Part shown: positions 1 through 33,865 of the stretch, in pieces
Layout of the letters: each line of letters starts with the position of its first letter
Position numbering within the stretch: the first letter of the stretch is position 1
The notes under the pieces: generated by a model
The model's database searches: none
What the model was told of the DNA's origin: nothing
The model's input: the letters and a program-made list of their open reading frames with translations, nothing else
Translations under genes and position numbers: made by a program
Origin: Candidatus Krumholzibacteriia bacterium
GTDB lineage: Bacteria; Krumholzibacteriota; Krumholzibacteriia; LZORAL124-64-63
Length of the DNA stretch: 33,865 nt
Assembly (NCBI GenBank): GCA_024762975.1
Contig: JANTGJ010000022.1
Coordinates: 1-33,865, forward strand
Reading direction: 5' to 3'

Positions 1-2
1 AA

Positions 3-107
3 GAACAAACTAACAGAGAAAGCGCTCTGGACATTCTGAAAAGACGATACGCCAGCGGCGAGGTCTCATCAGAAGAATTCGAACGGATGCGCCATGACTT
101 GACGTAA
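3..107 (+). CDS. C-terminal end of a SHOCT-domain protein (5' end outside window)
   Basis: The first bases read in one open frame that ends at TAA 105-107. The visible 34 residues end in LKRRYASGEVSSEEFERMR followed by HDLT. This is the typical short C-terminal SHOCT motif: a helix, a 'YA.GEIS.EEFE' turn, then a second helix. SHOCT domains are small oligomerisation-type modules found at the ends of many unrelated bacterial proteins, so they do not reveal the main function. The N-terminal part lies outside the window and the protein cannot be identified further. Confidence 0.75.
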   Translation, partial: EQTNRESALDILKRRYASGEVSSEEFERMRHDLT

Positions 108-436
108 TCCTCGCAGTAGGAAACAAAATTGTCGAAGAAAAACAGCCCCATCAGATGAAGTGTTTGACGAGTTATGAATTCTCCCCCGGAAATTTCATGT
201 TGTCCCAGTGCGAGACAACGCCGGCCTGGGCAAAGATTTGCGACCCGTGTCCGGATCGAGAGAAGGGAAGTGTCGCTTAGTGTTATTGGTAGAAGCCGGA
301 CATGTTATACTGGACGCTACAGTATTCGCTCGTTGAGTCGGGCGAGCACCAACCCGCGAGACAGGTGATTGCGGCGGCCGAGCCCTGTTGATTGCGGCAC
401 AATTTTCAAGCTCAGTTGGCTTCTCCTGCCTAAAAT
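108..436. other. Intergenic stretch without a recognisable gene
   Basis: Between the SHOCT protein and the duplicated leuS/transposase block I find no convincing coding frame: the short frames here have low-complexity, arginine-rich translations. An extended -10-like sequence (TGT followed by TATACT) lies near 304-312 on the plus strand, with TTATTG 17 bases upstream. No gene follows it on that strand, so its meaning is unclear. The 12-mer CGGAAATTTCAT at 187-198 recurs at 17160-17171, near the second copy of the block. Confidence 0.5.
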
Positions 437-440
437 CAAC

Positions 441-680
441 CCCCACGGCAATCTCAAAACTGTAGGTCTGGTCTGAGCCTTCCTGATCCAGAGATGTAGA
501 GCGTGTTGAGAACGACGCCGAGTGGCGCAGGACGGACAGAGAGCGCGGCCCTTGCAGCTGAACGCGATCAGGAAGTAGTGTCCGCAGCCGGAGCAATAGG
601 CGCGGCAAAACCCGTGCGCCAGGAGGCCGCAATCCAGGTAGTTGCGGAAGGTTGCCTCAACGAGGAGCGGAACCCGGCCT
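441..680 (-). pseudogene. Relic of an IS91-type transposase, zinc-binding domain (copy A)
   Basis: Read on the minus strand, the frame gives LLVEATFRNYLDCGLLAHGF followed by CRAYCSGCGHYFLIAFSCKG and RALCPSCATRR. This is the N-terminal zinc-binding domain of IS91/Y2-type transposases (pattern YLDCG.L..GF, C..CG, AFSCKGR..CPSC..RR), which contacts DNA. The zinc ligands are preserved here. The N-terminal segment is lost through a 113-base deletion, and the catalytic HUH/Y2 part is absent: soon after CATRR the frame runs into unrelated sequence. It lies directly downstream of a broken leuS 3' end, exactly as in copy B. It cannot encode a working transposase. Confidence 0.8.
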
Positions 681-686
681 ACGCGT

Positions 687-999
687 CTACTTCACCACCA
701 GATTCACCAGCTTCCCCGGCACGTAGATCTGCTTCACGATCTGCTTACCCTCGGTCCATTGCCGGATCTTTCCGTCGAAGTCGCCTGCGCCAGGATATCG
801 TCTTTCGACGCATCGGCCGCCGCCTCGATCTGGTCTCGCACCTTGCCCATGACCTGCACCACAATCGTGACGGTATCCTCGACCAGGTACTGCGGGTCGG
901 CGACGGGCCACGCCACATGGGAGATACCGCCTGCGTGTCCCAGGCGGTGCCCTGGTCGGCGATCACGTCGTCGGGGTTGACGACGCTGCCGCGGCTCTT
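687..999 (-). pseudogene. Truncated, frameshifted copy of the leuS 3' end
   Basis: The minus strand encodes the last ~80 residues of the leucyl-tRNA synthetase found intact at 17502-19922, ending in the same [17 protein letters not shown] and a stop at 687-689. One base is missing near 770, which breaks the frame between FDGK and the upstream part. Upstream of ~950 the sequence jumps 373 bases to the segment around the KMSKS loop ([13 protein letters not shown]) and then ends at 999. The fragment lacks the HIGH motif, the editing domain and most of the anticodon-binding domain, so it is non-functional. Confidence 0.92.
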
Positions 1000-1064
1000 T
1001 CTACCGACTGGATACGGAGACATACAGCGAGACGAAGAGGATGGTGCTTTTGAAATCGTAGCGA

Positions 1065-1083
1065 CCCGGCAAGGGACGCCGGG
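1065..1083 (-). terminator. Possible hairpin terminator after the kinase gene
   Basis: CCCGGC (1065-1070) and GCCGGG (1078-1083) form a 6-bp stem with a 7-base loop about 25 bases beyond the kinase stop codon on the minus strand. No clean T-run follows, so intrinsic termination is uncertain. Confidence 0.3.
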
Positions 1084-1107
1084 CGGGGTGCATCCCGTTC
1101 GGCGGCC

Positions 1108-3327
1108 CTACGCCAATCCGATCCGCCGCTTCAATTCCCCGAACTCGGCGTCATCCCACGCCGATTCCCACAACCGCTCCACATCGAGCGCCACACAGAA
1201 CGCGTCCCGATCCTCGAGCGCCCGGTCCATCCACCGGTAGTAGGCGTCCTTGTTGCCCAAATACAGATGCAGTGTCGCGACGGCAGTCGGGCAGGTGGGA
1301 TTCGATTCCCATTGCTTCTCCAGTTTCCCGAGAATGGCGATCGCCTCGTCCCGCCGGCCCAGACCCACCAGGGAACAGCCCATCTTGGCGGTCGGCCACG
1401 GAGCCCCGTGGCTGGTCTCGACGCCCTTCTGCAGCGTGGCGTAGGCGCCGGCGAAGTCCTGCTTCAACAGCTGCGCGTAGCCCTTCAGGTGATAGCCCTC
1501 GGGAAAGTTCGGGTCCTGGGCGATGAGCCGGTCCATCCGTTCGATGCCGGCATCGTGGTCCAGGGCGAAAACATGAACAGCCCCCTCGATGACTTGGCCG
1601 AAGAAGGCGAGCGGATCCAGTCGCAGTCCGGCAGTCGCCTGGGCCTTTGCGCCTTCCAGGTCGCCGACGAAGGAGAGATACCAAGCGTGCAGGAATCGGT
1701 CGTAACCCAGCCCGGGTTCGAGGCTCGCAGCCTTCGCGTACAAGCGCCCGGCCTCGTCCCAGTCCCAGTCCAGGTAGGCCTTTACCGAGGCCAGCAGTTC
1801 GTAGCCCACGCCCAGTGACGGATCCAGCGCGAGAGCCTGTTCGGCCAGCTCGCGCACCCGCGCCCATGTCGGACGGGCCGGGACCACGCCGAACAGGGCG
1901 GCCTGCGTCAGCACCGTGCCCATGGCCGTCAGCGCGGGGGCGAAGGACGGGTCGCGGGCGATCGCCTGCTCCAGGCATTCCAGCGCGTCGGGCATGCGCA
2001 TCACGCTCTGTCCCGACAGGTACTTGGCCCGCAGGTAGAGTTCGTAGGTCTCGATGTCCGTCTTGTGGACGGCGCGTTCCCCGCTCCCGGTCAGCCGGAC
2101 GCGCAGTTCGTCGACGATGGCGGCCGAGATCTGCTCCTGCATCGCAAAAACGTCGTCCATCGTGCCGCCGTACTTCTCGGCCCAGACGTGCGCGTCGGTC
2201 GTGCCGTCGATCAGCTGGGCGGTGATGCGCAGTTGCGGCCCGGCCCGCCGCACGCTGCCCTCCAGCAGGTAGCGCACGTCCAGGATGCGGGCGATTTCTT
2301 TCAGATCACCGGTGCGCTGGCGCGCCGCCGCGCTGGAGTTGCGGGCAATGACGCTCAGCGAGGAAACCTTCGACAGGTCGGCGATGATCTCCTCGGTCAG
2401 TCCGTCGGCGAGGTACGAGTCATCCTCGTTGGGGCTGAGGTTGTCGAAGGGGACGACGGCGATGGAACGGTCTCCGGTGGACCGCACAGCCGCAGCAACG
2501 GGGGTGTGGCCGGCCAGGGCGCCGGCGAATTCGCCCGCGGTAGTGAAACGATCTGCAGGCTCTCGGGCCAGGGCCCGCGCCACGGCGGACTCGCACGAGG
2601 GAGGTACCGAGGCGCCGGAGGCGCTCAACCGCGGGGCGTCCTCGACCAGGCGGCGCGCCAATACCGAATGGACGTCGCCGCCGGCGAAGGGGCGAGTGCC
2701 GGTCAGCAGCTCGAAGAGAACGATGCCCAAGCTGTAGATGTCGGCCGCGGGCCCGATGTCACTCTCGCCGCGAGCCTGTTCGGGACTGACGTAGAACGGA
2801 GTACCGAGGACCGCGCCGACCCGCGTCATAGCCACCGTTTCGTCCTGGTCGGCAGTGCTCTCCTGCGTGCGCGCGAGGCCGAAGTCGGCCAGCATCGCAT
2901 GGCCCCGGCTGAGCAGGATGTTGCTCGGCTTCAGATCGCGGTGCAGTACGCCCTCCTCGTGGGCGTAGTCGAGTGCCTCTGCTACTTCGCTGGTCAGCCG
3001 GATCGCCTCGTCCGTCGGCAGGGGGCCTTTGCGCTTCAGGTACTCGGCCAGGCTCTCGCCGTCGATCAACGGCATGACGTAGAACAGTTGGCCCTCGGCC
3101 TCCCCGGAATCGAAGACAGGAACGATCTGCGGATGCTGCAACCTCGCGGCGATGCCGATCTCGCGTAGGAAGCGCTCCGAAACCACGGACGAGGCGATCT
3201 CGGGCAGCATCACCTTCAGGGCGACATCGCGCCCATGACGCTCGTCCCGGGCGCGGTAGACCGTGGCCATACCGCCGCGGCCGAGTTCGTCGAGGATCGC
3301 GTAGTGAGCCAGTTTTCTGCCGATCAT
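1108..3327 (-). CDS. Ser/Thr protein kinase with TolB-like domain and TPR repeats
   Basis: This 739-residue cytoplasmic protein begins with a complete eukaryotic-type kinase domain (about 1-270). It has the glycine loop GRGGMATVY (16-24), the ATP-binding lysine in VALKVM (K38), the catalytic loop HRDLKPSN (129-136), DFG (148-150) and the activation-segment motif GTPFYVSPEQ. Residues ~295-430 resemble the TolB-like/FlgO-like domain often fused to such kinases or to adenylate cyclases (SIAVVPFDNLSP, LADGLTEEI, YLLEGSVRR, WAEKY). The remaining ~300 residues are helical TPR-like repeats. No transmembrane segment is visible, unlike many PknB proteins. I chose ATG 3327 because MIGRKLAHYAILDELG is the standard family start; the frame stays open 38 codons further upstream but without homology-like sequence. 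An AGTAGG sequence lies just upstream. Its substrates are unknown. It sits in the island with the surface proteins, but no operon link is visible. Confidence 0.93.
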   Translation of the reverse strand: MIGRKLAHYAILDELGRGGMATVYRARDERHGRDVALKVMLPEIASSVVSERFLREIGIAARLQHPQIVPVFDSGEAEGQLFYVMPLIDGESLAEYLKRKGPLPTDEAIRLTSEVAEALDYAHEEGVLHRDLKPSNILLSRGHAMLADFGLARTQESTADQDETVAMTRVGAVLGTPFYVSPEQARGESDIGPAADIYSLGIVLFELLTGTRPFAGGDVHSVLARRLVEDAPRLSASGASVPPSCESAVARALAREPADRFTTAGEFAGALAGHTPVAAAVRSTGDRSIAVVPFDNLSPNEDDSYLADGLTEEIIADLSKVSSLSVIARNSSAAARQRTGDLKEIARILDVRYLLEGSVRRAGPQLRITAQLIDGTTDAHVWAEKYGGTMDDVFAMQEQISAAIVDELRVRLTGSGERAVHKTDIETYELYLRAKYLSGQSVMRMPDALECLEQAIARDPSFAPALTAMGTVLTQAALFGVVPARPTWARVRELAEQALALDPSLGVGYELLASVKAYLDWDWDEAGRLYAKAASLEPGLGYDRFLHAWYLSFVGDLEGAKAQATAGLRLDPLAFFGQVIEGAVHVFALDHDAGIERMDRLIAQDPNFPEGYHLKGYAQLLKQDFAGAYATLQKGVETSHGAPWPTAKMGCSLVGLGRRDEAIAILGKLEKQWESNPTCPTAVATLHLYLGNKDAYYRWMDRALEDRDAFCVALDVERLWESAWDDAEFGELKRRIGLA

Positions 3328-3695
3328 GGACCTACTTTCGAAGAATGGATTTCGAATGGGAATATCGAAACAGTCTAAGCAAAACCGATACGACCGCCAA
3401 CGCCGCCCGCGCCTGTGTCCCGAACCTGAATCGTCAGGCAAGGCTCAATTTTCCGCGTCCGGTGCCGATACCGCATGGACCGGATTCCGACGTTTGTCTC
3501 TCCAGACCAGGCTTGGAGCCCATGTCCGTATTCGCACTGCATGCCGAAGCCGAAGAGCGCTCGCAGGCGCGCGCCCGTTTGGCCGTGTCCGCCTCCGTGA
3601 TCGTCGTGCTGGCTCTGCGGTTGCTGACAGGAAATTCAGCCGCATCGTCTGCCCTCCGAGCCCTGGGTCTCCTCCATTACATCGCCAAATTCTGC

Positions 3696-3722
3696 CACAC
3701 TGATCACACTGATCACACTGAT
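3696..3722. repeat. Three tandem copies of a 9-base unit
   Basis: CACACTGAT occurs three times in a row (3696-3704, 3705-3713, 3714-3722) without mismatch. In plus-strand translation it reads TDHTDHTD; on the minus strand it reads SVISVISV. No gene in either frame looks real, so I treat it as a non-coding microsatellite-like repeat. Confidence 0.85.
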
Positions 3723-3800
3723 CGCCCGTTGTCCGTATCCATCTTCCTCCAAGCCGGCTAAAACCTCGCATTCCGGCCTCGGGAGCCCCATACCGCCCCG

Positions 3801-3858
3801 TCGAGGACAGACCGTCACACCGACCGTCTGATCCAGATCAGGCCGGTCGCCCACTCCA
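3801..3858 (+). repeat. 58-base dispersed repeat, copy 1
   Basis: It begins TCGAGGACAGACCG and ends CGCCCACTCCA. The same 58 bases recur at 5343-5400 in the same orientation with 5 mismatches and no gaps. The two copies bracket the secreted-protein gene 4150-5094 and the lipoprotein relic. I see no third copy in the window. Confidence 0.85.
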
Positions 3859-4149
3859 GCGTCCTGGTTGAATTCGAACTCCGCCTGCGGCGTCGGCCGA
3901 CCAGCCGACGGCGCCAGCTTCGACCCGCGGCAGCGAGGATAGGTAGGCGCCCACCGGAGCCTCAGCCCCGGCGGTACTCGTCACCGGACTGCGATCAGGA
4001 TTACTGAGGTCGTTAATTTCATGATCTCAATAGGTTACGGCACCAGTTGATCCCACTCAATTCTAAACGTGCAAAAACATGACTATTATGGTATTCTATT
4101 GGACTCGAATTCAAGTCCGGCATCATTCATCAACCTTGGAGGGATTGAT

Positions 4150-5094
4150 ATGCTGCGCCGATGGTTCCTGCCTTTTTTGATCCTGAGTTTACTTCTGACG
4201 GCCTCGGCCGGCGCCCAGATGGTTCCCATCAACCAGTCGCGTTCTTCGGACGCCACCGCAGAACTCTATGATGAAACCTCGGGTAATTCGTATGGCGACA
4301 GCCAGTATGACGAAGCATTCGACTTCCTTCCTTTTGACAGCAGCCTGTACGCGTCCGCCTTCGAGGACCAGGGCTACGCCGATGCCGAAGCCACACAGTA
4401 CTCGACCATCGGCCCGGATACGCTGTTGGTCCAATGCTACGTCTACGGCCAAGCCGAGATCTTCGAGGATCAATGGTCCGGTTACTGCTTCGCCTCGTCC
4501 TATTTCGATTTCGAGTTCTCGCTGGATTCGGAGCATACCTGGAACCTGAACGGCTCGGCCGATGCCAACGGCGGTGGGTCGGCCGACATGTACATTTTCA
4601 ATGAGTTCGGCAATATCGTCTGGTCGGATTCCTGGTGGGGCGAAGGCAGCCTGCTGCTGAACTACAGCGGCACCCTGCCGGCCGGTACCTACACTTTCGC
4701 GACCTCCGTCTACGTGGGATTCGAGGGGGTATTCTTCCCCGACTACGCCGCCGCCGAAGCGGGACTGGACTGCGTGTTCACCGTTTCCGGCAGTGGTCCC
4801 ACCGCGGTCGGCGACTCTTTCGCTGCCGAGCGCCACTTGAGCGCCGGCCCGAATCCAATGTCCGAGCGCACGATGATCTCGTTTGCCGGCGCTCCGCAAC
4901 GACCGGTGCAGCTGGATGTCTTCGACGTGCGGGGCCGGTTGGTCAAGCGCCTGGTCGAGGGCACGCAGTCGAGCGGCCAGGTGGCCTGGGACGGCCGCGA
5001 TGCCAACGGTCGCCGCGTTCCGCAGGGCACCTATTTCCTGCGCATGCGCAGCGGGGACGAGGTGCAGCAACGGAAGGTCGCCGTCGTACGCTAG
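4150..5094 (+). CDS. Secreted protein with C-terminal FlgD/Ig-like sorting domain
   Basis: The 314-residue product starts with a signal peptide (RRWFLPFLILSLLLTASAGA, cleavage probably before QMVP). The start ATG at 4150 is preceded by GGAGGG (4138-4143) at good spacing; a further in-frame ATG 27 codons upstream has no such site and would bury the signal peptide. Residues ~25-220 are acidic and rich in Asp, Tyr and Ser, with beta-strand-like segments, and I do not recognise the family. Residues ~235-314 match the FlgD-like/T9SS type A-like C-terminal module: LSAGPNPMSERTMISF, then LDVFDVRGRLVKRL, then GTYFLRM. Such modules direct or anchor proteins at the surface of related bacteria. Whether a type IX system exists here cannot be seen from the window. 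The gene is monocistronic with a strong terminator. Confidence 0.9.
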   Translation: MLRRWFLPFLILSLLLTASAGAQMVPINQSRSSDATAELYDETSGNSYGDSQYDEAFDFLPFDSSLYASAFEDQGYADAEATQYSTIGPDTLLVQCYVYGQAEIFEDQWSGYCFASSYFDFEFSLDSEHTWNLNGSADANGGGSADMYIFNEFGNIVWSDSWWGEGSLLLNYSGTLPAGTYTFATSVYVGFEGVFFPDYAAAEAGLDCVFTVSGSGPTAVGDSFAAERHLSAGPNPMSERTMISFAGAPQRPVQLDVFDVRGRLVKRLVEGTQSSGQVAWDGRDANGRRVPQGTYFLRMRSGDEVQQRKVAVVR

Positions 5095-5111
5095 ACCGCA
5101 AATTCGACTTC

Positions 5112-5138
5112 GGGGCGGCTCCTGCCGCCCCTTTTTTT
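5112..5138 (+). terminator. Strong rho-independent terminator
   Basis: GGGGCGG pairs with its partner in GCCGCCCC around a short loop and is followed by seven T residues. It lies 18 bases after the stop codon of the secreted protein. Confidence 0.92.
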
Positions 5139-5227
5139 GGTGCTATCCATTCATCCCTGATACTGTGCGTCCGCCCTGCGAACTCGCCAATCGCGCCCAA
5201 ATCAACTCCCAATTGGGAAGGTGTGCC

Positions 5228-5342
5228 GTGAAGCGGTCCGTTCGTATTCTGTTGCCCGTATTCATCCTTCTCATCCCTGGATTGGTCGGCTGCTCGTAAC
5301 CGGATTCCGGTGGGGGCGCAGTGGCCGGCATCTCCGGTAGTA
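5228..5342 (+). pseudogene. Lipoprotein relic: signal peptide and lipobox, then premature stop
   Basis: GTG 5228, preceded by GGGAAGG, opens a 23-codon frame: VKRSVRILLPVFILLIPGLV followed by GCS and TAA (5297-5299). The charged N-terminus, hydrophobic core and LVGC lipobox form a complete lipoprotein signal peptide. Reading on through the stop gives PDSGGGAVAGISGSIED, the kind of Ser/Gly-rich linker that follows the lipidated Cys. This suggests a nonsense mutation in an ancestral lipoprotein gene. The frame then runs into the 58-base repeat copy at 5343, where similarity to a lipoprotein ends. A genuine 23-residue peptide cannot be excluded but seems less likely. Confidence 0.55.
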
Positions 5343-5400
5343 TCGAGGACAGACCGCCGCACCGACCGTCTGATCCAGATTCGGCCAGTCGCCCACTCCA
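5343..5400 (+). repeat. 58-base dispersed repeat, copy 2
   Basis: This is the second copy of the element at 3801-3858, with 5 mismatches over 58 bases. It abuts the end of the lipoprotein relic and lies just beyond the 3' end of the giant minus-strand gene. Confidence 0.85.
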
Positions 5401-5408
5401 AAAGTGGA

Positions 5409-5432
5409 CGGGCGACCCAATCGGTTCGCCCG
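5409..5432 (-). terminator. Candidate hairpin terminator for the giant gene
   Basis: CGGGCGA (5409-5415) and TCGCCCG (5426-5432) form a 7-bp perfect stem with a 10-base loop. It lies 36 bases past the stop codon of the 5468-12628 gene on the minus strand. A short CTTTT follows in that direction, so termination is plausible but weak. Confidence 0.4.
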
Positions 5433-5467
5433 CCTGCGTTCGAGCCTCTGTGATGTCGTGGGACGGA

Positions 5468-8400
5468 CTACTTCAGCAAGGTGATTTTCCGCGTCCGCGA
5501 ACCCTCCGTCGTGATCAACTGCACAAAATAGACACCCGAGTTCACCGACTGCCCGCGGTCATCCCGTCCGTACCAGATGGCTTCATGCCACCCAAGGTCC
5601 TGCTTTTCGTCCACGAGCGACCGCACCAACCGGCCCCGCAGATCGAATACCTTCAATTGCACGCGGCCGTTGCGGGTCGTGGTGTATTGAACCGTAGTGG
5701 TCGGGTTGAATGGGTTGGGGTAGTTGCTGCCCAGCCCGAACACAATGGGCACGGCCTCAATTTTGGCCGGTCCATACAGACTCGTCGTTCCATCCGGGTG
5801 AGAGATCTCCAGCCAGTAAGCGCAGGCGCCGTAGGGGGCTCCTTCGTCCACGGTTCGGTACTCGGAGCTCTTCAAACCTGAGAGCGAGACCACCGGCGTT
5901 CTCTCTGCGCCATCGACCTCGCGCAATACCGTGAAGGTGGCTCCGGGGCCGGCGCCCTCGGTCGTCCAGGCGATCTCGACTTCCCGGCCGCTGCGCTGTG
6001 CACTCAGATCGCACGTTGCCGTGCCCAGGTAGCCCGGTTCGAAACGCTCGATGCGGTGCGTCGCCTCATTGAACCGATAGATCTCGGTGAAGTCGGGACT
6101 CGCGGCCACCACCGTGCTCGCATCGTCGAATTCGTGTACGGCAGTCAGGGAATTGACATCGAACAACGAATTTGAGCCGATCGCCCAGGTGCCGGTGCGG
6201 TTGGTGGCATAGATCTCGGCGCCCAGATCGCCCAGTACGATCAGGTTGTCGCTGAAGACCCGTCCGCGCCAGAAGAGCCGTGAACCATCCCCAGAAAGCA
6301 CGAGGTGAGCCAACCCGGCCGGGTGACCGCCGACCGTGGCAACCGCCGTCGGCGGGACTGTCGAGACATTGTATTTACGCAGATAAGGGGTGCTTTCGCT
6401 TTGCTCGGAATGATAGTAGAACAATCCTCCGTAGGTAGCCTCACCGTCCCCTTCGCGGGTGCGGAAGGATGTCACTTCGGCGCCGGTTGTCGTGTCGAAG
6501 ATCCGAGCCTGAACCCATCCCTCGGCTTCCTCTGTGATCACCCGGCCGTAGCCCAGGGCGTTGAGGCGGTAGACATCGTTACCCAGCAGCAGGGGCTGAA
6601 GTTCAGTGAGCGTCAGCAGATCAATGACTCGTGTCTCGTCGTGCTGCCAGTTGGTCACGTAGAGTCGGTTCTCGAAATAATTGATGTCCATGTCCGTCGG
6701 GTTGGACCCGATGGGGATCAGTCTTTCGACTTTCTGCTGCTGCGTATCGTAGACCACCAACAACGCATCGGCATCGGTCCCGCTGCCGGGGTGCAAGCCG
6801 TACAGGTAGGGCCGCACCTCGTCGTAGATCAGCATCGATAGGGACAGCTCGACGATCTCGATGGAGACCGGCAACTCGAGGTCCAGTCCTGCGGCCGATA
6901 GCTGGACCGAGCCCTGGTGCTGACCCGCCGCCAGACCACTGATATCGAAAGACAGCTCGACGCTTGAAGGAGCCGAGCCCGAGTCGATGTTGGGCGTGAG
7001 CCAGTCCGTCGATTCCTCCAATTCCCAATCCGAAACCCCGACCAGGGCCTCCTCACCGATGGTCAGGTTGCGTACGATGGGATCCGAGCCCAGCGGCATC
7101 ATCAAATCGAGGTGGTCCCAGTTCACTGATAGTGGGAATACATGGAAGCTCCATACGTCGCCCACGCCCGTGCTTGCGTAACGTACGTTCTCCACGCGCC
7201 AGAAATAGGTGGCGCCCAAAGCCAGCGGCTGGGTCAGGTTCAGCGTCGGCTCGTCGAATTCGCCCAGGTAGCTCGGCGAGTTCTCAGTGGCACCTGCTAC
7301 CTCGGTCGAGTCGGTTCCGGCGTAAACCCGGTAGGCGGTGGCTTGCGGATCGGAATCCCAGGCCAGGGTCTCCAGGCGGGGCGAAACCGTGCTGCCGTTC
7401 GCGGGAATTCGTTGCTGTTCGAGGTTCGGGAGTTGGCCGATCAGGTCCATGGGGATGGCCTCGATGCGGCGCAGCCCTTCGTTAAACAGGAAGAGCTTCT
7501 TCTGGTCGCCGGCCACGGCCAGAATCGACGACTCCGTCGGCATCGTGTAGATCGGCTCGAAGGTGGCCACATTGAAAGCGGTCGTGGCCGAGAAGGCGAA
7601 CTCTCCGTGCCGTGTCGTGGCGTAGATTTCCTGCCCCAAACGGCCCAACTCGTTCACGTCCGAGTCGTAGATGTAGCCGTTCTTCCAGAACAGGCGGGTA
7701 CCGTCGGCGCTCATCACCAGGTTTCTCGAGCCGTAGGCTCGGTCGGGGCCTTCGGCCAATTCAACGAAGACATCGTCTGAGATATCGTATTTTGTCAGAT
7801 GAGCCCCGGTCGAGTTGTTGCCACAGTGGTAGTAGTAGTTTCCGGTCGGATCGACTTCGCCGTCTCCTTCCCGGACCCGCGTCGTGGCCAGAGTCTCGCC
7901 TGTTGCGGAGTCTACGCAGTGGATATAGAGCCACTGGTCCTCTTCCTCGAAGTAGATGCGGCCGGGGCGGCCGGCGTTCAGCTTGTAGACGTCCGAACCA
8001 AGCGCCAACGGTTCCAACAACTGATGAGTGTTCAGATCGACGACCCGCGTAAACTCGCGCTGCCAGTTGCTGACGTACAATCGGCCCTCGCCGTAGTTGA
8101 TCGTCAGGTCGGTCGGGTTCGATCCGATCGGGAGCGAGAGGTCGATGTTCTCGGTCTCGGTGTTGATGAATAGCAGGAAGGCGTCCTCGAAGCCGCCACT
8201 GCCTGGGTTCAGGGCGTAGATGTAGGGCCGAGTTTGGTCGGCCAACATCTTCGAGACATCCATCTGGATCAACCGCATTCGAATGGAAACGTCGAAGGTG
8301 GCTTCGCCCGATTCGAAACGCAGCGTGCCAGTGTATTCGCCGGAATGTAGGCCACTGACATCCAAGTCGATTCGCAGCGAATCGGGAGCCGAGCCGCTGG

Positions 8401-11400
8401 ATTGACCGAGGCTGAGCCACTCGATTTCCTCACTGACGGACCACTCTGCCGTTTCGCCGTCGGTCGAAATCGCTAGCCACAACGGGAGCGGGGACGTGCC
8501 CTCGACCGCCGCGAAATCCAGACTATTCGGGTCGATCACCAGCGGTGCGACGTCGAAATGCCAGACGGCTCCTTGGACGGTTCCAGCGAAACCGACCATG
8601 TCCACGCGCCAGAAATAGGTCGCGCCCAGTTCCAGCTCGGCCACCAGGTCGATGTGCGAGGTAGCAAGCTCGCCCAGGTATTCGGGACCATCGGGTGTCG
8701 CTTCGGCGACCGCCGTCGAATCGGTTCCGAAGTAGACTTGGTAGGCGATCGCCAACGGATCCAGATCCCACGTCAGTTCGCGGCGCGGGAGCACGACGGT
8801 ACTTCCGTCGGCTGGATCCGGATTCAGGCCCGGGGTCGGAAGATCGGCGATTTCACTCATCGGAATGTATCGCACTCGTGCCTGTTGGTGATCGTAGATC
8901 AGAAGCTTGGCCTGGTCAGGCGAGACCGCTTGGACCCCGCTGCTGAACGGCAAGGTGTAGATTTGGCTGCCGGTATGGGTGTTGAAGACGCCGTCATAGG
9001 TAAATGCCAAATCCCCGTGCAGGCTCGTCGCAACCACGTTGCCAGCTATTTGGCCCAACTCGTTCAGATCGGCATCGTAGACGTAGCCTCTCCAGAACAG
9101 GCGAGTGCCGTCGGCGCTCAGCAGCAGGCTGCGCGAGCCGTAGGGGTGCTCCAGGCTTTCGGCCATTTGCGTGAAGGAATCATCCGAGATGTCGTACTTC
9201 GTGATGTGAGCGTTCGAGATATTGTTGTCGCAGTGGTAGTAGTAGTTGCCTGTAGGGTCGATCTCGCCGTCGCCCTCTCGGGCGTGCTGCCGGGCGACCG
9301 TTTCACCGGTGGCCGTGTCGATACAGTTGATGTCGACCCACTGATCCTCTTCTTCGACGTAAAGGCGACCGGGCCGTCCCGCGTTCAGCTTGTAGACATC
9401 CGCACCCAGATCCAACGGCGCGAGCTGCTGCCGTGTCTCCAGGTCGACGACCCGGGTGAAACCGCGCAGCCAGTTATTGACGTACAGGCGCCCTTCGCCG
9501 CGGTTGATCGTCATGTCGGTGGCGTTCGACCCGATCGGAATCGTGCGCTCCACGTTCTCGGTTTCGGGATTGATGAAGTGCAGGTAGGCGTCCTCGGTCG
9601 TGCTGTTGCCCTGCTGAAGTCCGTAGACCACCGGACGTTCGGGGTCCGCCAGCATCTTGAATAGGTCCATCTGGATCACGTTCAATGCGATGGGAACGAC
9701 GAACTCCATTGCTCGGGCAGTGAATACCAGGTCGCCCGCGTAGTGCCCATTGGGCAGGTCGGTGATCTTCAGGCTCAACGTCAGGCCGGCCGGGGTCGTA
9801 CCACTGCTCAGGTCGGCCTCCAACCAGGGAATATCCTCACTGAGACTCCATTGGTCGATCGAGCGGTCGGCGATCAGTTGAAGTTCAATCGCCTCCGGGA
9901 TCGAGCCCCTCACGGCCGTCAGTGTGGCCTGCGTGGGTTCGATCCGTATCGGCGCCGTCTGGAACGACCAGACCGCCCCGGTTTCCGTGCCGCCATATCC
10001 GATGGTGTCGATGCGCCAGAAGTAGCGAGCCGCCAGCCGCAACGGGTCGGTCAATTCGATCGAGGTTTCTGTGACTTCGCCCAGGTACTCGGCCGAATCG
10101 GTCGTGGCGCCGACAACACGGCTCGAATCGGCACCAAAGTAGATCTGATAGCCGACCGCGACCGGGTCGACGTTCCAAGCCAGGCGGGGCAGTGGGGACA
10201 CTACGATCGCGCCGTCCGCCGGCTGCGGATTCAACCCGGCCGGTGGCAAGTCGGCAATCTCGCTCATCGGAATCACCGCCAGGTCGTGGGCGCCATCGTC
10301 GAATAGAAACAGCTTCGTCTGGTCACCGGCGACGGCCATAACGCTCGTACTGAACGGCAACGAATAGATCGAAGTCCCTCTCTCGACGTCATAGATGCGC
10401 GAGCTCGACATGGCCAACTCGCCGTGGCGGGAGGTCGCGTAGATCTCGGCGCTGAGATACCCGATCTCGTGCAGATCCGCGTCGTAGACGTAGCCGTTCT
10501 TCCAGAACAGCCGGGATCCGTCAGGACTCATGACGAGGTTGCGCGATCCGTAGGGGTGCTCTTCGCTCTGGCCCAGTTCAAACCATTGATCCTGCGAGAT
10601 GTCGTACTTCGCGATGTGGGCGTTCGAGATTCCATTGGTGCAGTGGTAGTAGAAATTGCCGTTCGGTGAAACCTCGCCATCGCCCTCACGTTCGCGTGTG
10701 ACGGCCACTTCGGCGCCGGATTCCGTGTCGATGGCGGTAACATCGATCCATTGATTGTCCTCTTCGACATACAGGCGTCCCGGTCGCCCGGCGTTCAGGC
10801 GGTAGACATCCTGGCCCAGTGCGAGCGAAGGCAACTGCTGCCAGGTCTCAAGGTCGACGACTCGCGTTTCCGGATGCCCCCAGTTGTTGACATACAGCCT
10901 GGCCTCGCCCTGGTTGACCGTCAAATCGGTGGCGCCGAAGCCGATGGGCAGGGCGCGATCGATGTTCTCGGTTTTGGTGTCGATGAACAGCAGCAGCGAT
11001 TCATCCTCGGGGCTGGCGCCGGTCTGCAGGGCATAGATGTAGGGCCGGGCGGGGTCCGCCAGCATCTTGGAAATACTCAAATCCACGATGTTCAACTCGA
11101 TGGGAAAATCGAACTCGCGCGCACCGGAGACGAAGTGTAGCAATCCATTGAGAGTTCCCGTCGGGTAGTCCGTGATTTTCAACGTGACGGTCAAAACTGC
11201 GGGCGTTCGCCCGGCATGCAGGTCGACGTCGACCCAGGGCAGGTCCTCGCTCATGGTCCACTGACTGATCGACCGGTCGGCCTCAAGCTCGATCGTTACC
11301 GTTTGCGGCCGCGAGTTGCGCACGGCGTCCAGCGCCAGGGCGCGCGGATCGATCTCGAACGGGGCAGTCTGGAAGGACCAGATCTCGCCGATGCGGCTTT

Positions 11401-12628
11401 CGGCCAGACCGACGGAGTCGACGCGCCAGTAGTACTGCGTCGCCATTTCCAACAAGATGTTCAGGTCGATGGAGCCACCGGTAACCTCTCCCAGGTACTC
11501 CGGTGATTCCAGGGTGGCTGCGGCCACGGCATTCGCGTCGGTGCCGAAATAGACCTGGTAGCGCAGAACGGCGGGCTGGGTTTCCCATGCCAGAGCCGCC
11601 AACGGAGTCACGATGGTCGTTTCGTTCGAGGGCTCGGGAATCAGGGCCTCGTTCGGCAGGGCAGCGAACGTATCGCTAGCCATAACCTCGATCTGCTGCA
11701 CCGACTCGTCGTAGTAGTACAGTTTTTCCTGGTTTCCGGAGACGGCGATCACTCTTGAGACCGATGGCAAGGGTGCGACCGGTGCCAACGTGTTGGCGTT
11801 GTACACCATCGTCGAGGAAAAGGCGTAGTCGCCTCCGTAGGTGGATTCGTAGATCTCGTCTTCCAGCGAACCCAGTTCATTCAGGTCGGTGTCGAAGATG
11901 ACGCCATTCTTCCAGAACAGACGAGTCCCGTCGGGACTCAGAACGAGGTTTCGCGAGCCGTAGGCATGAACGGCGCTTTCGGCGATCTCGGTGAAACCGT
12001 CTCCGGAGATGTCGTACTTGTGTAGCGTAGCACCCGAAGAATTGTTGTCGCTGTGGTAGTAGTAGTTGCCCGTGGGATCGACTTCACCGTCGCCCTCTCG
12101 CACAAAGGTGGTGCTGATAGTGGATCCGGCCGCACTATTGACCGCAACAATATTGATCCACTGATCCTCTTGTTCGTAATAGATGCGTCCGGCACGCCCG
12201 GCGTTCAGCTTGTAGACGTCCGTGCCCAGGTTCAGGATGTCCACCAGTTGTTGGATCTCCAAATCGATGGCCCGCGTGGCGTTATTGCGCCAGTCCGTCA
12301 GGTAGAGCCGCTTCTCGGGGTAGTTGATCGTCAGGTCGGTCGTGCGAACCCCGATCTGCATCGTGCTGACGATCTCATCGGTATCCGTACTGATGATCAG
12401 CAACTGGTCCGGATCCTCAACATTGATGCCGTCCTGTACGGCGTAGATGTACGGGCGCTCCTGATCCGCCAGCAGGTGGATGATGCGCTCGGTATCGGCG
12501 ATGCTTTTCTGAGGAGCGGGCATCGAGCCGGAACCTCCGCGCTGTAGGGACTCGGCACCCAGTGCCACAGAAGTCGCCAGCAGGCACGACACGAAGATGA
12601 CCGAAATAAAACGTCGGGAACGGAACAC
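5468..12628 (-). CDS. Giant secreted protein: five beta-propeller modules with Fn3/BACON-like linkers and sorting domain
   Basis: The 2386-residue product starts at GTG 12628 with AGGGGG about 9 bases upstream, and a signal peptide (RFISVIFVSCLLATSVALGA). Five modules follow, starting near residues 48, 514, 984, 1454 and 1924, with a period of ~470 residues. Each begins with a ~280-residue propeller-like domain. Its conserved signatures are LADxxRPYIYAL, IGxxxTDLTINxxExRLYV, LNAGRPGRxYxEExDQW, REGDGEVDPTGNYYYH and YGSRNLVxSxDGTRLFWKNG. Modules 1-4 continue with an Fn3-like domain (NPxPADGxxV, YQVYFGTDS, YFWRVD, WSFQTAP) and a BACON-like all-beta domain (QWSxSEDxPWL). After the fifth propeller come one more Fn3-like domain (~2200-2290) and the FlgD-like sorting domain (2294-2386; SNYPNPFNPTTT, LKVFDLRGRLVRSL, GVYFVQL, KITLLK). 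The role is probably cell-surface binding; the ligand is unknown. The tandem modules must have arisen by internal duplication. Confidence 0.93.
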   Translation of the reverse strand: MFRSRRFISVIFVSCLLATSVALGAESLQRGGSGSMPAPQKSIADTERIIHLLADQERPYIYAVQDGINVEDPDQLLIISTDTDEIVSTMQIGVRTTDLTINYPEKRLYLTDWRNNATRAIDLEIQQLVDILNLGTDVYKLNAGRAGRIYYEQEDQWINIVAVNSAAGSTISTTFVREGDGEVDPTGNYYYHSDNNSSGATLHKYDISGDGFTEIAESAVHAYGSRNLVLSPDGTRLFWKNGVIFDTDLNELGSLEDEIYESTYGGDYAFSSTMVYNANTLAPVAPLPSVSRVIAVSGNQEKLYYYDESVQQIEVMASDTFAALPNEALIPEPSNETTIVTPLAALAWETQPAVLRYQVYFGTDANAVAAATLESPEYLGEVTGGSIDLNILLEMATQYYWRVDSVGLAESRIGEIWSFQTAPFEIDPRALALDAVRNSRPQTVTIELEADRSISQWTMSEDLPWVDVDLHAGRTPAVLTVTLKITDYPTGTLNGLLHFVSGAREFDFPIELNIVDLSISKMLADPARPYIYALQTGASPEDESLLLFIDTKTENIDRALPIGFGATDLTVNQGEARLYVNNWGHPETRVVDLETWQQLPSLALGQDVYRLNAGRPGRLYVEEDNQWIDVTAIDTESGAEVAVTREREGDGEVSPNGNFYYHCTNGISNAHIAKYDISQDQWFELGQSEEHPYGSRNLVMSPDGSRLFWKNGYVYDADLHEIGYLSAEIYATSRHGELAMSSSRIYDVERGTSIYSLPFSTSVMAVAGDQTKLFLFDDGAHDLAVIPMSEIADLPPAGLNPQPADGAIVVSPLPRLAWNVDPVAVGYQIYFGADSSRVVGATTDSAEYLGEVTETSIELTDPLRLAARYFWRIDTIGYGGTETGAVWSFQTAPIRIEPTQATLTAVRGSIPEAIELQLIADRSIDQWSLSEDIPWLEADLSSGTTPAGLTLSLKITDLPNGHYAGDLVFTARAMEFVVPIALNVIQMDLFKMLADPERPVVYGLQQGNSTTEDAYLHFINPETENVERTIPIGSNATDMTINRGEGRLYVNNWLRGFTRVVDLETRQQLAPLDLGADVYKLNAGRPGRLYVEEEDQWVDINCIDTATGETVARQHAREGDGEIDPTGNYYYHCDNNISNAHITKYDISDDSFTQMAESLEHPYGSRSLLLSADGTRLFWRGYVYDADLNELGQIAGNVVATSLHGDLAFTYDGVFNTHTGSQIYTLPFSSGVQAVSPDQAKLLIYDHQQARVRYIPMSEIADLPTPGLNPDPADGSTVVLPRRELTWDLDPLAIAYQVYFGTDSTAVAEATPDGPEYLGELATSHIDLVAELELGATYFWRVDMVGFAGTVQGAVWHFDVAPLVIDPNSLDFAAVEGTSPLPLWLAISTDGETAEWSVSEEIEWLSLGQSSGSAPDSLRIDLDVSGLHSGEYTGTLRFESGEATFDVSIRMRLIQMDVSKMLADQTRPYIYALNPGSGGFEDAFLLFINTETENIDLSLPIGSNPTDLTINYGEGRLYVSNWQREFTRVVDLNTHQLLEPLALGSDVYKLNAGRPGRIYFEEEDQWLYIHCVDSATGETLATTRVREGDGEVDPTGNYYYHCGNNSTGAHLTKYDISDDVFVELAEGPDRAYGSRNLVMSADGTRLFWKNGYIYDSDVNELGRLGQEIYATTRHGEFAFSATTAFNVATFEPIYTMPTESSILAVAGDQKKLFLFNEGLRRIEAIPMDLIGQLPNLEQQRIPANGSTVSPRLETLAWDSDPQATAYRVYAGTDSTEVAGATENSPSYLGEFDEPTLNLTQPLALGATYFWRVENVRYASTGVGDVWSFHVFPLSVNWDHLDLMMPLGSDPIVRNLTIGEEALVGVSDWELEESTDWLTPNIDSGSAPSSVELSFDISGLAAGQHQGSVQLSAAGLDLELPVSIEIVELSLSMLIYDEVRPYLYGLHPGSGTDADALLVVYDTQQQKVERLIPIGSNPTDMDINYFENRLYVTNWQHDETRVIDLLTLTELQPLLLGNDVYRLNALGYGRVITEEAEGWVQARIFDTTTGAEVTSFRTREGDGEATYGGLFYYHSEQSESTPYLRKYNVSTVPPTAVATVGGHPAGLAHLVLSGDGSRLFWRGRVFSDNLIVLGDLGAEIYATNRTGTWAIGSNSLFDVNSLTAVHEFDDASTVVAASPDFTEIYRFNEATHRIERFEPGYLGTATCDLSAQRSGREVEIAWTTEGAGPGATFTVLREVDGAERTPVVSLSGLKSSEYRTVDEGAPYGACAYWLEISHPDGTTSLYGPAKIEAVPIVFGLGSNYPNPFNPTTTVQYTTTRNGRVQLKVFDLRGRLVRSLVDEKQDLGWHEAIWYGRDDRGQSVNSGVYFVQLITTEGSRTRKITLLK

Positions 12629-12763
12629 GGTGGTACCCCCTGGAAGTGCGCGGCCGATGCGAACTCAAGCCAAACGCCGCGGTGCTTGTGCGCGCGGAAC
12701 CGGTTGATTGCGTGCCCGGCTCGAATCATCGATTCGGACCATGGCCGTGGGCGAGGGAATGCC

Positions 12764-12792
12764 ATAGTACGAGAAGTTGAGTTGCCATTCAA
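12764..12792 (-). promoter_or_regulatory. Candidate sigma70-type promoter of the giant gene
   Basis: On the minus strand TTGAAT (12787-12792) and TACTAT (12764-12769) are separated by exactly 17 bases, each matching the consensus at 4 of 6 positions. The site lies about 136 bases upstream of the GTG start. It is a prediction only. Confidence 0.35.
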
Positions 12793-12825
12793 AGGCTTTC
12801 GCGAAGACGATGTTAGCCGCCGGGA

Positions 12826-12954
12826 TCAGCCCGGCAAGAGATAGCTGACCAGGATCGCCGCCGTGATGCCCGCCAGGTCGGCAGCCAATCCACAGACCAC
12901 CGCGAGTCTTGTGCGACGAATTCCGACCGCGCCGAAGTATACCGCCGACCTCGC
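12826..12954 (-). pseudogene. C-terminal remnant of an SpmB-like nucleoside-recognition membrane protein
   Basis: A 42-codon minus-strand frame ends at a natural TGA (12826-12828) and reads SAVYFGAVGIRRTRLAVVC, GLAADLAGITAAILVSYLL, PG. This is the classic C-terminus of SpmB/nucleoside-recognition (Gate) membrane proteins: AVYFGSVGIRRTRHALxxGLxADLAGxxxAxxxxxxL. The frame is blocked by a TGA just upstream (12955-12957), and the preceding bases do not continue the family in any frame. Only this last ~9% of a typical protein is left. It marks a breakpoint where a core gene was cut, and its remainder may lie elsewhere in the genome. Recognition is from memory of the family pattern. Confidence 0.6.
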
Positions 12955-13098
12955 TCACGTCGTCTGAGATGTCGGAATAAGAGAGGTAAGTACACTCCTG
13001 ATTGCTCCGAAAAACGAAAGCAATTGAGGCGCCCTGCAATTCGTGGTACTTTCGATACCCTCGCCCTTCCGATTTCTCAATATGTCCCTGATAGTTTC

Positions 13099-13139
13099 GG
13101 ACGACGCTCGTATATGACGCCGTATGTCATATGTCGTCC
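13099..13139 (+). promoter_or_regulatory. Nested inverted repeat (hairpin or operator) upstream of the 13165 gene
   Basis: An outer pair GGACGAC (13099-13105) and GTCGTCC (13133-13139) encloses an inner pair ATATGAC (13112-13118) and GTCATAT (13126-13132). All 14 base pairs are perfect, with a 6-base bulge on the left and a 7-base loop. The structure ends 15 bases before the GGAGGAGG ribosome-binding site. It could be a 5' UTR stem that protects or regulates the mRNA, or a regulator-binding operator. Confidence 0.6.
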
Positions 13140-13164
13140 TCCATGACCGAATTGGAGGAGGCCG

Positions 13165-16100
13165 ATGAAACTCGCTGTCTACATTGCTTTCCTGCTACTG
13201 ATTGTTTCCGGAATCTCTACTGCGCGGGATGTGCCACCGGTTACGGCGTTTGACGTTGTCCCGGTTGAGTGGCCCGTCGCTCAAGGCGGTAACGGCCACT
13301 ACTACGCCATCGTAAGTGCTGCCGAAACTCCATTTGAAGACGGCGGTATGACGTGGGCCGAGGCCGATTCGCTGGCGAAACTGATGCATCATTTGGGTAG
13401 GGACGGCCATCTGGCGACAATCACCAGCGCCGAAGAACATCACTTCATCATGCAGCTGCCGGATCTGGTTTGCGATCTCCTCGAAGGCTTTGGCTGTGAC
13501 AAGTTACACTTGGGCGGCTGGTCTACCGTAACCGAGGTGATCAGTCCCACTCCCATGTTCGCTCCCTACGTCGTTACGACAACGGAGCAATGGATTACGG
13601 GAGAAGTCGGTACCTATACCGTAACACCGGATGCGCATGCTGTGGGGCCGGTAGGCGAAGTCCTTCGCTTTGCATGGGGCACCTACAGTTTGACCGGTAT
13701 GGGGCTGCCCCCCTATGACCCTCATGCCTCGCCCCATGATTTGGGTTATGGGTACATCGTCGAGTTTGACGACTATGATCCCAATCACTATCCGGAGAAC
13801 AGTGCCGATCCGCTCCCGATCGTCTACGTCTCCACCGAGGGGGACGACGCCAATCCGGGTACCGCTGAGCATCCATTCGCTACGATCCAATACGCAATCA
13901 ACTCGGCGGCCGAAGGCGACACTGTATTGATCATGGATGGTACCTATACCGGCGCCGGCAACCGGGACATTCTCTATCATGGAAAGGGAATAACCGTACG
14001 TTCGGCGTCGAGGGATCCCGAAGTGTGCGTCATCGATTGCCAGGCAAGCGCAGCCGATCCCCACCGGGGCTTCTGGTTTCACAGCGGAGAAGACAGCACG
14101 GCGGTGCTGGAGGGTGTCACGATATCCAACGCCTACAGCGTTGGCGATGGCGGAGGCATCTGGGTCGGCGGAAATGGCGAAGATATCGACACCTCGCCGG
14201 TGGTAAATAACTGCCGGTTCATCGGTAACCACGCGCAGGGTCGTGGCGGGGCGATCTGTTGCGGGAGCGCAGACTACTGGACATGGTTCGATCGCGCATT
14301 TCCAAAGATTATCGATTGCGAGTTTTTGGAGAACACGGCCAGTAGTAGCGGTGGTTGCATTGCATCCTGCATACGTTCCGGTCCGCAGATCGAAAATTGT
14401 GTATTCCTGGACAGTGAAGCACCTCAAGGGGGTGCAATCAGCAATGAGTGGTTGACCCGTGGTGCTTTTGCAGAGTGCGTATTTGAAGGAAACTCTGCTT
14501 CTCGAGGGGGTGCCGTTTACGAGTATTGGGAGCAGTCCAATTCCTATTTCGCATGTTCATTCAAGAACAACATCGCTAGCGACCTGGGTGGTGGTTTTTG
14601 TAACAGCAACGGCGAATCGAAGAGGAAGATCGATACGTCGAAGGCGGACAAGCTGACGGATCCATTATTCGAGAATTGTGTTTTCGAAAACAATAGCGCG
14701 TTTCGAGGCGGGGCGATCTATGTGTCCCATTTGAGCGAGTTCGATGTGCTTGGGTGCACGCTCGTGGGCAATACGGCGTCGTTTGCTGCGGGTGGAATCC
14801 ATTTCTATGGCGATGGGGCGACATTCGCAGGTAGTGTGTTTGCCGACAACTCGTCCCCGAAGGGGGGTGCTTTTCTGGTCTACGTTTCCGGATCGCAATC
14901 GGTGGAGTTTACCGGCAGCACATTCGTGGGCAATTCGTCCCCGATCGGAGCGGCGATCGATATCGAAAGGCTCGATGTTCCCAGCTTGATGCCCATTCGC
15001 AATTGCCTATTGGTAGGAAATCTGATCGGAAGTGCAATTCTGGTGTACGACGATCCGGACAGCGAAGCTCCGGAGATCTCTTGTACAAACATATTCGGCA
15101 ACGAGGGAGGAGACTGGGTCGGCTACATCGAAAACTCTGCAGGCATTGGCGGCAATCTCCAACTCGACCCGATGTTCTGCAATCTGGTCGAGCGCGACCT
15201 GAATTTGATGTCCAGTAGCCCATGCGCGGCGGAAAACAACCCCGGATGCGGTAGGATCGGAGCGCTCGGCGTCGCCTGCAACACACCTCAATGGGTCGAC
15301 ATCGCCACGGCCGAGATGACTTCAGCCGACTACACAACAGGTGTCGCTTTGGTCGATGTCGATGGCGACGGCGATCCCGATCCAGCCTGGGCGAGTTGGG
15401 GTACGGCGACCGGATCAATCTTTGCGAACGACTCCGGCACCAGCTTTTTGCGGATCACAGGAACTCCGCTCGATCAGGTTGCCACCGCGACCAGCCTCGT
15501 GTTCGGAACGGTCGACGTCGACTACCTACCCGAGATCTTCATCGGACAATTGGCTCCGGATTCAGAGAAAGTGTTGCTCGAGAACAGCTACCCCGACTTT
15601 ACGGACATCACAAGCGAACTGCTGGCGTGCGCAGGGGACAGAGTCCGCTCAGCTTCATGGATCGACTACGATGGCGACGGAATGTTGGACCTGCATGTTC
15701 CGGTGTTCGACGGTCCAGATCGCATGTTTCGGAAGATCCATGGACAGGGATTCGTCGAGGTCGATCCGGGAGATCTTGCGGTTGCTGGTACGTCGCTGGG
15801 AGCAGCGTGGGGCGATGTGGACAATGATGGTGATCCGGATTGCTACGTGATCACCCGGGACACGCCGAACGTCCTGCTGCGCAACGACGGCGGAGGCCAC
15901 TTCGCTGATGCCACGACGGCAGCGCTGGCGACGAGTGCTCATGGTCAGGGTGCCGCATGGGGCGATTACGATAACGATGGCTGGCTCGACCTGTATTTGA
16001 CGAACGCGGATGGAGAGAACGTACTCTTTCACAACGAGGGCCATAGCGTGGGCGACATCGCATTGACTCCGATGCCAGGAGTCATGGCCGATATCGAACA

Positions 16101-16962
16101 CGGCCAAAGTGGGGTTTGGTTGGACTATGACCTGGACGGCGACCTGGACCTCTACCTGACGCAATTCGACGCCCCGAATCGCCTTTACGAAAACGGAGGC
16201 GGAGGGGTGTTCACAGATGTTGCGACGGGTGTTGTGGCCGATGGAGGCCCAAGCCTGGGCGCCGCGGTCGGCGACATAGACGGAGATGGGGACCCAGATC
16301 TGCTGATGGGGAACTACGGTGCAGAAAACCGCCTACTACGAAACGAGCAGAGCACGGGGAACCACTGGCTCACCGTTCGTCTACGCGCGCCTGCGCCCAT
16401 GTCCGATTGGGTCAACAATACGCTTTGTATCGGTGCCCGGGTTCGAATCGTGACCGGAGCGACCCAGCAGATTCGTGAGATTGGTTCCAACCGGGGTATG
16501 TGGTCCCAGAACGCGATCGAAGCCCATTTTGGGTTGGGTTCTACTGATCATGTCGATGCGCTCGAGGTCGTCTGGCCGTGGGGCGAAACGTCTTCTCACG
16601 CAGTGACCGCGGTCGACGAGATTCTTACGATCGAGGCGGGGGAATTCACTTCAGCGGTATACGATACCGAAGACCTGCCTCGTGTCTTCCGTTTGTCCGC
16701 TGCGCATCCTAATCCCTTCAATCCGATGACGACGATCTCGTACGAGTTGCCTCAGGCCACCCGGGTCACGCTGACGATTCATGATATCCGCGGTCACCTG
16801 ATCGCTACCTTGGTCGATGGTCGACTTACCGAACCGGGTCAACATGAATCGAACTGGCGGGGTTGCAACGAACAAGGGCAGGCCGTGGCTACTGGGGTGT
16901 ACTTCTACCGGATCGAGGCCGGAGATTTTGTGCAAACGAGACGTATGACGCTATTGAAGTAG
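13165..16962 (+). CDS. Secreted mosaic protein: C-type-lectin-like, beta-helix, VCBS/FG-GAP, ASPIC/UnbV and sorting domain
   Basis: The 1265-residue product starts at ATG 13165 behind GGAGGAGGCC, with a signal peptide (KLAVYIAFLLLIVSGISTA). Residues ~40-215 resemble a C-type-lectin-like domain (NGHYYAIV, WAEADSLA, GHLATITSAEEHHFI, LGGW, W.TGE, YGYIVEFDDYD). Residues ~218-700 form a right-handed parallel beta-helix (VYVSTEGDDANPGTAEHPFA, GDTVLIMDGTY, then repeated CxFxxNxAxxxGGAI turns as in Pmp-type proteins). Residues ~710-1060 contain at least six Asp-rich FG-GAP/VCBS motifs (DVDGDGDPD, DYDGDGMLD, DVDNDGDPD, DYDNDGWLD, DYDLDGDLD, DIDGDGDPD) that should bind calcium in an integrin-like propeller. 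An ASPIC/UnbV domain (~1066-1155) and a FlgD-like sorting domain (1181-1265; HPNPFNPMTT, DIRGHLIATL, GVYFYRI, MTLLK) follow. A role in carbohydrate or surface binding outside the cell is inferred. Confidence 0.92.
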   Translation: MKLAVYIAFLLLIVSGISTARDVPPVTAFDVVPVEWPVAQGGNGHYYAIVSAAETPFEDGGMTWAEADSLAKLMHHLGRDGHLATITSAEEHHFIMQLPDLVCDLLEGFGCDKLHLGGWSTVTEVISPTPMFAPYVVTTTEQWITGEVGTYTVTPDAHAVGPVGEVLRFAWGTYSLTGMGLPPYDPHASPHDLGYGYIVEFDDYDPNHYPENSADPLPIVYVSTEGDDANPGTAEHPFATIQYAINSAAEGDTVLIMDGTYTGAGNRDILYHGKGITVRSASRDPEVCVIDCQASAADPHRGFWFHSGEDSTAVLEGVTISNAYSVGDGGGIWVGGNGEDIDTSPVVNNCRFIGNHAQGRGGAICCGSADYWTWFDRAFPKIIDCEFLENTASSSGGCIASCIRSGPQIENCVFLDSEAPQGGAISNEWLTRGAFAECVFEGNSASRGGAVYEYWEQSNSYFACSFKNNIASDLGGGFCNSNGESKRKIDTSKADKLTDPLFENCVFENNSAFRGGAIYVSHLSEFDVLGCTLVGNTASFAAGGIHFYGDGATFAGSVFADNSSPKGGAFLVYVSGSQSVEFTGSTFVGNSSPIGAAIDIERLDVPSLMPIRNCLLVGNLIGSAILVYDDPDSEAPEISCTNIFGNEGGDWVGYIENSAGIGGNLQLDPMFCNLVERDLNLMSSSPCAAENNPGCGRIGALGVACNTPQWVDIATAEMTSADYTTGVALVDVDGDGDPDPAWASWGTATGSIFANDSGTSFLRITGTPLDQVATATSLVFGTVDVDYLPEIFIGQLAPDSEKVLLENSYPDFTDITSELLACAGDRVRSASWIDYDGDGMLDLHVPVFDGPDRMFRKIHGQGFVEVDPGDLAVAGTSLGAAWGDVDNDGDPDCYVITRDTPNVLLRNDGGGHFADATTAALATSAHGQGAAWGDYDNDGWLDLYLTNADGENVLFHNEGHSVGDIALTPMPGVMADIEHGQSGVWLDYDLDGDLDLYLTQFDAPNRLYENGGGGVFTDVATGVVADGGPSLGAAVGDIDGDGDPDLLMGNYGAENRLLRNEQSTGNHWLTVRLRAPAPMSDWVNNTLCIGARVRIVTGATQQIREIGSNRGMWSQNAIEAHFGLGSTDHVDALEVVWPWGETSSHAVTAVDEILTIEAGEFTSAVYDTEDLPRVFRLSAAHPNPFNPMTTISYELPQATRVTLTIHDIRGHLIATLVDGRLTEPGQHESNWRGCNEQGQAVATGVYFYRIEAGDFVQTRRMTLLK

Positions 16963-17056
16963 TCCGCATCTCTTTTCATAGATCGATCCATCCGGTCGCC
17001 AAACCTCAGGAGGTTTGGCGACCGGTTGGTCATTATCTGAAAAGAGAGACGGACTA
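16960..17056. terminator. Long bidirectional terminator hairpin between converging genes
   Basis: The core is a perfect 16-bp stem: CCGGTCGCCAAACCTC (16992-17007) pairs with 17010-17025, with only two bases between. Outside it, 16960-16982 (TAGTCCG, then TCTCTTTTC) pairs imperfectly with 17036-17056 (GAAAAGAGAGACGGACTA). The outer arms begin exactly at the stop codons of the converging frames (TAG 16960-16962 plus, TAG 17054-17056 minus). Each arm gives a T-rich run in its outgoing direction. This fits a shared terminator for both strands. Confidence 0.8.
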
Positions 17057-17128
17057 TTTCAACATCAGCATCTTATGCGTCAGTACCCCCGAGTCCGCGC
17101 TCAGCCGCGCGAAATGAGATTCGACCCC
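17054..17128 (-). pseudogene. C-terminal remnant of another sorting-domain protein
   Basis: The minus strand reads GVESHFARLSADSGVLTHK followed by MLMLK and TAG (17054-17056). This is the last beta-hairpin of the FlgD-like sorting domain (usual form GVYFARLxADGxVxTRKMLLLK). Upstream of ~17130 the sequence changes to AT-rich unrelated DNA, so only ~25 codons survive. It lies tail to tail with the 13165-16962 gene across the shared terminator, which indicates that a third large surface-protein gene once stood here, before the junction with the leuS/transposase block. Confidence 0.72.
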
Positions 17129-17199
17129 ATAACTATACCATATTAGTCTAGTTATTTTGCGGAAATTTCATCCGTCGAAATCCCGATCGCCAAAAACAA

Positions 17200-17501
17200 T
17201 CCCCCACGGCAATCTCAAAACTGTGGGGCTGGTCTGAGCCTTCCTGATCCAGATGTAGAGCGTGTTGAGAGCGACGCCGAGTGGCGCAGGACGGACAGAG
17301 AGCGCGGCAAAACCCGTGCGCCAGGAGGCCGCAATCCAGGTAGTTGCGGAAGGCTGCCTCGACGAGGAGCGGATCCCGCTCGAACTCGTCAGTTCCACGT
17401 TCTCCGCCGGCCAGATACGTCTCGAGGTTCTCGCGGATGACGCGGTGCAACAGCGTTCGCGCCGGTCGGCGCGGGCGGTGAACGGAACCCGGCCTACGTA
17501 T
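17200..17501 (-). pseudogene. Relic of an IS91-type transposase N-terminus (copy B)
   Basis: Directly behind the leuS stop, the minus strand reads RPRRPARTLLHRVIRENLET, YLAGGERGTDEFERDPLLVE, AAFRNYLDCGLLAHGFCRA, then LCPSCATRR. This is the N-terminal segment plus part of the zinc-binding domain of IS91-type transposases. An in-frame 57-base deletion between two GCGCGGC repeats removed the 19 residues that carry YCSGCG and AFSCK, so the zinc site is broken. No ATG start is visible, and the catalytic domain is missing. Combining copies A and B reconstructs the ancestral N-terminus of about 120 residues. Confidence 0.82.
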
Positions 17502-19922
<2,421 letters not shown>

Positions 19923-19993
19923 GGTCATTCCTCGACGGTGGAAGGGGGCCGCACGCCCGTCGGCGCGCTGCGCGCGTGATTCGCGAAGGTCGG

Positions 19994-20022
19994 AATATGA
20001 AACAATCGCGGGGAAATTACAA
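19994..20022 (-). promoter_or_regulatory. Candidate leuS promoter
   Basis: On the minus strand TTGTAA (20017-20022) and CATATT (19994-19999) are separated by 17 bases, each with 4 of 6 consensus matches. They lie in the gap between the histidine kinase stop and the leuS start, in an AT-richer patch. No T-box-like leader is apparent in the short remaining distance. Confidence 0.4.
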
Positions 20023-20065
20023 CCGGCGCGGCAAGACCGCCACACCTCGCAATTCGTATCGGCGA

Positions 20066-22999
20066 CTATTCGCCCACCGGTTCGGCCACCTGGCTCGGAT
20101 GGTGGAACTGATCAAAGGACGGACGAGGAGGACGATCCGGATCCAGCACTTCGGCCAACGCCTCTTTCAGCTTGTCCAGCTTGACCGGTTTCGCCACATA
20201 ACTGTCCATGCCCGCGCCCAGGCACTTCTCGCGGTCGCCTTCCATGGCGTTGGCGGTCATCGCGATCACCGGCACGTCGTGATCCAGAACCGTGGATTCG
20301 GGGTCGCGGATCCTCAGGGTCGCTGCGTAGCCATCCAACTCCGGCATCTGGATATCCATCAGCACCACGTCGAAGCGAATGCGCTCGAGGATCATGACGG
20401 CATCGAGACCGTTGACGGCCACGGTCGCCTTGGCCCCGAATTTTTTGAGCATACCCTGGCCGACCTTGCGATTGACCAGGTTGTCGTCCACCAGCAGGAT
20501 ACTCAGTTCCTCGGTGACTTCTTCCGTGAATTCGCTCGCTGAATCCTCCGGGCCCGTTGATTCCTCGACGGTCTCCTGCGGTTCGGCGGACGGCGGACAC
20601 AGGGCCGCATCCAGCAGTTTCTCGATACGGATCGGCTTGTGGACCACCACGTCGTAAAGCGACTCGTCGTCCGCACTGGCGTTGTGACCCTGGGAGATGG
20701 GCTTGGCCAGGATCGCTCGAGGCCGCCCGGATTCCGGCAGACTCCGCATCCAACTCCCGATCTCGCCGGACGCGCTTCCGTCCAGATCGCTGTCAATCAA
20801 CAGCAGATCCCACGGACAGGAGCCGTCCTCCGCGCCACTCGCCGCCTCGATGACCGATTCACCGTCGACCGCCACGGCAATCTCCGCAGCATAGGGACGG
20901 AATCGGTTTTTCAGCCACGCGGCCACCGAAAGATTCGGCGTGGCGATCAGAAGGCGCTCGATGGATTCCCGCCTCCCGCTGCCCGGATCCGTAGCTTCCG
21001 CCGCGCCATCCACGGAATCGAATTCCCCGGTGAACCAGAATTCCGAGCCCTGGCCCAGTTCGCTATTCAGCCCGATTTCCCCGTTCATCAGATCGACGAT
21101 GCGGCGCGAGATGGTCAATCCCAGGCCGGTCCCTCCGAAGCGACGGGTCGTCGAGCTATCGGCCTGGCTGAAGGCATCGAAGAGGCTGGCTTCGCGCTCG
21201 GGAGGAATGCCGATCCCGGTATCCTGGACACTGAAGCGCAGCTTTTGCTTCCCCTCAGCCTCCCCGATCCGGTCGACATCGATGCGCACCTCGCCGAAGT
21301 AGGTGAATTTCAACGCATTGCCGATCAGGTTGATCAGCACCTGCCGCAGCTTGCCGGAATCACCCATCGTACGCGGCGGAACGTCCGGTTGGATCCGCAC
21401 GAGCAGTTCCAGCCCCTTGGACTGGGCATTGACCGCCATCGAATCACACACACCCTCGACCAGATCGTGGAGGGAAAACTCGACACATTCGAGTTCCATC
21501 TTGCCGGCCTCGATCTTCGAAAAATCCAGGATATCGTTGATGATATTCAGCAGAGCTTCACCGCTGGTGGTGATCACGTTCAAATATTCCTGCTGCTGGC
21601 TGCTCAATTCGGTTTCCTGAAGCAGCTCGGTCATGCCCAATACGCCGTTCATCGGCGTACGGATCTCGTGGCTCATGTTGGCCAGGAATTCGGATTTCGA
21701 CTTGCTGGCTTCGACCGCTTCGCGGCGCAGGCGTTCGGCCTCGGCCATGGATCGCTCGATCTCCAGTTTCGATTCGACTGCGGTCCGCCGTGCCTCGTCG
21801 ATGTCTTCCATCACGTTCAGTGTGGCGCGGCGGGCGTCCGCCAGTTCCTGCAGCTGTTGCTTCAGCTCGGACTCGGCATGCCGCCGCGCACGCACCTCGC
21901 GGTTCAGTTCACGCTCATTCACCATCAAGGATCGCGCATTGACCTGCTGGATCTCGATCGTCTCTCGCAATGCGGACCGGGCATGTCTCAAGCGCGTCTG
22001 GACGCTTCCGAGATAGAACCAGAGGAAGGTCAGGATCGCCAGGGACAGGAGTCCCGAAACCCCGAGCACGTGCGCCCAAACCCGATGGTGCGCTGCCACC
22101 AGGGGGGTAGCGTCCCAGTACCCGAGCAGCGAGCCGACACGGATCCCGGCAGCATCCCGCAGCGGAATGATACCTCCGCCCAGGGTTGCATTCCCGACCC
22201 CCACGATGAAGCGGTGGATTTCCAGATCGGTCAGGCCGCTGCTGCGCAGTTGATCCAGTACCGGCTCTTCCACGCGGAGAAGGTCCCCACTGACCAGTAC
22301 ATGGTCGTGGAACTGGGACCATTGCCCTCCGAAACCGACAGCCCGCTGGCCCTCCAGCCATGGCTCGCGGCTCAGAAAGCGCTTCTGTACGAAGATCGCC
22401 GGTTCAAGAGCCAGCGCATGGCGCATGATCGGCAGGATGCCGTCCAAATCCTTGCCGATTTCCACATAGCCGATCACTTCGCCGTTCCGAACCCAGGGGT
22501 GCACAACCCGCAGTGCCAGCGATCCGAATTTTCCCAGTTCCACACCCGAGATGGAGCGCTGCTCCGTGACGGCCTGCTCCAGGGTTCTTCGGTGGATCCG
22601 GTCCCCGAAGCGATCCGGCATCTGTGCGCGCAGGAAACACTCGCCCTGCGGCGTGATGAAAGAGAGGTGGGTCACCCGGTCCTGGTCGCGCAATCGAGTG
22701 AAGCTGGGTTGAATCCGCCGGTTCAGTTCGGATCGGTCCCGCGCAAGGAACGCGGAGGACAGGGAGTCCCCCTGAACGATGAAATCGACGAATTCTTTCA
22801 GAACGATGGATTCCTGGCCCAGGGTCGCCTGGTAGGACGATTCCAGCTCTCCGAGCCGATGGCGGTTCGATTGATCGAGGTCCTCATGTTCCCGCTGCTG
22901 CAAGGCAACGAACGTACCCAACAGCACGACGACGAACGCGATTGCCACCGGAGTGATGGTAGCCCAACGGACCTGATGACTCGTCAGACGGAGCTTCAC
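20066..22999 (-). CDS. Hybrid sensor histidine kinase with Cache-like sensor and two receiver domains
   Basis: The 977-residue inner-membrane protein has a transmembrane helix at 13-33, an extracytoplasmic Cache-like sensor (~40-300; [20 protein letters not shown] resembles dCache_3) and a second helix at ~310-332. A coiled coil (~335-435) leads to HisKA with the phospho-acceptor in [15 protein letters not shown] (H444). The ATPase follows, with an N-box [19 protein letters not shown] and [10 protein letters not shown]. Residues ~680-800 form a first receiver-like domain that keeps an Asp in [10 protein letters not shown] (D736) and a KP motif but lacks the usual acidic pair at its start. Residues ~831-950 are a complete receiver (LLVDDN, D882 in [22 protein letters not shown]). 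The GTG start at 22999 overlaps the stop of the upstream sensor gene by three bases within GTGA, so translation is probably coupled. The output partner is not visible. Confidence 0.93.
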
Positions 23000-24234
23000 G
23001 GGGTCACCCCGCTCCCGTTCAGGTCCGCGCTGTCGAAGGTGATCTCCTCGGGAGACCCCGTCTCGGATAGCTCATCGAGGTTCCGGTACCTCGGTTCCGC
23101 GCCACTGGACTCCAGCAACTCGTTGACCTCTTCCTTCAGCTGTACCATCCGCAGCTCGCGCCCGACGGTCAGCCGCGTCATACGCTGCTCCTCGTTCAGC
23201 AGCGCCTCCTGTTCGGCCAGCAACCTCTTGTGCGGCCGGATGTCGATGAATGCCTCGAGGAGAACGTCCTCGTCGTGCCATCGCACGGGGATCACCGATT
23301 TCTGGACGGGGATGGTTTCGCCGCCGGCAGTCAGAACCTTTCTTTCGGCGGAGTCGACATTCTGGTGAAAGTCCAGGATGGGGCATGCGTCGACCGCGGT
23401 CGGACAGAAATTACCGGAGCACACTTGCCCCATGATCTGCTCGCGCGACTTGCCGATCAACTCCTCGGCATAGCGATTTACGAAACGAACGACCTTGGTG
23501 CGGTCCACGATCACTATCCCGAAGGGAACCTGCTCAAGGATGGCTTCATTCGCTTCCAGTACGCTCTGCAGGTTGGCCGAAATCTGGTCGCGCTCTCCTA
23601 TGGCACGCCGGATGGCAGACGTGCCGATCACCAATAGACCACAACCAAGTAGCCAGGCGATCAGGTGGAAATGGATCTGAGGCCTCCAGGCCGGGTCCGA
23701 GAATGCGAGAATCGCATTCAGCGGCACCAGGACCGAGGCGGCTCCCCGCAACCCGTCGGCTCGCTCCCCTGGTTGGTGGCAGGCGAGGCAGGCCGGCTCA
23801 TCGTAGACCGGCACCATCCAACGCAATTGTTTTTCTCCGAATTGTGTCTGTACATCGGTAACGGCCTGGGACCCGTCCACCGCGCCCAACGCTGCCGCCT
23901 CCCAGGCGTCCGGAGCGTTGAGCCCGGATGAGCCCGGTAGTCCGCGCCAGTGGACATGGGTTCTGCCATACTCTGCGCGGTGTCCGAATGGCCGTCCTTC
24001 GAGGTGCCGGGTCCGGTCCTCGGCGTAACGCAGCTCGGCCTGCTGGACGGCCAGACTCGTCGTCAAGCCGTCACGATTTACCTGGGTTCGCCACAGCGAA
24101 ACGCCCACCAACGCGGTCCACACCGCGATCAGGGTGCCGATCACGACGTACAGTTCACGTGAACGCACATAGTAGAGGTTGTATTTTTGCATCCAGGATT
24201 TCACGAAATCGTCGCCGCCCGGTTTGCGTTTCAA
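22996..24234 (-). CDS. Membrane sensor with CxxCH (c-type haem) periplasmic domain and Cys-rich PAS domain
   Basis: The 412-residue protein has a transmembrane helix at ~29-47, a periplasmic DUF3365/Tll0287-like domain (~50-185) with WMVPVYDEPACLACHQPGE, and a second helix at ~190-207. The CLACH motif (149-153) is a c-type haem attachment site. A PAS domain (~225-330; ILEQVPFGIVIVDRTKVVRF) carries Cys272, Cys277 and Cys284, a pattern found in PAS proteins of the form C.E..CP....CP. A coiled coil follows, and there is no kinase domain. It overlaps the hybrid kinase gene downstream and probably feeds a redox or ligand signal to it. The first codon taken here is TTG 24234; GTG 11 or ATG 15 are possible starts, and no Shine-Dalgarno site decides between them. 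Confidence 0.85.
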   Translation of the reverse strand: MKRKPGGDDFVKSWMQKYNLYYVRSRELYVVIGTLIAVWTALVGVSLWRTQVNRDGLTTSLAVQQAELRYAEDRTRHLEGRPFGHRAEYGRTHVHWRGLPGSSGLNAPDAWEAAALGAVDGSQAVTDVQTQFGEKQLRWMVPVYDEPACLACHQPGERADGLRGAASVLVPLNAILAFSDPAWRPQIHFHLIAWLLGCGLLVIGTSAIRRAIGERDQISANLQSVLEANEAILEQVPFGIVIVDRTKVVRFVNRYAEELIGKSREQIMGQVCSGNFCPTAVDACPILDFHQNVDSAERKVLTAGGETIPVQKSVIPVRWHDEDVLLEAFIDIRPHKRLLAEQEALLNEEQRMTRLTVGRELRMVQLKEEVNELLESSGAEPRYRNLDELSETGSPEEITFDSADLNGSGVTP

Positions 24235-24324
24235 AGGTGCGCCTCGCCCTTGAGAACGATTGCGCAGCCGTACTACCGACGCATATTTATCGGCCCGGAT
24301 TGTCCGGAATTAAGGTATTCATTA

Positions 24325-24362
24325 CAAAAAAACGCCCCATTCCCGGATCGGAACAGGGCGCA
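24325..24362 (-). terminator. Rho-independent terminator after mlaD
   Basis: On the minus strand GCGCCC and TTCC pair with GGAA and GGGCG around a short loop, followed by a run of seven T residues. It lies 16 bases beyond the mlaD stop and ends the mlaEFD operon. Confidence 0.88.
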
Positions 24363-24377
24363 ATCGGCAGAGACGAT

Positions 24378-25271
24378 CTAGAAATCGACCAGATTCACCT
24401 TGAAAAAGCGCTTGGGGTTGCGGCGCATGGCTTCGGTCAGGCGTTGCACCGATTCCAGGGTCGAGTCGGCACGCGCGTACAGACCCGGATCGTTCAACAG
24501 CCGCGCCGCCGAACCATCGCCCTCGTCCAGCTTGATCAGAATGTCCCCGAGGCGCTCGGCGGAAGCCTCCAACTTGACCATCAGGCTGTCGGCGCGGGAC
24601 ATCGTCGCCGACGCATCGTCCAGGGTCTCGGTGACCTGGCCCGACTCGAGCAGCGCGGCCAACTGTCGCGACGCCGTCTCCATATGTCCCAACGTGCGCC
24701 CCAGCCGGGCCTCGTTGTCCTGCACCAGCGCATCGATACGACCGACCGCCGCATGCGCTGTTTCCAGCGTTTCGACGACCCGGCCTTCGGACTGGATCTC
24801 GGTGATCAGGGTATCCAGTTTCGCAGCCAGCGCGGTCATCTGCGTCAACGCGCTACCGGCCGCATCGGTCATCGCGGCAATCGACGCCGTCGCCCGCCCC
24901 TGAAAAACATGCCCCACCGGCACGGCCGCACCCGAACCCGGATCGATTTCGATGATGACCTCACCCACAATGCCCTTGGTTCCCAGGGAGACCTGCGCAT
25001 CCGTGCCGAGTTTCACACTCTCGTTGATCGACAGGTCCACGCGCACGAAACCGTCCTGGATCGCGTAATTCTCGACCTGCCCCACCCGAATGCCCCGTAC
25101 CTGGACACGGTCCCGCAGCTGCAGGCCCTCGACCGAGGGGAAATCGACCTGGTACATGGACATGCCGCTGGAAAGCGACACGTTCTTGAACCACATCATC
25201 CCCAGGATCAAGAACACGAAGGCCAGGATCACTGCGAGTCCGACTTGGATTTCCTTCGCTCGATTTTCCAT
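24378..25271 (-). CDS. mlaD: MlaD/MCE-family phospholipid-transport substrate-binding protein
   Basis: The 297-residue protein has an N-terminal membrane anchor (EIQVGLAVILAFVFLILGMMW) and one MCE domain (~38-118; YQVDFPSVEGLQLRDRVQVR, GIRVGQVENY, VSLGTKGIVGEVIIEI). A long helical tail with coiled-coil character (~125-285) should extend into the periplasm. MlaD hexamers bind lipid and dock on the MlaE permease. GGAG lies 6 bases before the ATG. It is the last gene of a three-gene operon (24 bases after mlaF) and is followed by a terminator. It is longer than E. coli MlaD because of the helical tail, as in many non-proteobacterial MCE proteins. Confidence 0.94.
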   Translation of the reverse strand: MENRAKEIQVGLAVILAFVFLILGMMWFKNVSLSSGMSMYQVDFPSVEGLQLRDRVQVRGIRVGQVENYAIQDGFVRVDLSINESVKLGTDAQVSLGTKGIVGEVIIEIDPGSGAAVPVGHVFQGRATASIAAMTDAAGSALTQMTALAAKLDTLITEIQSEGRVVETLETAHAAVGRIDALVQDNEARLGRTLGHMETASRQLAALLESGQVTETLDDASATMSRADSLMVKLEASAERLGDILIKLDEGDGSAARLLNDPGLYARADSTLESVQRLTEAMRRNPKRFFKVNLVDF

Positions 25272-25295
25272 TCCCGTCTCCAGGTCAGAAGGCGT

Positions 25296-26120
25296 TCAAA
25301 AGGCTCCGAGGGGACCCTCGGCGTTGCCTTCGATAAATTGCCGCACCATCGGATGCCCGGTGGTCCGGACCTCGTCGACAGTGCCCGTATAGACGATCCG
25401 GCCGCGACTGAGCATCGCGATCCGGTCGGCGATCTTGAAAGCGCTGGGCATATCGTGCGTCACGACGATGCTCGTGACACCCAGGGTCTTTTGCAGCTTG
25501 ATGATCAGGTCGTTGATCGCGTCGCCCGTGATCGGATCCAGGCCCGTCGTGGGCTCGTCGTACAGGATGTACTCCGGCTCCATGACGATGGCCCGGGCCA
25601 GACCGGCGCGCTTCTTCATACCGCCCGACAACTCGCTGGGCAACTTGGTTTCGGCACCCTCGAGCCCGACCATGGCCAGGCATTCACAGGCACGGGCGCG
25701 GACCTGTTCCTCGCTCCAGTTCGTATGCTCCTGCAGCATCAGGCCCACATTCTCACAGATCGTCATCGAATCGAACAGCGCCGCGCCCTGGAACAGGAAA
25801 CCGAACTTCTTGCGCAATTCCATCAGGTCATTCCTGCGCAAGCCGGTGACCGAGTCCCCTTCGATCCAGATCTTTCCGGCATCCGGCTCCAACAACCGCA
25901 CGATATTCTTCAGAAGAACCGATTTGCCCTCGCCGCTGCGGCCAATGATGACCAGGGTCTCGCCCTTGCTGATCAGCAGGTCGCAGTCTTCAAGCACCTG
26001 CTTGGATCCGAATCGCTTCGAAACGCCCTCGATCACGATGCCCCGGTACGAGGACGGATCCGCCACCCGCTGATCGGGAGCCGCCGGGATCTCGTACTTC
26101 GTGTTGCGGACGTCGTTCAA
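25296..26120 (-). CDS. mlaF: MlaF-type ABC transporter ATP-binding protein
   Basis: From TTG 26120 the product has 274 residues. Walker A is GRSGEGKS (60-67), the signature is LSGGMKKR (164-171), and Walker B is YILYDEP (184-190) followed by TTGLDPITGD, the sequence typical of MlaF/Ttg2A ATPases. It powers lipid movement by MlaE. I chose TTG because GGAG lies 5 bases before it and it falls 10 bases after the mlaE stop. A longer frame from an in-frame ATG at 26192 overlaps mlaE and adds Ser/Trp-rich sequence with no family similarity. Residues 1-28 are a short non-conserved extension before GIVIEGVSKRFG. Confidence 0.94.
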   Translation of the reverse strand: MNDVRNTKYEIPAAPDQRVADPSSYRGIVIEGVSKRFGSKQVLEDCDLLISKGETLVIIGRSGEGKSVLLKNIVRLLEPDAGKIWIEGDSVTGLRRNDLMELRKKFGFLFQGAALFDSMTICENVGLMLQEHTNWSEEQVRARACECLAMVGLEGAETKLPSELSGGMKKRAGLARAIVMEPEYILYDEPTTGLDPITGDAINDLIIKLQKTLGVTSIVVTHDMPSAFKIADRIAMLSRGRIVYTGTVDEVRTTGHPMVRQFIEGNAEGPLGAF

Positions 26121-26130
26121 CTTCGCTCCG

Positions 26131-26919
26131 TCACTTCTGGAACAGGATCTGGAAAAGGATGATGGCCAGGACATAGTCCGCCACCAGAACACTCAAACAA
26201 CTGCTGACCACGGCCGTCATGGTCGAGGTGCCGACTCCTTCGGCGCCGCCCTGCGTGTTCATGCCGAAATAGATGCCGCTCAGCGCGACGATGCCGCCGA
26301 AAATGAACGATTTGACGAGCCCGCCCAGGACATCACTGTGGAAGTAGAACATGCGCAGACCTTCGATGAAGGTGCTGCTGGTGACGTCCAACGTGGCCAC
26401 GGAAACCGCGTAGCCGCCGACGATCGCGATGGCATCGCCGAAAACCGTGAGTACCGGGAACATCAGCACCGTGGCCACGAAACGCGGCATGGCCAAATAG
26501 CGCACCGGGTCGATGGCCATGATGCTCATCGCATCGAGCTGCTCGGTCACCTTCATCGTGCCCAGTTCGGCGGCGTAGTTCGCGCAAAGGCGCGAGCCCA
26601 CCACCAGCGCGATCAGCACCGGCCCCAGTTCGATGAACACGGATTTGGAGATCATCGTACCCAGGAATTTCATGGGCACGTAGGCTTCCATCTGGTAGAC
26701 GCCCTGCACGGCCGTGACAGCGCCCACGAAAATCGACGTGGTCACGACCAGCGGCAGCGACCCGATGGCCACGATGTGCATCTGCTCACTGATTTCGCGG
26801 CGCTGGGACCAGGCATGCGGCAGCTGGGCGATGATCGCCCACAACAGCAACGAGCCACGGCCCGCTACCGCCAGATTCGCCAAAGCGAACCGTCCCACCT
26901 GTCGGATCATTTGAATCAT
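26131..26919 (-). CDS. mlaE: MlaE-type ABC transporter permease
   Basis: The 262-residue integral membrane protein has the MlaE signature: LVVTTSIFVGAVTAVQGVYQ, then KSVFIELGPVLIALVVGSRL, then ELGTMKVTEQLDAMSIMAIDP. About five hydrophobic helices are visible, ending in VVSSCLSVLVADYVLAIILF. It forms the inner-membrane channel of the Mla lipid pathway with MlaF and MlaD. It is the first gene of the operon and is followed 10 bases later by mlaF. The ATG at 26919 has no clear Shine-Dalgarno site, but a TATATT box sits 7 bases upstream, so a leaderless message is possible; ATG 26910 is an alternative start. Confidence 0.94.
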   Translation of the reverse strand: MIQMIRQVGRFALANLAVAGRGSLLLWAIIAQLPHAWSQRREISEQMHIVAIGSLPLVVTTSIFVGAVTAVQGVYQMEAYVPMKFLGTMISKSVFIELGPVLIALVVGSRLCANYAAELGTMKVTEQLDAMSIMAIDPVRYLAMPRFVATVLMFPVLTVFGDAIAIVGGYAVSVATLDVTSSTFIEGLRMFYFHSDVLGGLVKSFIFGGIVALSGIYFGMNTQGGAEGVGTSTMTAVVSSCLSVLVADYVLAIILFQILFQK

Positions 26920-26926
26920 GCCCGCG

Positions 26927-26932
26927 AATATA
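26927..26932 (-). promoter_or_regulatory. Possible -10 box giving a leaderless mlaE transcript
   Basis: TATATT on the minus strand ends 7 bases before the A of the mlaE start codon. Transcription would then begin at or next to the start codon. No Shine-Dalgarno sequence lies between. A -35 partner is not obvious. Confidence 0.35.
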
Positions 26933-27078
26933 AGGGCGTCGGGGTACGAAGTCTACCGCCGGCGCGATCGGACAGGTCCGGGTGGACAAGCGAACACACA
27001 TCAGGCATGCTGTTTCCCGATAGGGTCACGGTCTTCACTTCATTCCAGCCGCTGGAGTCCAGATCCCCGGGAGGAAGC

Positions 27079-27636
27079 ATGGTCCACGATGGAGTCGAAC
27101 CCGATCCCCGCGTCACGGTAGCCACGACCGACCGCGTACACGAGGGCCCCCTGCTGAAGATCGATCTGGAGGATGTCCACCTGCCCGGCGGCAAGCGCGC
27201 CCTGCTGGAGACCATCAAGCACCCGGGCGCGGCGGCGGCCCTGCCCTTCCTGCCCAACGGCGACGTGCTGATGGTACGGCAGTATCGCCACGCGCTGGGC
27301 GGCTGGATCCTGGAAGTCCCGGCCGGCAAGCTGGACGACGGCGAGCCTCCCGACCAGTGCGCCCGCCGCGAGGTGGCCGAGGAGGTCGGCTACGAGGTAG
27401 GTGATTTACGGCCTCTCGGAGCCATCTTCACCACTCCCGGCTTTACCGACGAGGTGATCTGGCTGTACGAAGCCCATGACCTGAAGGAAGTCGGCACCGC
27501 ACACGAGGACGACGAAGTGATCGAGGTCCTGAAAGTGCCGTTTGAAGAGGCGCTACGTGCTGTGCGCGACGGACGAATCCGGGACGGCAAGTCCGTTTCC
27601 ACGATCCTGCACGCCGCGATGCAACGGGCTGATTGA
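27079..27636 (+). CDS. Nudix hydrolase, ADP-ribose pyrophosphatase type
   Basis: The 185-residue protein hydrolyses a nucleoside diphosphate linked to another moiety, most likely ADP-ribose. The Nudix box (83-105) is complete: G83, E89, then REVAEEVG (97-104) with the metal-binding glutamates. The preceding segment LMVRQYRHALGGWILEVPAG and the following FTTPGFTDEVIWLYEA are typical of the NudF/ADPRase subgroup. ATG 27079 is preceded by GGAGGAAGC. The frame is open much further upstream, but that part runs antisense to mlaE and is not coding. It converges with the MBL-fold gene. Confidence 0.94.
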   Translation: MVHDGVEPDPRVTVATTDRVHEGPLLKIDLEDVHLPGGKRALLETIKHPGAAAALPFLPNGDVLMVRQYRHALGGWILEVPAGKLDDGEPPDQCARREVAEEVGYEVGDLRPLGAIFTTPGFTDEVIWLYEAHDLKEVGTAHEDDEVIEVLKVPFEEALRAVRDGRIRDGKSVSTILHAAMQRAD

Positions 27637-27678
27637 GTCACAACCCACTGGTTCCCGGCGGACGCATCGCCTGGAAAA

Positions 27679-28617
27679 TCAGTCGGCCGCTCTCAGATGG
27701 CCGGTCATGCCCCTCAACGTCTGGCGGGTGAATTGCTGCTCTCGGATCCGGAGATCCGGGGGCAACTCTTCGATGCGGGCGTAGTGCCTGTCTCGTTGCA
27801 GCAACTCTGCCGTGATCGCGTCGAAACACTCCTCCAGAGCGGGTCGGTCCTCCTCGTCGGGCAATCCCCCGCGCCGCGCACCGACTTCACGTGCCGTCTC
27901 CAACCACATTTCATGCTGTGCACGCGCATTGCGCAACAGTTGCATCCGGGCGCCGGTGTACCGTCCGTGGTGGGCGAAGCACAGTTGCCCGGGGAATGGA
28001 TCGAGGGCCATCATCCGTTCGATGGACTCGAAGGCCACGGCGGGGAAGAAGCGCGGTGGCGTCGCCGGACGCAGGTAGTATTCGTCCGTGTCCGAGCCCT
28101 TGCCCAACGTCGAGAACGTGCCCGCGGCCTCGCCCAGATACAGCGTACCTTCGTGCAGAAACGAAATGTGATGCGGCGCGTGGCCCGGAGTCGGAATCAC
28201 TTCGACCCCGGCCTCCCGCACCAGGTCATATCCGACGAGGTGGTCCTCGGCTACCGGACCGGGCTGACCATATACCTCGGCCGCATGCCCCAACACCGAC
28301 AACGAACCCTGCCACAGACGCCCGGGATCGGCCAGGTGGGGGCGGCCCCGCCGGTGACAGACAACCTTCGCTTCGGGCCATCGTCGCAGGATCTCGTGCG
28401 TCGCTCCGCCGTGGTCCAGGTGGATGTGCGTCAGCAGTACGAAATCCAACGCTCCGACCCCGGCCGCTTCCAGCTCGGCGATCAGATGATCGGCCGTCGC
28501 CGGCGGCCCCGGATCCACGATGAAACTGAACTCCTCGGACTGCGACAACCAGCAGCTGATAAAGCGGCGTTGCCCGGGCAGATCCTGGTCCAGGTCGATC
28601 AGCTTCAGTACGTTCAT
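27679..28617 (-). CDS. Metallo-beta-lactamase-fold hydrolase
   Basis: This 312-residue cytoplasmic protein of the glyoxalase II-like group has the dinuclear metal motif THIHLDHGG (H64, H66, D68, H69), a later His in PTPGHAPHHISF, and a C-terminal His in CFAHHGRY. The position that usually carries a bridging Asp (GD.....) reads LYLGEAAGTF, so Glu or another residue may take that role. The last ~90 residues are helical. The ATG at 28615-28617 overlaps the dnaB stop as ATGA, so it is translationally coupled to dnaB. Its substrate cannot be deduced. Confidence 0.88.
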   Translation of the reverse strand: MNVLKLIDLDQDLPGQRRFISCWLSQSEEFSFIVDPGPPATADHLIAELEAAGVGALDFVLLTHIHLDHGGATHEILRRWPEAKVVCHRRGRPHLADPGRLWQGSLSVLGHAAEVYGQPGPVAEDHLVGYDLVREAGVEVIPTPGHAPHHISFLHEGTLYLGEAAGTFSTLGKGSDTDEYYLRPATPPRFFPAVAFESIERMMALDPFPGQLCFAHHGRYTGARMQLLRNARAQHEMWLETAREVGARRGGLPDEEDRPALEECFDAITAELLQRDRHYARIEELPPDLRIREQQFTRQTLRGMTGHLRAAD

Positions 28618-30047
28618 CTGGCCAGATCCGCGAAGCGGGTGAATTCCTTGTGGAAGTGCAGATCGAACTGGCCGATGGGGCCGTTCCTCTGCTTGCCGAT
28701 GATCAGCGTCGCCATGTTCTCCAGCGACGGGTCCTCCGGGTTGTAGACTTCCCCGCGGTAGATGAACATCACGACATCGGCATCCTGTTCGATGGCGCCG
28801 GACTCCCGCAGATCGCTCAGCATCGGCTTGTGGTCCCCGCGCGCTTCGACACCACGCGAAAGCTGACTCAGGGCAAGCACCGGCACATTCAGATCCTTGG
28901 CCATGCCCTTCAGGTTTCGCGAAATGACCGAGATCTCCTGCTGCCGGTTCTCCTGCCTCCCGCCGCCGGTCATCAGCTGCAGATAGTCGATGATGATCAG
29001 ACCCAGACCGTGCTGCATCTTCAGCCGCCTGGCTTTGGCCTTCATTTCCAGTACCGAGATCCCCGAGGTATCGTCGATGTAGATCGGCGCGCGCGCCAAC
29101 TGGTCGCAGGCCTGCGTCAGCCGTGGCCAATCCTCGGCGCGCAGCTTGCCGCGGCGCAGGTTGTGCAGGTTGAAGCTCGCGCTCGAGCCCAGCATTCGCA
29201 TGACCAACTGCTCGCGCGACATTTCCAGTGAGAATACGCCCACGCCCTGTTTCGCCTGGACAGCGACGTTGTAGGCCAGATTCAGCGCCAGGGACGTCTT
29301 TCCCATCGAGGGTCGCGCAGCCAGAATGAGCAGATCCGAAGGTTGCAGGCCGCCGGTGCGGCGATCCAGTTCGGAGAACCCCGTGCGCAGGCCCGTTACA
29401 TCGTCCTTGGATTGGAAAGCTTCTTCGATGGACTTGAAAGTATCGGGGACGATCGCATCGACGCCCGTGAAACCGCCGGAACGCGACTCCTCACTGATAT
29501 CGTAAATTTTGCCCTGCGCGCGGTCCAGAATTTCGGACGCCTCTTCCTGAGCATCGAACGCCTCGGTCGCGATATTCGTCGAAACTCCGATCAGGTTCCG
29601 CAGCATCGCCTTTTCGCGCACGATTCCGGCGTGGTAGATCACGTTCGCCGCGGTGCCCATCATGCCCGACAGGTCGATCAGGAAGTCCATGCCGCCGACG
29701 ACCTCGAGCAGATCGACTTTTTCGTGCTTCTTGTGCTTGGGCAGGTCGAGGAATTCCTCGCCCGACTTCTGCAACAGGTCGGCCACGGTAATCGGATCAA
29801 TCGCCTGGTCGTTCTCGTACAGGCGGCACATGGCGCGGAAAATGAGCTGATGTTCGCGGCGGTAAAAATCCACGTGGGTGATTTTTTCGCGCGCCAGACC
29901 AACGGACTCGCGGTCGACCATCGCCGCACCGAGAATGGCCTGCTCGGCTTCCTCGCTCCAGGGGGGCTGACGGTCCTTGGGCAGGCGGTCGTAGCCGAAA
30001 GAAGGACCGGCGGGACGAGGCTGCATTTCCATGTGTGTCACTTTCAT
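28614..30047 (-). CDS. dnaB: Replicative DNA helicase DnaB
   Basis: The 477-residue protein is the hexameric 5'-3' helicase of the replisome. Its N-terminal domain (~28-135; PPWSEEAEQAILGAAMVD) interacts with primase. The RecA-like motor has Walker A ARPSMGKT with K250, GVFSLEMSREQLVMRML, and the Walker B region LGLIIIDYLQLM. It continues with ISRNLKGMAKDLNVPVLALSQLSRGVE and DLRESGAIEQDADVVMFIYR. Length is usual. There is no intein. AAGGG lies almost touching ATG 30047; GTG at codon 3 would have better spacing (8 bases), so the true start may be two codons later. The leader contains a small hairpin (30073-30088), and a DnaA-box cluster lies 220 bases further upstream. Confidence 0.97.
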   Translation of the reverse strand: MKVTHMEMQPRPAGPSFGYDRLPKDRQPPWSEEAEQAILGAAMVDRESVGLAREKITHVDFYRREHQLIFRAMCRLYENDQAIDPITVADLLQKSGEEFLDLPKHKKHEKVDLLEVVGGMDFLIDLSGMMGTAANVIYHAGIVREKAMLRNLIGVSTNIATEAFDAQEEASEILDRAQGKIYDISEESRSGGFTGVDAIVPDTFKSIEEAFQSKDDVTGLRTGFSELDRRTGGLQPSDLLILAARPSMGKTSLALNLAYNVAVQAKQGVGVFSLEMSREQLVMRMLGSSASFNLHNLRRGKLRAEDWPRLTQACDQLARAPIYIDDTSGISVLEMKAKARRLKMQHGLGLIIIDYLQLMTGGGRQENRQQEISVISRNLKGMAKDLNVPVLALSQLSRGVEARGDHKPMLSDLRESGAIEQDADVVMFIYRGEVYNPEDPSLENMATLIIGKQRNGPIGQFDLHFHKEFTRFADLAR

Positions 30048-30430
30048 ACCCTTGCGGGTGCCAAACAGTGATCGCGAAACCGTTCGCGGTACAATCTACA
30101 TCCATCCCTGCCGGGACGAGAAAAATCGGTGTCGCCAGGCTCCGAAACGAAGGATTCCAGGTTCGATTTCCCCATGAACGACCCACTTTACCACTCGGAT
30201 CGCCCCCCCTCCAGTTCCTCGCTGGATTCTTTCGATTTAGCCGGGGAAAAGCCTGTTGACAGGCGGTGGATAACTCCCCTGCAACCTGGGAAAAACTCGT
30301 GGACAACCCGCGAATCGAGTGGAAAAACCCGGGAAATCCAGAGATAATACCCGCGTTCTACGCGATAACCGTCATTCTTTTCAACCGACTGGTTGTCCAC
30401 AGCCACGTGGATAACTCGAAATGCCAGGCC
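30048..30430. other. Divergent intergenic region between dnaB and methyltransferase
   Basis: This 383-base gap contains no convincing gene. It holds the DnaA-box cluster (30265-30414), a TTGACA hexamer (30255-30260) and a hairpin CGCGAA/TTCGCG (30073-30088) in the dnaB leader. The central part, roughly 30330-30395, is somewhat AT-richer than its surroundings. Confidence 0.6.
30265..30414. promoter_or_regulatory. Cluster of DnaA boxes, candidate origin or DnaA-regulated region
   Basis: Four 9-mers are within one or two changes of the DnaA box TTATCCACA: TTATCCACC (30265-30273, minus), TTGTCCACG (30298-30306, minus), TTGTCCACA (30393-30401, plus) and TTATCCACG (30406-30414, minus). The last two lie 4 bases apart and face each other. 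A weaker TTTTCCACT lies near 30318 on the minus strand. Four such sites in 150 bases of intergenic DNA, next to dnaB, are unlikely by chance in GC-rich sequence. DnaA boxes can serve oriC, a titration site, or DnaA control of dnaB; the sequence alone does not decide. Confidence 0.65.
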
Positions 30431-31354
30431 ATGACCGAACGAGCCGACATCACCGGATTGCTGCACCGTCTGCAGGAATCGCCCCACCCCCCACGTGTGG
30501 GTGCGGGGCCGAGCCAACTGCCCTGGAACGATGCGGAGTTCAGCAAGCGGATGCTGGCCGTACATCTGGATCCGGAGACGCACATGGCCAGCCGTGCCCC
30601 CGACGTGATCCACGCCCACGTCGATTGGCTCGAAGCGCAGCTCGAAGTGGCGCAGGGATTGCGCAAACCGGCCAGCGGCTGTCGCGTACTGGACGTCGGT
30701 TGCGGCCCGGGGCTGTACTGCCACGAACAGGCGCGGCGCGGTATGCCCTCGGTCGGATTCGACTTCGCCCCCGAACCCTTGCGTTGGGCGCGGGAAACCG
30801 CAGAGTCCGAGAAACTGGACTGCCGCTTCCTCTCGGCCGACCTGACGGCGCTTCCCCCCGATTTCGCTGAACAGATCGGCCCCCAGGAGGCCATCACTTT
30901 CTGGTTCGGCGAGTTCCACTCCTTCGATGCCGGACAGGCCGCGGACTTCCTGGTTCGCCTGGCCGCATGCCTGGTGCCCGGCGGATTGTTCATCCTGGAG
31001 TATCAACCCTACGACCTCTTCGTGCAGGAGGACAGCGCCGACTGGACAGTGCACTCGAATTCGGTTTTCTGCGACCGCCCCCACCTGTGGCTGCAGGAAT
31101 TCGGCTGGGACGAGGACGCCCAGACCGAGATCCATGTCCACTGGGTGATGGACGCGGAGTCGCCGGGCGTGCAACGATATGTCCAATGCCACCGGGCCTG
31201 GACCGACGAGCAGCTCGTACAGATGCTCGCGGCGGCCGGCCTGGAAAGCTTCGTCTTTCATCCGCCGATTACCGGCGTGAGTGAGGAGTTCGAATTCCCC
31301 GTGATCGTAGGCCGCAAATCAGCAACAAGGAATGTCACCGATGAGGATGCGTAA
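30431..31354 (+). CDS. SAM-dependent class I methyltransferase
   Basis: The 307-residue protein has motif I VLDVGCGPG (86-94) followed by LYCHEQARRG, an acidic strand end in GFDFAPEPLRWARE, and post-motif LVRLAACLVPGGLFILEYQP. These define a Rossmann-fold SAM methyltransferase; the substrate is unknown. ATG 30431 begins MTERADITGLLHRLQESP; the frame is open upstream through the DnaA-box region but has no family-like sequence there. No strong ribosome-binding site is visible. The end of the gene overlaps the start of the transporter gene, so both are probably one transcript. Confidence 0.88.
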   Translation: MTERADITGLLHRLQESPHPPRVGAGPSQLPWNDAEFSKRMLAVHLDPETHMASRAPDVIHAHVDWLEAQLEVAQGLRKPASGCRVLDVGCGPGLYCHEQARRGMPSVGFDFAPEPLRWARETAESEKLDCRFLSADLTALPPDFAEQIGPQEAITFWFGEFHSFDAGQAADFLVRLAACLVPGGLFILEYQPYDLFVQEDSADWTVHSNSVFCDRPHLWLQEFGWDEDAQTEIHVHWVMDAESPGVQRYVQCHRAWTDEQLVQMLAAAGLESFVFHPPITGVSEEFEFPVIVGRKSATRNVTDEDA

Positions 31355-32786
31355 CCCGCGCCGCCTCGTGCCCTTCCTGTTGGGCCTCGCGGTATTCATT
31401 ACCCTGTTCTACCTGCCCGGGATGCCGGCCGCGATCGATCCGTCCGGCCAAACGATCGAGCTGACACACGAAGGCAAGGCCGCGCTGGGCCTGTTCCTGA
31501 TGGCCGGTATCTGGTGGATCTTCGAGGTGGTTCCGGTCGGGATCACCGCCATCACGATCGGGGTCTTCCAATCCCTGTGGTTGATCCGGGACACCCGCCA
31601 GGCCATGACCGACTTCATGGACCCCAGCGTGTGGTTCATCTTTGGTTCGCTGCTGATCGGCTCCGCCTTCGCCAAGACCGGCCTGACCAAACGCCTGGCC
31701 TACAAGATGTTGACACAGATCCCGGAACGAACGCGGATCATCTATCTCGGCGTCTTTGCGATGACCGCTTCGCTGACGTTGGTCATGGCGCACACGGCGG
31801 TAGCCGCGGCGATCTTTCCGCTGCTCTACACCATTCACCAGCTCTATGAACCGACCGGCAAGCCGACAAGATTCGGCAAGGGACTGTTCATCGGCATGGC
31901 CTATACCTCCGGCGCCGGCAGTATCATCACACTGCTGGGGGCCGCGCGCGGAGCCGTGGCCATCGGGTTCTTCCGCGAGTTGACCGGCCGCGAGATCACC
32001 TTCTTCGAGGTGACCTGGTTCCTGGCACCGTTGGGGATCCTGATGGTCATCGTACTGTGGGCCTTCATCTGCGTATGGTTCAAGCCCGAGCGTGATCATC
32101 TGCCCGGCCTGCACGCGCGCGCCGAGGCCGGTTACGCCAAGCTGGGCCGTTTCAAGAAGCGCGAAATGGCCACTCTGGCCGTCGCCGCCGGCATTGTCGT
32201 GATCCTGACCGCGAGATCATTCCTTCCGGTGCTGGAACCCCTGGACAAGAGCGCAGTGATCCTCGGCGCGGCGCTGCTGCTCTTCATCACCCGCATCCTG
32301 GAGCTTCCCGACCTCGAGAGCATGCCCTGGAATATCGTCCTGCTGTTCGGCGGCGCGATGTCGATTGGATTCTGTCTCTGGCAGACGGGAGCGGCGGAGT
32401 GGCTGGCGATCGGCTGGCTGACCAGCCTGGACCAGGCCCACTGGTTTCTCTTCCTGATGGGCGTCACTCTCTTCGTGATGCTGATGACCAACTTCATCCT
32501 GAATGTCGCCGCCATCGCGATCACGCTGCCGGTCGCACTGGTCATGGCACCCTACATGGGAATCGACGCGGAGGTCGTGATGTTCGCCTCGCTGGCCGCC
32601 GCGGGCATGCCGTTCCTGTTGCTGGTCGGCGCCGCTCCCAACGCCATCGCCTACGAGAGCCATCAGTTCCAGACGAAGGAGTTCTTCGTCGCCGGTCTGC
32701 CCGCCAGCGCACTGCTGATGATCGTCATTGCCTTGTTCATCTGGAAGATCTGGCCCTGGATGGGGATGCCGATCCTGCTTCCGTAG
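31332..32786 (+). CDS. DASS/SLC13-family anion:sodium symporter
   Basis: The 484-residue inner-membrane protein has about 11-12 hydrophobic segments. Two re-entrant regions are recognisable: VMAHTAVAAAIFPLLY in the first half and MTNFILNVAAIAITLPVAL in the second. Each replaces the usual SNT signature by a related sequence (AHT, TNF), so sodium coupling may differ from characterised di/tricarboxylate transporters. LVGAAPNAIAYESHQFQTKEF is the conserved C-terminal family motif. It probably imports dicarboxylate, phosphate or sulfate-like anions. ATG 31332 overlaps the methyltransferase by 23 bases; ATG 31341 with AAGGA upstream is an alternative start. Confidence 0.9.
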   Translation: MSPMRMRNPRRLVPFLLGLAVFITLFYLPGMPAAIDPSGQTIELTHEGKAALGLFLMAGIWWIFEVVPVGITAITIGVFQSLWLIRDTRQAMTDFMDPSVWFIFGSLLIGSAFAKTGLTKRLAYKMLTQIPERTRIIYLGVFAMTASLTLVMAHTAVAAAIFPLLYTIHQLYEPTGKPTRFGKGLFIGMAYTSGAGSIITLLGAARGAVAIGFFRELTGREITFFEVTWFLAPLGILMVIVLWAFICVWFKPERDHLPGLHARAEAGYAKLGRFKKREMATLAVAAGIVVILTARSFLPVLEPLDKSAVILGAALLLFITRILELPDLESMPWNIVLLFGGAMSIGFCLWQTGAAEWLAIGWLTSLDQAHWFLFLMGVTLFVMLMTNFILNVAAIAITLPVALVMAPYMGIDAEVVMFASLAAAGMPFLLLVGAAPNAIAYESHQFQTKEFFVAGLPASALLMIVIALFIWKIWPWMGMPILLP

Positions 32787-32814
32787 GCCTCCCGGAGGCG
32801 GGCCGTTCTGGCCC
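32787..32814. terminator. Two adjacent small hairpins between converging genes
   Basis: GCCTCC with GGAGGC (32787-32799) and GGGCC with GGCCC (32800-32814) form short GC-rich stems in the 30-base gap between the transporter and the MscS gene. No T-run follows on either strand, so the terminator function is uncertain. Confidence 0.35.
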
Positions 32815-32816
32815 CA

Positions 32817-33758
32817 CTACGACGAAGGCGACGGTCCGCCGGATCCGGGCTTGCCCTCGGACTGGTTGTCGTAGTGGCGGATCGTCGGGTAGGCGAAATC
32901 GATGGCATCCTCGTCGGCGAACGCGATCAGGATTTCTTCCCAGATCGCCGCAACCGTCGAGCGGCGCTGACGAGGTTCGCTGAGATAGCGCAGGGTCAGG
33001 ACCACTCCGCTGTCGGCCACCGAGGTCCAGATGATCGGCGTCAGTTGCTGGAAAAAGATCATGTACTTGCGGCTGGCGCGGCGCACCTGCTCAGCCGCCA
33101 CATCTCCCTTGACTCCGCTGTGCTTCTCGGCAATGCCCTGGAGGATCTCCTTGGCCCGTTGCCAATCGCTCTCGAAAGTCACCATCACCGGGATCTCGTC
33201 CCAGATGAACTGGAAGCTCGCCGTGTAGTTCCCGACTGCCTGCCTGAAAATCCAGCCGTTGGGTACGTGGATGATACGGCCCGTGCTCTGATCGGCGTCC
33301 ACCCAGTTGCCGATCTCGACCAGCGAAAACTGAAACAGCCGAATGTCGATCACGTCTCCGCGATGCTCACCGATCTGGATGCGGTCACCAACGACGAAGG
33401 GCTTGCGAATGCTGATAAAAATCCAGCCTGCCAGGTTCACCAGGGGATCCTGCAACGCGATCGCCAGTCCCGCCGAGACCAGGCCGAGGTAAGCCGACCA
33501 GCCCCTCAGCCCGCCGAACCAGATCACCAGCGTCACGATTACGAAAGCGAAGCTGATCAGGTAGTTGAAGGTTTTCTTGACGATGTAGCGTCGCTGCACC
33601 TCTTCCACACGTCTCTCGAGCATGTGGCCGATGACCAGGCGCGCACCTACAGCCACTCCCCAGGCGAACAGAGTCAGCAGGGTGTCCCACAGACGCTCCG
33701 AGCCCAACCCCAGATGGGCATGTAACCAGTCGATGATGGTTTGGATGATTTCGCTCAT
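32817..33758 (-). CDS. MscS-family mechanosensitive channel
   Basis: The 313-residue inner-membrane protein has three to four N-terminal helices (~1-95) and the MscS pore helix and beta-domain signature (GLVSAGLAIALQDPLVNLAG, WIFISIRKPFVVGDRIQIG, then GDVIDIRLFQFSLVE and PNGWIF). The C-terminal cytoplasmic domain (~165-300) follows. The last residues are low-complexity GKPGSGGPSPSS. Such channels open on membrane tension and protect against osmotic downshift. The ATG at 33758 lacks a strong Shine-Dalgarno site. The gene converges with the SLC13 gene. Confidence 0.93.
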   Translation of the reverse strand: MSEIIQTIIDWLHAHLGLGSERLWDTLLTLFAWGVAVGARLVIGHMLERRVEEVQRRYIVKKTFNYLISFAFVIVTLVIWFGGLRGWSAYLGLVSAGLAIALQDPLVNLAGWIFISIRKPFVVGDRIQIGEHRGDVIDIRLFQFSLVEIGNWVDADQSTGRIIHVPNGWIFRQAVGNYTASFQFIWDEIPVMVTFESDWQRAKEILQGIAEKHSGVKGDVAAEQVRRASRKYMIFFQQLTPIIWTSVADSGVVLTLRYLSEPRQRRSTVAAIWEEILIAFADEDAIDFAYPTIRHYDNQSEGKPGSGGPSPSS

Positions 33759-33786
33759 TGCGCTTTCGACCGCTCAGCCATGTTGC

Positions 33787-33812
33787 CCAATCACGTTGGC
33801 CAATCACGTGGG
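33787..33812. repeat. Two tandem copies of a 13-base unit upstream of the MscS gene
   Basis: CCAATCACGTTGG (33787-33799) is followed directly by CCAATCACGTGGG (33800-33812), with one mismatch. It lies about 30 bases before the channel start codon on the minus strand, where regulator binding or spacing effects are possible. Confidence 0.6.
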
Positions 33813-33823
33813 AAGAATTATTA

Positions 33824-33840
33824 CGCGCCCGACGGGCGCG
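33824..33840. other. Perfect 8-bp GC-rich palindrome near the window end
   Basis: CGCGCCCG and CGGGCGCG flank a single A. An AT-rich stretch (GAATTATTA) lies next to it on the left. In the minus direction it could be a terminator of an upstream gene outside the window (followed by TAATAATTCTT) or part of the MscS promoter region. Confidence 0.5.
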
Positions 33841-33865
33841 CCAGCGTGAGTGATCATAAGCGCTA

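Follow-up and report, generated by a model that had tools for sequence, protein, structure and literature searches.

The gene at positions 5468-12628 of the analysed window, by which we mean the whole stretch of 33,865 nucleotides from a Candidatus Krumholzibacteriia bacterium, encodes a protein of 2386 residues with five repeated modules, a predicted seven-bladed beta-propeller in each of them, and a C-terminal sorting domain of the type IX secretion system (T9SS). We propose that this protein is a chain of five YVTN-type propellers that are held apart by Fn3-BACON spacer pairs, and that it would be secreted and attached to the cell surface. The signal peptide would mediate passage across the inner membrane via Sec, and the C-terminal tail would mediate passage across the outer membrane via the type IX system and leave the protein on the surface. 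Each propeller could then act as a binding head, repeated propellers would bind a polymer or an adjacent surface with higher avidity, and duplication would tune how many middle modules each lineage has. Binding and avidity are what we infer for this array, a multivalent adhesin being plausible, and our confidence in the complete reading as a T9SS-exported, surface-attached multivalent binding or adhesion array is evenly balanced.

The open reading frame begins with GTG and ends with TAG. Its extent and length had been given exactly in the earlier note, which needs to be corrected in that the coding strand is the minus strand. A Shine-Dalgarno-like AGGGGG stretch is found at 12636-12641, just upstream of the start, and a terminator scan revealed no intrinsic terminator 3' of the gene. 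The first 25 residues (FRSRRFISVIFVSCLLATSVALGA; 12554-12628, minus strand) resemble a signal peptide in sequence, and the hydrophobicity peak of the whole protein is at residues 7-25. This N-terminus, in which no canonical lipobox is found, looks like a Sec signal peptide.

The five copies of the repeat start at residues 46, 516, 986, 1455, and 1927, with a spacing of about 470 residues. In modules 1-4, a propeller of about 282 residues is followed by an Fn3-like and a BACON-like domain of about 94 residues each. The propeller parts of the five copies are 35-59% identical, copy 5 being the most divergent, and local alignment of the copies resulted in Z-scores of 62-174 relative to shuffled copies, so that a chance or low-complexity repeat could be ruled out. 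As the DNA identity between the copies is only 51-66%, the module duplications are old. The signatures LNAGRPGR, REGDGE...YYH, YGSRNLV, and LFWKNG were found again in the copies and are weakened in copy 5. Both the five-fold repeat and the recurrence of these signatures had been claimed in the earlier note, and both were confirmed.

All modules are encoded on the minus strand. Alignment of the copies places the propeller of module 1 at residues 46-330 (11639-12493) and its Fn3-like and BACON-like linker at about residues 328-515 (11084-11647), the fold of this linker being assigned via homology to module 2. The module 2 propeller comprises residues 516-800 (10229-11083), and the AlphaFold2 model and the profiles place the Fn3-like domain of its linker at about 798-891 and the BACON-like domain at about 892-985 (together 9674-10237). 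The propeller of module 3 (residues 986-1269; 8822-9673), delimited by alignment and by a two-propeller model, is followed by a linker at about residues 1267-1454 (8267-8830), in which the BACON_2 profile PF19190 matched at 1364-1450 with 23.1 bits, just below the cut-off of 25. In module 4, the propeller was aligned at residues 1455-1739 (7412-8266), and the linker was placed by profiles and alignment at about 1737-1926 (6851-7420). The propeller of module 5 (residues 1927-2197; 6038-6850) has no Fn3-BACON pair and is joined instead to another Fn3-like domain and the sorting domain, as the earlier note had correctly described. This single, different Fn3-like domain at about residues 2198-2296 (5741-6037) was recognised in the sequence, has no profile match of its own, and occurs in the same layout in the relative L024. 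The T9SS type A (Por_Secre_tail) sorting domain follows at residues 2303-2382 (5483-5722). Modules 3 and 4 alone have two cysteines per propeller, separated by 31 residues and located in blades 3 and 4 (residues 1102/1133 at 9325 and 9232, and residues 1571/1602 at 7918 and 7825, minus strand); these pairs could form cross-blade disulphides.

From an input of 35 modules of the window and its relatives, AlphaFold2 predicted module 2 with a mean pLDDT of 93.3. The strands fit seven blades, the last of them three-stranded, and two beta domains follow. The propeller that had been proposed from the letters alone is thereby borne out by the structure prediction of one module, and the further assignment of Fn3-like and BACON-like domains and of a sorting tail is supported by structure prediction and profiles. 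Two consecutive propellers with their linker were predicted with a pLDDT of 91.4 and a pTM of 0.64, and the relative placement of the domains, which determines the overall shape of the chain, is therefore only partly fixed in the model. In a fold search, this two-propeller model matched only generic multi-propeller proteins, and the TM-scores were low.

The YVTN repeat model TIGR02276 matched the protein above its cut-off (42.9 bits versus 27.85). At the respective cut-offs, the propeller is covered neither by a Pfam family nor by a full-length NCBIfam family. To this extent, the earlier remark that no described family with this arrangement was known stands, but the design has a described precedent in archaeal YVTN-PKD surface proteins (1L0Q). 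The full-length model TIGR03866 reached 96 bits for the whole protein. This partial similarity, together with that to lactonase-like NCBIfam models, would fit an exported enzyme with lactonase- or PQQ-like propellers as tandem catalytic heads, which we nevertheless regard as very unlikely, because the cut-off of TIGR03866 is 287.3 bits, single propellers scored far lower than 96 bits, and no catalytic motif was recognised. Olfactomedin (PF02191) was ruled out, as only a 44-residue stretch matched and our model is seven-bladed, whereas the OLF domain is a five-bladed propeller. FG-GAP was not detected in the protein by the Pfam profile search.

For the linkers, the BACON profiles (PF13004/PF19190) matched 7 of 19 at E<0.01, and the relatives L075 (33.5 bits) and L087 (52.9 bits) exceeded the BACON cut-off. 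In the Pfam profile search, PF00041 (fn3) did not match any linker, and there was one weak match of Ig_Rha78A_N. We therefore call the first linker domain Fn3-like only, which is supported by fold and pattern. PKD had no Pfam match in the protein or in the linkers; the Fn3-like and BACON-like domains stand in that place.

The sorting tail scored above both of its cut-offs, with 31.2 bits versus 27 for PF18962 and 37.3 versus 23 for TIGR04183. In the genome of the window (3.8 Mb, 96% complete, 265 contigs), SprA (TIGR04189) was found above the cut-off, in pieces on the contigs C69 and C73, and the PorV family (NF033709) had nine matches above the cut-off, which makes the type IX route plausible. 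The SprA pieces cover different parts of the model, reflecting either an assembly split or two partial genes. Surface location is well supported by the putative signal peptide, the T9SS tail, and the presence of SprA and PorV in the genome, and it is more secure than the function. More than 100 further sorting-tail matches were found elsewhere in the same genome, a very large exported repertoire for 3.8 Mb.

A neighbouring gene (4069-5094, plus strand) encodes another sorting-tail protein according to the profile search. On the other side, a gene at 13165-16962 (plus strand), which is divergently transcribed from the propeller gene, encodes an exported protein of 1265 residues with PMP-type repeats, FG-GAP, ASPIC/UnbV, and a FlgD-like sorting tail. 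A TPR-containing Ser/Thr kinase and a leucyl-tRNA synthetase are also encoded nearby, and from their sequences the neighbouring genes do not suggest any pathway. This context bears on the idea of a nutrient or metal scavenger, in which each propeller would capture a small molecule at the surface in the manner of BtuG. BtuG is indeed a surface-exposed seven-bladed propeller (PMC6143338), and the family profile also matches the ligand- or cofactor-handling propellers of YncE, NirF, and hydrazine synthase. We still consider a scavenger quite improbable, since no outer-membrane transporter or btuB gene was recognised among the neighbouring genes searched, and since a long multi-head array would be unusual for delivery to a transporter.

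The earlier note had suggested that the conserved segments could line a binding surface, an idea that the pattern of conservation does not support. Conservation by structural element is highest in the core strands B (0.60) and A (0.56) and in the AB turns (0.54), while the loops of the top face score lower (DA 0.50, BC 0.43), and most of the motif conservation can therefore be related to the fold. A putative site could be made up of scattered charged and aromatic residues (e.g., H147, R103, K159, W68, and D53, numbered within the module). Within the window, the conservation was 53% for the propeller, 47% for the Fn3-like domain, and 30% for the BACON-like domain. Across proteins, the Fn3-like domain is the most conserved, as much as or more than the propeller, and the BACON-like domain is the least conserved. 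The idea that the propeller is the sole constrained part is true inside the window and fails across proteins; the constraint therefore does not single out the propeller.

Such a conservation of the Fn3-like domain would also agree with a role that is mainly structural, and a structural stalk or envelope component is the main rival to the binding array. The protein would then be an extended stalk or a part of the envelope or matrix, similar to an S-layer, with the propellers as rigid spacers for which no specific ligand is needed. The prevalence of conservation in core strands and turns, the highly conserved Fn3 spacers, the variable copy number of the middle modules, and the designation of the nearest structure, 1L0Q, as a surface layer protein all agree with this alternative, and yet we rate it as rather unlikely. 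An essential coat does not agree with the patchy occurrence, as full-length propellers of this family are found in just 2 of 80 genomes from the phylum of the window, one of them the window's own genome, and no second propeller copy was found on the contigs of the window's genome. In addition, a pure spacer would not need the two distinct and anciently separated propeller types described below.

A third genome of the phylum gave a short, weak match only. Among Verrucomicrobiota, 14 of 388 sampled genomes matched at E < 1e-12, including the Limisphaerales relative. Between one and six propellers were matched per protein, and their spacing is similar. In the relative G034, four modules lie at one contig end, and the last module lies at another together with the same Fn3-like domain and sorting tail; its gene appears to be split across the two contig ends. 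Next to the gene of a relative in L021, a Candidatus Krumholzibacteriia MAG of the same taxonomic family as the window, there is a gene (2402-4747, plus strand) for an exported protein of 781 residues that has propeller-like repeats and its own sorting tail.

Among the relatives whose start is intact, most have an N-terminus that resembles a signal peptide, and parts that are typical of extracellular proteins (fn3, Ig, cadherin, reelin-like, FG-GAP, and RCC1-like) are found in the relatives. In Verrucomicrobiota, the module is combined with fn3, reelin-like, Ig, RCC1-like, FG-GAP, and PQQ domains and in one case with a subtilase, and L075 has no T9SS tail. These varied partners and export ends indicate that the module behaves as a cassette whose partner and export domains can be exchanged. 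Two verrucomicrobial proteins (L087 610-10320 and L088 6892-15975) have two divergent propellers at their C-terminal end, which in L087 are preceded by the subtilase and several consecutive HYDIN/ASH-like Ig domains. A scan of all genome contigs with strict patterns detected only three loci, and because of this strictness, more distant members are possible in other phyla. A phage or viral origin was ruled out, as no relative was found in the phages and viral contigs searched. The plasmid search resulted in weak partial matches only, two of which were annotated generic propellers.

In a tree of 52 propellers, two old types, A and B, were separated with a support of 98/93, and type B usually occupies the first position in a protein. 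Among the middle modules, those of type A cluster according to the protein they come from (G034 modules 2-4 and L075 modules 1-6, each with 100/99). The last module of the window forms a pair with that of G034 (100/97 in this tree and 100/99 in a smaller one), and the last module is orthologous between these two proteins of the phylum. A possible link of this pair to the last module of L022 gained support only in the large tree (97/87, against 36/79 in the small tree). Positional orthology of modules 2, 3, and 4 of the window with the same-numbered modules of G034 was rejected (p-AU 0.0015, 0.003, and 0.002), while modules 1-4 of the window as one group gave a p-AU of 0.46. The rejected positional orthology and the grouping by protein indicate that each lineage gained or homogenised its middle modules independently while the last module remained fixed. 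A more far-reaching possibility, which we regard as unlikely, is that propeller-Fn3-BACON is an unnamed cassette family that moved between phyla and expanded independently in each lineage beside a conserved last module. It would then serve as a fast-changing surface recognition array that determines specificity for prey, partner, or polymer, and its two or more ancient propeller types would differ in what they recognise.

If the binding role of the array holds true, it would be a testable candidate for the attachment of these uncultured bacteria to particles or partners. The propeller family, which has neither a Pfam nor a full-length NCBIfam model, is present in giant exported proteins from two phyla that have received little study. 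The literature search revealed no direct match to the propeller-Fn3-BACON architecture, and several known systems share aspects of it. BACON domains are also repeated within one protein in the tandem arrays of crAssphage and Bacteroides (PMC6949934), for which no propellers are described, whereas BACON alternates with propeller and Fn3-like domains in our protein. Tandem seven-bladed propellers are known in bacteria from integrin-type FG-GAP proteins, which sometimes have two in tandem (PMC3192720), but these carry calcium motifs, and FG-GAP was not detected in the five-propeller protein. The Leptospira surface antigen Lp49 (PDB 3BWS), a profile match with an E-value of 1.6e-11, likewise has a propeller, but only a single one. 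Bacteroides BtuG has a ligand-binding, surface-exposed seven-bladed propeller, as our modules would, and BtuG2 binds vitamin B12 very tightly (PMC6143338); however, BtuG is a single-propeller lipoprotein encoded beside btuB, a context not seen here.

The nearest solved structure is that of the Methanosarcina YVTN propeller-PKD surface layer protein (PDB 1L0Q; Jing et al., 2002, as cited in PMC6143338 and PMC5498576), with E-values of 1.5e-31 in the sequence profile comparison and 5e-14 in the Foldseek fold search. The design therefore has a precedent, and for surface proteins with PKD and YVTN domains, a role in cell-cell contact has been proposed (PMC5498576). Both proteins combine extracellular YVTN-type propellers with Ig-like beta-sandwich domains, but the protein analysed here is bacterial, has Fn3-like and BACON-like domains instead of PKD as linker, irregular blades, a T9SS tail, and five propellers per chain. 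The archaeal design of tandem propellers and Ig-like domains at the surface thus exists in bacteria as well, where the linkers and the export tails are different. The design is of a known kind, and new are the propeller family and the combination of linkers.

Follow-up and report, generated by a model that had tools for sequence, protein, structure and literature searches.

The DNA between dnaB and its divergent neighbor in this Candidatus Krumholzibacteriia genome carries a cluster of DnaA boxes, which raises the question of whether the locus is a replication origin placed beside the helicase gene or a region through which DnaA controls helicase expression. The window, meaning the whole stretch of DNA analyzed (33,865 nucleotides), is one entire contig (C22) of an incomplete genome of 3.81 Mb in 265 contigs. 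The replicative DNA helicase gene dnaB (28614..30047, minus strand) was assigned by profile search, with NF004384 and TIGR00665 above cutoff. Where a phylum was given, the named nearest relatives of this DnaB were mostly Candidatus Krumholzibacteriota or Krumholzibacteriia; single records were labeled Gemmatimonadales, Gemmatimonas, Latescibacterota, or Fibrobacter.

RESULTS

An array of DnaA-box-like sites in the dnaB leader

The cluster reported upstream of dnaB by the first-pass annotation is present and is larger than described there, with about eight DnaA-box-like sites at 30242-30414. The boxes lie in the interval first given, and the end facing dnaB had been drawn too short, as a further site occurs at 30242-30250 on the minus strand. 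Positions with a minus sign below are counted from the predicted extended -10 motif of dnaB.

30185..30193, minus strand: predicted extended -10 motif of dnaB, TGGTAAAGT, conserved in an alignment of 25 leaders
30242..30414, minus strand: whole DnaA-site array of the dnaB leader, defined by box matches and conserved in relatives
30242..30250, minus strand: site TTTTCCCCG, -57 from the -10 motif
30265..30273, minus strand: DnaA box TTATCCACC, one mismatch, position -80
30286..30294, minus strand: weak in-phase site TTTTCCCAG, placed by register only
30298..30306, minus strand: site TTGTCCACG, two mismatches, position -113
30318..30326, minus strand: site TTTTCCACT, two mismatches, position -133, overlapping the -35 of the predicted divergent promoter
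30339..30347, minus strand: weak site TTATCTCTG, placed by register, overlapping the -10 of the predicted divergent promoter and possibly only that
30393..30401, plus strand: DnaA box TTGTCCACA, one mismatch, opposite orientation
30406..30414, minus strand: DnaA box TTATCCACG, one mismatch, position -221
30320..30348, plus strand: predicted methyltransferase promoter, divergent from dnaB, with TGGAAA and GATAAT 17 bp apart, from sequence pattern
30431..31354, plus strand: methyltransferase-like gene, divergent neighbor of dnaB, kept beside the array in relatives

Boxes were scored against the consensus TTATCCACA. No perfect match to it occurs in the array of the window, and matches with at most one mismatch number three in the array and only one elsewhere in the 33.9 kb. 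As these four compare with 3.05 expected in the whole window, it is the clustering that is unusual and not the total. With the motif TTNTCCMC, which was picked after the sequence had been inspected, six sites were found within 200 bp of the dnaB leader, and none of 300 sequences simulated from the window with a first-order Markov model had a cluster of more than three (the maximum was 0 in one simulation, 1 in 230, 2 in 65, and 3 in 4). Across the rest of the genome, a pattern of three sites in a row found nothing; its only matches, two overlapping ones, were at the dnaB leader. A stricter two-box pattern gave zero matches in the genome.

The surrounding genes were described earlier as having the codirectional layout expected at an origin. 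Leftward transcription does hold for dnaB, the kinase genes, and leuS. The layout is nevertheless not clean, because a Nudix gene inside 26101-27636 and its neighbor at 23928-26162, both to the left of the site, run rightwards. That neighbor (plus strand, 744 aa) was without any Pfam or NCBIfam match in the profile search and has relatives conserved near dnaB in Krumholzibacteriota. The gene directly behind dnaB (27679-28617), formerly labeled mla in error, encodes a metallo-beta-lactamase-fold protein, which occupies the same place in many relatives. On the other side, the methyltransferase-like gene is followed by a gene for a DASS-family transporter.

The array is conserved within the family

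We compared 17 genomes of the family, including our own, in 16 of which the region was readable; the remaining one (G011) gave no match for dnaB or for the methyltransferase. All 16 readable genomes carry three to seven forward sites and at most one reverse site in 420 bp, whereas the background density is 0.11 per 420 bp (284 sites in 1,087,780 bases of two relatives). The two dnaB leaders and one further place, L194 3685-3828 (G038 C25), were the only spots in this 1.09 Mb sample with three or more sites clustered on one strand.

One-mismatch boxes were similarly enriched in 24 Krumholzibacteriota leaders, with 58 found versus 1.15 expected and at least one in 22 of the 24. The idea that the array is a general feature of bacterial dnaB genes was rejected on two counts: 56 leaders of other lineages held 7 such boxes versus 4.8 expected, and the eleven genomes from other families of the class held 0 to 2 sites each, both orientations counted.

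A triple-array pattern matched in 7 of the 17 genomes of the family (f1), giving 17 matches, of which 13 were at dnaB, 2 on the 3' side of dnaA (G011 and G012), and 2 elsewhere (G007 C93 and G012 C32). Outside the family there were five matches in 3 of 11 genomes, two of them in G018 and none at dnaB, and the reversed control pattern gave three matches, all in G012. Inspection by eye of the open reading frames around the triple arrays of G012 C32, G025 C30, and G019 C44 found no recognizable replication genes.

Sites are phased relative to a conserved -10 element

To place the sites relative to dnaB, 27 leaders were aligned, and two of these (L051 and L069) were kept out of the position counts, as other genes split dnaB from the array there. 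In the other 25, the key places of the extended -10 are strongly conserved (T in 23, G in 21, T in 22, A in 25, and the final T in 23). Upstream of this motif we counted 125 forward versus 9 reverse sites, with peaks at -57/58, -68/69, -101/102, -112/113, -132/133, -153/154, -209/210, and -220/221; the leaders share ancestry, and these counts and positions are not independent events. The best period was 10.8 to 10.9 bp over 108 sites in 21 well-anchored leaders, a set that leaves out L051 and L069 as well as L070, L071, L072, and L074, whose -10 anchors are poor. The regularity of the 13 positions used by at least two leaders was matched by none of 5,000 random sets. In three of the poorly anchored leaders (L071, L072, and L074), the spacing between the sites and the aligned -10 differs. 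The majority base reached a frequency of 0.82 in site columns versus 0.54 in the others, where site columns are defined by the motif itself.

DISCUSSION

The array as a probable DnaA-responsive control region of dnaB

The conserved array very probably serves to control transcription from the dnaB promoter, and we are fairly confident, on the pattern of sites and their conservation, that it acts as a DnaA-responsive control region of that promoter. DnaA-controlled dnaB expression had been offered in the first-pass annotation as the alternative to an origin; its standing is raised by a phased spacing that is locked, family-wide, to a conserved promoter element, and the regulation itself is a prediction. 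The boxes stand at a set distance from a predicted promoter, and the genome encodes a standard DnaA with the standard DnaA helix-turn-helix domain. Transcription of dnaB would start ~7 bases past the predicted -10, which puts the center of the nearest site ~68 bp upstream of the putative start.

On the other side of the array, the TGGAAA and GATAAT pair, 17 bp apart, probably forms the methyltransferase promoter, and DnaA on the array would be expected to cover its -35. The -10 core of this divergent promoter, which reads ATTAT on the opposite strand, survives in 19 of the 25 sequences; four of these (L057, L059, L062, and L063) retain the core and have lost the remainder of the DnaA-site motif.

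We picture DnaA, probably in its ATP form, binding successive boxes, most of them weak and almost all in one orientation, that repeat approximately every 10.8 bp. The resulting oligomer would lie on one face of the helix, end ~68 bp upstream of the predicted dnaB start, and most likely activate dnaB; it would also cover the -35 of the methyltransferase promoter on the other side and may repress that gene. If dnaB is activated through DnaA on the array, then helicase supply would follow DnaA activity, as we propose, and the most likely role of the array would be to link that supply to the timing of replication.

The sign of the effect is a separate matter, and the evidence leans modestly toward activation. 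The opposite, that DnaA on the array represses dnaB and so limits helicase when DnaA is abundant, is a rather unlikely reading, although several Bacillus subtilis genes are repressed by DnaA (PMC4447404, cited in part) and the array is close to the promoter. The nearest site is upstream of the core promoter and not over it, and in Mycobacterium tuberculosis the DnaA mutant I282T, with less binding upstream of dnaB, underexpresses the gene (PMC7738170, cited in part).

Genomes in which other genes follow the array

In three genomes of the comparison (G001, G039, and G008), the methyltransferase gene, array, and -10 are intact, and other genes then follow, so that dnaB is not directly behind. 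Loss of the array in G001 and G039 was considered and rejected, as the array adjoins the methyltransferase gene in both, with other genes behind it. G039 has a RhuM-family gene between the array and dnaB. Behind the array of G001 are a DUF5343 gene and a HEPN_Swt1 gene, which are the PADLOC candidates PDC-M34A and PDC-M34B, together with an anti-phage-type dGTPase; dnaB of this genome is on a separate contig (C79), and its adjacency to the array is presumed. G008 has a gene for a beta-helix protein in this place, and dnaB was not found in that genome. The inserted genes of all three run in the same direction as dnaB when read from the array promoter.

The position directly behind the dnaB -10 looks like an insertion hot spot (L230 3969-6630 in G001 C16, L069 8914-9963 in G039, and L232 3292-4461 in G008), holding either candidate defense genes (PDC-M34A/B and the anti-phage-type dGTPase, or the RhuM-family gene, which matches PDC-S05) or the beta-helix gene.

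These genomes bear on the idea that the array acts as a reservoir for DnaA, or as a switch of its nucleotide state, in the manner of datA or DARS sites and is near dnaB by chance, or that the methyltransferase gene is its main target. Sites of the datA and DARS type alter the nucleotide state of DnaA together with IHF or Fis. It is true that the array stays with the methyltransferase gene in the three genomes having genes between array and dnaB, and that some boxes are inside the predicted methyltransferase leader. However, a reservoir would have no need of a set spacing from the dnaB -10, and the -10 on the dnaB side is kept even in the displaced cases, which makes this explanation improbable.

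It is also possible to extend control of dnaB by DnaA into a fuller proposal, which we put forward only tentatively: a family-wide DnaA filament promoter, in which some ten weak, phased sites would fill cooperatively, making dnaB transcription a sharp readout of ATP-DnaA and at once switching off the divergent methyltransferase gene. Inserted anti-phage genes might exploit such a promoter, as insertion between the array and dnaB would couple their expression to replication.

The chromosomal origin is expected at dnaA

The first-pass annotation had put first a possible unannotated origin beside dnaB. The dense, mostly one-directional cluster with its ~11 bp period does resemble origin regions where DnaA oligomerizes (PMC10316083, cited in part), and the interval between dnaA and dnaN is absent from our assembly. 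Here, dnaA is on another contig (C150), divergent from an open reading frame that resembles rnpA by eye, with two perfect TTATCCACA boxes just upstream. The assembly breaks between dnaA and dnaN: C150 ends 103 bases past dnaA, and C128 begins ~160 bases before dnaN. As the presumed origin of relatives is the dnaA-dnaN interval, our genome's own origin would be missing from the assembly. In G001, of the same genus, this interval has a textbook-like arrangement of TTACCCACA-TTATCCACA followed by AT-rich DNA, and that of G011 is similar.

Relatives have box clusters and their softest DNA at both sides of dnaA. Among 23 of them, all have at least two boxes 5' of dnaA, and 15 have at least one 3' of it. 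In all 22 genomes compared, the minimum duplex energy was lower in the dnaA flanks than in the dnaB leader; the 3' flank alone was softer in 21 of these (G005 being the exception). The dnaB leader has the box cluster of an origin, but no adjacent soft, AT-rich unwinding element was found there in the 22 genomes or the window, in which the softest leader 60-mer scored 80.3, above the contig first percentile of 79.0. No GC-skew switch was seen at dnaB in the window, where skew is negative on both sides of the site, nor in 180 kb of G013 or 253 kb of G038. Skew does not decide the matter, because it is weak everywhere and the dnaA contig of G013 has no clear switch either; that of G038 was covered for its first 40 kb only. 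Given the location of dnaA, the softer DNA around it, and site distances held in register with the promoter -10, we reject a chromosomal origin, or a second origin, beside dnaB as very improbable.

Relation to known systems

The principle that DnaA controls dnaB is already known; what is new is a long array of phased sites that has been conserved throughout a family. Our searches of open-license PubMed Central papers turned up no report of a phased array at dnaB. In M. tuberculosis, the region upstream of dnaB is one of the five top DnaA-binding sites by IDAP-seq (PMC7738170, cited in part). Both cases have a DnaA site upstream of the replicative helicase gene, shown by IDAP-seq there and predicted here, where the sites form a long array conserved across a family. 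For Caulobacter crescentus, which belongs to another phylum, dnaB is listed in the DnaA regulon with predicted DnaA boxes upstream, as in our genome, and the portion of the review drawn on does not mention a phased array (PMC8203912). At the oriC of Thermotoga maritima, complex formation is greatest with two boxes that point the same way and lie 2 bp apart, a period of 11 bp (PMC10316083, cited in part). The multiple boxes and ~11 bp period are shared; however, the boxes flank an unwinding element there and lead to a promoter here, and the softer DNA in our case is at the dnaA flanks and not on the array side.

DnaA control of dnaB has thus been reported for single species in two distant phyla, and in the present case it seems to be a fixed trait of a whole family within an uncultured phylum. 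The geometry of the sites is like that of origin oligomerization regions, yet it is attached to a promoter. The 16 genomes are natural variants in which the number of phased DnaA sites required for control of transcription could be examined, and the same family bears on whether helicase supply may be tied to DnaA activity more widely.
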